Shown here in pieces: positions 1-64,000 of a DNA stretch of 64,000 nucleotides. The stretch spans positions 408,532 to 472,531 of the forward strand of contig NZ_QOCH01000003.1 in assembly GCF_003318275.1 (NCBI RefSeq), in the 5' to 3' direction. Source of the DNA: Marinobacter sp. F3R11. GTDB lineage: Bacteria; Pseudomonadota; Gammaproteobacteria; Pseudomonadales; Oleiphilaceae. The position numbers and the translations under genes were made by a program. The notes beneath the pieces are model-generated. The model worked only from the letters and a program-made list of their open reading frames with translations, was not told where the DNA came from and did no database searches. Positions within the stretch are counted from its first letter, which is position 1. Each line of letters begins with the position of its first letter.

Positions 1-145
1 TGGATGTGGCATGTTGTCGCGGTTTCAGGGTCTTTCAACATACTCAAGACAGAGAGTCTTTCCGTCATCGGTTTGTGTCATGCCCCGGTACTCCCTACAC
101 TGTTTAATGAAACTGATAATTCAGAGACACAGGGAGAATGGCAAA

Positions 146-1423
146 GTGAGCAACAAAGAATTGCAGACACTCAAAGAACGCTATGTTGCAGCGGGTGTGG
201 CAAGCCCTAATGAACAGTTTGCCGACCATGCAACCAACGCGGAACTGTGGGACGCAGACGGCAAACGCATGATCGACTTTGCCGGGGGTATTGGTGTACT
301 CAATATTGGCCACCGGCACCCCAAAGTTGTCGAAGCAGTAAAGAGCCAGCTGGATAAGCTGATGCATACCTGCCAGACGGTCATGCCCTATGAGGGTTAT
401 GTACGCCTGGCCCAGAAGCTGAGTGAAGTAACGCCCGTACGAGGGCATGCCAAGGTTATGCTGGCCAACTCCGGCGCCGAAGCTCTGGAAAATGCCCTCA
501 AAATTGCCCGTTCGGCCACAGGTCGCAACAACGTTATATGTTTTGACGGCGGGTATCATGGCCGTACCTTTATGACCATGGCCATGAACGGCAAGGCAGC
601 ACCCTACCAGACAGATTTCGGAGTGATGCCTGGCTCTGTTTACCGAGCACCTTATCCTGTGCCTTATCACGGCGTGAGCGAGGATGAAGCTCTGCGTGGT
701 CTGCGCATGACCATGAAGACCGACTCCCCGGCAAACCAGACAGCTGCCATAGTGCTGGAACCGGTGTTGGGTGAGGGCGGTTTTTACGCTGCTCCAGCCA
801 GCTTCCTGAAAGAGATCCGCAAGATCTGCGATGAGAACGGCATCATGATGATTGTCGACGAAGTCCAGAGCGGCTTTGGTCGTACCGGCAAGATGTTTGC
901 TATAGAACATAGCGGTGTTGAGCCAGACATCATGACCATGGCCAAGAGTATGGCTGACGGTATGCCGATTTCAGCCATTGTTGGCACCGACAAATTCATG
1001 GATTCATCAGGGCCTAACTCTCTGGGCGGCACTTATACAGGCAGCCCGACAGCCTGTGCAGCTGCCCTGGCAGTATTCGATGTGTTCAAAGAGGAAGATA
1101 TTCTGAGCAAGAGCCTTCGCCTGGGTGAGAAGCTGAATCAACGTTTCTCTCAATGGCAGGAGCAGTTCACTCATGTGGACAATGTTCGCGGTCTCGGCCC
1201 CATGGCAGCATTCGAGATGGTAGAAAGCAAGGAAAGCCGTAAACCTATGCCGGAACTTGCGGCGGATATCACCAGAAGGGCCAAGGAGAAGGGTCTGATC
1301 CTTCTCAGCTGCGGCATGTATGGAAACACCTTACGTTTCCTTATGCCCGTTACAATTGAGGACAGTGTCCTGGAGGAAGGCCTCAGTATTGTGGAGGAAA
1401 GCCTGAAAGAAGCGGGCGCTTAA
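146..1423 (+). CDS. gabT: 4-aminobutyrate aminotransferase (GabT-type, class III PLP transaminase)
   Basis: PLP-dependent class III aminotransferase. By family it moves the amino group of 4-aminobutyrate (or a similar omega-amine) to 2-oxoglutarate, giving succinate semialdehyde and glutamate in the cytosol. The 425-residue product follows E. coli GabT closely over its length: an N-terminal SNKEL, FAGGIGVLN near 45-53, ANSGAEALENALKIAR near 107-122, the cofactor aspartate in IVDEVQSG (about D238), and the Schiff-base lysine in MAKSMADG (about K267). The start is set at GTG 146 because AGGGAGAA lies 7 bases upstream and the protein then opens as GabT does; the frame stays open further upstream without similarity. 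It is followed by its own terminator, so it is probably monocistronic. A related omega-amino acid or diaminobutyrate transaminase cannot be excluded from sequence alone. Confidence 0.85.
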   Translation: MSNKELQTLKERYVAAGVASPNEQFADHATNAELWDADGKRMIDFAGGIGVLNIGHRHPKVVEAVKSQLDKLMHTCQTVMPYEGYVRLAQKLSEVTPVRGHAKVMLANSGAEALENALKIARSATGRNNVICFDGGYHGRTFMTMAMNGKAAPYQTDFGVMPGSVYRAPYPVPYHGVSEDEALRGLRMTMKTDSPANQTAAIVLEPVLGEGGFYAAPASFLKEIRKICDENGIMMIVDEVQSGFGRTGKMFAIEHSGVEPDIMTMAKSMADGMPISAIVGTDKFMDSSGPNSLGGTYTGSPTACAAALAVFDVFKEEDILSKSLRLGEKLNQRFSQWQEQFTHVDNVRGLGPMAAFEMVESKESRKPMPELAADITRRAKEKGLILLSCGMYGNTLRFLMPVTIEDSVLEEGLSIVEESLKEAGA

Positions 1424-1446
1424 TACAGAAAACCGCTGTCACAAAG

Positions 1447-1471
1447 CCGAACCTACGGGTTCGGTTTTTTT
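1447..1471 (+). terminator. Rho-independent terminator of gabT
   Basis: A 7-bp perfect stem (CCGAACC 1447-1453 with GGTTCGG 1458-1464) with loop TACG is followed by seven T residues. It lies 24 bases after the gabT stop. Confidence 0.85.
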
Positions 1472-1522
1472 ATGGCGTTCGTCGTATACTGCCCTGAGCT
1501 GTTTCACCAATCAGGCAGAATT

Positions 1523-2260
1523 ATGAATTCACCGAACACCAACTCTGTACCCGACCACAAGCCCAGGCCCTGGGTCGATCTGCTCGTCAGCATCATCATT
1601 CCATCCGTTATTCTGATGAAATTCAGCGGCGATCAGCATCTTGGCAGTGTCAACGCTCTGATCCTGGGTCTGGCATTTCCCCTGGGTTGGGGACTGTTTG
1701 AGTTAATCCGTTATAACAAGAAGAACTTTATCGCCTTACTGGGCCTGGTAAGCGTCGGGTTAACAGGCGGTATCGGTTTACTCGAGCTTGATGCCGGGTG
1801 GCTGGCGATAAAAGAGGCGGCAATTCCGGCGATTATCGGCCTGGCAGTACTGGTTTCTACCCGCACCAAGTATCCGCTGGTTCGCACACTTCTCTATAAC
1901 CCCAATGTACTCGATGTGGAAAAAATTCATGGGGCGCTGGAGGAGAAAAACTGCGTAGAGCAATTTGAAGAACGTTTATTGAAGGCCAGCTACTTTTTTG
2001 CCGGTACCTTTTTGTTCTCATCCATCATGAACTATGTGCTTGCGCGCTGGATTGTGGTCAGTCCCTCGGGTACACAAGCATTTAACGAAGAGCTTGGCAG
2101 AATGACTCTGGTCAGCTATCCAATGATAGCTATTCCCTCCATGGTCATGATGATGCTGATTTTTTACTATCTTTGGCGAACCATACGCCGCCTTACAGGT
2201 TATACCCTGGAAGAGGTGATGGCACCTCATCTGGCGGAGAAAGATAAGGCGAGCTCATAA
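1523..2260 (+). CDS. VC0807-family integral membrane protein
   Basis: A 245-residue polytopic membrane protein of the VC0807 family, function unknown. Hydrophobic stretches can be seen at about residues 20-35, 45-60, 70-90, 95-115, 155-180 and 200-225. The text KFSGDQHLG, GLVSVGLTGGIGLLELD, AIPAIIGLAVLVSTRTKYPLVRT and FNEELGRMT is typical of the family. The start is ATG 1523, preceded by AGGCAGA; the reading frame runs on upstream to 1472, but that stretch overlaps the gabT terminator. Automatic pipelines sometimes label this family an MFS transporter, which the length and topology do not support. It shares no operon with its neighbours: a terminator lies on each side. Confidence 0.75.
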   Translation: MNSPNTNSVPDHKPRPWVDLLVSIIIPSVILMKFSGDQHLGSVNALILGLAFPLGWGLFELIRYNKKNFIALLGLVSVGLTGGIGLLELDAGWLAIKEAAIPAIIGLAVLVSTRTKYPLVRTLLYNPNVLDVEKIHGALEEKNCVEQFEERLLKASYFFAGTFLFSSIMNYVLARWIVVSPSGTQAFNEELGRMTLVSYPMIAIPSMVMMMLIFYYLWRTIRRLTGYTLEEVMAPHLAEKDKASS

Positions 2261-2322
2261 ATATTGAGGAGGGAATTCGTTAAATAACAGTATATTACAA
2301 GCACACACCTGCATTTACAGCA

Positions 2323-2364
2323 CAAAAAAGCGGCCAGAGAATCATTCTCTGGCCGCTTTTTTTT
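2323..2364. terminator. Bidirectional Rho-independent terminator
   Basis: A 12-bp perfect inverted repeat (2329-2340 and 2346-2357) with loop ATCAT has an A-run on its left and an eight-T run on its right. It can end both the plus-strand gene at 2260 and the minus-strand gyrB transcript. Confidence 0.9.
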
Positions 2365-2383
2365 ACTTCCTGGTAACCCTTTA

Positions 2384-4834
<2,451 letters not shown>

Positions 4835-4877
4835 CTACGGCTGCTTCTATGCAGGCCAGGGAGTTGGTATGCCGGTT

Positions 4878-6011
4878 TTATTCTTCCTTCAATTTGCCAT
4901 GTTCCACGTGGAACATCCGATAATCAGGTATCTCGTTGCCATTCCACAAAGAATCCGGATCCGGACGTTCAATGGCGGTAATAAATACCTGACAACGTAA
5001 TTGCTGTAACTTGCGGGCCAACATAACTCTGTGGCCCTCATCCAACTCGGCGTTAATGTCATCAACCAGAAAGCTGACCTGCTTTCCGAGATCATTCAAC
5101 ACCATGCTCTGGGCAATTTTCATCAAAATAACGAGGGTTTTCTGTTGGCCGCGAGAAAAGGTTTCCGCTACCGGTCGTCCCTGAAATTTGATTCGGATAT
5201 CCGCACGGTTAGGCCCGTAAAGGGTGTGCCCCATGCGCATCTCCTGCTCCCTGTGGCGGGAAAGTACATCAACCAGTGATTGACCAGTATCCCACCCCGG
5301 GTAGAACTCCAGTTTCAACCCTTTCGTCCAATTCACATCCACTTCGTTAACCAGACTGTCAAACGCACTTTTGAACTGATCAAAGGCGGCTTTACGGGCA
5401 TCACTTATTCTTTCGCTCAGTGTCGCGTACTGGGCATCCCATATACGCAACATGGATTCGTCTATTCTAGCATTTCTCAGCGTTTGATTCCGCTGTGATG
5501 TTACTCTCTGACACTGTTGCCAACTAATTGCGAAAGAAGGTTCCACGTGGAACACTGCCCAATCAAGAAACTGACGTCGCTTTCCAGGCCCACCCGCCAC
5601 TATATCGAATACCCCAGGATCAATAACCGAAACCGGTAAATGCTTCGCGAGACTGGAAAGACTTCGCACCCCTTCGCCATCTACGCGAAGCGTTGTTTCT
5701 TTCTGAACTACATCCCTGGAGATACCTAAGCGATGAGCGAAAGCACCCGCGGACTGTGTATTACGTTCATCATCAAACCCATGATCCAGACCGCCAAACA
5801 CCGTGAACCTTTGTTGGCCATGCTGAACGACCGCCTGGTGGCGGTTAACCCGGAAAGAACGCCCAAGCCCAAGATAACCGATAGCCTCAAGTACACTGGT
5901 CTTCCCGCTGCCGTTAGCACCGTAAAGTAAATTAAACGACGGTGAGAACGAAACAGGCTCAGCGGGGGAGAGGTTGCGGAAAAACTCTGTATGGAGTTTC
6001 ACTAGCGCCAT
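4878..6011 (-). CDS. recF: DNA replication and repair protein RecF
   Basis: SMC-like ATPase that, with RecO and RecR, loads RecA at gapped DNA and stalled forks. The 377-residue protein has Walker A GANGSGKTS (31-39), the RecF-type LGLGRSFR, DPGVFDIVAGGPGKRRQFLDW, the signature FSRGQQKTLVI and Walker B-like FLVDDINAELDE. The gene carries two parS-type 16-mers (4900-4915 and 5539-5554), each read in frame as the peptide FHVE (residues 154-157 and 367-370). The upstream gene ends in a terminator at 6059-6095, so recF probably has its own promoter in the short gap after it, not the dnaA-dnaN one. Confidence 0.96.
   Translation of the reverse strand: MALVKLHTEFFRNLSPAEPVSFSPSFNLLYGANGSGKTSVLEAIGYLGLGRSFRVNRHQAVVQHGQQRFTVFGGLDHGFDDERNTQSAGAFAHRLGISRDVVQKETTLRVDGEGVRSLSSLAKHLPVSVIDPGVFDIVAGGPGKRRQFLDWAVFHVEPSFAISWQQCQRVTSQRNQTLRNARIDESMLRIWDAQYATLSERISDARKAAFDQFKSAFDSLVNEVDVNWTKGLKLEFYPGWDTGQSLVDVLSRHREQEMRMGHTLYGPNRADIRIKFQGRPVAETFSRGQQKTLVILMKIAQSMVLNDLGKQVSFLVDDINAELDEGHRVMLARKLQQLRCQVFITAIERPDPDSLWNGNEIPDYRMFHVEHGKLKEE
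4900..4915. promoter_or_regulatory. parS centromere site 1 (within recF)
   Basis: The perfect 16-bp palindrome TGTTCCACGTGGAACA. It matches the ParB-binding parS sequence of Pseudomonas-type chromosomes (core GTTCCACGTGGAAC). parA and parB lie in this same window. Confidence 0.85.
5539..5554. promoter_or_regulatory. parS centromere site 2 (within recF)
   Basis: GGTTCCACGTGGAACA, which differs from the first site only in the outermost base; the 14-bp core palindrome is intact. It lies 639 bp from site 1. Confidence 0.85.
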
Positions 6012-6058
6012 AGAAGGGACAGCTCATCGCGGCAACAAGAAGAATGGACGTATCCATG

Positions 6059-6095
6059 AAAAAAGGCAGCATTTCAGGGTTACTGGAATGCTGCC
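6059..6095 (-). terminator. Terminator of the kinase-like gene (minus strand)
   Basis: On the minus strand GGCAGCATT (6095-6087) pairs with AATGCTGCC (6073-6065), the inner stem adding a few more pairs. Six T residues (6064-6059) follow. It separates the kinase-like gene from recF. Confidence 0.75.
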
Positions 6096-6131
6096 CTAGT
6101 GTACAAAACCACACAAGTGAAGGCGAATGCC

Positions 6132-7403
6132 TCAGTGAAGCATATTAAGACGCTCGTCCATAAATACGTCCATTTCGGGCGCAAGAATATGAACGTAACG
6201 GTCAAAATACAGGAACTGCTTCAAAAGCAACGCAAATTCCCGGGGGAAATGAAGCCCGTGGCTTTCGCCCACTTTCACCATATCCATCAAGATACTATTT
6301 ACATCATCTTCGGCCTGGTCAGCGTGATAGGGGACTTCATCAGGCACCATTTTGTCCATCTGCTGATACAGTTTACGCAAGTCCGCTGCCAGATCCTCCG
6401 CCCTGACAGTCTGGCTGGTGACGCCAATACGAATCATGGCCTCGGCCATACCATCAAAATTACCGACCATCACTGATGAAATAAAGTCACTGACAGCCTG
6501 CCAGGTGTCTGGGCGGATCCGCCCGACAATACCAAAATCAATGAAGCCTACACGCCCGTCTTCTAATACCATCAGATTACCGGCATGCACATCTGCATGG
6601 AAAAATTCGCATTGGGTAAGGCTGGCAAACCAGGTATTCATTGCCGTAATTAAAGTCCGTTCGGGATCCTTGGCATAACCCCGGATACTCTCGAGATCCG
6701 TCAAAGAGACTCCATGGAAACGCTCCATTGTGAGTATTCTCCGGGTACTGCAGTGTTCGTAAACCAGGGGAACGGTGGCGTCTTCATTATGTGTTTCGTG
6801 GAGGAAGTTGCGAAACACCTTGAGATTATTCGCCTCTTTGATGAAATCACATTCTTCCATCATGGTACGCTGGATTTCTTCAACAATACCCGAGAGCGAC
6901 GTCCAGGAGAGCTTTGGCGCCAGGGTTTCAAGTATCCGCGCTGAGAGATACAGAAAATTCAGATCTGTCAGCAGAATATTTTCAACGCCAGGCTTCTGAA
7001 CCTTGATGACAACTTCTTCTCCTGTGACCAACCGGGCAGTGTGCACCTGTGCAATGGAGGCTGAAGCCAGGGCCACGGGGTCAATATCAGAGAATACCTC
7101 GTCTATCGGTCTACCCAGTTCATCACGGATAATCCGTTTTATAACGCCGAAAGGCAGATTGGGAGTCTGGTCCAGACAGTATTGAAACTCTTCTACATAT
7201 TCTTCAGGAAAGAAGGTAGGTGAACTGGCAATGAATTGCCCAAGCTTGATGTAAGTCGCGCCTAAGGATTCAAACGTCTGGCGCAACAGGCGCGGAGCAG
7301 GGGGACGATCCCCTGCTACCCACCGGGCACCGGTCCGGCCCAATACAGAGAGCGTTTGCCCGATTCTGAATGCGCCTTTGATTCCGTTGGTTACGGTGCC
7401 CAT
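6132..7403 (-). CDS. ABC1/UbiB-family atypical kinase (AarF-like)
   Basis: Member of the ABC1/ADCK/UbiB protein-kinase-like family, whose best-known bacterial member supports ubiquinone synthesis. The family marks are the KxGQ motif KLGQ (53-56), the alanine-rich loop LASASIAQVH (112-121), the VIKVQKPG lysine, HADVHAGN as catalytic loop and FIDFG as metal loop. The product has 423 residues and stops at FMDERLNMLH. It lacks the C-terminal transmembrane pair of canonical UbiB (about 540 residues), so it is better called UbiB-like. ATG 7403 is preferred over the adjacent GTG 7406 because AGGAG lies 7 bases upstream of the ATG. Its 10-base spacing to dnaN suggests co-transcription with dnaA-dnaN. 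Its link to replication, if any, is unknown. Confidence 0.85.
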   Translation of the reverse strand: MGTVTNGIKGAFRIGQTLSVLGRTGARWVAGDRPPAPRLLRQTFESLGATYIKLGQFIASSPTFFPEEYVEEFQYCLDQTPNLPFGVIKRIIRDELGRPIDEVFSDIDPVALASASIAQVHTARLVTGEEVVIKVQKPGVENILLTDLNFLYLSARILETLAPKLSWTSLSGIVEEIQRTMMEECDFIKEANNLKVFRNFLHETHNEDATVPLVYEHCSTRRILTMERFHGVSLTDLESIRGYAKDPERTLITAMNTWFASLTQCEFFHADVHAGNLMVLEDGRVGFIDFGIVGRIRPDTWQAVSDFISSVMVGNFDGMAEAMIRIGVTSQTVRAEDLAADLRKLYQQMDKMVPDEVPYHADQAEDDVNSILMDMVKVGESHGLHFPREFALLLKQFLYFDRYVHILAPEMDVFMDERLNMLH

Positions 7404-7413
7404 CACACATCTC

Positions 7414-8517
7414 CTACAGCCTCATCGGCATGACCACATAAAGGCAGCGGTTATCATTTTGCGATTCAATCAAAGCGCTGCTGTTTGGATTGGATAGAGT
7501 TAGCTTCACCTGATCCTCATCCAGTGCATTCATCACATCCACCAGATAGCCGACATTAAAACCTATCTGAAGCGATTCACCCTGGTAATCAACCGGAAGC
7601 GCGTCTTCTGCCTGCTCCTGATCGGGGTTGTTGGCAAACACCTGAAGTTCGTTTGTTGCCAGATTCAGACGAACGCCACGGATGTTCTCGTGGGAAAGAA
7701 TACCGGCGCGCTGAAGGGTGTTCTTCAGAGTCGCCCGATCCGCCAGAACGACCTTGTCGCCACCACGAGGAATAACCCGGTTGTAGTCCGGGAACTTACC
7801 TTCAATCAACTTGGAGGTGAACGTATAGGACCCGACCGTAGCCCGCAGATGGTTGTCGCCGATAACCAGTGTGACCGGTGTTTCCACATCATCCAGCAAG
7901 CGTGATAGCTCAAGAACACCTTTGCGGGGAACAATTACCTGGCGCGGCTCCGCACACCCGGTATCAAGCTGAACATGGGCCATCGCCAGCCTGTGACCAT
8001 CTGTTGCAACAGTACGCACGTGATCTTTGTCCACTTCGAGCAACAATCCGTTCAGATAATAACGAACATCCTGCTGAGCCATGGCGAAAGCAGTTGCATC
8101 AAACATGCGCCGGAGTTCTTTCTGCGGCAGCTCGAGCCGGAAACTCTCTGGCTCATCTTCTACATTCGGGAAATGCTCTGCTGGTAGTGTGGAGAGTGTA
8201 AAATGACTTGCACCACACCGGACATGAAGCCGGTCGCCTTCAAGCACGAGCTCTATCGGCGCCTCATCTCCCAGGGCCCGACATATGTCTGAAAGCTTAC
8301 GGGCCGGAACTGTAATCCGGCCTGGCTGGTCAACATGAACCGGAGTGACCCGTCCAACCAGCTCCACTTCCATATTCGTTCCGGTCAGGATCAATGAATT
8401 GTCTTCCGCCACCAGCAGTACATTGGACAGTACCGGCATGGTCTGCTTTTTTTCTACGACACCGGCAATGCTTTGCAGAGGTGTGAGCAGGGATTCTCGA
8501 CTGATCGTCAGTTTCAT
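7414..8517 (-). CDS. dnaN: DNA polymerase III beta sliding clamp
   Basis: The ring-shaped processivity clamp of DNA polymerase III and hub for repair polymerases and Hda. At 367 residues it has the usual length. It shows the expected three-fold clamp pattern, with MKLTISRESLLTPLQSIAGVVEKK at the N-terminus (read in short blocks), RFDGKFPDYNRVIP-like LIEGKFPDYNRVIPRG in the third domain region, and the C-terminal VVMPMRL that forms part of the ligand pocket. It lies 40 bases from dnaA on the same strand with no terminator visible between them, which fits a dnaA-dnaN operon. Confidence 0.97.
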   Translation of the reverse strand: MKLTISRESLLTPLQSIAGVVEKKQTMPVLSNVLLVAEDNSLILTGTNMEVELVGRVTPVHVDQPGRITVPARKLSDICRALGDEAPIELVLEGDRLHVRCGASHFTLSTLPAEHFPNVEDEPESFRLELPQKELRRMFDATAFAMAQQDVRYYLNGLLLEVDKDHVRTVATDGHRLAMAHVQLDTGCAEPRQVIVPRKGVLELSRLLDDVETPVTLVIGDNHLRATVGSYTFTSKLIEGKFPDYNRVIPRGGDKVVLADRATLKNTLQRAGILSHENIRGVRLNLATNELQVFANNPDQEQAEDALPVDYQGESLQIGFNVGYLVDVMNALDEDQVKLTLSNPNSSALIESQNDNRCLYVVMPMRL

Positions 8518-8557
8518 GTCACTCAGCTTTCTGTTGTTGGAAGGATGAATGTTATTT

Positions 8558-10024
8558 TCATGTGGTCAGCAACCTCATGAAATTCTGATAGTCTTCGCGG
8601 ATACCGGGATCCGTCTCCTGAAGCTCCACAATCTTCTTGCAGGCATGCAGGACAGTTGTGTGGTCACGCCCGCCAAAAGCATCTCCGATCTCCGGCAGGC
8701 TATGATTGGTCAGCTCTTTCGAGAGCGACATAGCCACCTGGCGGGGCCGGGTAACCACACGGGTACGCCGCTTGGAATGCAGATCCGCCACCTTTATTTT
8801 ATAGTACTCAGCAACCGTGCGCTGAATGTTATCAATACTGACCTGCTTTTCATGCAAAGCCAGAAGATCTTTCAGGCTTTCACGAATAAACGGTGGTGTA
8901 ATCTCAGACCCGGTGAAGTGAGCATTCGCTATCACTAATCGAAGCGCCCCCTCAAGTTCTCTTACATTAGACCGGATTTTCTGTGCAATGAAAAACGCCG
9001 CTTCGCTACTGAGTTTCACGTTTACCTGATCGGCCTTCTTCATCAGAATAGCTACCCGCGTTTCCAGCTCAGGCGGCTCTACCATCACGGTCAGGCCCCA
9101 GCCAAAACGGGATTTAAGACGCTCTTCCATATCCACAATTTCTTTGGGAAACCGGTCACAGGTTACGATCACCTGTTGCCCGCCTTCCAGCAGCGCATTA
9201 AAGGTATGAAAAAACTCTTCCTGGGAGCGCTCTTTACGGGCGAAAAACTGGATATCATCAATCAGCAATGCATCAACCGACCGGTAATATCGTTTGAATT
9301 CGTTGATAGCATTCAGTTGCAGGGCCTTGACCATGTCCGCAACAAAACGTTCTGAACGCAGGTAAGCAACCTTTGCATTCGGGTTACGCCGGACAATATC
9401 ATTCCCGATCGCGTGCATAAGGTGTGTTTTACCAAGGCCCACACCACCGTATAGAAATAACGGGTTATAAGCACCACCGGGGTTTTCCGCGACCTGCATG
9501 GAGGCTGCGCGGGCAAGCTGGTTGGATTTACCCTCCACGAAGGTCTCAAAAGTAAATCCTTCATTAAGGAAGCTCTGGTGTTTGATATCACCTTCTACCT
9601 GTACCGACCGGCGTTCTGAACCTGATCCACCCCCGCTACTCCGGGCTGGACGATTACCTCCGGCTGTTACAGCAACACCTTTCTCTTCGTCAGTGATTTT
9701 CCCTTCCGACTCATCCTGAACACGCGTAGCCGGAGTCTGCTGCGCCGATTCAGAACGCAAAACCGGTTCGCTCTCGCGCGGAGCTGATCCGACTTTCATC
9801 GCGACTCTGGGGGCCTGACCTCCGTTCAACTCCTTGAGAACTTCCTCTATACGCCGAAGATATTTCTCATTCACCCAGTCCATCACAAAACGATTGGGCG
9901 CAAACAACATCAGGTTCCCGTCCCGGTGTTCAGACTGAAGGGGCCTGAGCCAGGTATTAAACTGTTGTGCGGGAAACTCATCCCGGAGTACTTCAAGACA
10001 TTGATGCCAGACGCTGTTAGGCAC
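8558..10024 (-). CDS. dnaA: Chromosomal replication initiator DnaA
   Basis: AAA+ ATPase that binds DnaA boxes at oriC and opens the duplex. The 488-residue product shows domain I ([17 protein letters not shown]...), a Gly/Ser-rich linker (about 80-145), AAA+ Walker A GGVGLGKT (193-200), Walker B LLIDDIQF, and the domain IV DnaA-box-binding signature near the end ([23 protein letters not shown] read in parts). GTG 10024 is chosen because GGGAG lies 9 bases upstream and the product then begins MPNSVW like its relatives. An upstream open stretch to 10072 adds 16 residues without known similarity. oriC lies directly upstream, allowing autoregulation through DnaA boxes. Confidence 0.95.
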
Positions 10025-10072
10025 GACAGTCCGCTCCCGATAACCCATGAATTTCTCAAACCGGACTAACAA

Positions 10073-10597
10073 CGCCCGATCACAAAAGTTGAGCAGGGAT
10101 TCTAACCCGCCAGCGCCTCCAGTGAAAGTAAAAGCACAAAGCCATAAACAACCTGTGGAAAATTTAATTCACTAATATCAGCTATTTGTAAACTTACACA
10201 CAACCTTGTGTACAGAAATTCAACCATTAGAAGTTACTCACACACAGGTGTGCACAACTGCTCACAAGCTCTGTGTATAATCCCGGGTTTTCCGGTGGAC
10301 AACCACACGCCTGGCCGCAAGCGAAACTTCTCCACAATCCGTCATTCACTTATCCACAAGGCTCAGGCCTACTTCCACTCAGCTTTATGAGTAGTTCAAC
10401 TTTTTGATTTGTATTGTATAAATAGACTTTTACACAGAAACAGGCCTGTGTAATAACAGTAATAATAGATCTTTTAAAGAATTATAGAAAAAGACCTATA
10501 ACTACTATTGTTCGTCAGACACCCTGGCTTTTCTGCCTGTTCCAGCCACCCCCTGCAGGTCCCTCCCAACATCGGCACAAGCGCTTATCAATAAACA
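10073..10597. other. oriC: Chromosomal origin oriC (dnaA-rpmH intergenic region)
   Basis: Non-coding stretch between divergent dnaA and rpmH. Four sites fit the DnaA-box consensus TTWTNCACA: TGTGGAAAA 10154-10162 (reverse), TGTGTATAA 10272-10280 (reverse), TTATCCACA 10350-10358 and TTTTACACA 10428-10436. One-mismatch sites occur at 10195-10203 (TTACACACA), 10249-10257 (TGTGCACAA) and 10328-10336 (TTCTCCACA). The stretch 10387-10510 is strongly AT-rich, with a GATC followed by a T-run at 10468, and is the likely unwinding element. The position matches the Pseudomonas-type origin. Confidence 0.85.
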
Positions 10598-10626
10598 TTG
10601 AACCCAGGATAAAATTTGCATAGAAT
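10598..10626 (+). promoter_or_regulatory. Sigma70-type promoter of rpmH
   Basis: TTGAAC (10598-10603), a 17-base spacer and TAGAAT (10621-10626), 74 bases before the rpmH start. Confidence 0.6.
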
Positions 10627-10699
10627 GCCGCTCCTGTTTTGGTTATTAATTTTTCAGCCAATTCCTAATGTTCAATATTCGAATTGTGAGATAGTCACC

Positions 10700-10834
10700 A
10701 TGAAAAGAACGTTTCAACCAAGCGTCCTGAAGCGTAAGCGCGTACACGGTTTCCGTGCTCGTATGGCAACAGCCAACGGTCGCAAGGTAATTTCCCGTCG
10801 TCGTGCCAAAGGCCGCGCCCGTCTGTCTGCGTAA
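10700..10834 (+). CDS. rpmH: 50S ribosomal protein L34
   Basis: 44-residue basic protein of the large ribosomal subunit that binds 23S rRNA. The sequence [20 protein letters not shown] and the following [19 protein letters not shown] pattern are diagnostic for L34, and the length is exact. The frame is open further upstream to 10616, but ATG 10700 is the conserved start. It is the first gene of the rpmH-rnpA-yidD-yidC cluster, divergent from dnaA across oriC. Confidence 0.98.
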
Positions 10835-10849
10835 TCTGTTGCTCGCCTT

Positions 10850-11257
10850 ATGAAGGCTTTGAGTTTCCCGAAATCGCATCGTCTTTTACGGCCAGCCGAT
10901 TACGGCAAAGTCTTCAACGACGTGCAGTTGAAGGTTCCTCACAGGAATTTTCTGATCCTGGCTACTCCGAATAACCTCGGACATGCCAGGATCGGTCTTG
11001 TTTTTGCGAAAAAGAATCTGAAACTATCCGTACAGCGAAACCGGATCAAACGTCAGGTGCGGGAAACTTTCCGCCACCAGACAGACCTTCCCGGAATGGA
11101 TATCATCGTTCTTGCACGCCAAGGACTTGCAGTTCTCGATAACCAGACAGTTCGCCAATCCCTTGATGGCCTCTGGCAACGGTTAGCGAAAAAGTACTAT
11201 CAGCTCCCCCCACATAAACCAGCAGAACCTGTGTCTGCCGGAGAGGGAAAAGATTAA
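10850..11257 (+). CDS. rnpA: Ribonuclease P protein component
   Basis: Small basic protein subunit of RNase P, which assists the catalytic RNA in 5' maturation of tRNA precursors. The 135-residue product contains the conserved RNR helix ([15 protein letters not shown], about residues 61-75) and the [10 protein letters not shown] segment. It begins 15 bases after rpmH. Its TAA stop shares one base with the ATG of yidD, a coupling typical of this cluster. Confidence 0.95.
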
Positions 11258-11550
11258 TGCGCAAGTTGCTGCTTCTTCCTATCCGCTTTTACCAGTACGC
11301 CATAAGCCCTTTGATGGCGAGTCATTGCCGCCATTATCCCACCTGTTCACAATACGCTGTGGAAGCAATTTCGCATCACGGTTCACTGAAAGGTTTGTAT
11401 CTTTCAGTAAAACGCCTGTTGAGATGCCATCCATGGGCGGAAGGTGGTTATGATCCTGTGCCAGATACGTTTCCATCCGGCCAGAAAAAAGTGATCAAGT
11501 GCTGTACGCAAGCTGACCATTCCTCAATAACAACCCAGACCAGACAGTAA
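11257..11550 (+). CDS. yidD: Membrane protein insertion efficiency factor YidD
   Basis: Small inner-membrane-associated protein that helps YidC/Sec-dependent insertion. The 97-residue product has the family signature [20 protein letters not shown], with the paired cysteines, and [16 protein letters not shown]. It overlaps the rnpA stop by one base and lies 4 bases before yidC. The C-terminal tail past residue 75 is of low complexity, as is common in the family. Confidence 0.95.
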
Positions 11551-11554
11551 CTCT

Positions 11555-13282
11555 ATGGATATTCAACGCATCGTATTATTCGCCGGCCTGGCTGTTGTCA
11601 GTTATCTGATGGTACTTGCCTGGAATGATGATTATCACCAGCCGGTCCCTACTGAGCAGGTAGCAGAATCGGGAAATATCCAGGCAGACAACAGCTCTGT
11701 CGGGTCTGATTCCATGGTGCTTCCAGGTGAATCTTCCCAGGGATCAGCAACTGCAAACGCAACTGACGATGAATTCACAACTCCTGAAAGTGGTCAGTCA
11801 GTGTCCAGCTCTGCCAGTAGCCCTGTTGATGTGAGCAACCAATATATATCTGTTCGCACAGATGTATTTGATCTCACTATTGATCGCGTAAGTGGAAATC
11901 TGGTTAAAAGTTCTCTCCTTGCCTACAAAAAAACCTTGAAAGGCAACGAACCTCTGGCTCTTCTGAACAACACTGATAACCGTTTTTATGTGTTGGAAAG
12001 TGGGCTTATCGGTAAAAACGGGCCAGATAACGCAAAAAATGGCCAGGCACCGGTCTACGAGACTGATGCAACAACCTATGAGCTTACTGAAGGCGAAAAT
12101 GAACTAACCGTAGACCTGGTTCATACCATGGAAAACGGTGTTCGCATCACCAAACGCTATCGGTTTGAGCGTGACAGTTATGAAATTGACGTTCGTTACC
12201 TGATCGATAACCAGTCAAATGAGGACTGGCAGGCTAATTTCACCGGAAAGATTGTTCGCGATCAGGCTCCGGATCCTACCTCCGGGCCCAGCATGGGCAT
12301 CAAGGCGTTTCTTGGTCTGGTAACCAGCTCTCCGGAAGATCCCTACGAAAAATTCGATTTTGGCGATCTGGAAGAAAAACGTATCAATCAGACTGTGACC
12401 AACGGCTGGATGGCCTTTCTGCAACATTATTTCCTTACAGCCTGGGTACCTGAGCGGGATCAGCCCTCACAGTTCCAGACCACGCGCCGTGGCCAGTTAC
12501 ATGTAATGGGCTTTGTTTATCCGGCAACCACAGTAGCTTCTGGTGAGACTGCCGAAATAGGTGCTAAAGCCTATGTAGGACCCAAAATCATCGATCGTCT
12601 TGAAGCGGCCGCTCCGAATCTTGACCGTACCGTAGACTTTGGCTGGCTGTTCTTTATCTCACTACCCTTGTTTATCATTCTCGAATGGTTCCACAGCATC
12701 GTAGGCAACTGGGGCGTCGCCATCATCCTGCTGACTGTGCTGGTTAAAGGTGTGTTTTTCAAACTCTCCGCCACCAGCTATCGCTCCATGGGCCGTATGC
12801 GTGCAGTTGCTCCGCAGCTCACCCGGCTGAAAGAACTCTATGGCGATGATCGCCAGCGTATGTCCCAGGAAATGATGGCCCTGTACAAAAAGGAAAAGAT
12901 CAATCCTCTGGGTGGCTGTCTGCCTATCCTGGTGCAAATGCCTGTGTTCATTTCACTGTACTGGGTTCTGTTCGAGAGCGTACAACTCCGCCACGCGCCG
13001 TTCATGCTCTGGATTCACGATCTGTCGGTTATGGACCCATACTTCATTCTACCAATCCTTATGGGTGCCAGCATGATGTTGCAAATGAGTCTGAACCCGA
13101 CACCTCCGGATCCTATGCAAGCCAAGATCATGAAGCTGATGCCCGTGGTATTCACTGTCTTCTTCCTCTGGTTCCCGGCTGGTCTGGTACTCTACTGGTT
13201 GGTTAACAACATTCTGTCGATCAGTCAGCAGTGGTACATTACTCGCAAGATCGAAGCAGAAATGGCCAATAAGAAACACTGA
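11555..13282 (+). CDS. yidC: Membrane protein insertase YidC
   Basis: Inner-membrane insertase and chaperone that works alone or with SecYEG, for example on ATP synthase subunit c. The 575-residue protein has the gram-negative layout: an N-terminal membrane anchor (IVLFAGLAVVSYLMVLAW, about 6-23), a Ser/Thr-rich linker, a large periplasmic domain (about 100-350), then the five-helix insertase core. The core includes the hydrophilic-groove arginine segment (FFKLSATSYRSMGRMR), the LGGCLPILVQMPVFISLYW loop and FPAGLVLYWLVNN. The basic C-terminus is normal. It ends the rpmH cluster. Confidence 0.97.
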   Translation: MDIQRIVLFAGLAVVSYLMVLAWNDDYHQPVPTEQVAESGNIQADNSSVGSDSMVLPGESSQGSATANATDDEFTTPESGQSVSSSASSPVDVSNQYISVRTDVFDLTIDRVSGNLVKSSLLAYKKTLKGNEPLALLNNTDNRFYVLESGLIGKNGPDNAKNGQAPVYETDATTYELTEGENELTVDLVHTMENGVRITKRYRFERDSYEIDVRYLIDNQSNEDWQANFTGKIVRDQAPDPTSGPSMGIKAFLGLVTSSPEDPYEKFDFGDLEEKRINQTVTNGWMAFLQHYFLTAWVPERDQPSQFQTTRRGQLHVMGFVYPATTVASGETAEIGAKAYVGPKIIDRLEAAAPNLDRTVDFGWLFFISLPLFIILEWFHSIVGNWGVAIILLTVLVKGVFFKLSATSYRSMGRMRAVAPQLTRLKELYGDDRQRMSQEMMALYKKEKINPLGGCLPILVQMPVFISLYWVLFESVQLRHAPFMLWIHDLSVMDPYFILPILMGASMMLQMSLNPTPPDPMQAKIMKLMPVVFTVFFLWFPAGLVLYWLVNNILSISQQWYITRKIEAEMANKKH

Positions 13283-13303
13283 TTCAGTGGCCAGTTGATT
13301 GTT

Positions 13304-13333
13304 CAGTAGAGGCTCCGTAAGGGGCCTTTACTG
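13304..13333 (+). terminator. Hairpin between yidC and mnmE (terminator-like, weak T-run)
   Basis: A 13-bp stem with two G.T pairs (13304-13316 with 13321-13333) and loop GTAA, followed by only three T residues. It may slow or end transcription, or act as an RNA-processing stem between yidC and mnmE. Confidence 0.4.
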
Positions 13334-13374
13334 TTTCAGGAATACGCAAAACTCTTGTGTAAGAGGCAGATGCA

Positions 13375-14772
13375 ATGAACTTCAGCTCAGCAACCCCGGA
13401 AACCCTCCCCGCCAGCGATACCATCGCGGCCATAGCCACGGCCCCTGGCCAGGCCGGAGTGGGCATCGTCCGGGTATCCGGTCCGCAGGCAAAAGCTATT
13501 GCTGCTGCGATGCTGGGGTATACACCCAAACCCAGATATGCCCATTACGGGCCCTTTCTCGATCAGAAAAATGAACTTATCGATGAAGGAATCGGACTCT
13601 TCTTCCCAAATCCCCATTCGTTTACAGGTGAGGATGTTTTCGAGTTGCAGGGCCACGGTGGCACCGTAATTCTGGATTTGCTGCTACGGGAAGTCTGCCA
13701 GCTTGGTGCACGGCTGGCGCGCCCGGGAGAATTCTCTGAGCGGGCATTTCTCAACGACAAGCTGGATCTGGCTCAGGCGGAAGCTATCGCTGACCTGATT
13801 GAAAGCAGCTCGGAACAAGCAGCTCGCTGTGCCGTGCGTTCCATGCAAGGTGTGTTTTCACGGCGTATAGAAACGTTGGTGGAATCAGTAACACATCTGC
13901 GAATTTATGTGGAAGCCGCCATCGATTTCCCGGAAGAGGAAATCGACTTTCTTGCGGATGGTAAGGTTGCCACAGATCTGCAAGCCTTGCTGGAACAGCT
14001 TGAGGGCATAATGGGTGAGGCCCAGCAGGGCACAATCTTGCGGGATGGAATGAAAGTGGTCATTGCCGGTCGTCCCAATGCCGGAAAATCCAGCCTTCTG
14101 AATGCGCTGGCTGGCCGGGAAGCCGCAATAGTAACCGCTATTGAAGGTACAACCCGGGACGTTTTACGTGAACATATCCACATTGACGGTATGCCCCTGC
14201 ATATCATTGACACTGCAGGCTTACGAGACAGCCCGGATGAAGTGGAGCAGATCGGCATTGCACGGGCCTGGGAAGAAATCCGCCAGGCCGACCGGATACT
14301 GCTGATGGTGGATGCCACCACCACTGATAAAACCACACCCCATGAAATCTGGCCTGATTTTATTGATCAGCTGCCGGATTCAGCGCCTCTTACAGTGGTT
14401 CGTAACAAGGTAGATCTGAGCGGAGAAACGGTTGGTATTTCAGAGTCATCCACAGAGCAGGCCCCCGTCATAAGACTTGCTGCCAAATCTACCGAGGGGC
14501 TCGAAGTGCTACGCGATCACCTCAAACAATGCATGGGCTTTGCCAGCACCACCGAAGGCGGTTTCCTGGCTCGGCGCAGACATCTGGACGCACTGGAGCG
14601 TGCCCGGGATTCCCTGCTGCAGGGCCAGGCACAACTTGAAGGTTATGGAGCCGGTGAGCTGCTGGCTGAGGACCTTCGGGCCGCTCAGGATGCCCTGGGA
14701 GAGATCACAGGGCAGATTACTCCAGATGAATTGCTGGGCAAAATTTTCGGTTCGTTCTGTATCGGGAAGTGA
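13375..14772 (+). CDS. mnmE: tRNA modification GTPase MnmE
   Basis: Potassium-dependent GTPase that, with MnmG, installs the 5-(carboxymethyl)aminomethyl group on wobble uridine 34 of certain tRNAs. The 465-residue protein has the N-terminal formyl-THF-binding domain ([22 protein letters not shown]), a helical domain, and the inserted G domain with [21 protein letters not shown] and NKVD. It ends with the invariant FCIGK. Its usual partner mnmG is the next gene in Pseudomonas-type genomes but lies 16 kb away here. Confidence 0.97.
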
Positions 14773-14830
14773 TGATCCGACAATAAGTGCTGTCAAATAT
14801 AACCGGAGTGGTTGTCAGACAACGAGCAGA

Positions 14831-15931
14831 TCAGCCCTGTTTTCGACTCACCTCTTGCATCAGTTTGTCGATACATCTGACTACACCCATGCTGTATGCT
14901 TCCATTTGCTCAAGATATTTCAGCATACCCTTGTGATCGCCCTCTTCTCCACAGGTCAGGGCGGCTCTGCCTGACTCATGCACTCCGCGGTGTGGATCCT
15001 CCAGTGCCTTGAAATTGATCAGATCAGCGTATTTACGGCTACCGTAACCTTCATAGTACCAGCGGCCCAACCGACATTCGGTATGACTATTGACACCCGC
15101 AGCAAACTCACCGCGTTCAATCAGACTGTATACCTGGTTTTTCCACACGGTATGATCCAGCTTGACTGTATTGAGGAAAGAGTTCGTTGTAGCAATGCGG
15201 ATAACAGTCTGCATATGATCCGAACGATCAATGACTTCACCCACAACGGCATCAATCTGTGTAGACGAAGCAGCAACATCTGAAGCGACTTTCAGATTCT
15301 GATCAATAGCAGAAAGGATAGAGTTAGTCTGACCAATAACCTGTGCCACAAGGCTTTCGATTTCCTGGCTTGCCCCATGGGCTTTGGCTGCCAGGGCACG
15401 GACCTCATCTGCAACCACTGCAAAACCACGGCCAGCCTCACCGGCACGTGCAGCCTCAATGGCAGCGTTCAGAGCAAGCAGATTGGTCTGGTCTGATATT
15501 TCCTGAATACTGCTCACGAGCCTGGAAATAGCGTTTGCGGTCGTATCCAGTACAGTGGCCGCCTGCAGACTGGTATTGGCCTGTTCGTTGATAAGATTGG
15601 CACGATGGCCCAGCTTCTGCAGAGCTTCACGGGTGTGGTCAAATGCAGAATCCAGCTGCTTCAGAGCCTTGCGTTCATTAGTAAGTTCTTCTGCCATAGT
15701 CGCCAGCCCGTCACGGATACTCAACAGCATATCTCCGCCCTTCAACTGCCAGGACATGGCTTCTGCCTTGTAGTTCCCCTGCTGTTGCGCCTGTTGCAAC
15801 TGCTGCTCTTTTTCTTCAAGTAAGCTGTGCAACCTTTCTTTCTCGGCCTTATGTTCAGCCTCCATGGTTTGCAGCCTGGCCCTGAGCTCAGCTTCTATTT
15901 TTTTCTGTTGTTTATGACCTAATCCAAACAT
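14831..15931 (-). CDS. Soluble methyl-accepting chemotaxis protein with CZB domain
   Basis: Cytoplasmic chemoreceptor-type signalling protein of 366 residues. An N-terminal coiled coil (about 10-65, rich in Glu, Gln and Lys) is followed by the MCP signalling hairpin, whose tip reads [22 protein letters not shown] and [15 protein letters not shown]. The C-terminal chemoreceptor zinc-binding (CZB) domain has its ligand pattern [28 protein letters not shown]. No transmembrane segment is seen, so it should sense cytoplasmic signals; CZB domains are known for zinc and oxidant sensing through the Zn-Cys site. Start ATG 15931 has GAGGT upstream; the open frame continues to 15991. No che genes are nearby. 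Confidence 0.88.
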
Positions 15932-16106
15932 TAATACCTCGAAAAACTGCCTTAAAAATATGCCAGTCGCCTGTGGCAGTAAAAGCTCCACCTGAGTGCA
16001 TCCATAATGACTCTGATTATTTGAAAGTCCGGCTGTGCTGACCGCTGGAATTTAAAAGCTTGTCTGTTTGATCAACAGTTTTCTTTTGTCCATAGGACTG
16101 GCGTAA

Positions 16107-16210
16107 TCAGGGGATTATACTGCGCACGACGACAGGTGGGGAGTAAAACGCAGCTTGCTTACAGGCAACACGCTTTGAACTTCCTGCCGCTGCCACAGGG
16201 GCAGGGTTCA
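16107..16210 (+). repeat. 104-bp direct repeat, copy 1
   Basis: Aligns without gaps to 18815-18918, with a 48-bp identical run at its right end. Its left part still encodes GIILRTTTGGE and a stop, the exact C-terminus of the lipoprotein gene downstream. Its right part is the 3' end of a ychJ-type gene in reverse. It therefore looks like the junction of a lost neighbouring copy. Confidence 0.85.
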
Positions 16211-16224
16211 ATGTAATCAGGCAT
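16159..16224 (-). pseudogene. Fossil 3' end of ychJ (SEC-C motif remnant)
   Basis: A 21-codon frame from ATG 16224 reads MPDYIEPCPCGSGRKFKACC plus Leu. From EPCPCG onward it equals the C-terminus of the intact YchJ encoded at 18867-19325. There is no ribosome-binding site, and the rest of ychJ is absent, so it is read as a remnant. Translation as a free zinc-binding mini-peptide is possible but unsupported. Confidence 0.6.
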
Positions 16225-16310
16225 TTGAGGACTCAGCAAGCGGTATTACCATCAAGCCCGTGCTGAAAGTGAGTTAATGACTTATAACATGACATCTGTT
16301 TTGACAGTTT

Positions 16311-16340
16311 CTGATCCTGTGCCTATATATTCTGGATAAA
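16311..16340 (+). promoter_or_regulatory. Possible sigma70 promoter of the YCF48 lipoprotein gene
   Basis: A consensus -35 (TTGACA 16311-16316), an 18-base spacer and a weak -10 (GATAAA 16335-16340), 64 bases before the start codon. Confidence 0.4.
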
Positions 16341-16403
16341 CGGATCCGCTGGCTATTATCAGGCTGACCGGAAAAGGAACTTCAATCAGGGAGTGGGTCA
16401 GTT

Positions 16404-18854
16404 ATGGGTATGCACAACAGCCAGAGAGTCTTCTTCAGCAGTAAGGGTGGCGTTTTTCCCGGTGCATTTTTGTGGTTAATGCTGTTTTTTATCCCATTTT
16501 TGGTGGCCTGTGGGGGGGACAATGATAACGACAGCACTTCCGCTGCGTTGACGATCACTTCTCAGCCAGCTAACCAATCGGTGGTGGTTGGCTCTTCTGC
16601 CCGGTTTTCGGTAGCGGCAACAGGTTCCGGAACCCTGAGTTACCAATGGCAGCGAGACGGCAGTGATATTGCCGGCGCACAAGGGAGTAGCTACACCTTG
16701 GCAGCTGCGGCATTAACAGACGCGGGCGCCAGCTTCACTGTGCGGGTGTCTGACGACAGCACCTCTGTGGTCAGCGCAGCAGCCATTCTTACCGTTACCT
16801 CTGGGCCCGAAGCACCAGTCATTACTAGCCAGCCTATGGCGCAATTGGTCGAGCAAGGTCAGCAGGCCAGCTTTTCAGTGGTCGCTACAGGCACCCCCCC
16901 ATTAAGTTACCAGTGGCGGCGAGACAATGTTGATATCGCGGGGGCCGACTCTGCCAGTTACACCACGCCTGTGCTAACGCAGTCTGCGGATGACGGTACT
17001 CTTTACAGTGTGGTCGTGAGCAACTCGGTGGCCAGCGTAACCAGCAGCGATGCCGAAGTTACCGTGACACAAACGCTTTTGGCCTGCTCGGGAGGTGCAC
17101 AAGCAGGCTGGTGCTGGATTGAGCCCAAACCCCATGGCAATACCATGCACGATGTGCAGTATCTCGGTGCTGACGTGTTTGTGGCGGCTGGCGAGGGTGG
17201 TGTGTTCATGCGCTCCACCGATGGTGGTGCCACCTGGACTACCAGCTTTACCATTGGTAGCAGTGTTAACGCCATGCACTTTGTCAGCAGCACCCTGGGC
17301 TTTGCGGTGGGCGACCAGGGTTTTATCGCTCGCACCAATGATGGTGGGGAAACCTGGGTGCCGCAGACAAGCACCGTAGAAACCACACTGAACGACGTAT
17401 ATTTCTTTGATGCCAACCTGGGTCTCGCCGTTGGCGACAGCAGTACCATTCTTCACAGCATTGATGGTGGCACCACCTGGACACCGGTCACCGTACCCGG
17501 ATTCGGCCATGCCTATGGGGTAAGTTTTGCGGATGCCAATGTCGCCATGGTGGTAGGTTCAGGCGGTGCCCGGCTACGTTCCGTCGATGGCGGCGCCAAC
17601 TGGAACCGGGTTGACACACCAGCCGGATGCCAGACCTGTACCCTGAGAAGTGTCACCTTCACCAGCGCCACCACCGGCTTCGCAGTTGGCGACCAATCTA
17701 ACTCAATCATGCGCACTGACGATGCCGGCCAAACCTGGGCAAAGGTACCGGGTGGCAATGCTTCCGGGGCGAACGATGGCAGTTGCGGATTCGAGGATAT
17801 AAGCTTTTTGGGCAATCATGGCTTGGCTGTGGCTACGTGTGGCTGGATTGCACATTCCTCTGACGGCGGGGTGAGCTGGACCAAGTTTCCAGCGGTTGGC
17901 ATACATCTGGAGACCGATACTTTTGGTGCGGCGTTCGGCGCAGGTTCTGCTGTGGCGGTGGTTGTGGGAGGTGAAGGCCAGCTCTATCGCACCACCAACG
18001 CTGGTGCCAGCTGGACCAGTATCTTCCCTGAAAGAGTTGCCCAGGACTTTTTTAACGTGTATTTCGATGATGCCAGTACGGCTTATATTCTGGGCACCAA
18101 AAGCTACAAATCGACTGATAGCGGACTGACCTGGGCCGAAGACTTATCACTGCCCAGCGGGGCGAACGCAATGGCATCAACCAATGCGGGGCTGATTACC
18201 GCGGGAAACAATCGCAGCATTTATCGGTCCATCGATGGAGGCCTTACCTGGGATTACATTGCCGCTATCCCGGTCGGTTCTGGTAACTTCTACAGGCTTT
18301 ACTTTTATAACCCACTGGTGGGATACGCCTATGGCAGCACCGCTGGCACCATCAAGACCACGGATGGCGGTCTCACCTGGACCACGGTGTTTGGTGGACT
18401 GAGTGCTGTTACTGGAATTCATTTTTATACAGAAGATATTGGAGTGTACGTCGGCGAAGGGCGCATTTATCGTACTGTGAATGGGGGGGTAAACTGGAAC
18501 GAGGTCCAGCGGTCCCAATGGGGGCTGGTCGGGGCTGCATTTACGGGCAATGGTGGCGTTGCGGTTGGCGGAAACGGCGCCTACTATACCTCCGATCAGG
18601 GTGCTACGTGGATCCAGGTTACCGGTGTCAGCACCGAAAACTTCAGAGGGGTGGAAAGCAACCCTGCCAGCTCTTTGTTTATCGCCTACACCGATTCAGG
18701 AAACATGCTGAAAAGTGTGGATGGAAGCAGTTGGAGCAAACTTGCATCGCCGGTGGGTGGCCAGATCAACGCCCTCCGCTACTATGACGATTCGCTGGGT
18801 CTCGCGGTTGGTGGTCAAGGGATTATCCTGCGCACGACGACGGGCGGAGAGTAA
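16404..18854 (+). CDS. Large lipoprotein with Ig-like domains and YCF48/BNR Asp-box repeats
   Basis: 816-residue exported protein of unknown function. The N-terminus has a hydrophobic segment ending in a lipobox (FLVAC, Cys36), so it is probably a lipoprotein. Two Ig-like domains of the S-Q-P-A...V...G..A.FSV type lie at about 46-130 and 135-217. From about 230 to the end there are some 13 Asp-box units of the form (S/T)xDGGxTW, among them STDGGATW, TNDGGETW, SIDGGTTW, SVDGGANW, TTDGGLTW and TVNGGVNW. They alternate with GLAVGD-type strands and are the hallmark of YCF48/sortilin-like beta-propellers. A substrate-binding or glycan-binding surface role is inference. The gene sits between two 104-bp direct repeats and shares its 3' end with a fossil copy upstream. 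Confidence 0.8.
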   Translation: MGMHNSQRVFFSSKGGVFPGAFLWLMLFFIPFLVACGGDNDNDSTSAALTITSQPANQSVVVGSSARFSVAATGSGTLSYQWQRDGSDIAGAQGSSYTLAAAALTDAGASFTVRVSDDSTSVVSAAAILTVTSGPEAPVITSQPMAQLVEQGQQASFSVVATGTPPLSYQWRRDNVDIAGADSASYTTPVLTQSADDGTLYSVVVSNSVASVTSSDAEVTVTQTLLACSGGAQAGWCWIEPKPHGNTMHDVQYLGADVFVAAGEGGVFMRSTDGGATWTTSFTIGSSVNAMHFVSSTLGFAVGDQGFIARTNDGGETWVPQTSTVETTLNDVYFFDANLGLAVGDSSTILHSIDGGTTWTPVTVPGFGHAYGVSFADANVAMVVGSGGARLRSVDGGANWNRVDTPAGCQTCTLRSVTFTSATTGFAVGDQSNSIMRTDDAGQTWAKVPGGNASGANDGSCGFEDISFLGNHGLAVATCGWIAHSSDGGVSWTKFPAVGIHLETDTFGAAFGAGSAVAVVVGGEGQLYRTTNAGASWTSIFPERVAQDFFNVYFDDASTAYILGTKSYKSTDSGLTWAEDLSLPSGANAMASTNAGLITAGNNRSIYRSIDGGLTWDYIAAIPVGSGNFYRLYFYNPLVGYAYGSTAGTIKTTDGGLTWTTVFGGLSAVTGIHFYTEDIGVYVGEGRIYRTVNGGVNWNEVQRSQWGLVGAAFTGNGGVAVGGNGAYYTSDQGATWIQVTGVSTENFRGVESNPASSLFIAYTDSGNMLKSVDGSSWSKLASPVGGQINALRYYDDSLGLAVGGQGIILRTTTGGE

Positions 18855-18918
18855 TAGACCGCCTCCTTAGAGGCAACACGCTTTGAACTTCCTGCCGCTG
18901 CCACAGGGGCAGGGTTCA
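18815..18918 (+). repeat. 104-bp direct repeat, copy 2
   Basis: Spans the last codons of the YCF48 lipoprotein gene and the last codons of convergent ychJ. It is the functional counterpart of 16107-16210; the two copies are 2708 bp apart. Confidence 0.85.
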
Positions 18919-19325
18919 TTGCGTCCTGGCTTCAGAACGCCTTCGTGGGGCTCGCCTTTCAAGTAATACCAGCGACCGTTTTCCCGCACAAATTGTGACT
19001 GCTCCTGCAGGTAACCCCAGCCCGGATTGAGCCGGTAGATGGCCTGAAAGTGTACGTGGCCATTGTCTCCATTGTGGCCGCTTTCGAGAATACGCAGCGA
19101 TGCCCAGTCCGGAGAGTTGTCCAGATCAAGTATCTCTGGCCTTGTGCTGGGGTGCCAGCTGGCGCGCAGGTAATCTTCAAGCTTCAGCACAAATGCAGTG
19201 AAACGTGAGCGCATCAAAGCTTCGGGGGTAGGTGCGGCTGCACCCTGGTGATAGTGCTGGCAGCAATTTGTGTAGAGGCTCTGGCTGCCACATGGACAGT
19301 ATGGGATAGTCTTTGTTTCTGGCAT
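18867..19325 (-). CDS. ychJ: YchJ family protein (UPF0225, SEC-C motifs)
   Basis: 152-residue protein with an N-terminal cysteine cluster (YCPCGS...YTNCC) and a C-terminal SEC-C zinc-binding motif (EPCPCGSGRKFKACC), around a central NTF2-like YchJ domain (MRSRFTAFVLKLEDYLRASW). The cellular role is not established. It is convergent with the YCF48 lipoprotein gene, stops 12 bases apart, and divergent from the DUF2959 gene. Its 3' end is part of the 104-bp repeat and is duplicated at 16159-16224. Confidence 0.88.
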   Translation of the reverse strand: MPETKTIPYCPCGSQSLYTNCCQHYHQGAAAPTPEALMRSRFTAFVLKLEDYLRASWHPSTRPEILDLDNSPDWASLRILESGHNGDNGHVHFQAIYRLNPGWGYLQEQSQFVRENGRWYYLKGEPHEGVLKPGRNEPCPCGSGRKFKACCL

Positions 19326-19403
19326 TGATCTGGGGTATTTGCGTCAGAATTGAAGCCCGCAGTATAACAACCGTATTCAGACACAAAAGGATTGATTCAA
19401 ACC

Positions 19404-20075
19404 ATGTTCACAAAGCCCAGTACAGTTTCTGTTACCAGCCGGCTAGCTGGCCTGTTTTGCCTGTTGCTGGTATTCAGTGGTTGCAGTTCCATGTACTACA
19501 GCACTATGGAAAAGTTCGGAGTCGAGAAGCGCGATATCCTGGTAGACAGGGTAGGTGAAGCCCGTGATGCGCAGAGCGATGCCCGGGAAACATTTCGCTC
19601 TTCTCTGGAAAGGTTTCAGAGTGTAGTGGAAACGCCGGAGACCGGGCTTCAGGAAAAATACGACGTTATTACCAAGGCTTACGACAACAGTCTGAAATCT
19701 GCAAATAAGGTCCGGGATCGTATCAAGAGCGTTGAAGGAGTATCCGAGGCGTTGTTTGATGAGTGGGAAGATGAACTGGATCTCTATGAAAGCGCATCAC
19801 TCAGGAAAACCAGTGAGCGCAGGCTTGATGAAACCCGTGAGCTTTACAATAGCCTGATTACACGCATGCACCGGGTTGAAAAACGTATGGATCCTGTTCT
19901 CGAGGCATTTGAAGACCAGGTACTGTTCCTCAAGCACAATCTCAACGCTCAGGCGATCGGAGCACTGCAGGATGAACTGGGGCAGATCAGCCAGGATGTG
20001 GATAGCCTTATTCGAGATATGGAAGCGTCTATTGAGGAATCTGAAGCATTTATCCAACGATTCCGTGAAGGATAA
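19404..20075 (+). CDS. DUF2959 family lipoprotein
   Basis: 223-residue probable lipoprotein: a hydrophobic segment (LAGLFCLLLVF) ends in a lipobox-like FSGC, followed by the family text SSMYYSTMEKFGVEKRDILVDRV. The remainder is almost wholly helical with coiled-coil character and is rich in charged residues (EARDAQSDARETF, KSANKVRDRIKSVEGV, LDETRELYNSLITRM). Function unknown. ATG 19404 is chosen; a TTG at 19392 adds four residues but sits too close to AAAGG. It is divergent from ychJ. Confidence 0.8.
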   Translation: MFTKPSTVSVTSRLAGLFCLLLVFSGCSSMYYSTMEKFGVEKRDILVDRVGEARDAQSDARETFRSSLERFQSVVETPETGLQEKYDVITKAYDNSLKSANKVRDRIKSVEGVSEALFDEWEDELDLYESASLRKTSERRLDETRELYNSLITRMHRVEKRMDPVLEAFEDQVLFLKHNLNAQAIGALQDELGQISQDVDSLIRDMEASIEESEAFIQRFREG

Positions 20076-20194
20076 GCTGGTGAAATATGAATGCTGTTTG
20101 CTTCTATGATGTTGATTAAGATTAGTATTGCTATTTGTAAATAATAAGTAATATCATTCGCACCTTTATGATGTTTGTCAAAAGGAAGGATGAT

Positions 20195-22303
20195 ATGTTG
20201 CTTTACCGGATTGCGATCGGGGCTGCGTGCAGCGCCCTTGTTTTTAACTCGTCTGCACAGGCCCAGCAAACGGAGCTGGGAGAGCTGGTTGTAACCGCTT
20301 CGGGTTTTGAACAGAGCCAGACTGCCGCGCCTGCAAGTATCACTGTTATCTCCGGTGAAGAAATTCGCAGCAAACAAGCATTCAGCCTTACGGATATTCT
20401 GGATGATGTAGAGGGTATTGATGTCAGTGGTTCTGCCGGGAAAACTGGTGGATTTGATATCCGGATGCGCGGAATGCCGTCCGAGTACACGCTTATTCTG
20501 ATCGATGGCCGCCGTCAGAACACTGCCGGTAGTGTTACCCCGAATGGTTTTGGTCAGACTGCCACCAGCTTTTTTCCACCACCTTCAGCCATCGAACGCA
20601 TAGAAGTTGTGCGAGGCCCCATGTCGACTCTTTATGGTTCTGACGCCATGGGCGGTGTTATCAACATCATTACCCGAAAAGTAAGTCCGGAATGGGCATC
20701 TACGCTCACCGCAGAAACCACTCTTAATCAGGACAGTGATTTTGGTGACAGCCGGGCCTACAGCGCCTATACCAACGGTCCGCTTGTGGATGACCTTATT
20801 GGCTTTCAGCTGCGCGGTCGCTGGTTTGAACGGGATGAGTCCACGCTGGAATACCTCGATCTGAATGGTGATCCGGTAGAAGTCAGCACCCGCGGGCCCA
20901 GCCCGGTAGAGTCGGACCAGTATACGGTTGGTGGCCGCATTACCGTAACGCCAGGTGAGTCAAATGACTTCTGGCTGGATATTGAAAGCAGCAGGCAGGA
21001 CTACGATAACTCGGAAGGTCAGTTGGGCACCCTTGGTGTACAAGGTTACGGTCCTGAGCTGGAATTTGATCGTGACCAGTTTGCAGTGGGCCACACCGGC
21101 CGGTTTGCTATAGGTACGCTGGAAACCAGCATCATGAGAAACGTCACAGAAACCAGTGGTCGTATTATTCCTGAAGGTGTCCCTGGAAAAGTAGCGGGTT
21201 CTGCCCGGGAACTGAAGGCGGAAAACCGGGTGATCGACAGCAAGCTGGTTATGCCTGTCGACAACCATGTGGTGACAGTGGGTGGTCAGTGGTTTGATGC
21301 GCGTATGACCGATGGCGTTGCCGTTGAAGAGTTCAAGCAAAAAACCCAGGCACTGTTTGTTGAGGATGAATGGTTCCTGGCCGATGATCTCGCTCTGACC
21401 CTGGGTGGCCGATACGACCGTCACGATGCATTTGGTGGGCAGTTCAGCCCGCGGGCCTATCTTGTCTGGAGTTCCACACCTGAGCTGACCATCAAAGGTG
21501 GCGTTAGCCGCGGTTATAAAACACCGGGACTTGAGCAACTTGCGCCAGGTATTGTCGGTTTTAGCGGGCAGGGAACAATCCCCTTGTTTGGTAACCCGGA
21601 TCTGAAACCGGAGAAATCAACTTCAACTGAACTGGCTGTGGTGTACGAAAAGCCGGCTGGTTTCAGCGTGGGTGCAACGGTGTTTTACAACAAGTTCACC
21701 GACAAAATTGCTGAAGGGCCTGATCTGCTGAATTGCAGCTACGCGGCAGATCCCAATCGCCCGGGTTGTGTGGATAAAGGCGACTGGCCATTGACGGATG
21801 CATTTGGCCAGGATCTGAACATTGATGAGGCTATCACTCAGGGTGTGGAGTTAAGTGGTTCAGTGCCCATTGCCCGGGACTGGCGTCTGGCTGCGAACTA
21901 CACCTACACCGACAGTGAACAGAAATCCGGAGAGAATAAGGGCGAGCCTCTCACTGATACACCGGAACATATGGCTAATGTTTCTCTGCGCTGGAAACCT
22001 TCCGCACGCTGGTCGGCATTTATGAAAGCCCAGTATGAAAGTGAGCGTTACCGCGCTCGGGAGCGCAGCCGTGGTGCTCCTTCGTATGCCGATCTCGGGG
22101 ATTTTAAAGCGGTCACTCTTGTGCATCTTGGCGGCCAGTTCCAGGCTTCCGAAAACCTTGGTTTCAGTGCGACCATTTATAATCTTCTGGACGAAGACTT
22201 TATTGAATACCGTGCTTATGACAATGGTGCCAGCTACGGGAACCTCTACGCTAACAGCGAAGAAGGGCGGCGTTTGTGGCTGGCTGCAACCTACTCGTTT
22301 TAA
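20195..22303 (+). CDS. TonB-dependent outer-membrane receptor
   Basis: 702-residue receptor that would import a large ligand, most often an Fe-siderophore, using TonB energy. Signal peptide about 1-24 (MLLYRIAIGAACSALVFNSS, cleavage after AQA). The plug domain begins ELVVTASGFEQSQ and contains LTDILDDVEGIDV, RMRGMPSEYTLILIDG, IERIEVVRGPMSTLYGSDAMGGVINIITRK. The 22-stranded barrel includes GVSRGYKTPGLEQL and FGNPDLKPEKS and ends in aromatic ATYSF. It resembles the CirA/FepA group, but the ligand cannot be told. ATG 20195 follows AAGGAAGG; upstream ATGs at 20168 and 20171 lack a ribosome-binding site. The next gene, a periplasmic peroxidase, is 154 bases away. Confidence 0.9.
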   Translation: MLLYRIAIGAACSALVFNSSAQAQQTELGELVVTASGFEQSQTAAPASITVISGEEIRSKQAFSLTDILDDVEGIDVSGSAGKTGGFDIRMRGMPSEYTLILIDGRRQNTAGSVTPNGFGQTATSFFPPPSAIERIEVVRGPMSTLYGSDAMGGVINIITRKVSPEWASTLTAETTLNQDSDFGDSRAYSAYTNGPLVDDLIGFQLRGRWFERDESTLEYLDLNGDPVEVSTRGPSPVESDQYTVGGRITVTPGESNDFWLDIESSRQDYDNSEGQLGTLGVQGYGPELEFDRDQFAVGHTGRFAIGTLETSIMRNVTETSGRIIPEGVPGKVAGSARELKAENRVIDSKLVMPVDNHVVTVGGQWFDARMTDGVAVEEFKQKTQALFVEDEWFLADDLALTLGGRYDRHDAFGGQFSPRAYLVWSSTPELTIKGGVSRGYKTPGLEQLAPGIVGFSGQGTIPLFGNPDLKPEKSTSTELAVVYEKPAGFSVGATVFYNKFTDKIAEGPDLLNCSYAADPNRPGCVDKGDWPLTDAFGQDLNIDEAITQGVELSGSVPIARDWRLAANYTYTDSEQKSGENKGEPLTDTPEHMANVSLRWKPSARWSAFMKAQYESERYRARERSRGAPSYADLGDFKAVTLVHLGGQFQASENLGFSATIYNLLDEDFIEYRAYDNGASYGNLYANSEEGRRLWLAATYSF

Positions 22304-22330
22304 TCCGTTTATTGCATTAACGGGAGGAAT

Positions 22331-22344
22331 TTGACAGTCGTCAA
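22331..22344. promoter_or_regulatory. FNR/ANR-like palindrome upstream of the peroxidase gene
   Basis: TTGACAGTCGTCAA, a perfect inverted repeat of TTGAC with a 4-base centre. It has the geometry of the FNR/ANR box (TTGAT-N4-ATCAA) and lies 113 bases before the start of a cytochrome c peroxidase, a gene family often oxygen-regulated by FNR-type factors. Confidence 0.45.
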
Positions 22345-22348
22345 TTTT

Positions 22349-22372
22349 GCTACCGGTAATCGTGCCGGTAGC
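22349..22372 (+). terminator. Hairpin after the TonB receptor gene
   Basis: An 8-bp perfect stem (GCTACCGG 22349-22356 with CCGGTAGC 22365-22372) and an 8-base loop, without a T-run. It is a possible Rho-dependent end or processing stem. Confidence 0.3.
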
Positions 22373-22457
22373 TCCCTGTTCATTTACAAACATGAACATT
22401 CTGTTAGGTTTATTCCAGAAGTTCTGTAGATAACAGAAGTGAATGGGGAGAGTACAA

Positions 22458-23507
22458 ATGAAACGGCAAACATTGAAGTTGGCTATAGCTGTCAGTCTTG
22501 GTTTATCCGCAGGAGCGGTCATGGCTGATGATTTGCGGGAGCGGGCGGCGACCATGTTTTCGGCGGTACCGCAGTATCCACCAGTCATAGATGGAAACGA
22601 GCTTACGGAGGCTAAACTGGACCTTGGCAAGATGCTGTTCTTTGAACCGCGATTGTCCTCAAGCCATCTGATCAGTTGCAATACCTGCCACAACGTAGGT
22701 ATGGGCGGGCACGATTATCTTCCGACCTCCATTGGTCACGGATGGCAAAAAGGCCCGCGTAACTCGCCAACAGTTTTCAACGCTGTGTTCAACATCGCCC
22801 AGTTCTGGGATGGCCGTGCCGGGGATCTCGCTGAACAGGCAAAAGGCCCTGTTCAGGCGGGCGTTGAAATGAGTAGTACACCGGAACGTGTTGTTGCTAC
22901 TTTGAAGAGCATGCCAATTTATGTTGAGAAATTTGGCAATGCTTTCCCCGGTCAGGAAGACCCGGTCACTTTCGATAATATGGCGACAGCGATCGAAGCG
23001 TTTGAAGCAACACTCATTACCCCGGATGCGGACTTTGACAAGTTCCTTCGTGGTGATACTTCAGCCCTCAATGATGAGGAAAAAGAAGGTCTGGCGTTGT
23101 TCATGGATAAGGGCTGTGTGGCCTGCCATGCCGGCACTAACCTGGGCGGACAGGGATATTTCCCGTTTGGCCTGGTGACCAAGCCTGGTGCCGAAATCCT
23201 GCCGGCTGGCGACAAAGGTCGCTTCACTGTGACTTCGACTGCTTCCGACGAGTACGTATTCCGGGCCGCGCCTTTGCGTAATATTGAGCTGACAGCACCT
23301 TATTTCCACTCCGGAGCCGTGTGGAGCCTGGAAGAAGCGGTCGCTGTTATGGGTACAGCTCAGCTGGGTGCAGAACTGGCTGATGATGAAGTTAAGTCCA
23401 TCACTGCATTTCTGAAAACGCTGACCGGCAAGATCCCGGAAATCCGTTACCCGGAACTGCCACCAAGCACAGACGATACTCCAAAGCCTGAACCTATGGT
23501 TTTTTGA
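22458..23507 (+). CDS. Periplasmic di-haem cytochrome c peroxidase
   Basis: Reduces hydrogen peroxide to water in the periplasm using electrons from small c-type cytochromes. The 349-residue product has a signal peptide (MKRQTLKLAIAVSLGLSAGA, cleavage near VMA-DD) and two CxxCH haem sites: CNTCH (74-78), the peroxidatic haem, and CVACH (220-224), the electron-transfer haem. The CCP family text LGKMLFFEPRLSSSHLISC, NSPTVFNAVFN, WDGRAGDLAEQAKGPV and TAPYFHSGAVWSLEEAV is present. ATG 22458 follows GGGGAGA. An FNR/ANR-like site lies upstream and a strong hairpin downstream. Confidence 0.93.
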   Translation: MKRQTLKLAIAVSLGLSAGAVMADDLRERAATMFSAVPQYPPVIDGNELTEAKLDLGKMLFFEPRLSSSHLISCNTCHNVGMGGHDYLPTSIGHGWQKGPRNSPTVFNAVFNIAQFWDGRAGDLAEQAKGPVQAGVEMSSTPERVVATLKSMPIYVEKFGNAFPGQEDPVTFDNMATAIEAFEATLITPDADFDKFLRGDTSALNDEEKEGLALFMDKGCVACHAGTNLGGQGYFPFGLVTKPGAEILPAGDKGRFTVTSTASDEYVFRAAPLRNIELTAPYFHSGAVWSLEEAVAVMGTAQLGAELADDEVKSITAFLKTLTGKIPEIRYPELPPSTDDTPKPEPMVF

Positions 23508-23527
23508 AGTGATCTGAACCCCTGTCT

Positions 23528-23560
23528 CTATATCCCGGGTAGAAACAACCCGGGATATAG
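23528..23560. terminator. Strong hairpin after the peroxidase gene
   Basis: A 13-bp perfect stem (23528-23540 with 23548-23560) and loop AGAAACA, centred 37 bases after the stop. No T-run follows on either strand, so the mode of action (Rho-dependent end, 3' protection) is open. Confidence 0.5.
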
Positions 23561-23728
23561 ATGTGCAAATGTCTCATCTACACCTCCTTTCCTGGTATTT
23601 TGATTTTAGGTAACAACACGCCCCTTAACGCAAAGCTTCTTTAAGCTTGCGCTACGCTTCGGTATGGCTTCGTTTTTGCAGGCATATAAAGCTCTTTGCC
23701 CAGGCTGTCTTACTGAGGAGGCTTTTCC

Positions 23729-24475
23729 ATGCGTTTAATTTCATTGTTTGTTCTGGGAATATTGCTGTGTTTCAGCACGTCACAGGCTATTGCGGAGGAA
23801 AGACTGTATCTGTACACCGAGAATTTTCCGCCCTATAACATGAGCACCAGCGGCCGCGCGTTTGAACACAGTGCTGACATGATTGATGGAATTTGCATGG
23901 AAAGAGTGCGGGCCGCCCTGAATCAGTCAGGCTATGACTACAGGGTGAAACTGCGCAACTGGAATTATGGTTATAACCGGGCCCTGACCAAACCCAATCA
24001 CGGTATCTTCTGCACCACCTATACAGAAGAGCGCGCCCCTATGTTCAAGTGGATAGGGCCGCTGGCACAGAACCTGTGGACTATTTTCGCGCCCGCAGGA
24101 AGCACCTTTAAAATGAACACGCTGGAGGATGCCAGAGGCAAAACCATAGGGGGTTATCGCAATGATGTCAGAAGCGAGTATCTTTTGCAGCGTGGCTATA
24201 AGGTGTCCGTGATCGATAGTGATGATCTGAACCCGAAAAGGCTGGCCCTGGGCCAGATTGATCTGTGGATTGCAGAACGCCTCGGAGGGCCCTATATGGC
24301 TTCTCAGCAGGATATTGAAGGACTGGTTCCAGTGTATTCGTTCAATGATGTTGATTTGTACCTGGCCATGAGCCCGGATACTCCTGATCAAGTCATTGAA
24401 GACCTGAATAAAGCCCTGGAAATCACCAGAGAAAATGGTACTTACGATGCGATCGGAACCAAGTACGGCCTCTGA
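23729..24475 (+). CDS. Periplasmic substrate-binding protein (SBP_bac_3-like)
   Basis: 248-residue exported protein. Signal peptide about 1-22 (MRLISLFVLGILLCFSTSQA). The mature part starts ERLYLYTENFPPYNM, the typical opening of family-3 solute-binding domains. It continues with the hinge region (GKTIGGYRNDVRSEYLLQRGY) and the closing helix TPDQVIEDLNKALEITRENGTYDAIGTKYG. Proteins of this group bind amino acids or serve as periplasmic sensor modules. No ABC permease or ATPase gene adjoins it, so it is an orphan and its ligand is unknown. GAGGAGG precedes ATG 23729. Confidence 0.8.
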   Translation: MRLISLFVLGILLCFSTSQAIAEERLYLYTENFPPYNMSTSGRAFEHSADMIDGICMERVRAALNQSGYDYRVKLRNWNYGYNRALTKPNHGIFCTTYTEERAPMFKWIGPLAQNLWTIFAPAGSTFKMNTLEDARGKTIGGYRNDVRSEYLLQRGYKVSVIDSDDLNPKRLALGQIDLWIAERLGGPYMASQQDIEGLVPVYSFNDVDLYLAMSPDTPDQVIEDLNKALEITRENGTYDAIGTKYGL

Positions 24476-24845
24476 TCGTTGAGTGCGTGACAAGCCAGTG
24501 CCCGGGTAGCAGACCCTGTCCGGGTATCTCTTTAGTGTAAAATATGTGCAAAAACTGTCTTCTATGACTGTCAAATCCAAACAGCGCTTTATACTCTTGC
24601 TGTTCGGCCCGGGGGTTGGTACCCGATCTCTTTTTTTGCTGTGAACTTTCTGCCCGAGGGGTAGTCAAGGGTATTTCCGGAGACGGTATCCTGCATGTGC
24701 GGATGGTTGGCTGTATCCGGTGATATCCGACACCCTGATCAATCAGACCACCATGAGTAGATGGGGGGTTGATGTTGGTGAGATGGTTCATGGGATACAG
24801 AAAAAATAACGTCGGCGAAAGCCCGTCTGTTTGTTGGAAAATTCT
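24476..24845. other. 370-bp intergenic stretch, nothing recognised
   Basis: Between the binding-protein gene and the RND adaptor gene. It holds a short imperfect CCCGG/CCGGG pairing (24501-24524) and a run of seven T at 24631-24637, but no convincing hairpin joined to it. A 144-codon minus-strand frame covers the stretch but overlaps the end of the binding-protein gene, has no recognisable content and looks like chance. Confidence 0.5.
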
Positions 24846-25940
24846 ATGTGGAAACAATGGCTGATCGGTGTTGTGCTGGTGGTGTTAGCGGTAGGTGGCT
24901 CTGTGGCATACCGCAACCTGAGTGCGCCGTCTCAGGCTGAAGCTGTAAATAAGCGGCCGGCCACCACGGTAAACACAGTACTCCCTGTAATCGAAACCGT
25001 GCGCGATCAGGTTGGCGCCGTCGGCAGTCTGAAAGCCGTGAACGCCGTTGAGTTGACGACCGAGACCAGCGGCCGTGTGGTAGACATCAATCTGCAGTCT
25101 GGTCGCCTGGTAAAGAAGGGCGATGTGTTGTTACAGCTCGATGACCGGCAGGCAAAAGCAGATCTTGGTGTCATCGAAGCGCAGTTGGCTGATGCCCAGC
25201 GTCAGCATGAGCGGGCCCGAAGCCTGCGGGACAAGAACAGTATTTCCCAGTCTCTTGTTGATGAACTCCGAACCGCTGTTGAAGTATTGGAAGCGCAACG
25301 GACAGCCGCACGGGTCCGGCTTGAAAATCATCGCATTCAGGCGCCTTTCTCGGGAGTTATTGGTCTTAGTGACATCGATATTGGCGCCTACATTACGGCA
25401 GGGACCACTGTAACGACGCTGGATGCCGTATCCCGTATGGAACTGAATTTTTCCATTCCCGAGCGGTTTCTTGGGGAGATCAGCCCGGGCCAGAAAGTGC
25501 AGGGTAAATCGCCTGCCTATCCCGAGAGGATTTTTACTGGTGAACTGGTAGAACTGGGCGCCCGCATTGATGAGCTCAGCCGTTCATTGCCGGTTCGTGC
25601 TCTGATCGACAACTCCGAAGGCCGGTTGCGTCCGGGTCAGTTCATGTCCGTTAATCTTACATTGCGTGAACGGCAGGCTCTGGTGGTTCCGGAGCAGGCC
25701 GTCATGCTTCGCGGTGCCGAACAGTACGTTTTTGTAGCAGAAGATGGTGTTGCCCGGAGGGTTTCTGTAACTCTGGGATCCCGTATGCCCGGGCTTGTTG
25801 AAATTATGCAGGGGCTTACCAGAGAGGATCTGGTGGTGGTGACCGGTCAGGACCGGCTCAGCAGCGGGGATCCGATACGGGTAATCGATGATGACAACGC
25901 CATTCCGGACAATCGCTTCGCCCAGTCTGTGGATTCCTGA
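24846..25940 (+). CDS. RND efflux periplasmic adaptor (membrane fusion protein)
   Basis: 364-residue HlyD/AcrA-type adaptor that joins an RND pump to an outer-membrane channel. An N-terminal membrane anchor (WLIGVVLVVLAVGGSVAY) is followed by the lipoyl half-motifs (TSGRVVDINLQSGRLVKKGDVLLQLDD and RIQAPFSGVIGLSDIDIGAYI), which flank a coiled-coil hairpin (about 95-160). Then come the beta-barrel (MELNFSIPERFLGEISPGQ) and membrane-proximal domains. ATG 24846 is chosen over TTG codons at 24831 and 24834, which lack a ribosome-binding site. The pump gene starts 2 bases after the stop, so the two are translationally coupled. No outer-membrane factor gene is linked. Confidence 0.9.
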   Translation: MWKQWLIGVVLVVLAVGGSVAYRNLSAPSQAEAVNKRPATTVNTVLPVIETVRDQVGAVGSLKAVNAVELTTETSGRVVDINLQSGRLVKKGDVLLQLDDRQAKADLGVIEAQLADAQRQHERARSLRDKNSISQSLVDELRTAVEVLEAQRTAARVRLENHRIQAPFSGVIGLSDIDIGAYITAGTTVTTLDAVSRMELNFSIPERFLGEISPGQKVQGKSPAYPERIFTGELVELGARIDELSRSLPVRALIDNSEGRLRPGQFMSVNLTLRERQALVVPEQAVMLRGAEQYVFVAEDGVARRVSVTLGSRMPGLVEIMQGLTREDLVVVTGQDRLSSGDPIRVIDDDNAIPDNRFAQSVDS

Positions 25941-25942
25941 CA

Positions 25943-28900
25943 GTGATTCTTTCCGATATATCTATAAAGCGCCCCGTTTTTGCCACGGTTATCAGCCTGC
26001 TGATAGTTGTATTTGGTCTCGCTGCCCTGATGGGTCTTCCGGTGCGGGAATACCCCGATATTGACCCTCCTGTCGTGTCGATTTCTACCGATTACACGGG
26101 GGCGGCGGCTGAAGTGGTGGACACCCAGATCACTCAGGTGATTGAAGGTGCTATCAGTGGGATAGAAGGCATCCGTTCGATTGAGTCGTCTACTGAACAG
26201 GGCGAATCCCGCACCAGTATCGAGTTTTCCACCTCCCGGGATGTGGATATTGCAGCCAATGATGTTCGTGATGCTGTTTCCCGGGTTGCAAACCAGCTGC
26301 CTGAAGAAGCGGATCCTCCTGTGGTGCGAAAGGCGGATTCTGATGCCCGTCCGATGATGTGGGTGACCCTGCGTAGCGATGTCTGGGACAGTGCCGAACT
26401 CAGTGATTTCGCAGATCGTGTTCTGTCTGATCGCCTGTCGGTACTGGATGGTGTTGCAGACGTACGTATCGGTGGTGAACGGCGCTACGCCATCCGTGTC
26501 TGGCTGGACAGGGAGAGGCTGGCAGCCAGAAATATTACGGTTGCGGAAGTGGAAAGTGCTCTGCGTGCCAATAACGTGGAGTTACCCGCTGGCTCTGTGG
26601 ATTCGTCCACCCGGACTTTCACCATCCGGACCGAAGGGCGGTTATCCACAGTGGAACAGTTCCGCGAGTTGGTTATCCGCAGAAACGACGATGAACTCCT
26701 GCGCCTCGGAAGTGTTGCAAATGTGCAGATGGGGGTTGAGTCTGATATCAGCCGCCTTCGTGCCAATGGGCAGACCGCTATTGGCATGGGGATCATCCGC
26801 CAGTCCAAAGCCAATACCGTTGCAGTATCTGATGCCGTTCAGGCAGAGCTGGAAAAAATACGCGAAACCCTGCCCCCGGAAGTAACGATTTCCGAGAGCT
26901 ACGACGAATCCATATTTATACGCGCCTCAATCAAGGAAGTGATGACCACGCTTGCGATTGCAGTAAGCCTGGTGATCCTGGTGATCTTTCTCTTTCTCCG
27001 TTCCTGGCGGGCAACCCTGATTCCTGCGATAACAATCCCGGTTGCTGTGATTGGTGCCTTTATTGGCCTGGGATTTCTTGGTTTTTCTATCAATGTACTG
27101 ACGCTGTTGGCTGTGATTCTTGCCATAGGCCTGGTGGTAGACGACGCAATTGTTATGCTGGAAAACATCCAGCGCCGGATTGACGAGGGAGAACCCCCGT
27201 TGCTGGCAGCGTACCGTGGCGCGAAACAGGTCGCTTTCGCGGTAATAGCCACCACACTGACTTTGGTGGCGGTATTCGTACCTATTTCATTTATGGGCGG
27301 CAACATAGGCCGCCTGTTTGCCGAATTTGGTTTCACTCTTGCAGCTGCTGTGGTGGTGTCCAGCCTGGTTGCGCTGACTCTTGCGCCAATGCTGTGCTCG
27401 AAATGGCTCCGGCATAGCCCGGAATCGAGCGAGGGGCATGGATTCTGGGCTGCCAGCGAGAAGGTTCTGAACGGTCTGACCCATGGGTACGAACGGTTAT
27501 TGAGCTTTTCCCTTCGTCAGCCGGGGCTGTTACTTGGCCTGGGGGTGGTTGCGCTTGTCATTACAGCGGTTATTTATCCGAAACTGCCCCAGGAGCTGGC
27601 ACCAACAGAAGACCGTGGCGTAATTATCATGCCCGTCAGTGCTCCCCGGGGTTCGACGGTGGAATTCACCGATCATTACGTACGTAAAGCCGAAGAACAG
27701 CTTATACCCTACCTTGAATCCGGCTCAGCCAGCCGTTTGCTTTCAATCGTCGGGTTTCGTGAGGAAGAAGACAGCGCTTTCATGATCATGGGCCTGGCGC
27801 CATGGGAAGAGAGGGATATCAAGCAGCAGCAGATTACCAGTGAGCTCCGTGGCAAACTAAGCCAGGTAACCGGGACAAGAATTGTGGCTGTAAATCCTCC
27901 GGGACTTGGGCAGAGAGGCTTTAACCAACCGGTGGAATTTGTTGTTGCCGGCCCGGACTATGAATCAGTCCAGGCCTGGAGTGAGGAAATTGTTGCGCGG
28001 GCCAAGGAAAATCCCAAGCTCCTGAATCTGGAAACCGACTTTGAACTGACCCGGCCCGAACTTCGCCTGACCATTGATCGCGAGCGCGCCGCAGACCTGG
28101 ATATAACCGTTGCCGACGTAGGCCTGACCCTGCAAACCATGCTGGCATCCCGGCAGGTTACAACTTATCTGGATCGCGGCCGTGAATATGATGTCATTGT
28201 GCAAGCGGGTGATGCGGATCGTGCAACACCGGGCGATCTAGGTCAGATTTTTCTGCGGCCGAGAGAAGGGGGCACACTTATACCACTTCAGGCTTTGGTG
28301 TCGGTTGAAGAGCTGGGCGCGAATCCCGATTTGCGGCGGATTGACCGGCTGCCGGCCGTGGTCATCAGCGCTTCACTGGCGGATGGCTATGACCTTGGCT
28401 CGGCTCTTACCTATCTGAATACTCTGGCAATGGATAACCTGCCGCCGGAAGCGCGGCTGAGTTACAAGGGACTGTCCCGTGAATTTGAGGAGTCTTCCTC
28501 AGCTATCTACGTGACATTTGCATTGGCGTTTGTGATTGTATTCCTGGTGCTGGCGGCTCAGTTCGAAAGCTGGATTCACCCGTTAATTATCATGCTTCCG
28601 GTACCTCTGGCCGTAACCGGCGCATTGCTGGCGCTCTGGTGGAGTGGTATCAGCCTGAATATATACAGTCAGATTGGTATCATCATGCTGCTGGGGCTGA
28701 TGGCGAAGAACGGAATATTGATAGTTGAGTTTGCCAACCAGCTCCGGGACAAAGGTTATGATGTCAAAGATGCCATTCTGGAGGGCGCCAGCCTGCGTTT
28801 CAGGCCGGTACTCATGACCACCATTTCCACTGTCTTCGGCGCAGTGCCGTTGGTCATAGCGACGGGTGCCGGAGCAGAAAGCCGTGCGGCGATTGGAATG

Positions 28901-29089
28901 GTTATTCTTGGGGGCTTGATTTTCGCCACCACTCTTACGTTGTTTATTATCCCCGTGCTATACAACCTGCTGGCAAGATTTGCCAAATCCGCTAACACTG
29001 TGGAGCTGGAACTTGAACGCCTGGCAACGGGAAGTGCTGGTGGAGCAGGGATGGCAACTGCGCCGAGCAAACGGGCCGATGATTTCTGA
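25943..29089 (+). CDS. RND multidrug efflux transporter (HAE1 family)
   Basis: 1048-residue inner-membrane pump that exports amphiphilic compounds with proton antiport as a trimer with adaptor and outer-membrane channel. It begins LSDISIKRPVFATVISLLIVVFG. The first TM block shows the proton-relay aspartates in GLVVDDAIVMLENIQRR, and the second block has FVIVFLVLAAQFESW, MLLGLMAKNGILIVEFANQLRD and RFRPVLMTTISTVFG. Two large periplasmic loops follow TM1 and TM7. The GTG start at 25943, 2 bases after the adaptor stop, has no strong ribosome-binding site, which fits coupling. The substrate range is unknown; it resembles MexF/AcrB-like short-adaptor systems. Confidence 0.93.
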   Translation: MILSDISIKRPVFATVISLLIVVFGLAALMGLPVREYPDIDPPVVSISTDYTGAAAEVVDTQITQVIEGAISGIEGIRSIESSTEQGESRTSIEFSTSRDVDIAANDVRDAVSRVANQLPEEADPPVVRKADSDARPMMWVTLRSDVWDSAELSDFADRVLSDRLSVLDGVADVRIGGERRYAIRVWLDRERLAARNITVAEVESALRANNVELPAGSVDSSTRTFTIRTEGRLSTVEQFRELVIRRNDDELLRLGSVANVQMGVESDISRLRANGQTAIGMGIIRQSKANTVAVSDAVQAELEKIRETLPPEVTISESYDESIFIRASIKEVMTTLAIAVSLVILVIFLFLRSWRATLIPAITIPVAVIGAFIGLGFLGFSINVLTLLAVILAIGLVVDDAIVMLENIQRRIDEGEPPLLAAYRGAKQVAFAVIATTLTLVAVFVPISFMGGNIGRLFAEFGFTLAAAVVVSSLVALTLAPMLCSKWLRHSPESSEGHGFWAASEKVLNGLTHGYERLLSFSLRQPGLLLGLGVVALVITAVIYPKLPQELAPTEDRGVIIMPVSAPRGSTVEFTDHYVRKAEEQLIPYLESGSASRLLSIVGFREEEDSAFMIMGLAPWEERDIKQQQITSELRGKLSQVTGTRIVAVNPPGLGQRGFNQPVEFVVAGPDYESVQAWSEEIVARAKENPKLLNLETDFELTRPELRLTIDRERAADLDITVADVGLTLQTMLASRQVTTYLDRGREYDVIVQAGDADRATPGDLGQIFLRPREGGTLIPLQALVSVEELGANPDLRRIDRLPAVVISASLADGYDLGSALTYLNTLAMDNLPPEARLSYKGLSREFEESSSAIYVTFALAFVIVFLVLAAQFESWIHPLIIMLPVPLAVTGALLALWWSGISLNIYSQIGIIMLLGLMAKNGILIVEFANQLRDKGYDVKDAILEGASLRFRPVLMTTISTVFGAVPLVIATGAGAESRAAIGMVILGGLIFATTLTLFIIPVLYNLLARFAKSANTVELELERLATGSAGGAGMATAPSKRADDF

Positions 29090-29125
29090 CGGATCACCTT
29101 GGGTGGGCCGGATCTCGGTCTCAGG

Positions 29126-30400
29126 TCAGAGCGTGGCAGGAAAGCACAGCTGCCCGTTGAATACCTCGTCCGGGTGTATATCTACACAGAAAACCTGCGG
29201 ACCGGAACCTGTTGGCAGAGTGGTGGACAAGGTAACGGTACGCCGTGCATCGGGCAGAGCAACATAGGGTCGCGAGCTGTTGATATACTGTGGACGCTCC
29301 CGAGCGTTGCGGAAGTATTCCCGGTGGCCCCAACTGGCGCCTGCAGAGCGGTACAGAGGGTTGAACTCCCCGGATTTGGTGTTGTTGCCGGTATGGGCAA
29401 GATTACCTTGCTGGATTCCGTTTTCGTCAAGCAGAAAACAGCGTTTGACCCCATCAAGTTGCAGCAGTATTTTGCAGGCTTCAGTGAACGGCTGGTCCCG
29501 AACGATCTGATGGCAAGCATCCATGATTTCGAAATGCAGTAACCGCAGATAACTCTCCTGGTCCTTGCTATCCTGTATCCACCACTCACTGGAGTCAGTA
29601 ACTACCGCAAGTAACCGGGCTTCTGACCGTTCTACTGTTTCACTGGCAATGACTCCCGGCCTGGCAAACAGAAACCCCTGCAACAGATCTGCCTCGGTAT
29701 CCAGCGCGATTCTGGCCTGGGTGCCATTTTCGATGCCTTCCAGCAACACCAGGCTGCCGCTCTCGCGGATCATCCGTACAAGGCTTTCCAGAAGCAGTCG
29801 AGCGCGGTTATTGTTCTCCGCATTTACCAGCAAACTGCGGTCCAGCTTGACGATCAGGGGATTGATCCGCCACAGGCGTTCGAAATTGGAATCCCCCATA
29901 CCAAAGTCATCAATGGCGATCTGGAAACCAAGAACTTTTGCTTTGTGGATAAATTCCATAAGTGCTTCAGGATTGTCTGAAGCAGTTTCCACCAGTTCCA
30001 GAACGACTTTTTCAGGGCGTGTGCCGCTGATCTCACATTGCTGTGCGAGTCGCTCCAATGAGGCCTCGGGATGCACACAGGTATGAGGGTTTATGTTCAG
30101 AAACAGCCATACCGGGTTGTCGGTCTGGGAAAATCCGGACAGGTGCAGGCGCAGCAGATGGCGATCCAGCTCCGGGATCTGGCCAAGCGCCGCAGCCTGT
30201 TCAAATAGCTCTACTGGCGATACAGGGTGTTTGTTCCGGCTGACCCGGACCAGAGCCTCGTAGCCGACCAGTTTCTGGTGTGTAGGGCTGAGTATTGGCT
30301 GGTAAGCCGATTTGAAATCATGCCTACTGATAATCGTGGGGTCGGGCGTGCGCCTGTCGCTGGCATGGCCGGCACTGGGGAGTCGGACAACTCTGCTCAT
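29126..30400 (-). CDS. EAL-domain cyclic-di-GMP phosphodiesterase with C-terminal sensory domain
   Basis: 424-residue protein predicted to hydrolyse c-di-GMP to pGpG. The EAL domain (about 25-270) keeps every catalytic landmark visible by eye: EALVR, NINPHT, ELVE, DDFGMGDSNF, KLDRSL, EGIEN and QGFLFARP. The C-terminal part (about 285-424), with EACKILLQLDGVKRCFLLDENGIQ and HREYFRNARERPQYINSSRPYV, looks like a PDC/Cache-type ligand-binding fold. No membrane helix is obvious, so that fold would be cytoplasmic, which is unusual. It is convergent with the RND gene and separated from the next gene by a long non-coding stretch. Confidence 0.88.
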   Translation of the reverse strand: MSRVVRLPSAGHASDRRTPDPTIISRHDFKSAYQPILSPTHQKLVGYEALVRVSRNKHPVSPVELFEQAAALGQIPELDRHLLRLHLSGFSQTDNPVWLFLNINPHTCVHPEASLERLAQQCEISGTRPEKVVLELVETASDNPEALMEFIHKAKVLGFQIAIDDFGMGDSNFERLWRINPLIVKLDRSLLVNAENNNRARLLLESLVRMIRESGSLVLLEGIENGTQARIALDTEADLLQGFLFARPGVIASETVERSEARLLAVVTDSSEWWIQDSKDQESYLRLLHFEIMDACHQIVRDQPFTEACKILLQLDGVKRCFLLDENGIQQGNLAHTGNNTKSGEFNPLYRSAGASWGHREYFRNARERPQYINSSRPYVALPDARRTVTLSTTLPTGSGPQVFCVDIHPDEVFNGQLCFPATL

Positions 30401-30618
30401 GATCAGAAACCTTTATATCGCTGATTCTGTTAGAGCCGTCCTGGCCAGAAAATTGAGGGATGAACAGATATCCGCAGCGAAATTCATGCCGAAAATTCAC
30501 AAATAACTGATAATATTGGCATTAATCTATTCTTTTTTTCATGCCCGCAGGTTCCCGGCACACTTCTGGTGCGTATTCGCAGGTGTTGTTGAGACAACGC
30601 ACCAAAACAGGGTGATTC

Positions 30619-30835
30619 ATGGCGAAACACAGTCAGTTCCCCAACTTTGCCCGTACCAACCTCCTTGGGGGATGAAACAGTGGTCACCTTGTTGCTGGCT
30701 GGAATTCTGGTTCTTGGTGTCTTCAAGTTAGGTATCCCAGGATTTTTCCTGCTGTTGTCGGCGGTCAATGCCTTGGTATTACTGGCCGTTTGGCGTTTGC
30801 GTCATTTTAAAAAAGATAAATCTGTGGATAATTAA
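30619..30835 (+). pseudogene. Fossil of an MFS transporter or MFS-PlsC gene
   Basis: A start-like frame at 30619 with an upstream AGGGTG reads MAKHSQFPNFARTNLLGG and stops. In a second frame, 30683-30835 encodes one membrane helix pair, LLLAGILVLGVFKLGIPGFFLL then SAVNALVLLAVWRLRHF (split here). I read it as the beginning and the last transmembrane piece of an MFS-type lysophospholipid transporter/acyltransferase with most of the gene deleted and a frameshift. A genuine short membrane protein (62 residues from 30647) is the alternative. Confidence 0.35.
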
Positions 30836-30993
30836 TTGGACAACCTATGGATAATCTTTTGGTCAATAAATTTAATACTTATAAAACAATGGCTTAAATA
30901 CAAAAACCAAGGCTTTGAGTGGCTCTGAAAATGTGGATAACTTTATTGAAAACTTTTCTGAGAAGGTGATTCCAAGCCTATGAAAAGCGGATA
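30823..30993 (+). other. AT-rich DnaA-box cluster upstream of mnmG
   Basis: Two perfect boxes TGTGGATAA (30823-30831 and 30932-30940) and two degenerate ones (TATGGATAA 30846-30854; AGCGGATAA 30985-30993), all in the same orientation, in AT-rich DNA. The stretch 30836-31173 holds no gene. mnmG-proximal DNA is the origin in E. coli and Vibrio. Confidence 0.6.
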
Positions 30994-31173
30994 ATTTCGG
31001 ATTGCCAACAACCTTGAACTGAAGGGACTTCAGTATTTTATTCCGGCGTTGGCAGTCTATAGCTTTTAACCAGAAACAACTCTGGTTAAAATTTGCACAT
31101 TCTGACTGCAATTTTGCGGCTGAAACGTTATACTCGCCGCCCTGTTTTTATCCCCCGAATTCCGAGGTGAACT

Positions 31174-33060
31174 GTGGATTTTCCAACCCGTTTCGATGTT
31201 ATTGTCATTGGTGGTGGCCATGCCGGCACTGAAGCCGCGCTTGCAGCGGCGCGTATGGGCTCTCAAACCCTGCTGCTGACCCATAACATCGAAACACTGG
31301 GCCAGATGTCCTGCAACCCGGCCATCGGAGGCATCGGTAAAAGCCACCTGGTCAAAGAAATTGATGCTCTTGGCGGCGCCATGGCTCAGGCGACCGACAA
31401 AGCCGGTATCCAGTTCCGTGTGCTTAACAGCCGCAAAGGTCCTGCGGTGCGAGCCACTCGTGCCCAGGCTGACAGGGTGTTGTACAAGGCGGCTATCCGT
31501 CACACTCTGGAGAACCAGCCAAACCTCACCCTGTTTCAGCAGGCTGCGGATGATCTGATTGTAGAAAATGATCAGGTTACGGGTGTTGTGTCCCAGACGG
31601 GTATCCGCTTCAACGCAAAAACAGTTGTACTGACCACGGGTACCTTTCTCGGTGGTGTGATTCATATTGGTATGCAGAATCACGCCGGCGGCCGTGCCGG
31701 TGATGCGCCGGCCAATGCTCTGGCTCAACGTTTGAGAGAACTGCCGTTCAACGTGGGTCGGCTGAAGACCGGCACACCGCCGCGTATTGACGCTCGCAGT
31801 GTCGATTTCTCGGTAATGCAGGAACAATGGGGCGATGATCCTACTCCGGTTATGTCTTTTATTGGTGACCGGGCACAGCATCCTGAGCAGATCTGCTGCT
31901 ATGTGACCCGCACTAACGAGCAGACCCACGATATTATCCGCAGCGGTTTCGACCGTTCGCCGATGTTCGCCGGTAATATTGAAGGCGTGGGGCCACGCTA
32001 TTGCCCATCGATCGAAGATAAGGTCAATCGTTTTTCCGATAAGGACTCACACCAGATTTTTGTGGAGCCCGAAGGCCTGACTACCAACGAGCTTTACCCG
32101 AATGGCATTTCCACCAGTCTGCCTTTTGATATCCAGCTGGCGGCCGTTCGTACAATCCCGGGTTTTGAGAATGCCCATATCACCCGCCCCGGCTACGCCA
32201 TTGAATACGATTATCTGAATCCACAGGATCTGCGCCACACCCTGGAAACCAAATTTATTCAGGGCCTTTACTTTGCAGGTCAGATCAATGGCACCACCGG
32301 TTACGAAGAAGCCGGTGCCCAGGGTTTGCTGGCCGGTATTAATGCGGCTCTGCGTTCCCAGGAAAAAAGCGAATGGTATCCGCGCCGGGATGAAGCCTAC
32401 CTGGGAGTGCTGGTAGATGATCTGATTACCATGGGTACCAGTGAGCCTTATCGCATGTTTACCAGCCGTGCTGAGTATCGTCTCATTCTGCGTGAAGACA
32501 ACGCAGACCTCCGCCTGACGGAGACCGGCCGCAAACTCGGTCTGGTGGATGATGAGCGCTGGCAGAAATTCAACGACAAGTGTGAAGCGATTAAAGCGGA
32601 GCGTAACCGGCTGGAAACGACCCGCATTCACCCTTCAACGGGTGCTGGCGAACGCGCCAATGGTTTTCTCAAGCAGCCCATGAACCGGGACCATACCCTG
32701 GCGGAGTTGCTTCGCCGCCCGGAGATTATGTATAGCCACATTGCCGAGATTGGTGCTGCGCAAGCGGATGACCCTGTCGTGGCAGAGCAGGTTGAAATCG
32801 AGATTAAATACGAAGGCTACATTTCGCGCCAGAGCGATGAAATCGACCGCCTGCGCCGGAATGAAAACACAGTGTTACCCATTGACCTGGATTACGATGT
32901 GATTGGTGGCTTGTCTAATGAGATCAGGCAGAAACTGAAAGAGGTGCGTCCGGAGACGGTCGCCCAGGCATCGCGTATTCAGGGGGTTACACCGGCTGCG
33001 ATCTCGCAGATTCTTGTAAACCTGAAAAAGCGTGAGCTTCTGCGCAAGCAGAGCGCCTGA
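31174..33060 (+). CDS. mnmG: tRNA U34 carboxymethylaminomethyl-modifying enzyme MnmG (GidA)
   Basis: FAD-dependent partner of MnmE in wobble-uridine modification, using methylene-THF. The 628-residue protein has the dinucleotide-binding [17 protein letters not shown] (13-29) and the GidA signatures [12 protein letters not shown] and [17 protein letters not shown]. The C-terminal helical domain that contacts MnmE includes YEGYISRQ and [17 protein letters not shown] 31174 is the start, with GAGGTG 4-5 bases upstream. It heads the mnmG-rsmG-parA-parB group, with DnaA boxes in its upstream region. Confidence 0.97.
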
Positions 33061-33068
33061 GTAGCTCG

Positions 33069-33713
33069 ATGGCTGAAACACTCTGGCAGCGCCAGCTCCG
33101 GGAAGGGCTGGCTGAGATGGAACTTTCCCTCAGTGACGAGCAGCAGAAAAAGTTGCTGGCGTTTCTGGCTTTGCTTAACAAGTGGAATAAAGCGTACAAC
33201 CTTACGGCAGTGCGTAATGAGGGGGAGATGGTCTCCCGGCAGTTGCTCGACAGCCTCAGTATTTTACCCTGGGTAACCACGGAGCGGCTTCTGGACGTCG
33301 GCGCTGGCGGCGGGTTGCCGGGTATTCCCCTGGCTATAGCCTTTCCTGAAAAGCACTTTACCTTGCTGGATAGTAACGGCAAGAAAACCCGCTTTCTGAA
33401 TCAGTGCATACTTGAGCTTGGTCTGGCTAACGTGGAAGTGATCCATGGTCGTGCGGAAGACTGCGCGCCTGAAAAACCATTCAGCCAGATCAGCAGTCGG
33501 GCATTCACTGCGCTGGATAATCTGGTGGACTGGTGTGGCGGGCTGTTGGCCAATGATGGCAGGTTCCTTGCCATGAAAGGCCTGTATCCGGATGATGAAG
33601 TAGCTGCCCTTCCAGGCGGCTGGCAAGTATCATCCAGCCACTCCCTGAAGGTCCCCGGAGCTGACGGTGAGAGGCACCTGCTGATTGTGACCCGGACAGA
33701 GCAGTCCAGGTAG
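33069..33713 (+). CDS. rsmG: 16S rRNA (guanine527-N7)-methyltransferase RsmG
   Basis: SAM-dependent methyltransferase that modifies G527 of 16S rRNA in the 530 loop. The 214-residue protein shows the N-terminal helix (LLNKWNKAYNLTAVRN), the SAM-binding LLDVGAGGGLPGIPLAI, LLDSNGKKTRFL and the GidB-type SRAFTALDNLVDW. It follows mnmG by 8 bases and precedes parA by 50, the usual gidA-gidB-par order. Confidence 0.96.
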   Translation: MAETLWQRQLREGLAEMELSLSDEQQKKLLAFLALLNKWNKAYNLTAVRNEGEMVSRQLLDSLSILPWVTTERLLDVGAGGGLPGIPLAIAFPEKHFTLLDSNGKKTRFLNQCILELGLANVEVIHGRAEDCAPEKPFSQISSRAFTALDNLVDWCGGLLANDGRFLAMKGLYPDDEVAALPGGWQVSSSHSLKVPGADGERHLLIVTRTEQSR

Positions 33714-33763
33714 AGAACAATCCCGGTAATACGCAACTGTATTCGGCAACAAGGAGGCGAGAC

Positions 33764-34558
33764 ATGGCGCGCGTGATTGCAGTGACCAATCAGAAAGGCG
33801 GTGTGGGTAAAACCACCACCTGCGTCAATCTTGCAGCTTCCCTGGCAGCCACCAGGCGTCGGGTTTTGCTGGTGGATATGGACCCTCAGGGCAACGCCAC
33901 CATGGGCAGTGGGGTGGATAAAAACGGGCTGGAACTCTCCGGTTACGACCTGCTCACCAAGCGTGCAACCGCGGCAGAAGTGATCATTCCGGCGGAAGCC
34001 TCAGGTTTCGATATCATTCCTTCGAACGGCGATCTGACCGCAGCGGAAGTAGCACTGATGAATGAGATTGGCCGGGAACACCGGTTAAGGCTTGCTCTCA
34101 ACAGTGTTCGTGAGAACTATGACTACATACTGATTGACTGCCCTCCTTCCCTAAGCCTGTTAACTGTGAATGCGCTATCTGCTGCCGATTCGGTACTAAT
34201 CCCCATGCAGTGTGAGTATTACGCTCTGGAAGGGCTGGCGGCGTTGATGAATACGGTTGAGCAGATCAAGGAAACGGTCAACCCGGATCTGGAAATCGAG
34301 GGTATTCTCAGAACCATGTACGACCCCCGGAACAGCCTGACACTGGATGTCTCCGGCCAGCTTAACGAGTATTTCGGGGACAAGGTTTATCGTGCGGTTA
34401 TTCCCCGTAATGTGCGTCTTGCCGAAGCCCCGAGTTACGGGATGCCGGCCCTGAAATACGACAAGACCTCCAAGGGCGCTATTGCCTATCTGGCGCTGGC
34501 TGGGGAAATGGTCCGCCGTCATGGGGCAAAAAAGACATCGGCTCAGGTTGCGGTGTAA
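33764..34558 (+). CDS. parA: Chromosome partitioning ATPase ParA (Soj)
   Basis: Deviant-Walker ATPase that binds nucleoid DNA as an ATP dimer and moves ParB-parS complexes during origin segregation. 264 residues: MARVIAVTNQKGGVGKTTT contains the signature-lysine P-loop KGGVGKTT, followed by LLVDMDPQGNATMG, YDYILIDCPPSLSLLTVNAL and IPRNVRLAEAPSYG. AAGGAGG lies well placed before ATG 33764. The cognate parB follows, and two parS sites are in recF. Confidence 0.97.
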   Translation: MARVIAVTNQKGGVGKTTTCVNLAASLAATRRRVLLVDMDPQGNATMGSGVDKNGLELSGYDLLTKRATAAEVIIPAEASGFDIIPSNGDLTAAEVALMNEIGREHRLRLALNSVRENYDYILIDCPPSLSLLTVNALSAADSVLIPMQCEYYALEGLAALMNTVEQIKETVNPDLEIEGILRTMYDPRNSLTLDVSGQLNEYFGDKVYRAVIPRNVRLAEAPSYGMPALKYDKTSKGAIAYLALAGEMVRRHGAKKTSAQVAV

Positions 34559-34609
34559 CATACCGGCTCGTCTGTCTTAAAAGACGCACACCAACTATCA
34601 ACGGGAAGA

Positions 34610-35497
34610 ATGACTGATACCATGGCGGCGAAGAAACGAGGATTGGGCGAGCGCGGGCTTGGAGCATTGCTGGCCGGATCCAGGGTGAACCTGGATCAGG
34701 AACTGAAAAACCACGACGGTGAGTTACGGCAGGTTCCTGTTGATCTGATTCAGCGTGGCCGCTATCAGCCGCGTCGGGACATGGATCCCGCTGCACTGCA
34801 GGAGCTGGCTGATTCCATTCGCCAGCAGGGCGTCATGCAACCGGTTGTGGTGCGTCCCGTCGCTGAGGGTCGCTACGAGTTGATTGCCGGTGAGCGCCGC
34901 TGGCGTGCCACCCAGATGGCGGAACTGGACAGTATCCCGGCTATTATCCGGGATGTTCCCGATGAAGCGGCTATCGCCATGGCGCTTATCGAGAACATTC
35001 AGCGGGAAAATCTTAATCCGATCGAAGAAGCTTTTGCTCTTCAGCGCCTGCAGGAAGAGTTTGGTCTGACCCAGGCTCAGGTGGCTGAAGCTGTGGGTAA
35101 GTCCCGTACCACCATTACCAACCTGCTGCGTCTGATTGGTCTGACTGAAGATGTGCGCCTGATGCTGGAACACGGTGATCTGGAAATGGGCCATGGCCGC
35201 GCCATGCTGACTCTGTCTCCGGAGCAGCAGATGCAGGTAGCAAAGCAGGTTGTTGCCAAATCTCTGTCTGTACGGCAGACAGAAGCGCTTGTCCGTCGGA
35301 TTCAGCAGGAAACAGCAACAGGAAAACCTGCCAAGCCGGGCGCGATCGACCCCAATGTCCGTGCTCTGCAGGATGATCTGGCTGAGCGCCTCGGCGCGAA
35401 AGTATCGATTGCTCAGGGGCCGCGAGGCAAAGGCAAGCTGGTTATCGAATACAGCTCACTCGATGAGCTTGATGGCATTCTGGGCCATATTCATTAA
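34610..35497 (+). CDS. parB: Chromosome partitioning protein ParB (Spo0J)
   Basis: CTP-dependent clamp that loads at parS and spreads along DNA. At 295 residues it has the usual length. It shows the N-terminal GLGERGLGALL box, the ParB/sulfiredoxin CTPase domain with LIAGERRWRA and IIRDVPDEAAIAMALIENIQRE, the helix-turn-helix that reads parS (LTQAQVAEAVGKSRTTITNLLRL) and a C-terminal dimer domain (GKGKLVIEYSSLDELDGIL). ATG 34610 is given, but ATG 34622 (starting MAAKKRG as in Pseudomonas) is equally possible, since GGGAAG fits neither perfectly. Confidence 0.96.
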   Translation: MTDTMAAKKRGLGERGLGALLAGSRVNLDQELKNHDGELRQVPVDLIQRGRYQPRRDMDPAALQELADSIRQQGVMQPVVVRPVAEGRYELIAGERRWRATQMAELDSIPAIIRDVPDEAAIAMALIENIQRENLNPIEEAFALQRLQEEFGLTQAQVAEAVGKSRTTITNLLRLIGLTEDVRLMLEHGDLEMGHGRAMLTLSPEQQMQVAKQVVAKSLSVRQTEALVRRIQQETATGKPAKPGAIDPNVRALQDDLAERLGAKVSIAQGPRGKGKLVIEYSSLDELDGILGHIH

Positions 35498-35578
35498 ATA
35501 GCAGGGTTTTTCCGAACTTTCGGCCCCCCTCCAAAAGTTTGATGTCTCTGCTATACACAACATGTAGTGGTGCCACGC

Positions 35579-35600
35579 GACACAAATGTCTATTTGTGTC
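35579..35600. repeat. Inverted repeat in the parB-atpI gap
   Basis: A 9-bp perfect stem (GACACAAAT with ATTTGTGTC) and loop GTCT. No T-run follows. It lies about 95 bases before the presumed atp promoter and may be an operator or an RNA hairpin at the parB 3' end. Confidence 0.5.
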
Positions 35601-35694
35601 TAATAAGAGCCCGTGCCGGTCATTCTGCGGCTTTTCACGGTTTGGGGCCGGTCAGGTTTTGTTGATTCGTGCACATTGAACACATATAATCTGC

Positions 35695-35700
35695 GGCGCT
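35695..35700 (+). promoter_or_regulatory. Probable -10 element of the atp operon
   Basis: A consensus TATAAT, 68 bases before the atpI start. No good -35 is placed 16-18 bases upstream, so the promoter may be weak or activator-dependent. Confidence 0.35.
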
Positions 35701-35767
35701 AATGTCGGTGTGTCTGGCTAGTTTTTTTACATGACATCGGTTGAAAGCGCCGAACTTTGGGACAAAC

Positions 35768-36163
35768 ATGGCCAAACCAGCTCCGGGTGGCATTCAACGC
35801 CCGCCCATCGCACGATGGTTTGCAATAGAAAGTGTGGTACTTCTCCTGGTTAGTCTGGCGTTTTCTTTACGCGGTCAGGTTTCCGGTTATTCAGCGCTTA
35901 TGGGTGGTCTCATTTTTCTGCTGCCCCATGGTTATTTTGCGCTTAAGGCATTCCGCTATACCGGTGCGCGGTCTGCCAAAAAGATCATAAGTTCTTTTTA
36001 TCAGGGTGAGGCCGGAAAGCTCATCCTGTGCGCCGTCTTGTTTACGGTGGTGTTTAAATGGATTCAGCCGCTTGACGTGGCGGCACTTTTTTTAACATTT
36101 GCGACCATGCTGATTACCAACTGGCTAACGCCATTCCTGGTTAACAGTACGCAGCGACGCTAA
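35768..36163 (+). CDS. atpI: ATP synthase subunit I (AtpI)
   Basis: 131-residue membrane protein with four hydrophobic segments (for instance WFAIESVVLLLVSLAFSL, LMGGLIFLLPHGYFAL, LILCAVLFTVVFKW, ALFLTFATMLITNWL). It has the AtpI family text FYQGEAGKL and heads the ATP synthase operon. AtpI proteins assist c-ring assembly and are not part of the finished enzyme. ATG 35768 is chosen, with GGGAC upstream; a TTG at 35741 extends the frame. Confidence 0.88.
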   Translation: MAKPAPGGIQRPPIARWFAIESVVLLLVSLAFSLRGQVSGYSALMGGLIFLLPHGYFALKAFRYTGARSAKKIISSFYQGEAGKLILCAVLFTVVFKWIQPLDVAALFLTFATMLITNWLTPFLVNSTQRR

Positions 36164-36173
36164 CAGGACCTGA

Positions 36174-37058
<885 letters not shown>

Positions 37059-37115
37059 TTTTGCGTTGAAAACGTAGTTTTAAACCCCTAACCCTTAAAC
37101 TGAAAACTAAACTGA

Positions 37116-37388
<273 letters not shown>

Positions 37389-37451
37389 TCGAATCGCCAC
37401 CGGAATGTTCCGGAACGGTGTTTTCTTACATAACAGGCGAGAGGTGAAGAC

Positions 37452-37922
37452 GTGAACATTAATTTGACGATTCTTGGTCAAGCCATCGCGTTCTTTATCT
37501 TTGTTGTTTTCTGCATGAAGTTGGTCTGGCCTCCGGTCATTGCCGCTTTGCAGGAACGACAAAAGAAGATCGCTGACGGACTTGCTGCTTCAGATCGTGC
37601 ACAACGTGATCTCGAAATGGCTCAGGACAAGTCAGCTCAGGAGCTGCGTGAAGCCAAACAGCAGGCCGCCGGCCTTATTGAGCAGGCTAACAAGCGCGCA
37701 GCCCAGATTGTGGAAGCATCCAAGGATGACGCCCGCAAAGAAGGCGAGAAGCTTATCGAGCAGGCCAGGGCCGAAATTGAACAGGAGCGGAATCAGGCTC
37801 GTGAGGCGCTGCGTGCAGAAATTGGCGCCATAGCGATTGCGGGTGCCGAGAAGATTCTTGAAGCCTCTGTCGATGCCTCCAAGCACAACGAAATGTTGGA
37901 AAAACTGGCGGCAGAACTTTAA
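37452..37922 (+). CDS. atpF: ATP synthase Fo subunit b
   Basis: 156-residue peripheral-stalk subunit: one N-terminal membrane helix ([20 protein letters not shown]) and a long charged dimerising coiled coil that contacts delta. The length equals that of E. coli b. The start is GTG 37452, preceded by GAGGTGA. Confidence 0.97.
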
Positions 37923-37937
37923 ACGACGAGGTTCATC

Positions 37938-38474
37938 ATGGCAGAACTGAGAACGCTGGCCCGCCCATATGCAAAGGCAGCATTTTCCGCAGCCCGGGAG
38001 CACGACCAGCTTGCTGAGTGGTCCCGGGTGCTGACGATCGCCGGACAGGTCACTGGGAACAAAGACATTCGACAGCTTCTCGCGAATCCGGAGCTGGAAG
38101 AGCAGAAGAAGGCTGACATGATTCTGGAAGTTGCCGAAGCTGGTGACTCTGAACAGGTACGCAACTTCTTTTCTGTGCTGGCTGACAACCGCCGGCTTGC
38201 TCTTCTTCCCGAGATTTCAGCGCTCTTCAATACGTACCGGGCTGATCTGGAGCGCACTGTTGATATTGAAGTGACCGCAGCCTATGAGCTGACGGACGAA
38301 CAGCAACAGAAGCTCGCCCAGGCACTCTCGAAGAAGCTCGAGCGGCAAGTGTCACTCGCAGCGTCATTAGACAAGTCACTGATTGGCGGCGTAATTATTC
38401 GCACTGGCGATCTGGTGATTGACGCATCTGTACGCGGAAAGCTGACCAAGTTGGCCGACGCTCTGGGCTCCTGA
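37938..38474 (+). CDS. atpH: ATP synthase F1 subunit delta
   Basis: 178-residue stalk protein that links subunit b to the top of the alpha3beta3 hexamer. It shows the family opening [18 protein letters not shown] and the C-terminal [12 protein letters not shown]-type segment ([33 protein letters not shown]). It lies 15 bases after atpF. Confidence 0.96.
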
Positions 38475-38502
38475 TTTCAGCACAAGGTTTGAGGATATTG
38501 GC

Positions 38503-40047
38503 ATGCAGCAACTGAATCCATCCGAGATCAGTGACATCATCAAGAAGAGAATCGAAAAACTCGATATCTCTTCTGAAGCAAAGAACGAAGGTACGATCCT
38601 GTCTGTTTCTGACGGTATCGTACTGATCCATGGTCTTGCCGACGTAATGTCTGGTGAGATGATTGAATTCGCCAACGGCGTATACGGCATGGCTCTGAAC
38701 CTGGAGCGTGATTCCGTAGGTGCCGTTGTGCTGGGTGACTACGAAGAACTGGCAGAAGGCCAGAAAGTTCGTTGTACCGGTCGTATTCTTGAAGTTCCGG
38801 TCGGTCCTGAACTGTTGGGCCGTGTAGTCGATGGTCTGGGTAACCCGATCGACGGCAAAGGCGATCTGGGCACAGACGTGACGTCTCCGGTTGAGAAAGT
38901 CGCACCGGGCGTAATCGAGCGTCAATCGGTTGATCAACCGGTACAGACAGGTCTGAAAGCCATCGATACCATGGTGCCAATCGGCCGTGGCCAGCGTGAG
39001 CTGATCATCGGTGACCGTCAGATTGGTAAGACCGCTGTCGCTATCGACGCGATCATCAACCAGAAGAACACCGGCATCAAGTGTGTCTACGTTGCCATTG
39101 GTCAGAAGCAGTCTTCCATTGCCGCAGTTGTGCGCAAACTGGAAGAACACGGCGCGATGGATCACACCATCGTCGTTGCCGCTGGTGCTGCTGATCCTGC
39201 AGCCATGCAGTTCCTGGCTCCGTACTCCGGTACTTCCATGGGTGAATACTTCCGTGACCGCGGTGAAGACGCCCTGATCGTGTATGACGATCTGTCCAAG
39301 CAGGCTGTGGCATATCGCCAGATCTCCCTGCTGCTGCGTCGCCCGCCAGGCCGTGAAGCCTATCCTGGTGACGTATTCTACCTGCACTCTCGTCTGCTGG
39401 AGCGCGCCTCCCGCGTTAACGCAGAGTACGTTGAGAAGTTCACCAATGGTGAAGTGAAAGGTAAAACCGGTTCTTTGACCGCTTTGCCAGTCATTGAGAC
39501 ACAGGCCGGTGACGTATCTGCATTCGTACCGACCAACGTAATCTCAATCACCGATGGTCAGATCTTCCTGGAAACCAACCTGTTCAACTCCGGCATCCGT
39601 CCGGCCATGAACGCCGGTATCTCTGTATCCCGGGTAGGTGGTGCAGCTCAGACCAAGATCATGAAAAAGCTTGGCGGTAACATCCGTCTGGCACTGGCCC
39701 AGTACCGGGAACTTGCGGCGTTCGCTCAGTTTGCTTCTGATCTTGATGAAGCAACCCGCAAGCAGCTCGAACACGGTCAGCGTGTTACGGAACTCATGAA
39801 ACAGAACCAGTACAGCCCGATGTCTGTGGCTGAAATGGGTACGGTTCTGTTCGCAGCCAACGAAGGTTTCCTGGACGACGTTGATGTCGACAAGGTTGTT
39901 AGGTTCGAAGCGCAGTTGCTTGACTGGATGCGCTCCGAGCAGAAAGACCTGCTCGCCAAGATCGACGAGAAAGGCGATTACAACGACGAAATCGCTGCCG
40001 GCCTTAAAGCTGCACTTGAGAAATTCAAGACCACTCAGAGCTGGTAA
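38503..40047 (+). CDS. atpA: ATP synthase F1 subunit alpha
   Basis: 514-residue non-catalytic nucleotide-binding subunit. It has the P-loop GDRQIGKT (170-177), the catalytic-site arginine in VSRVGGAAQ and the alpha/beta signature [14 protein letters not shown]. The length matches E. coli (513). Confidence 0.98.
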
Positions 40048-40120
40048 GAAACAGGCCTGCGGCGATAGTCGCGGGCCGCTTTCGAAGCAATGAGTGTCTA
40101 ACTTGAGAAGGCAGTGAGTT

Positions 40121-42435
<2,315 letters not shown>

Positions 42436-42483
42436 TTCTAAGCTCTTGCATTCATTGCCGGATCGATCAAAGAGGCAACAGAC

Positions 42484-42906
42484 ATGGCTATAAGCGTGCA
42501 TTGTGATGTAGTAAGTGCCGAAACAAAGATCTATTCCGGATTGGTGGAAATGCTGATCGCAGCGGGTTCTGAAGGTGACCTGGGTATCGCCCCGGGTCAC
42601 GCTCCCCTGCTGACTCAGCTTAAACCAGGTCCCATTCGGATCGTCAAGCAGGGCGGTGAGGAAGAAATTCTTTACGTGTCAGGCGGCTATCTGGAGGTTC
42701 AGCCCAATCTGATTACTTTGTTGGCGGATACGGCTATTCGTGCAAAGGATGTGGACGAAGCCGCAGCGATCGAGGCTCAGAAAGACGCCGAGAAAGCGCT
42801 TGCTAACCAAACCGGTGAATTCGAGTATGTCCGTGCCGCTGCAGAGTTGGCGGAGGCTGTTGCTCAGCTTCGCACCATTCAGCAGTTGCGTAACAAAATG
42901 CGCTAA
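42484..42906 (+). CDS. atpC: ATP synthase F1 subunit epsilon
   Basis: 140-residue regulatory rotor subunit: an N-terminal beta-sandwich ([34 protein letters not shown]) and a C-terminal helical hairpin that can inhibit ATP hydrolysis. It is the last gene of the atp operon and is followed by a T-run terminator. Confidence 0.97.
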
Positions 42907-42938
42907 GCATTTTTATTTCGAGCTTACCGAATACGGAA

Positions 42939-43012
42939 GCCGCATCCTGAGTAGCAGAAAGACTGACGTTATGCGTCTGTTCTTCAGGCTTCGAAGGCTG
43001 CGGTTTTTTTTT
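42939..43012 (+). terminator. Terminator of the atp operon
   Basis: An extended, interrupted stem: CCGCA 42940-42944 with TGCGG 42999-43003, CCTGA 42946-42950 with TCAGG 42984-42988, and AGAC with GTCT inside. Nine T residues (43004-43012) follow. Confidence 0.55.
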
Positions 43013-43059
43013 GAGTCCGTACCTATAATCTTCAATCTTTTCAGGAGCCGGAAGTCGTT

Positions 43060-44427
43060 ATGAGCCCTTTACACGTTGTGATACTGGCCGCGGGTCAGGG
43101 GTCAAGAATGAAATCCGCCCTGCCCAAGGTACTGCATTCCGTGGCTGGCCGTCCGATGCTGCACCATGTGATTGCCACTGCCAGGCAACTGGGTGCCGAA
43201 AAGATCCATACGGTGATTGGCCACGGCGGAGACAAGGTTCGCGAAACAACCACCGACAGCCTGGTGAACTGGGTAGTGCAGGAGGAGCAGCTGGGAACAG
43301 GTCACGCTGTTGCTCAGGCCTTGCCCTGTCTTCCGGATGATGCGCGGGTTCTGGTTCTTTACGGCGATGTGCCGCTGACCCGGGCAGACACTCTGAAGGC
43401 GATGGTGGAGTCGCTGGATGACAAAACTCTGGGTTTGTTGACGGTCACCCTCGATAACCCGCAGGGTTATGGCCGCATCGTGCGCGATGCTAACGGCAAG
43501 GTGACGTCGATTGTCGAGCAAAAAGACGCCGATGCAGATCAGTTGTCTATCCGGGAAGTGAATACTGGCATACTCGCAATAACGGCAAAACACCTGAAGA
43601 GCTGGCTTCCGGCATTGTCCAATTCCAACGCCCAGGGCGAATACTACCTCACCGACATCATCGCCATGGCAGTTGAGCATAACCTGAAGATCTCGGTGTC
43701 CCAGCCAGATAACCCTTTTGAAGTTCAGGGGGTAAACAACCGCCTGCAACTGGCAGAACTTGAGCGCTGGGTACAGCGACGTGAAGCTGAACGTCTGATG
43801 ACAGAGGGCGCTACTCTGGCTGACCCGGCACGTATTGACGTGCGTGGTGAGCTGGTCATTGGCAATGATATCCTGATTGACGTGAATGTAGTCTTCGAAG
43901 GGAAGGTTAGCCTCGGAAACAATGTGTCTGTTGGACCAGGCTGTGTAATCCGGGATGCAGCGATTGCCGATGGCGTACAAATCAGCGCCCACAGTGTGAT
44001 TGACGGAGCGGTGATTGGCGCTAATGCCCAGATCGGCCCTTTTGCCCGAATACGCCCGGGCACTGAACTTGCCGCAAACACCAAGGTAGGAAACTTTGTG
44101 GAGACCAAAAAAGCGTTGGTGGGAGAGGGAAGCAAGATCAACCACCTGAGCTACGTCGGCGATGCCTCTCTTGGACGTAATGTAAATGTAGGTGCAGGAA
44201 CCATTACCTGTAACTATGATGGGGTCAATAAATTCAAGACCGAGATTGGCGATGAAGTTTTTGTGGGTTCCAATACCTCGCTGGTAGCACCGGTCCATAT
44301 TGGTGCCGGAGCGACTATTGGAGCAGGTTCCACTGTAACCCGGAACGTCGACGACAATGAGTTGGCTGTGGCACGCGGTCCCCAGCGCAATATCAAGGGC
44401 TGGAAACGCCCCCAAAAATCTGATTAA
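43060..44427 (+). CDS. glmU: Bifunctional GlmU: N-acetylglucosamine-1-P uridyltransferase / glucosamine-1-P acetyltransferase
   Basis: Makes UDP-GlcNAc, the precursor of peptidoglycan and lipid A. The 455-residue protein has the N-terminal pyrophosphorylase motif [29 protein letters not shown] and YGDVPL. The C-terminal left-handed beta-helix of hexapeptide repeats includes [21 protein letters not shown]. It sits between the atp operon and glmS, as in many gammaproteobacteria, and lies 27 bases from glmS. Confidence 0.97.
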
Positions 44428-44454
44428 ACGATTATTTGAACAGGTGAAAGTAAC

Positions 44455-46287
44455 ATGTGTGGCATCGTAGGTGCGGTTTCGGAACGGGACGTTCAGGGTA
44501 TTCTTCTGGAGGGACTGCGCCGCCTGGAGTACCGGGGATATGATTCTGCCGGTATGGCAGTTCTGGACGGTGCCCGAGTAGTGCAGCGTGCCAGGGAAGT
44601 TGGCAAGGTAGCCTCTCTGGCTGCAGCCATCGAAGCCAGCCCGCTTACCGGACATGTAGGTATTGCTCATACGCGTTGGGCAACCCATGGTGAACCATCA
44701 CAGCTGAATGCTCACCCGCACATGTCTGGTGACCGTCTGGCTATTGTCCATAACGGCATCATTGAAAACTATCAGGACCTGCGTGACGAGCTGAAAGCCG
44801 ATGGCTTTGAGTTTACCTCTCAGACTGATACCGAAGTTGTTGTCCACCTGATCCAAAAGAACTACCGCGAGCTGGGCAGGCTTTATGATGCAGTGAAGGC
44901 CTCAATCGCCCGTCTGCGGGGGGCCTATGCTCTTGCGGTTGTGCATGCCGACGAGCCGGACCATGTAGTGGTATGTCGTGAGGGCAGCCCACTGGTGGTC
45001 GGTGTGGGTATTGGCGAGAATTTTATTGCATCGGACCAGCTTGCCCTGCTGCCCGTAACCGACCGGTTCATGTTTCTGGAAGAGGGCGATCTTGCCGATA
45101 TTCACCGCGATCACATTGAAGTTCATAATCGTGACGGTGAGTTGGCAGAGCGCAGTATCACACGCTTTGAGCACAGTGCAGACTCTGCAGACAAAGGCGA
45201 ATATCGGCACTTCATGCTCAAAGAGATTAACGAGCAGCCCAGAGTGATCAAGGCCACCATGGAAGGCCGTGTGACAGAATCGAGTGTACTGGAGCAAGCA
45301 CTTGGAACTGCGGCTGGCAAACTTCTTGAAGATGTTCGCCACGTACAGATCATTGCCTGTGGTACCAGTTATCACGCTGGTATGGTTGCCCGCTACTGGA
45401 TTGAAGATCTGGCTGGCGTGCCTTGCTCTGTTGAGGTGGCCTCTGAGTTCCGCTACCGCAAACACGTTATCCAGAAAGACACCCTGTTCCTGTGTATTTC
45501 CCAGTCCGGTGAGACCGCCGATACGCTGGCCGCGTTGCGTCAGGCCAAAAAGGCTGGCTTCCGTGCCGCGCTGGCAATCTGCAATGTACCGGGGAGTTCG
45601 CTGGTACGGGAATCCGACCTGGTTATCATGACTCAGGCCGGTCCGGAAATTGGCGTTGCATCGACCAAAGCCTTCACTACACAACTTGTCGCTTTGCTTA
45701 TTTTTACCCTGGCGCTGGCTCGCCACAATGGCCTGAGTGAAGAGCGGGAAGCGGATATTGTCAAAGCCTTGCACCTGGTGCCTGGCCAGGTCAGTGATGT
45801 ACTGGCACTGGATGGCGAGATTGCCGAAATATCCAAGCGGTTTATGGATAAATACCATGCACTGTTCCTTGGCCGGGGCTCGCAATTCCCGGTGGCCATG
45901 GAAGGTGCTCTGAAGCTCAAAGAGATTTCCTACATTCATGCCGAAGCCTACCCGGCCGGTGAACTGAAGCATGGCCCGCTTGCATTGGTCGACAGTGAAA
46001 TGCCTGTTATTACGGTTGCACCCAATAACAATATGGCTGAGAAGCTGAAATCCAACATGGAGGAAGTGCGTGCCCGTGGCGGTGAGCTGTTTGTGTTTGC
46101 TGATCGCTCAGCGGATATCACGCCGGAAGATAACATCCATGTGGTGCAGCTTCCCGAAGTTCACGAAATCACCGCGCCAATTGTGTACACGGTTCCATTG
46201 CAGTTGCTGTCTTATCATGTTGCCGTGCTGAAGGGGACGGACGTGGATCAGCCGAGGAACCTGGCGAAAAGTGTAACGGTTGAGTGA
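44455..46287 (+). CDS. glmS: Glutamine-fructose-6-phosphate aminotransferase (isomerising)
   Basis: Forms glucosamine-6-phosphate from fructose-6-phosphate and glutamine, the first step to UDP-GlcNAc. At 610 residues it has full length. The N-terminal glutaminase nucleophile is C2 ([12 protein letters not shown]), with [11 protein letters not shown] and [11 protein letters not shown]. Two SIS sugar-isomerase domains follow ([26 protein letters not shown]), with the C-terminal [13 protein letters not shown]. The 3' end of glmS is the TnsD recognition sequence of Tn7-type transposons, and a Tn7-type end is found 25 bp past the stop. Confidence 0.98.
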
Positions 46288-46348
46288 TCACAGAGGTCAG
46301 CCGGGGCCGGGTGTGGGATGGTGATAAAGTTGGTAACTATCAGTCGAT

Positions 46349-46726
46349 GTGGCAAAGTCAGGCTATCCTCCAGGGGGGCGCTCGCACCGAGTGATGGGCC
46401 ACCTGACAGGACGAACTCATCATTTCTTCTCTGATACAGAGTTAGCCGCGTTCCTGCTACTTGAATGGAACCCGGATGTCACCGACATCCGTGAACAGTT
46501 TCCTCTCCGAATAGAAGACACCCTCTCAGTGGCCGAGCAAGCCAATATTCGCCACCCCGAAGCAGGCGGATACCATCAGATCATGTCCAGCGATTTTGTG
46601 GTTGACCATTCCTATTCACTGGAGCCAGGCACATCGCTGGCAAAATTACGGGCGCTGGCAGCTTTAAGGGCATTGACGTTTGATATATCCATTCCCTGGA
46701 TCAAGCTGGTAGCACAAGACCTATAG
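46349..46726 (+). pseudogene. tnsA: Decayed Tn7-type TnsA endonuclease
   Basis: 125-codon frame that matches Tn7 TnsA (273 residues) in blocks: GRSHRVMGHLTGRTHH, SDTELAAFLLLEW, DIREQFPL, IRHPEAGGYHQIMSSDF. About 35 N-terminal residues are missing. The catalytic residues equivalent to E63 (SDTE) and D114 (MSSD) remain, but the Q130-V-K132 motif has been lost in an internal deletion. The following LAKLRALAALR...IPWIKLVAQDL corresponds to the stretch after the active site, then the frame ends about 100 residues early. It cannot be an active nuclease. It begins 37 bases inside the transposon end. Confidence 0.8.
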
Positions 46727-46760
46727 GCGGTTGAGGACATCGCGCTGTTAAGGGCAAGTT

Positions 46761-46961
46761 ATGCTGCGAATCAATGATGTCTTCCAGTTGCAGCAGGAAC
46801 GGCATCGCATATTGGCATTGGCGGGCCAACACGCTATCTGGATAAATATTGACTCAGGGTCAGCCTTGTTGAATATCGGTCACACAAGAGTCAATAATTC
46901 TGGCCCCATTGATTCGAGTGTTAAGGTGCAAACATGGTGGCTTGGGCTCAGTATTATTTAG
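46761..46961 (+). pseudogene. tnsB: Decayed N-terminus of Tn7-type TnsB transposase
   Basis: The frame opens MLRINDVFQLQQERHRILAL and GQHAIWINID, which parallels the beginning of TnsB (M-x-x-INEV...RILAI...VVW). Only about 38 residues resemble TnsB; the rest of the roughly 700-residue transposase, including the DDE core, is gone. The position directly after tnsA supports the reading. Confidence 0.6.
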
Positions 46962-46986
46962 ATATATAAGATACTTTAAAGTGATT

Positions 46987-47277
46987 ATGAATGAACAAGA
47001 GCAGGCTTTTTTTAAAAACATTACAAGCAAAGTATCGGAAATCCGCCTTGCGAACTACGACCTTGCCGTATTGATTGGTGCCATGAATACTGAACACTGT
47101 TTTCGTCTGATCGATACAGTGGGTGCAGGTCACTCCCCGGACTCAATACTCCGAATCCATATAAAAAAATACCCCGGACACTGTCCGGGGTATTTTCCTG
47201 CCCACTGTAGACGCTGGTCTCTACAAAGCCTCTACATGCGCACTTCTACCTTTTTCGCATGGGGAATCAGTAGATAA
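46987..47277 (+). pseudogene. Short ORF of unknown origin, probably truncated
   Basis: Up to 96 codons beginning MNEQEQAFFKNITSKVSEIR and LANYDLAVLIGAMNTEHCFRLIDTV. I do not recognise the family. From about residue 60 the frame runs through the terminator hairpin at 47163-47196 and into the 3' end of the convergent lipoprotein gene. The genuine coding part therefore probably ended before that, and the gene looks broken. It lies in the debris behind the Tn7-like remnant and may be transposon cargo. Confidence 0.3.
47163..47196. terminator. Bidirectional terminator
   Basis: A 13-bp stem (47166-47178 with 47184-47196) and loop CACTG, with an A-run to the left and TTTT at the right edge. On the minus strand the run of seven U makes it a good end for the lipoprotein gene. 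Confidence 0.8.
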
Positions 47278-48829
47278 CGCTGCTACCCGATCCGGCGATA
47301 TCCTTCAGGATAACCGTGCCCTCTTCCGAGCCATCGGACACCCAGGGCTCCTGGCCTGAACTGCCATCATTCGCAACGAACAGGTACTTGCTGCCCAGAT
47401 CGCCATTCACGGTGGGCGGCACCTGATACAGGTCCAGTAACAGCGGGAAAGGCTCCGAGCCTGCGCCCGCCGCTGTATCATTAATATCCTTCACCAGCTC
47501 TGTTCCCTGGGAGGTGCCATCGGTCTTCCACAGTTCGGTACCGAAATCAGAGCCACCGGTGCCTTCGGTCTCCGCCGCAAAGAACACGGTACCGTTAACC
47601 TCCACCATGGACCAGGCTTGAACATCAGAGAAGGAATAATCTCCCGTGCTACGCACGGCCGGATCAATTTCTGCAGTGCCACTGGTGTTATCGATGCGCA
47701 GAAGATACGGGGTTAACCCGGCTTGCTCCACGTACATAAATACACCCAGTGAGGTGCCGACCAGATCTTCGTCATAAGGCTTGTTGGCTTCGCTGGCGGT
47801 CAGGTTGGTCACCGTGCTGCCGTCATACTCGAAGATATTCAGGTCTGTGCTGTTGGTTCCCTTATCCGCAACGAAATAGACCTTATCGTTGCTGATCACC
47901 ACATTCTGAGTGATATCAAGCTGTACCGTGCTGCCACCATCATCAAAGACAATTTCCTCAATATTGCCATCTTGATCCAGCTCGTAGAGGCGCGTTTTAT
48001 AATCTGATGAATCTTTATACCCGGTAAACAGTAACTTGCCGTTGTAACCCAACCAATCACTGTCATAAATATCATGCGGGTATGTCGACAGCGGGCTGCC
48101 AGCGGGGGCGGCGCCAGCCTCGGTAGCGACTTTCACGGTCCCAGCCGCCGTACCATCGGTGAAGTAGACATCGTTATTGCTGGCAGATTCATCAAAGAAG
48201 AACAAGCCGCCATCCACCGCGGTCAGAGACTCAGGGCCGCCATTACCAACCATCGTCGTCAGTACTTGGTGAGCATCGGAAGCAGGATCGAAAACCACCA
48301 GCTCGCGGTCCACACCACTGGCATCATCCACCACCGCATTCATAAACAACTTCCCTGCTGCCGGCACCATATTATGCGGCTGGGCACTGCCATTGGCGTA
48401 GATGTCCGCCACACGCTCGGTGCCCGCACCGGTGCCGTCGGTGGCCCACAGCTCTACATCACCGTTGCTGTCCTTGCCTGCAAAGTAGAACGTGCCGTCC
48501 AGTTCCGCCATGTAGCCGCTGCCGAAGCGACCCACTTCAAAACCGTTGTTATTGTCATCAACGATCTTGACGGTACCGGAGGCAGTGCCGTCGGTTTTAT
48601 ACAGGTACTCAACAAACGCTTCAGCCTGAGCACTGACATTGTAAGAGCGGATAGCGACAACCGGGCTACTGCTGCCAGCAGCGGGAAACACCACGAAGCT
48701 ATTTCCAGTTTCTGTCACTGTGGTGCCAGTTTCTCCTGTGTTTGACTCGGAGGAACCTCCGCCACATGCTGTCATCATGGTCGCTACCGCAATGGCTGCT
48801 CCCAGTTTGGAAAGTTGTTTCTTGTTCAT
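47267..48829 (-). CDS. ELWxxDGT-repeat lipoprotein
   Basis: 520-residue probable outer-membrane or surface lipoprotein. Signal sequence MNKKQLSKLGAAIAVATMM with lipobox MTAC (Cys at about 21), then a Gly/Ser/Thr-rich linker. The body is built from repeats of the ELWxTDGTxxGT type, for example LYKTDGTASGTVKI, ELWATDGTGAGTERV, VYFTDGTAAGTVKV, ELWKTDGTSQGTELV and PWVSDGSEEGTVIL, alternating with FYFAG/FFAAE strands, which suggests a beta-propeller. Function unknown. ATG 48829 is chosen because it begins the signal peptide; the open frame continues to 49054. It is divergent from the histidine kinase gene. Confidence 0.8.
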   Translation of the reverse strand: MNKKQLSKLGAAIAVATMMTACGGGSSESNTGETGTTVTETGNSFVVFPAAGSSSPVVAIRSYNVSAQAEAFVEYLYKTDGTASGTVKIVDDNNNGFEVGRFGSGYMAELDGTFYFAGKDSNGDVELWATDGTGAGTERVADIYANGSAQPHNMVPAAGKLFMNAVVDDASGVDRELVVFDPASDAHQVLTTMVGNGGPESLTAVDGGLFFFDESASNNDVYFTDGTAAGTVKVATEAGAAPAGSPLSTYPHDIYDSDWLGYNGKLLFTGYKDSSDYKTRLYELDQDGNIEEIVFDDGGSTVQLDITQNVVISNDKVYFVADKGTNSTDLNIFEYDGSTVTNLTASEANKPYDEDLVGTSLGVFMYVEQAGLTPYLLRIDNTSGTAEIDPAVRSTGDYSFSDVQAWSMVEVNGTVFFAAETEGTGGSDFGTELWKTDGTSQGTELVKDINDTAAGAGSEPFPLLLDLYQVPPTVNGDLGSKYLFVANDGSSGQEPWVSDGSEEGTVILKDIAGSGSSVIY

Positions 48830-48991
48830 CACGTATACCCCGACTGTCATGATTGTCCCTGATAAGGATTCATTAGAGCACCGGAGCAAATTTGTTTTCT
48901 TCACCCTGATGGGTGAATTCCGTCGGAAATCACTTACAGGTGAACAGAATCGGGCTAGACTGAGCACATTTATTTTGCCTGTGCGCCAAAC

Positions 48992-50731
48992 ATGCCAAAA
49001 CCCATTCGACATGCGATGACAGATAATCGCGAACGCATTCTTCAGGAGCGCCACAACCTGCTCATGAATGAGGTTGGGTCTCGCATGATCCTGTCATTCT
49101 GCATCGCCGCGGCGCTTCCCCTTTTCTTTATGGATATGCTCAGGGAACCCTCTTTTTTTGGCTGGTATGCGTTACTCCTTTGCGTCGGAATACAGTCCTT
49201 TGCAATTACCCGTTTTTATAACGGGAACAGGGATCAGGAATCACAGAAAACCGAAAAATGGCACCGGATAAATCTTTATCTGGCCCTGATCTGGGCCATC
49301 CTTTGGTCTGCGTTTCCTTATCTTTTCCTTCAGGGCACCAGCCCTGTCATCTTGCTGACCTGCCTGGTGCTCCTATCCATGGCCACTTCTGTGCCTTCTG
49401 TTTCCATGGCTGTTTACCCGGATATTTTTATCAGCTTTATCACCCCGGTTTTTCTGGCCTGGCTGGCTTTCATCCTGATTTTTGTTCCGGAATCACCCCT
49501 TATTATCAAGGTCATACCTATTGCCAACCTGCTCTCCATGGTTCTGTTCAGCCTTTACGTTCATAAATCCCAGATCAACACCATTGCCTTGCGAATTGAA
49601 GCGGAGCAGGCCAGCGAACTCGCCCACCAAGCCAGTGACAGTAAAACCCGTTTTCTCGCTGCCGCCAGCCACGATCTGCGCCAGCCTTTGCAGGCCGCCA
49701 CCCTGTATTCCGCCATGCTCAAGAACAACCCGGAACCCCAGCCGGATATTGTTCGCAAGCTGGATAGTGCCATTGCCTCGTGCAATGAACTGCTTGGACA
49801 TTTGTTAATGCTCTCACGGCTTCAGTCCCAGCGGCTAAAACCCCGTAAACGGATCATTAACCTTGCCGAAACACTGCAACCCGTCATCGACGAAATCACC
49901 CCCCAGGCCCGTGCCAAAGGGCTGACCTTGGAAATGAATAACCTGGCTGACCAGCACATTTTTACAGATGCGGTCATGTTCACCCGTATCGTCCGTAACC
50001 TGCTCAGCAACGCCCTCAAATACACACTCCGAGGGCAGATTCGCCTCAGTGCACGACAGGAAGGGACTCAGCTGCTACTGGATATCAGCGACACAGGTAT
50101 CGGTATCGACGAAGCCTATCAGTCCGAGGTGTTCGAGGAGTTTATGCAGATTGACAATGATCACAGCTCCATCCAGAACGGCCTGGGGCTGGGGCTGGCC
50201 ATCGTCAGTAAACTTGCAGCCCTGTGTGATATCCCTGTAAACATGCAGTCACGCAAGGGGGCAGGAACAACATTTACCCTGTCATTGGCTGCTGCCGAAA
50301 TCCACCAGCCTCAGCCTGCCGACAATCTGGCCCAGCACCTGCCACTGTTCGAAACAGTCACAGTGCTATTGATTGATGATGACAAGGACATCACCGAAGC
50401 ACTTGCCGGTTTGCTGGAGAGCCGGGGTGCCACAGTCTCAGCTCACAACTCACTGGAATCGGCTCTTCAGGCACTGAAAGAGAGAGGCATGCCGCCTTCG
50501 GTAGTGATTACCGATGATCAGATAGGATCGGGCACCAATGCAGGAAATGTGATCGAAGCGGTCACTGCCCTGTTTCGCCAGCCAGTTCCAACACTGATTA
50601 TTACAGGCAATACCACCCCTGAATTTATCCAGGCACTACCGGATGATATTGATGTGCTGTTCAAACCTGTGGCCGCCGACACACTGACGGCAAAATTGGC
50701 GGAAATGCTGTCGCTGCGGGGAGCCGCCTAA
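48992..50731 (+). CDS. Hybrid sensor histidine kinase
   Basis: 579-residue inner-membrane kinase. Five or six hydrophobic helices fill residues 30-190. Then come the HisKA domain with AAASHDLRQPLQA (H227), the HATPase domain with N-box RNLLSNALKYT, DTGIG (367-371) and GLGLGL, and a C-terminal receiver (about 455-575) with acidic pocket LIDDDKD and phosphoacceptor D508 in VVITDDQ. It is likely to pass phosphate to the LuxR-type regulator encoded tail to tail with it, whose stop overlaps its own by 4 bases. The signal is unknown. Start 48992 or 49016; neither has a clear ribosome-binding site. Confidence 0.88.
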   Translation: MPKPIRHAMTDNRERILQERHNLLMNEVGSRMILSFCIAAALPLFFMDMLREPSFFGWYALLLCVGIQSFAITRFYNGNRDQESQKTEKWHRINLYLALIWAILWSAFPYLFLQGTSPVILLTCLVLLSMATSVPSVSMAVYPDIFISFITPVFLAWLAFILIFVPESPLIIKVIPIANLLSMVLFSLYVHKSQINTIALRIEAEQASELAHQASDSKTRFLAAASHDLRQPLQAATLYSAMLKNNPEPQPDIVRKLDSAIASCNELLGHLLMLSRLQSQRLKPRKRIINLAETLQPVIDEITPQARAKGLTLEMNNLADQHIFTDAVMFTRIVRNLLSNALKYTLRGQIRLSARQEGTQLLLDISDTGIGIDEAYQSEVFEEFMQIDNDHSSIQNGLGLGLAIVSKLAALCDIPVNMQSRKGAGTTFTLSLAAAEIHQPQPADNLAQHLPLFETVTVLLIDDDKDITEALAGLLESRGATVSAHNSLESALQALKERGMPPSVVITDDQIGSGTNAGNVIEAVTALFRQPVPTLIITGNTTPEFIQALPDDIDVLFKPVAADTLTAKLAEMLSLRGAA

Positions 50732-51339
50732 AGCAGCCCCAGATTGCGGGCTTTTGCTATACAGGCGGTACGATTGGCGACCTCCAATTTTTCGTACAGA
50801 AGCCGCAAATGGGTTTTTACCGTGTTGAGACTCACAAACAACTGGCGGGCAATTTCCTTGTTACTGTGACCTTCCTGAATCATCACCAGAATCGCCAGCT
50901 GCTGGCGGGTCAGGGTAAGCGCTTCTTCTGGAGTGGAGCCGGACATCAGGCGGAAGGACTCTGAGAAATAGCTTCGGCCAGCCATTACCTCACTAATGGC
51001 AAACAGGATCTGGTCCACAGATTCACTTTTGTCTACAAAACCGTTGACTTTCAGTTGCAGCGCACGGCGAACCGTAACCTCCGTGGCAGAGCCTGAACAC
51101 ACCAGCACCTGAGCATTGCCCATCAATCCCCCAATCAGATGCCACAGGCTCAGGCCATCAAGCTGCGGCATGGCCTGATCAAGGATCACCAGATCATATC
51201 CTCGCAATAAAGGCCGATTGTCCAGCAACCACCCGGGCTGGTGACAGGTGTCAATAATCGCATCAGCATAGGTGTTCTTTAACGTGATAGTTAAAGCATC
51301 AGCGAATAGTTGGTGGTCATCCACAATTAAAATTTTCAA
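50728..51339 (-). CDS. NarL/LuxR-family response regulator
   Basis: 203-residue two-component regulator: receiver domain with MKILIVDDHQLFADAL, phosphoacceptor D54 in VILDQAMPQLDG, and a C-terminal LuxR helix-turn-helix (LTRQQLAILVMIQEGHSNKEIARQLFVSLNTVKTH, read in parts, about 142-190). It converges on the hybrid kinase gene with a 4-base stop overlap, so the two share no transcript but very probably form one pathway. Targets unknown. Confidence 0.88.
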   Translation of the reverse strand: MKILIVDDHQLFADALTITLKNTYADAIIDTCHQPGWLLDNRPLLRGYDLVILDQAMPQLDGLSLWHLIGGLMGNAQVLVCSGSATEVTVRRALQLKVNGFVDKSESVDQILFAISEVMAGRSYFSESFRLMSGSTPEEALTLTRQQLAILVMIQEGHSNKEIARQLFVSLNTVKTHLRLLYEKLEVANRTACIAKARNLGLL

Positions 51340-51585
51340 ACATACTACCTTGGGAAGGTCTGGCTAACAGCCAAGTTTCACCGGCATAAGCCGGCAATAA
51401 ATCGAAAATTCAGGAGGTTTATCCAGAGTCTCCCTTGCTACAAGAATAAATATTCCGCTTCCTAATCATAAGACTAACAAACGGAAAAATATATTTTCTA
51501 GCGCGGAAATCCAAGTACCCTGCTGCAACTTAAACCTGTCGGCCCCACCAGATTCTGGCCAAGGTGGACAGCCTGCTGGCTGAAA
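51340..51585. other. Intergenic stretch upstream of the response regulator and IS66 fragment
   Basis: The promoter region of the minus-strand regulator should lie here; 51425-51520 is AT-rich. In 51541-51590 a broken frame reads HQILAKVDSLLAEIES, possibly more IS66 debris. No intact gene is seen. Confidence 0.4.
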
Positions 51586-51792
51586 TTGAAAGCCCACTAC
51601 AAGCATTTAGGGCAGCACTCAGAACTGTTCGATCGTGTCGAGACCAAGGACCGGGCATTGCTGCGCAGCAATGCCATCATCGAGAAGCTGACCCACGAAG
51701 TGGCCATTCTCAAGCGCCACAAGTACGCTCGGCATAGCGAGCCGTTGGATGCGGTTGAGGAAAACCTTAAAATACTGTCCGGGATTAGTTGA
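51586..51792 (+). pseudogene. IS66-family transposase (TnpC) fragment
   Basis: 68 codons containing ETKDRALLRSNAIIEKLTHEV and AILKRHKYARHSEPLDAVEE. This is the N-terminal coiled coil and the LKRHxFGRRSE-type motif of IS66 TnpC (about 500 residues). The zinc finger, DDE core and C-terminus are missing, and neither tnpA/tnpB nor terminal repeats are found. It is a residue of a lost insertion. Confidence 0.65.
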
Positions 51793-51955
51793 CCACTACA
51801 GTTATGGCCAACTTCTGTTGGGAGGTAAGCCTCCGAGTCCTATATTGGGGAGTTCGGGATTGCAGTGCCAGCCAGCCCTGCTGGTGAAGCTACCTACAAG
51901 ACGACGGATCCGGATTCCCTGCCTAAACGGTCACCTGTTTGATTCCGTTTTGGAG
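51793..51955. other. Non-coding stretch downstream of the IS66 fragment
   Basis: Contains a small hairpin (GGAGG TAAG CCTCC near 51830) and no recognisable gene. It separates the IS debris from the zinc-starvation island. Confidence 0.4.
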
Positions 51956-52591
51956 TCAGTCCAGCCAGTCAAGGCCCAGTACAAGCCGGGGGCGGGCACC
52001 CGGTGCTGGTGAACGATGGACGAGGCCCCGGTTCTCATTGCCAATCCAGGACCTGCCTTTGAGAAGCGATACTGCGCCGGTTGGCATAACCTGGATATCC
52101 GTGGCGCTGACTGCCTGGTCCGGGAGTGGTGCGGATGGCTTACCCCGGGTTACCTGGTTTTCCGGTAACCACTCGGTGCCTCGTCCGGTATAGGTCACCA
52201 GCAAACGTACCGGCACCCTGTCGGTATGAAAGCGGGGGCACATGGTGTCCGGAAGTACGTGTAACCGGACGCCAACGGCGGCGGGTTCAAACAGGCAGCT
52301 AAACATCTCTACCATCTCATTTACGTCCGCCAGCCAGGTTTTTGCTCCAGGCAATGACTGGGCCCAGGCCGGCAGGATCTGTCCAACATCTTCTCCCGCT
52401 TCAATGCCAACAAAACGCTCAAAAGCGCCTGCCTCTCTGGAAAAGTGACAGGCGAAGTCGGTGCTTCCGCCAGGCAACTCGCGCTCCCAGACGGCGAGGT
52501 TGACTTCATCCCGGAATATTTCCGTCAGGCACTCGGGTTTGTTGCCATGCACTGCTATCGGTTGCGAAAGACAGCTATTTTCTCCAGACAT
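51956..52591 (-). CDS. DUF1826 domain protein (zinc-starvation island)
   Basis: 211-residue protein of unknown function. Text such as FHTDRVPVRLLVTYTGRGTEWLPE, GAVSLLKG and GLVHRSPA with a conserved His-Thr-Asp...His pattern recalls a cupin-like or 2-oxoglutarate-oxygenase-like core; that is inference. DUF1826 genes are known neighbours of Zur-controlled COG0523 genes. ATG 52591 follows CAGGAG by 9 bases; the frame is open to 52642 without a better start. It is divergent from the COG0523 GTPase gene across a Zur-type palindrome 61 bases upstream of its start. Confidence 0.8.
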   Translation of the reverse strand: MSGENSCLSQPIAVHGNKPECLTEIFRDEVNLAVWERELPGGSTDFACHFSREAGAFERFVGIEAGEDVGQILPAWAQSLPGAKTWLADVNEMVEMFSCLFEPAAVGVRLHVLPDTMCPRFHTDRVPVRLLVTYTGRGTEWLPENQVTRGKPSAPLPDQAVSATDIQVMPTGAVSLLKGRSWIGNENRGLVHRSPAPGARPRLVLGLDWLD

Positions 52592-52652
52592 CGTTGAGTG
52601 CTCCTGAGGCTCACGTCTCGCAAAATGCGTATCACTTTTCACCGTTAAATGT

Positions 52653-52666
52653 TATGTTATAACATA
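52653..52666. promoter_or_regulatory. Zur box between DUF1826 and COG0523 genes
   Basis: TATGTTATAACATA, a perfect 14-bp palindrome within AAATGTTATGTTATAACATA. It fits the gammaproteobacterial Zur consensus (GAAATGTTATANTATAACATTTC) and shares its core with the site at 57592-57609. Confidence 0.8.
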
Positions 52667-52721
52667 CCTACTGTAAAGCAGTGTGCAGGCACTGAACACC
52701 TAACTACCAGGGAGATTGTGC

Positions 52722-53924
52722 ATGGATCATCTGGATACCCGACTTCCAGTTACCGTGTTGTCCGGATTTTTGGGCGCGGGCAAAACGACGGTACTGAACC
52801 ATATTCTGAACAACCGCGATGGCAAACGGGTTGCAGTGATCGTTAATGACATGAGCGAGGTCAATATCGATGCAGCTCAGGTGCAACAGGAAGTTACGTT
52901 GAACCGATCGGAAGAAAAGCTGGTAGAAATGAGCAATGGTTGCATCTGCTGCACATTGCGTGAGGACCTGCTGGTTGAAGTGCGCAAACTGGCTGCAGAA
53001 GGTCGCTTTGATTGCCTGGTCATCGAATCCACCGGGATCTCGGAGCCGCTACCGGTCGCTGAAACCTTTACCTTTGCCGATGAAGACGGTGTAAGCCTGT
53101 CTGATATTGCTAAGCTCGACACCATGGTTACTGTGGTGGATGCCGTTAATTTCCTGAAGGACTTTGATGAAGCCCAATCGTTACAGGAAACCGGAGAAAG
53201 CCTGGGCGAGGAAGACGAACGCAGCGTGGCGGACCTGCTTGTGGATCAGATTGAATTCAGCGACATTTTGCTGATCAGCAAAACCGACCTGGTCTCCCCA
53301 AGGGACCTCGACAGGCTCAAGGGCGTGCTCCGCAGCCTTAATTCAGAAGCAGAGATACTTCCGATAGAAAAAGGCGCTGTACCACTTGATAAGGTGCTGA
53401 ATACCAACAGATTCAGTTTTGAGCGCGCTCAGCAGGCGCCTGGCTGGCTGAAAGAGATGCGGGGCGAACACATTCCGGAAACCGAGGAGTACGGTATTTC
53501 CAGCTTTGTCTACCGCGCCCGCAGGCCCTTTCATCCTGCAAAGTTCTATGAGTTCCTGCATCAACCGGTCTCCGGTGGCAAACTCATCCGCTCAAAAGGT
53601 TATTTCTGGCTTGCCACCCGTCCGGAGTTTGCCGGGCACTGGAGCCAGGCGGGAGGCATAGCCCGCCACGGGTTCGCCGGGATGTTCTGGAAGGCCGTGC
53701 CAGAGAGCTCCTGGCCAGAGGATCCAGAGTATCGGAAGTCGATTATGGAAAGCTGGGTGGAGCCGTTTGGAGATATGCGCCAGGAACTGGTCTTCATCGG
53801 CCAGAATCTGGACCAGGCGACGATTACCCGTCAGTTGGATGAGTGTCTCCTGGATGAAGAGCAGCTTCTGGCCGGTAAATCATTCTGGCAAACACTGAAT
53901 GATCCCTTTCCGGCCTGGGAGTAA
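52722..53924 (+). CDS. COG0523 GTPase, putative zinc metallochaperone (ZigA/YeiR-like)
   Basis: 400-residue G3E GTPase thought to deliver zinc to client enzymes during scarcity. It shows P-loop GFLGAGKTT (15-23), the metal-binding CxCC motif CICC (74-77) in [22 protein letters not shown] and the base-recognition SKTD. The C-terminal CobW_C domain ([23 protein letters not shown]...) follows. AGGGAG lies 7 bases before ATG 52722. It is divergent from DUF1826 under a shared Zur-type operator, which places it in the zinc-linked subgroup of COG0523. Its stop faces hisI. Confidence 0.9.
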
Positions 53925-53963
53925 ATGGGCCCTGCGCAATCTCAGCGAAGGGCGCTGGCAAGC

Positions 53964-54479
53964 CTAGAGTTTGGTCGGGTTTGGCGCATCGCCATAAACT
54001 TCGACCGGATCGAATTGTTTGTCATGCTCAACAAACACCAGGGCGTCGCTGTGTGTTCTCTCTGCTGCAACCGGCACCCTTCTGTAAAAGCACGACCGGT
54101 AACCCACATGGCAGCTGGCGCCGGACCCTGCGACTTTTACTCTGAGCCAGATTGCGTCCTGATCGTCATCCACACGCATTTCGATAACCTTCTGAACCAA
54201 TCCGCTGGTAGCACCTTTATGCCAGATAACCTCACGACTGCGGCTCCAGTAGTGAGCTTCCCCTGTGATAATGGTTTTCTCGAGGGCTTCCTTGTTCATG
54301 TAACCCAGCATGAGCACCTCGCCACTGCCGGCATCAGTGGTTATGCAGGCAACCAGGCCGTCCGAACCAAATTTTGGTGCAAGTTCGTGCCCTTCTTCCA
54401 CTTGCTCGATGGATGTTCTCGGAGCAAAGCCTACCGGTTGCTGGCCGGTTTGTTGTGGGCTGGAAGATTCTGTCTTCAT
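53964..54479 (-). CDS. hisI: Phosphoribosyl-AMP cyclohydrolase (HisI-type, zinc-starvation paralogue)
   Basis: Opens the purine ring of phosphoribosyl-AMP in histidine synthesis. The 171-residue protein has the PRA-CH landmarks MLGYMNKEAL, AHYWSRSREVIWHKGATSG, the metal-binding aspartates in VDDDQDAIW and the zinc cysteines in CHVGYRSCFYR. PRA-CH is a zinc enzyme. A second copy next to zur and COG0523 genes is a known theme, either as a low-zinc isoform or as a client. It is last in the minus-strand zur series, 52 bases after the carbonic anhydrase gene. Whether the genome also has a housekeeping hisI cannot be seen here. Confidence 0.88.
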   Translation of the reverse strand: MKTESSSPQQTGQQPVGFAPRTSIEQVEEGHELAPKFGSDGLVACITTDAGSGEVLMLGYMNKEALEKTIITGEAHYWSRSREVIWHKGATSGLVQKVIEMRVDDDQDAIWLRVKVAGSGASCHVGYRSCFYRRVPVAAERTHSDALVFVEHDKQFDPVEVYGDAPNPTKL

Positions 54480-54531
54480 GCTATTTCTTCTCTCATAGGA
54501 TGTGTGGATTCAAATAACGACAGGTGACGTC

Positions 54532-55092
54532 TCAGAATTCGTTCTGGATGTGCTTGTAACCACGAACCAGATCGTTGTTGGTCCGTGCCACATCTTCCGA
54601 AAACTCGCTGGCATCGGCCGACACTTGTGGTAAAGACGCAAGGTCGGTTTCCGCGCCAATGCGTTCGGTAGACTGGACGTAAAACCCTGGCGGCAAATGG
54701 CAGCCATCGACTACAGCGTTGTAGCGCACAACGCAGCCGTCTTCGATAACGCAGTTGAAAAGAACGCTGTTGAATCCGATGAACACGCCGTTGCCGACTG
54801 TGCATGGGCCGTGCACGATGGCTCGGTGTGCAATGGAGGTGCGCTGGCCAATGGAGACTTTTGCACCGGATTTCGAGTGAATAACCACGCCATCCTGAAT
54901 GTTGGAATGGGCACCGATGATGATCGGTTCTATGTGGTTGTCGGCATCCATCTCATCCGCCCGTATGACCGCATAAGGGCCGATAAACACGTTCTCCTCC
55001 ACAATCACCAGTCCGCAAAGGATAGCGGTTGGATCGACGAACGCGCTCGGGTGAATCTGCGGCAGGTCGCCGCGGGGGTTTTTGCGAATCAT
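54532..55092 (-). CDS. Gamma-class carbonic anhydrase-like hexapeptide protein
   Basis: 186-residue left-handed beta-helix protein of the gamma-carbonic anhydrase/PaaY group. Hexapeptide repeats run from IHPSAFVDPTAIL to about 150, and the three metal-ligand histidines appear in VVIHSK and SIAHRAIVHGP. Gamma enzymes can use iron or cobalt in place of zinc, so the gene may replace zinc-only carbonic anhydrases under starvation; that role is inferred from its place in the zur cluster. It lies 81 bases after folE2. Confidence 0.85.
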   Translation of the reverse strand: MIRKNPRGDLPQIHPSAFVDPTAILCGLVIVEENVFIGPYAVIRADEMDADNHIEPIIIGAHSNIQDGVVIHSKSGAKVSIGQRTSIAHRAIVHGPCTVGNGVFIGFNSVLFNCVIEDGCVVRYNAVVDGCHLPPGFYVQSTERIGAETDLASLPQVSADASEFSEDVARTNNDLVRGYKHIQNEF

Positions 55093-55173
55093 CCAGGACT
55101 TTCCTTACGGTTAATCGTGACAGAGCCCGGCTCGTCAGGGCGATAGAATCAGGTTGGGCAAGCTCAGTGATAA

Positions 55174-56076
55174 TCAGAGCAAAGCCCTGGCTGACGCCAC
55201 AGCATCATGAGAATGAAGGCTTTCCAGGTGCCGGACGTGGGTCTGGAGGTTGTCGTAACTGCCGGAAAGCGCGCTCTGGATTCGTCGTGCAGCATCTTCC
55301 ACGTACATCAGATTCTGGCCGTTCAGCCGTGCAAACGCTTGTTCATCCGCCCGCTTGACGGCAGTCTGGACAGGCGTTGCCAGAACCTTCTCAACCTGAT
55401 CAATCAGCGCCATCAGGCCAAAACTCTCAGCAGTGTCGGGAACATCAACGCTAATGGAGGCTTCGCTGCGTTGGCTGTGAGGAGTGGCAAGCGTGGCATT
55501 CTGTTCCAGCCAGGTGGCTACATCCTCTCTCATCAACCCTGCATCTTCAGTGAACCCTTCCCTGAAGCCCTCAGCCACAAGCTGTCGGGCCAGGGCTGCT
55601 GAACAGGGGCAGGTCGAAGAATACTCAACCTGAACGGATGCTCTCAGTGAGAAGGAACCCTGATCCAGAATTGCCTCAATCTGGACAGGATAGGCCTTCC
55701 AGCCCGCTAACTCCGGAGAATGCAGTGCCGGGCGTCTGGCCAGAAGGCTGAACGTCAGCATTACCCTGGCGCCAGTGGTGTGACAGTCATGATGACTCTC
55801 GACCATCTGTTCAAGAAGCATTCTGAGGTGCCCGGGAGTCATCGCCTTCTGGAGAGATAGTTTATCCAGAAGATGGTACAGGCGAGACATGTGGATGCCT
55901 TTAACCGTTAGTGACGGCAGGTTGACCTGAGTATCCACAACCATATGGATGGGGCCCGGACAGCCTGGCTCTGGCAGGTGGATGGGTATATCAATTTTGC
56001 TCATCCCTACCCATTCCAGCGGGACGCGGATTTGAGAGGCTTCATTACTGGCAACGTCGGGCAGATCTGTGTTCAT
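55174..56076 (-). CDS. folE2: GTP cyclohydrolase IB (FolE2)
   Basis: Zinc-independent isozyme that starts folate synthesis from GTP, giving dihydroneopterin triphosphate. The 300-residue protein has the COG1469 signature VEYSSTCPCSAALARQL with the catalytic cysteine, the histidine region ESHHDCHTTGARV, and LNGQNLMYVEDAARRIQ. FolE2 is a well-known member of Zur regulons because it replaces the zinc enzyme FolE. It begins one base after the zur stop, so the two are coupled. Confidence 0.95.
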   Translation of the reverse strand: MNTDLPDVASNEASQIRVPLEWVGMSKIDIPIHLPEPGCPGPIHMVVDTQVNLPSLTVKGIHMSRLYHLLDKLSLQKAMTPGHLRMLLEQMVESHHDCHTTGARVMLTFSLLARRPALHSPELAGWKAYPVQIEAILDQGSFSLRASVQVEYSSTCPCSAALARQLVAEGFREGFTEDAGLMREDVATWLEQNATLATPHSQRSEASISVDVPDTAESFGLMALIDQVEKVLATPVQTAVKRADEQAFARLNGQNLMYVEDAARRIQSALSGSYDNLQTHVRHLESLHSHDAVASARALL

Positions 56077-56077
56077 G

Positions 56078-56500
56078 CTAATCCTGTTTCAGTCTGGGGT
56101 AAGAGGGCGTCGCTTTGTCTTCGTGCGAGTGGCCAGAGCAGATAGAGCACACGCCGTGGAATTCAATAACAGTGCGCTCCACCTGAAAATTCAACTGGGC
56201 GAGACATTCATGTAATTGTTTGATTTCACTTGCCTCAACCACCTCATGAATGTGTCCGCACTGGTCACAGATCGCGAAAGCAGTGGGACTGGATTGGCCC
56301 TTGGCGGACACTGCAATGTAAGCATTCAGGCTTTCAAGCTTTCTGGCCAACCCAAGGTCTACGAGTTTTTCCAATGCCCGATAGACCTGGGTCGCGCCGC
56401 GAAAGCCTGTTTTCTTCAGGATGGCATAGGCACCCAGTGATGCGTCCGCTTGAAGCAGCACATCAAAAACCCTGCGCTGGTTTGGTGTCAGGCTGGTCAT
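56078..56500 (-). CDS. zur: Zinc uptake regulator Zur (Fur family)
   Basis: 140-residue zinc-sensing repressor: an N-terminal winged helix (TPNQRRVFDVLLQ...GATQVYRALEKLVDLGLARKLES, in parts) and a dimer domain with the structural zinc pairs CDQC (78-81) and CSIC (118-121), plus HSH (124-126). Missing from it is the HHHDH run of Fur proper, which favours Zur. ATG 56500 is chosen; TTG 56530 extends the frame. It lies 52 bases after znuA and 1 base before folE2 on the same strand, so it may be read from the znuA promoter and repress itself. Confidence 0.92.
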   Translation of the reverse strand: MTSLTPNQRRVFDVLLQADASLGAYAILKKTGFRGATQVYRALEKLVDLGLARKLESLNAYIAVSAKGQSSPTAFAICDQCGHIHEVVEASEIKQLHECLAQLNFQVERTVIEFHGVCSICSGHSHEDKATPSYPRLKQD

Positions 56501-56552
56501 ATGATTCAGTGCCCGCAAAGATATTTTCAAATATCAGGCTGCTTTGCGTTTT

Positions 56553-57533
56553 TCACGATTGTGGCCGGCATTGTTCCAGGCTTGCCATCAATCTGTTCAG
56601 CAATTCCGCGTAATGATCAGCGCCGATTTCGATATCCACGCCCAACGGGTCCATAACACTGACCGTATTCACCTCGGACCTCTCGAAGATGGTATTAACC
56701 AGGCCCGGGTTGTATTGCGGTTCGGTGAAGGCGCAGGTTACACCGAGTTTTGATACCAACTCCTGAATTTCGCGAATCCGTGCAGGGCTTGGGTCTGAGG
56801 CGTCAGATAGAGCAATTGCTCCAGCTGCGGGCAGGCCAAAACGACGCTCGAAATACTGATACGCATCATGAAAAACAATGAAGCGGATGCCCTTGAGGTG
56901 TTCTGCACGTTCACTGAGAGAGACGGTTAACTTATCCAGGGAAGCCTGAAAGGCCTGGGCGTTTTTCTGGTAGGTTTCTGCATTGGATGGATCTTGTCTG
57001 GAAAGTATCTGTGCAATATGGCCTGCCCAGGCTTTCCCGTTCATGGGGTCCAGCCAGGCGTGAGGGTCATGCTCACCATGGTGATGGTCGTCATGATCAT
57101 CGTTATGTTCTTCGTGTTCTTCGTGTTCCTCGTGTTCCTCGTGATTGCTCTCGTCAGCGTGGGAATGAGATTCGAATGTCGCGCCTTCCCTGAAGGGGTG
57201 ATTTATCGTCGCCGACAGTTCAAGCATCTCGACCTTGTGCGCGGAACTTGCCAGGTTCTCCAGTGGGCTCTCCAGCCACGGACTCAGCTCCTCGCTTATC
57301 CAGAATACAACGTCTGCCTGGGCGAGAGCCTCTGCCTCTGATGGTCTGAGGGAGTAGCTATGTGGAGATGCTCCCGGTTGTACCAGCAAATCCGGATGGC
57401 CTACGCCACTCATCACCTGGGCAACAATGGAATGTAGCGGTGCGATATCTGCCACAACCCTGGGAGGGGTCGCCCAGCTATACACGGGCAAAAGGCAAAG
57501 CGTTAGACCTGTTAAAAGCGCCGGTCGGACCAT
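56553..57533 (-). CDS. znuA: High-affinity zinc-binding protein ZnuA
   Basis: Periplasmic binding component of the ZnuABC importer. 326 residues with signal peptide about 1-21 (LLTGLTLCLLPVYSWA). The zinc ligands are H58 in GASPHSYSLRPSEA, DPHAWLDP (H158) and the VFHDAYQYFERRFGL histidine. A long His/Asp/Glu-rich loop (about 123-156, many HEEHE and DDHHH repeats) lies where ZnuA proteins carry their zinc-scavenging loop. ATG 57533 follows AGGAGA; the frame is open far upstream through the operator and is not coding there. It is divergent from znuC with a perfect 18-bp Zur palindrome between them. Confidence 0.95.
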   Translation of the reverse strand: MVRPALLTGLTLCLLPVYSWATPPRVVADIAPLHSIVAQVMSGVGHPDLLVQPGASPHSYSLRPSEAEALAQADVVFWISEELSPWLESPLENLASSAHKVEMLELSATINHPFREGATFESHSHADESNHEEHEEHEEHEEHNDDHDDHHHGEHDPHAWLDPMNGKAWAGHIAQILSRQDPSNAETYQKNAQAFQASLDKLTVSLSERAEHLKGIRFIVFHDAYQYFERRFGLPAAGAIALSDASDPSPARIREIQELVSKLGVTCAFTEPQYNPGLVNTIFERSEVNTVSVMDPLGVDIEIGADHYAELLNRLMASLEQCRPQS

Positions 57534-57591
57534 CGGGGTTCTCCTGGGAAGTCTGAGGCTTATATAGAGTGATATGGATGATTCCAGAATC

Positions 57592-57609
57592 GTTATGTTA
57601 TAACATAAC
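57592..57609. promoter_or_regulatory. Zur box between znuA and znuC
   Basis: GTTATGTTATAACATAAC, a perfect 18-bp palindrome, 58 bases before znuA and 83 before znuC. It has the same core as the site at 52653-52666. Confidence 0.9.
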
Positions 57610-57692
57610 TCAAACTTTGAAAACCCGTTGCCTGTGCAGCTGCAAAGAAGGTACTGGCACCGATGGTTAAACGCCGCTCTGAAGGATTTTAA

Positions 57693-58424
57693 ATGGTGAT
57701 TCAAACCCGTAACCTGTCGGTCAGAATAGGCAAGGTACCGATTCTGTCTGGTATTGATCTCCATGTGGAACGCGGAGATATTGTTACCGTTATTGGCCCC
57801 AACGGATCTGGCAAGTCGACATTGCTTAGGACACTTATCGGCGCTTTGAAGCCGTCCGGGGGACAGGTGATCAGAGAGCCGGGATTGTCCATCGGATATC
57901 TGCCCCAGCGATTACATATCGACGAAACTCTGCCCATGACGGTAAAGCGGTTTCTGCAATTGCCACACAGGGTGCCATACGCCGAAATCCAGGCAGCCAT
58001 GGCCAATGCGGGTGTGCCCGGCCTGCTGGATCAGCAGTTGATGTCGCTGTCGGGAGGGCAGTTGCAAAGAGTCTTGCTGGCCCGGGCTTTGCTGGATAAG
58101 CCCGGCCTCCTGCTTCTTGATGAACCGACCCAGGGCCTGGACCGTCGGGGCGCGTCAGACTTTTATCGGCACATCGACAGTGCCAGGAAGACATTGAATT
58201 GCGCCGTTATCATGGTCAGTCATGACTTGCAGGTAGTGATGCGTCAGTCTGAGCGGGTGATCTGTCTGAATGGCCACATTTGTTGTGAGGGTAAGCCGGA
58301 AGTTGTCAGCAATTCCGCTGAGTACCGTGAGCTGTTCGGGTTTGAAGACGAAGAGGACACACTGGCGCTGTATAAACACCGGGGCCATGATCACAGCGCC
58401 GGGTGCATCCGGGAGGCGGGGTGA
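57693..58424 (+). CDS. znuC: Zinc ABC transporter ATP-binding protein ZnuC
   Basis: ATPase of the zinc importer: 243 residues with Walker A GPNGSGKST, Q-loop YLPQRL, signature LSGGQLQRV, Walker B LLLLDEPTQGLD and the switch histidine in VSHDL. The His-containing C-terminus (HRGHDHSAG) is common in ZnuC. Its TGA overlaps the ATG of znuB. Confidence 0.95.
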   Translation: MVIQTRNLSVRIGKVPILSGIDLHVERGDIVTVIGPNGSGKSTLLRTLIGALKPSGGQVIREPGLSIGYLPQRLHIDETLPMTVKRFLQLPHRVPYAEIQAAMANAGVPGLLDQQLMSLSGGQLQRVLLARALLDKPGLLLLDEPTQGLDRRGASDFYRHIDSARKTLNCAVIMVSHDLQVVMRQSERVICLNGHICCEGKPEVVSNSAEYRELFGFEDEEDTLALYKHRGHDHSAGCIREAG

Positions 58425-59251
58425 TGTTGGATGACTTTCTGGTAAGGGCTGCACTGGCCGGTATTGGTGTATCCTTGGCTGCGGCACCCCTGGGCTGCTT
58501 CATTGTCTGGCGACGCATGGCTTATTTCGGCGATGCCACTGCGCATGCAGCCATGCTGGGCGTTGCATTATCGCTGACGCTTTCTACGCCAATCTTTGCC
58601 GGTGTGCTGCTCATCTCACTGCTGATGGCGGTGACGGTTTCGACTCTGAGCGGGCGCGGTTATGCCATGGACACACTGCTTGGGGTTATGGCCCACTCTG
58701 CATTAGCTGTGGGGCTGGTGGCAGTCTCGTTTCTGTCCGGAGTTCGGATCGACCTTATGGCCTATCTTTTTGGCGATATACTGGCTGTGGGCAAGACTGA
58801 CCTGGCGATCATCTGGGGCGGCGCACTGCTGGTTCTTGTTATGGTCGGTTACCGCTGGTCCGCACTGTTGTTATCGACCCTGAACCCGGATCTGGCCCTG
58901 GCCAGCGGTATTTCGCCCCGCCGGGAACAACTGGTGTTGACCATTGCTCTGGCCATTGTTGTCGCGGTTGCGATCAAAGTAGTGGGTGTTCTCCTCATTG
59001 CTGCTATGCTAATTATTCCGGCAGCAACGGCTCGCCGGTTCAGTCGGACGCCTGAGGTCATGGCATTGATGGCAGCCATTATCGGAGCCTGTGCGAGTGT
59101 GACAGGTCTTACCTTTTCCTATCACTTTGACTCGCCAACCGGCCCGACAATTGTCTGCGTTGTTGCCTTCTTGTTCGTGGTTTTAAACGCGGTCAATACA
59201 CTAACCCGGCGAATGGGGCGTCATTTCAGGAGCGGCCAACAGGTTCTATGA
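58424..59251 (+). CDS. znuB: Zinc ABC transporter permease ZnuB
   Basis: 275-residue inner-membrane permease with about eight helices and the ABC-3 family marks YFGDATAHAAMLGVAL and VKVVGVLLIAAMLIIPAATA-like IKVVGVLLIAAMLIIPAATA. ATG 58424 shares one base with the znuC stop and has GGGAGG upstream. Its own stop overlaps the ATG of the peptidase gene by four bases. Confidence 0.95.
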   Translation: MLDDFLVRAALAGIGVSLAAAPLGCFIVWRRMAYFGDATAHAAMLGVALSLTLSTPIFAGVLLISLLMAVTVSTLSGRGYAMDTLLGVMAHSALAVGLVAVSFLSGVRIDLMAYLFGDILAVGKTDLAIIWGGALLVLVMVGYRWSALLLSTLNPDLALASGISPRREQLVLTIALAIVVAVAIKVVGVLLIAAMLIIPAATARRFSRTPEVMALMAAIIGACASVTGLTFSYHFDSPTGPTIVCVVAFLFVVLNAVNTLTRRMGRHFRSGQQVL

Positions 59252-60588
59252 AGATACCGAAGACAGGCCTGTGCCCGGCCTTTACGCGGGTACATAAAGT
59301 CGCGTTTGTCATATGCGGTGCTGTCATTCTGATAGCGAGTATGGCTCCGTTCAAAACGTCATCAGCACTGACAGAACCTCCCGCCCTCTTGATTGAAAAC
59401 GGCGTGCCCGAGGCTTTCGGAACTCGACAGGCAGAAGAAACGACTATCGCCGAGCGTGCACAGGAATCCGACCCTCTAACAGATAATACTGTGGAGTGGC
59501 AGGTGCAGCCCGGAGACACGCTGAGTGGTATTTTCCTCGCCAACAAGGTGTCAGTGGAAGATCTTCACAGGATACTGGCAGAAGATGCCGAGTACTTGTC
59601 GCTGGAGACTCTTACCCCCGGAACTTTGCTTGGCCTGGAGTTTGACGATGATGGCCGGTTCTACCGCCTCACCCTGAACCTCGATCCGGCCCGAAAAGTT
59701 GCGTATACGCGACAAGAGGACGGGTCATTCGTGCACCAGAAATTCGAAGCAGACACCTATTGGGAGTCAGAGGTTCTTCGGGGCACGATCAATGGGAGCT
59801 TCTATAATTCAGCCCTTCGTTCGGGGCTGGACCGTGCACAGATCCTGCTGGTAGACCGATTGTTGGGAAGCCAGCTCGATTTCCGAAGAGACCTCCGGGC
59901 CGGCGACCACTTCACTGTGATTCTTGGTCATGAGATGACCGGCAAGGAAGGCACGGGCAATATCCGGCTCGAAGCCTTATCACTTGCACGCCGCACTAAA
60001 ACACATTCGGTATTTCTGTTCGATGATGGCAACTACTATGATGAAAACGGCGAGAGTGTAACACCGGCTTTTCTGCGCTGGCCCACCTCAAAGCGTTACC
60101 GTGTCAGCTCTGCCTTCAACCCGAACAGACTGCATCCGGTCACTGGGCGTCGGACACCCCATAACGGTGTGGATCTAGCCACTCCGGTAGGTACTCCGAT
60201 TGTCAGCACAGGTGATGGTATTGTCCGGCGCATTGGTAACCACCCCTATGCCGGCAAGTACATCGATATTGATCATGGTGGAGCCTATACAACGCGCTAC
60301 CTTCACCTGCATAAAGTGCTGGTGAGCAAAGGCGCTCAGGTGAGCCGGGGCCAGAAGATTGCGTTGTCTGGCAATACCGGGCGTAGCACCGGGCCACACC
60401 TCCATTTCGAGTTTCACATTGGCGGTCGTCCGGTTGATCCCCTGACTGCGGATATTCCAACAGCAGCAGCAATACCCCGGGAAGATCTCGCCAGTTTCAA
60501 GGCAAGGCTCAAAGAGCGTCAGGTCGTTATGAAATACGCCGCGAGCCGGTCAGACCTTCTCATCTCTCAGCCGGCCGCAACATACTGA
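59248..60588 (+). CDS. M23 family zinc endopeptidase (MepM-like)
   Basis: 446-residue periplasmic murein endopeptidase that would cut peptide cross-links to allow cell-wall growth. It has an N-terminal membrane anchor or signal (VAFVICGAVILIASMA), an OapA/LysM-like domain (WQVQPGDTLSGIFLANKVS, 84-102), a linker, and the LytM core with zinc ligands H305 and D309 (HNGVDLA) and HLHFEFH (H386), plus H353. The ATGA overlap places it in the znuCB operon. E. coli mepM also adjoins znuA, and Zur-controlled M23 enzymes are known in Vibrio, which supports a role under zinc limitation. Confidence 0.9.
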   Translation: MKIPKTGLCPAFTRVHKVAFVICGAVILIASMAPFKTSSALTEPPALLIENGVPEAFGTRQAEETTIAERAQESDPLTDNTVEWQVQPGDTLSGIFLANKVSVEDLHRILAEDAEYLSLETLTPGTLLGLEFDDDGRFYRLTLNLDPARKVAYTRQEDGSFVHQKFEADTYWESEVLRGTINGSFYNSALRSGLDRAQILLVDRLLGSQLDFRRDLRAGDHFTVILGHEMTGKEGTGNIRLEALSLARRTKTHSVFLFDDGNYYDENGESVTPAFLRWPTSKRYRVSSAFNPNRLHPVTGRRTPHNGVDLATPVGTPIVSTGDGIVRRIGNHPYAGKYIDIDHGGAYTTRYLHLHKVLVSKGAQVSRGQKIALSGNTGRSTGPHLHFEFHIGGRPVDPLTADIPTAAAIPREDLASFKARLKERQVVMKYAASRSDLLISQPAATY

Positions 60589-60791
60589 ACCCATATAATT
60601 CGAGCGGAAACTGGATCAACAGAGCTTCTCCTCAGCTATGGCCTGAGTTCAGACACGGTTGAATTGTCACGCAGCTTTCGAGTTCTGATGAAAAAGCGGT
60701 ATACTTAATGACCAGCGGTTTCCATCAAGCTTTATTATAATTATTTGAAAATTAAAGTATTTTATCGCATTTCAACCTTATCGGTGGTGGA
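60589..60791. other. Intergenic region with the amidase promoter
   Basis: 203 bases, AT-rich in 60725-60775. A short CTCAG/CTGAG pairing near 60634-60651 lacks a T-run. No gene or clear promoter boxes. Confidence 0.4.
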
Positions 60792-62159
60792 ATGAAGCAG
60801 ACGTCTGGCCTGGCTCCTGTGGATCTGTCCGGGGCGACATTATCGTCGCTACTTGATGGAATACATCAGAACATGTGGACTGCGAGCCAGTTGCTCGAAG
60901 CCTGTCAGGACAATATTGACCAGTATGATGACTCTGCCAGTCAGGTTTATACGGCCCGCTTTGACCGCACAGCGAAAGCTGAAGCGACTTCCATAGACGC
61001 ACTCCAGAAAGGCAAGGTTCCTCTGGGCGAACTTGCCGGGCTGCCGATAGCCCTCAAGGTTCTGTTTGATGTTGCCGGTGAGGTAACGCACTCCGGGTCG
61101 AAATGGTGGTCTCGGCAGGCGCAGAGTGATGCGTTGGTCGTTTCCCGCTTGCGCCAGGCCGGGGCGGTTATTACCGGACACACCAACATGACGGAGTTTG
61201 CTTACTCCGGACTCGGGCTTAATCCCCACTATGGCACGCCAGTAAATCCGCTTGCGCCAGGCCGGATATGCGGCGGTTCCTCGTCGGGAGCTGCAGCGGC
61301 GGTAGCCCAGGGCATGGCGGTTGCTGCCATTGGTAGTGATACGGGTGGCTCTGTTCGAATTCCGGCTGCATTTTGTGGCCTTGTTGGCTTCAAGCCCTCC
61401 CAGCAACGCATACCCCGTGAGGGTGTATTCCGTTTATCCCAAAGCCTTGATTCCATAGGACCTATCGCCCGCAGCGTAGATTGCTGTGAGCGCCTGGATG
61501 CGGTTATGGCTGGCGAACGCTGGCAAAAACGCAGGCCGGCAGACCTGCGTGGTCGCCGTTTTGTGGTCCCGACCAATTACATGCTGGATGAAACGTCCCC
61601 GGGGATTGCCGAAGCGTTCGCCCGTAGCCTCCGTAAACTGCGCGAGAGCGGTGCCCTGATTGTGGAAGCGCAGGTGCCAGTGCTGGATACGTTGCCTGAG
61701 CTCCTGAAGGGTGGGGGGCTTACAGCGGCAGAAGGTTATCACGTGCACCGACACTGGTTGCAGCAACACGGAGAGGATTATGACCCGCAGATACGCCAGC
61801 GAATGGAGCGGGGCGCCAGCATCAGCGCGGCTGATTACCTGGATTTACTACACCTCCGTGCCGAACGTAAAACCCAGGCAGAGCAATGGCTTGGCGATTA
61901 TGACGGGCTGCTTGCACCTACCGTAGCCATTGAGCCGCCCCTGTTGACAGAATTAGAGAAGGACGTGGACTACGCACGGCTGAACCTCCTTGTTCTGAGA
62001 AACACAACGGTGGCGAACCTGCTTGATCTGTGTGCGATCACGCTCCCGAACCATCGGGAGGGCGATCTGCCCAGTGGCCTGATGCTGGTTGGCCGTAATG
62101 GCTCAGACAAGGATGTGCTTGGTATTGCACAGGCGGTGGAAAAGGCACTGAAACCATGA
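60792..62159 (+). CDS. Amidase-signature family hydrolase
   Basis: 455-residue amidase (GatA/allophanate-hydrolase superfamily). The Ser-cisSer-Lys triad is visible: K89 in PIALKVLFDV, the cis-serine in GGSSSGAAAAVA (161-172) and nucleophile S187 in GSDTGGSVRIPAAFCG. It lacks the extra C-terminal domain of AtzF. Its ATGA overlap with pxpB, which in turn overlaps pxpC, indicates one operon with a joint substrate. Allophanate, 5-oxoproline-derived or other amides are possible; the substrate is unknown. Confidence 0.85.
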   Translation: MKQTSGLAPVDLSGATLSSLLDGIHQNMWTASQLLEACQDNIDQYDDSASQVYTARFDRTAKAEATSIDALQKGKVPLGELAGLPIALKVLFDVAGEVTHSGSKWWSRQAQSDALVVSRLRQAGAVITGHTNMTEFAYSGLGLNPHYGTPVNPLAPGRICGGSSSGAAAAVAQGMAVAAIGSDTGGSVRIPAAFCGLVGFKPSQQRIPREGVFRLSQSLDSIGPIARSVDCCERLDAVMAGERWQKRRPADLRGRRFVVPTNYMLDETSPGIAEAFARSLRKLRESGALIVEAQVPVLDTLPELLKGGGLTAAEGYHVHRHWLQQHGEDYDPQIRQRMERGASISAADYLDLLHLRAERKTQAEQWLGDYDGLLAPTVAIEPPLLTELEKDVDYARLNLLVLRNTTVANLLDLCAITLPNHREGDLPSGLMLVGRNGSDKDVLGIAQAVEKALKP

Positions 62160-62869
62160 GCCTGAAGCCGGTGCTTGAGTCGGCCGGGCTCGACGGCTGG
62201 ATCATAAGACTGTTTGAAGTTATCGACGAACACAATCTGCCCTGGTTATCCGCACTGTCGCACCGGTGCGAACAGGAGTTTGGCGATGCCCTGGTCGATC
62301 TGGTGCCTTCCTATACGACACTTCTGGTTGTGTTCAATCCATTGGAGGTGTCCCCACAACAGGCCCGGGCGATGATTTGCCGGATACTGGCTGATCTGGA
62401 ACCGGAAGACAGCACGCACACCGGCGAGATACACGAACTTCCAACCTGGTACGACCTCAGTGTAGGGCCTGAACTGCAACGAGTAGCTGCGCAAGCGGGT
62501 ATGTCGGTAAGTGATGTGATCAAGGCTCATAGCCAGCAGGTGTATCGGGTATTTGCTCTGGGGTTTGCCCCCGGATTTGCCTTTATGGGATTAACCGACC
62601 CCCGGCTTGAGTGCGCAAGACTGGATACACCCCGCCGGCTGGTGCCTCCGGGCAGTGTGGCCATGGCCGGCCGCCAGACAGCTGCATACCCGACAGCAAC
62701 CCCCGGAGGCTGGAACCTGTTAGGGCGTACCACTGCGAGCCTGTTTGACCGTAACCGCGAGGGCTTCAGTCTATTGCGTGTCGGAGACCAGGTGCGTTTT
62801 GTACCTGTGAGCCGTGAAGAATTTGAACGCGAAGGCGGAGATGCCAGGCCCATGGAGCCCTTGGCATGA
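62156..62869 (+). CDS. pxpB: 5-oxoprolinase subunit B family protein (PxpB/KipI, AHS1)
   Basis: 237-residue protein of the KipI/AHS1 family. It shows VPSYTTLLVVFNP, FALGFAPGFAFMGLTDPRL, PRRLVPPGSVAMAGRQTAAYPTATPGGWNLLGRT. PxpB is one part of the ATP-dependent 5-oxoprolinase PxpABC, and the same fold occurs in the carboxyltransferase half of urea carboxylase. It overlaps the amidase gene by four bases and pxpC by four bases. Confidence 0.88.
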   Translation: MSLKPVLESAGLDGWIIRLFEVIDEHNLPWLSALSHRCEQEFGDALVDLVPSYTTLLVVFNPLEVSPQQARAMICRILADLEPEDSTHTGEIHELPTWYDLSVGPELQRVAAQAGMSVSDVIKAHSQQVYRVFALGFAPGFAFMGLTDPRLECARLDTPRRLVPPGSVAMAGRQTAAYPTATPGGWNLLGRTTASLFDRNREGFSLLRVGDQVRFVPVSREEFEREGGDARPMEPLA

Positions 62870-63828
62870 GACATCCGGCCAACCCTGAACCCTGCATTGA
62901 AGTGCTGCGTGCGGGCCCTCTTGCTCTGCTGCAGGACAGCGGAAGATTTGGCGTACGTCATCTTGGTGTTACTCAGGGTGGCCCGGCGGATCTGTATTCA
63001 TGGGCATGGGCAAACCACCTGACAGGTAATCCCTGGGGTGCAGCCAGCCTGGAGATAACCTTTGGTGGCTTGCAACTGGTTGCCGGAAGAGATCTGCAAA
63101 TAGCTATTACCGGTGCTGATCTGGGGGCTACCATAGATCGAAAACCTGTCCCGCTCTGGCAAAGGGTAAGCTGGAAAGAAGGCGAGACCCTGGCTTTTGC
63201 TTCCCCGGTATGCGGGCTTCGGGCATATCTGGCGGTATGCGGTGGGTTTGTAGCAGAGCCGGTATTGGGGAGTGTTGCTGCTGTAACCCGGGAAGAGCTT
63301 GGAGGCTTCTGCGGCATGGGCGCCAAACTGGCAACAGGCGACCAGTTGTATGTATACAACAATGGTCAGCATGGCGGGGAAGGGCCCGAGCAGGCACCCC
63401 GGGAGGCCATACCGGATTTTGGTCAGCCCGCTGTTCTGGATCTCCTGCCGGGCGCCCAGGTTGCGCATTTTACCGGCCGCAGTCTGTTCGATGCGTTTAA
63501 TAGCTGGTGGCAGGTAGATGATCGTGCGGATCGCATGGGCGTGCGCCTGACCGGCCCCAGGCTGAATTGCAAAATCAGCACCCTTGTTTCAGAAGGTATT
63601 AATCTTGGTGGCGTACAGGTGCCGCCGGACGGACAGCCGATCATCCTGCTGAATGACCGTCAGACCATTGGCGGCTATCCCCGGTTGGGCGCTCTTTCGC
63701 CATTGTCTTCCGCCCGGCTGGCTCAGTGTTTACCGAAAGAAAAAATCAGGCTGGTGGCCAAAGGAAGTGAGGCTGCGCTTGCAGAGTACCGGTCGTTCAG
63801 GGCTTTTTTTAACACGGCTTCGGGCTAG
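62866..63828 (+). CDS. pxpC: 5-oxoprolinase subunit C family protein (PxpC/KipA, AHS2)
   Basis: 320-residue biotin-dependent-carboxyltransferase-like protein (AHS2). It contains ALLQDSGRFGVRHLGVTQGGPAD, SLEITFGGLQL, LRAYLAVCGGFVAEPVLGS and DRMGVRLTGPRL, with the family segment SEGINLGGVQVPPDGQPIILLNDRQTIGGYPRLG. It is the partner of PxpB. No pxpA (LamB/YcsF) gene follows: the operon ends here, facing a minus-strand gene. Confidence 0.88.
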   Translation: MRHPANPEPCIEVLRAGPLALLQDSGRFGVRHLGVTQGGPADLYSWAWANHLTGNPWGAASLEITFGGLQLVAGRDLQIAITGADLGATIDRKPVPLWQRVSWKEGETLAFASPVCGLRAYLAVCGGFVAEPVLGSVAAVTREELGGFCGMGAKLATGDQLYVYNNGQHGGEGPEQAPREAIPDFGQPAVLDLLPGAQVAHFTGRSLFDAFNSWWQVDDRADRMGVRLTGPRLNCKISTLVSEGINLGGVQVPPDGQPIILLNDRQTIGGYPRLGALSPLSSARLAQCLPKEKIRLVAKGSEAALAEYRSFRAFFNTASG

Positions 63829-63958
63829 CGTACGAACAAAGCTGCCAGTCTCGCAGTACTAAAGAAGTGGGTTATCCTGTATCTTTGTCGAATTAACCAG
63901 CGCAGAAATATCAAGGAAGATAAGAGACTGTCAGCCTACACTCTTTTCGCCCGCTAAC

Positions 63959-64000
63959 TCAGAAGAACCTCGCAATGCCCACGACCATGTTGTCTGCCTT
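63959..64000 (-). CDS. C-terminal end of a probable outer-membrane protein (partial)
   Basis: The last 13 codons of a minus-strand frame that enters from beyond the window: KADNMVVGIARFF and stop. A terminal phenylalanine after an amphipathic strand is characteristic of beta-barrel outer-membrane proteins. Nothing more can be said from 42 bases. Confidence 0.35.
   Translation of the reverse strand, partial: KADNMVVGIARFF

Follow-up and report, generated by a model that had tools for sequence, protein, structure and literature searches.

Between the core genes mnmE and ychJ of Marinobacter sp. F3R11 lies a short stretch of DNA that reproduces the junction at which ychJ and a YCF48/BNR gene converge, and the question raised by this locus is how a second copy of that junction came to stand ahead of the intact genes. 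The locus is part of a window of 64,000 nucleotides, the whole stretch of DNA that was analysed and the one to which all coordinates refer, and the 816-aa YCF48/BNR protein is regarded as a putative lipoprotein from a reading of its N-terminus. An initial annotation had explained the second junction by tandem duplication of the lipoprotein gene together with ychJ, followed by a deletion that left only the junction. The reading favoured here, to which we assign a probability of about 0.58, is that 16095-16277 represents recombination debris of a gene replacement in the mnmE-ychJ slot; as best read from the sequence, a lipoprotein-ychJ allele would have been overwritten from another lineage, in an order and direction of events that we infer.

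A repeat search over 14000-21000 (minimum 20 nt, seed 12) returned a single direct-repeat family, with copy 1 at 16107-16213 and copy 2 at 18815-18921, 107 nt long at 88% identity and with a spacing of 2708. The 104-bp repeats reported initially are real, being the same block minus its last three columns. The two copies align without gaps and with 13 mismatches, their longest identical run being 48 bp (16163-16210), and a search of the organism's own genome (E<=0.001) matched both copies and no third place. As had been stated, copy 2 comprises the ends of the intact genes at 16404-18854 and 18867-19325.

Table 1. Features of the mnmE-ychJ slot and its flanks (window coordinates).
Feature	Position	Strand	Basis
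mnmE (trmE), left core flank of the variable slot	13375-14772	+	tblastn orthologues, synteny
CZB-domain methyl-accepting protein gene, slot cargo	14831-15991	-	Pfam MCPsignal and CZB
Probable fossil tail of a second YCF48 lipoprotein allele: GLA, 5-bp loss, NQGIILRTTTGGE, stop TAA (16144-16146)	16095-16146	+	
Stop-to-stop spacer, 6/12 bases unlike copy 2	16147-16158	none	
Fossil ychJ tail, last 16 codons: EPCPCGSGRKFKACCL + stop	16159-16209	-	
Junction of ychJ tail and dehydrogenase tail	16210-16214		comparison with dehydrogenase 3' ends of four relatives
Fossil tail of zinc alcohol dehydrogenase: NQAFEDSASGITIKPVLKVS + stop	16215-16277	+	tblastn, DNA matches, Pfam
Intact YCF48/BNR gene (putative lipoprotein), 816 aa, Ig-like domains	16404-18854	+	Pfam PSII_BNR, Ig_3, I-set
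Copy 2, junction of the intact lipoprotein and ychJ genes	18815-18921		repeat search, alignment
ychJ, right core flank of the slot, converging on the lipoprotein gene	18867-19325	-	Pfam YchJ_M-like and SEC-C
DUF2959 gene, within the segment whose site patterns conflict with mnmE	19392-20075	+	

It could be argued that such a block is no scar but a chance similarity or a conserved functional element, such as a terminator or a SEC-C microprotein, an explanation that we consider extremely improbable. The spacer of either copy can fold into a hairpin of 5 bp whose loop is CUUA, one pair being changed on both sides, and a 21-aa ATG frame carries a SEC-C match (Pfam). On the other hand, a 107-bp block at 88% identity that crosses two gene ends (self-comparison E 4e-29) rules out chance, and it also rules out a likeness confined to the SEC-C codons, which the initial annotation had named as grounds for abandoning its own reading, since the match extends beyond these codons over the lipoprotein tail and the spacer. 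A scan for terminators and promoters detected nothing resembling either at the two copies, and Rfam at gathering scores gave no match over 14700-19500. Folds of both copies yielded z-scores of -1.6 to -4.8, with the stem mostly in SEC-C codons; an RNA element was rejected because of the lack of an Rfam match and of a terminator, one doubly changed spacer pair being too little. The candidate microprotein frame (16159-16224, reverse strand) starts inside the dehydrogenase tail and was treated as accidental despite its Pfam match.

Copy 1 forms part of a composite of three fused gene tails, and it is read to a stop in both directions, as the end of the lipoprotein on the forward strand and as the end of YchJ on the reverse strand (translations in Table 1). 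Its description in the initial annotation as a lipoprotein end with an antisense ychJ end is borne out, with 12 codons shared with copy 2 where 11 residues had been claimed. The lipoprotein tail consists of the last 12-13 codons plus the stop, and a weak upstream extension (16095-16103, G-L-A) lacks 5 bp relative to copy 2, so that the frame is broken. The DNA at 16215-16277 matches the dehydrogenase of two loci by tblastn (L080 and L091, E 1e-8) and, at the nucleotide level, DNA of G093, G022, G008 and G053, the G093 protein bearing Pfam ADH_N and ADH_zinc_N. Elsewhere the zinc dehydrogenase directly faces ychJ (G093 and G022), as does the lipoprotein gene in G134; thus ~180 bp of this locus hold the last codons of ychJ and of two genes found opposite it in one genome or another. 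The illegitimate end of a recombination event often shows a few bases of microhomology, and at this locus the breakpoint is placed only to within 16210-16214, a donor sequence being needed to fix it and any microhomology. The dehydrogenase tail directly after the ychJ tail had no place in the initial annotation.

The differences between the two copies follow codon constraint in both genes. Within the 12 shared lipoprotein codons, where 10.3 of the 36 sites are synonymous, all five changes are synonymous (chance ~0.002), and one further codon just upstream shows an amino acid change (N versus G); in the 16 ychJ codons (48 bp) there is a single change, also silent. The spacer is changed at 6/12 positions versus 1/51 in the ychJ tail with its stop (Fisher 8.7e-5). 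This pattern argues against a fragment that has been decaying since a tandem duplication, for which a codon-blind spread of differences would be expected and was not found, and it suggests that most of the divergence arose when each junction was still part of working genes. Such coding-type divergence would fit either two lineages or two long-lived working copies, and two lineages that later recombined offer the simplest account because no relative with two lipoprotein-ychJ units was found. The part of the earlier explanation that places two lipoprotein-ychJ junctions here in the past therefore stands, whereas simple duplication followed by decay is not supported. The second lipoprotein that it implied is also likely, as two former junctions imply a second allele, of which the body is gone.

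An in-genome tandem duplication of a unit that starts with the dehydrogenase tail and ends with the ychJ tail would yield two lipoprotein genes on either side of a ychJ-tail/dehydrogenase-tail junction; with a later deletion that spared only the end of the first copy, it would produce the order of lipoprotein tail, ychJ tail, dehydrogenase tail, lipoprotein gene and ychJ in two steps, and the direct orientation and single junction fit it as well. This is the initial idea with a shifted unit. We nevertheless regard it as unlikely, because its ychJ fragment would never have been under constraint and is yet changed at only 1/51 positions against 6/12 in the spacer, because all five lipoprotein changes are silent, and because the lipoprotein is single-copy in both carriers among 163 family genomes; gene conversion would be needed to rescue it. 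A recent event of this kind would fit one further observation, namely that the 45-bp ychJ tail is identical between the copies. Among 406 species pairs just one shows such identity (of 435 pairs in all, 29 were dropped, row L037 being gapped there), and the tails differ at 3-7 positions in pairs whose silent divergence in the rest of ychJ is 0.4-0.5 (n=6) and at 1-11 positions at 0.5-0.6 (n=34). The ychJ tails thus look younger than the lipoprotein tails, and they may have been homogenised by gene conversion, or a crossover may have taken place there. An affinity of the ychJ 3' end to G022/G128 (92% versus 87% for G093 over 60 bp) was too weak to be used.

The distribution of the lipoprotein gene bears on whether both units could have worked side by side in one genome. 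The gene is present in 2 of 124 genus genomes (E<=1e-20) and in 2 of 163 family genomes (E<=1e-30), one copy per genome, so that the proposed search for relatives with two copies gave none among the 163 at that threshold. Its closest relative found, in Marinobacter sp. DY40_1A1, is 73% identical over its length, and a pattern-based scan of 84,980 species gave 33 lipoprotein loci, one close (73%) and the others at <=35%. In G134 a 73% identical gene occupies the same mnmE-ychJ slot, and the DNA upstream of the window's gene resembles that genome from ~16350 on, besides matching it weakly over 29 bp at 16300. That complete lipoprotein-ychJ units were tandemly duplicated, both worked for long in one genome and were then collapsed by deletion would account for the coding-type divergence in both tails. 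We judge this quite unlikely, as the searches turned up no relative carrying the lipoprotein gene twice, the second, more distant ychJ match of G123 (63%) lies elsewhere on the chromosome and is not a tandem unit, and the conflict in ychJ and DUF2959 described below would require a separate event. An expandable or excisable unit, which had also been suggested, is possible in principle given the 48 identical base pairs, but nothing here shows excision or amplification.

The mnmE-ychJ interval of Marinobacter is a variable gene-exchange slot. The 17 genomes that match ychJ best, and three more, contributed stretches for comparison, and for 12 further ychJ loci (L051-L062) a range of 1.5 kb was examined for mnmE. 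In 16 of the 17, the stretch compared includes mnmE at the 3' side of ychJ; four of these genomes (G092, G111, G077 and G123) have an interval of 11-44 bp, and the other 12 one of 253 bp to 4.5 kb. In G101, the 3' side of ychJ is taken up by other genes for at least 12.4 kb, with no mnmE in a further 19.6 kb. Conserved flanks thus enclose differing cargo, as is typical of a hotspot: some relatives carry gene family F14, which we take to be an aldehyde dehydrogenase, with or without the zinc dehydrogenase, while others carry an ArsP-like permease (G061), a PMT-like protein (G041), a LysR regulator and LigB (G082) or, next to ychJ, JetABCD of Wadjet (G101). Several slot genes in Marinobacter lineages are convergent with ychJ. 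In the window the slot holds two long non-overlapping ORFs, and its order is CZB gene, fossil tails, lipoprotein gene. The CZB gene, whose product is chemoreceptor-like, occurs in the window only among 124 genus genomes (E<=1e-60), a homologue at 69% identity being found in another family. To place the boundary of the insert, the DNA upstream of five homologues in other families was compared, with no useful match. In three relatives the interval weakly matched, over short lengths, the genome's own mnmE or DNA downstream (E 0.006-0.009), which was put down to chance.

The left flank of this slot is also a known point of entry for islands. SGI1-related islands have been reported at the 3' end of trmE/mnmE, Marinobacter members included (PMC9035990), so that the left flank gene is shared with the slot described here, and the last 18 bp of the window's mnmE resemble an SGI1-type attachment site (match at 14755, 2 mismatches). 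An integrase-driven island site at the mnmE 3' end, with the tails as remnants of transient islands, would be in line with an exact 18-mer match in G101, at the ychJ end of the gene-filled slot with the Wadjet genes, and with two att-like sequences 2.9 kb apart in G082 (1 and 2 mismatches). It is nonetheless very unlikely as the origin of the repeat. Unlike the SGI1-related islands, which have att repeats at both ends, the 64-kb window contains mnmE's own att-like sequence only (search allowing up to 4 mismatches), Pfam found no integrase domain in the CZB and lipoprotein ORFs between mnmE and ychJ, and the repeat lies at ychJ instead of mnmE, where an insertion would make no ychJ or lipoprotein tails. 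Site-specific insertion at mnmE may account for the CZB gene, not for the repeat.

Genes on the two sides of the slot differ in their site patterns. Trees of mnmE (support 100/99.9) and of yidC plus mnmE (100/100) identify G093 as the sister species. In quartets with G119 and G061, the counts of informative sites for the pairing of the window with G093 are 69:16:20 in yidC and 62:14:17 in mnmE, which itself shows no conflict in site patterns, versus 9:10:12 in ychJ and 11:22:16 in DUF2959, and the counts of mnmE differ from those of ychJ plus DUF2959 (Fisher p 5.9e-8). The AU test against the window-G093 pair is borderline for ychJ and DUF2959 combined (p 0.049), and neither gene alone rejects the pair (DUF2959 p 0.067, ychJ p 0.26). 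Silent divergence to G093 amounts to 0.30-0.32 in yidC, dnaA and mnmE and to 0.47 in ychJ, 0.65 in DUF2959, 0.43 in TonB and 0.44 in cytc; as recF, dnaN and a neighbour labelled ABC1 stand at 0.43-0.51, ychJ by itself does not stand out. Measured in windows of 150 bp, identity to G093 ranges from 69% to 88% over 18851-20650, the 69% window being largely intergenic, and 83-93% from 20651 on, except for 75% at 22451, which places the right end of the discordant tract at about 20.2-20.65 kb. In the windows at 19151, 19301, 19901 and 20501, G093 and G119 are 87-88% alike, exceeding the likeness of either to the window under study; this can mean a foreign segment in the latter or an exchange between G093 and G119, and the recombinant could be the G093 lineage instead of the window's. 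We read ychJ and DUF2959 as lying within a probably imported tract, with either the window's or G093's lineage as recipient. Beyond the tract, cytc again pairs the window with G093, with support of only 67/67.

The gene replacement favoured here would have begun when two orthologous versions of the lipoprotein gene with its converging ychJ met in the window's lineage. Recombination would then have joined them homologously on the side of ychJ, DUF2959 and TonB, and illegitimately on the side of the slot. The losing version would have been reduced to its junction, that is, a lipoprotein tail and a ychJ tail, and this leftover would have been fused to the dehydrogenase tail ahead of today's lipoprotein gene; the older lipoprotein gene would later have lost its body, on the CZB side. 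No donor or intermediate of such a replacement was found. Homologues of ComEC and DprA are present, although 10 and 11 of 14 control genomes, respectively, have them too, and a search judged by titles found no literature on natural transformation or competence in Marinobacter. Nothing points to a role of the repeat in the organism, and the finding is best seen as a scar, clear though ordinary, in a slot where genes are exchanged. A wider proposal would make the mnmE-ychJ interval an integrase-free cassette slot in which the conserved ychJ 3' tail is a recurrent crossover anchor and stacked tails record the occupants in the order of their replacement. This is doubtful, and the generality of this type of scar is unsupported, as 0 of 14 relatives' intervals tested contain a fragment of their own ychJ (E<=0.01).

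One-ended events of this kind have been described as homology-facilitated illegitimate recombination (PMC3240628), and two known situations offer a comparison. Exchange at flanking core genes has been shown to drive hotspots that lack mobile elements (2017, PMC5635113), and the slot resembles these in its variable cargo between conserved neighbours, in that none of the slot genes of the window is a recognised mobile element, and in a probable recombination signal on the ychJ side. It differs from them in that the mnmE flank is without conflict and the debris junction is one-sided; moreover, that study compared genomes within clades of 80 species, whereas species of one genus are compared here. 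No literature was found that links ychJ and mnmE with a hotspot. In Vibrio T6SS clusters, sequential displacement leaves orphan 3' genes, for which homology-facilitated illegitimate recombination has been proposed and, on phylogenetic grounds, transfer has been favoured over duplication (Kirchberger et al. 2017, PMC5361080). There, too, a newcomer displaces an older gene while part of the old locus stays, with one homologous and one illegitimate end, as proposed here; on the other hand, whole and perhaps useful immunity genes are kept in Vibrio, whereas the window keeps gene tails only, with no sign of use.

For the interpretation of similar loci, it follows that ~100 bp can suffice to separate the scar of a lineage replacement from a decayed tandem duplicate by means of silent and spacer changes. 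The mnmE-ychJ interval in Marinobacter is also worth mining for strain-specific genes, such as the Wadjet defence system found beside ychJ in one species.

Overlapping the end of copy 1, the upstream of the two direct repeats that carry the lipoprotein-ychJ junction in the window, a short open frame with a SEC-C Pfam match arises from the fusion of two gene tails, and it is probably accidental. A spacer hairpin is predicted in both copies; between copies 1 and 2, one of its base pairs differs at both bases (G-C to C-G) and a further pair at one base only. The CZB chemoreceptor-like protein of the window has no strong match among 123 other genomes of the genus, its best match (69%) being found in a different family of the same order.

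Features in the window and in stretches (L) of Marinobacter relatives (G)
Feature	Location	Strand	Remarks
21-aa ATG frame MPDYIEPCPCGSGRKFKACCL	window 16159-16224	-	SEC-C Pfam match
Spacer hairpin (predicted)	window 16153-16166 (copy 1), 18861-18874 (copy 2)		
CZB chemoreceptor-like protein	window 14831-15991		
Isolated ychJ tail	L099:3169-3240 (G042)		83% across 23 residues; within a 58-aa open frame
ychJ with altered end	L083:12529-12993, oriented coordinates (G061)		
Second ychJ match	G123:C1:4046379-4046810		63%, more distant
Shortened dehydrogenase ORFs	L098:8702-9830, oriented coordinates (G053)		3' of mnmE
Two att-like mnmE 3'-end sequences	L090:7760-10690, oriented coordinates (G082)		2.9 kb apart
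JetA-JetB-JetC-JetD Wadjet set	L086:606-7375 (G101)		JetA1-D1 models; adjoins ychJ

The isolated ychJ tail in G042 faces a Xan_ur_permease gene, a full ychJ match was not found in that genome, and the tail is possibly another ychJ fossil. In G053, a stretch resembling ychJ residues 69-100 (53%) lies beside a zinc dehydrogenase tail. The G061 ychJ, which adjoins a gene of the variable mnmE-ychJ slot, ends in KAC followed by other residues, and thus one of the two final SEC-C motif cysteines is lost. In G123 the slot ychJ is 78% identical, as against 63% for the second ychJ.

Between the paired att-like sequences of G082 there are a LigB gene, a LysR gene and two smaller ORFs, and this bracketed stretch may represent a small island or remnant. 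The slot of G101 has an exact att-like mnmE 18-mer at its ychJ end, and after its Wadjet set comes a protein of 1252 aa that gave no PADLOC match.
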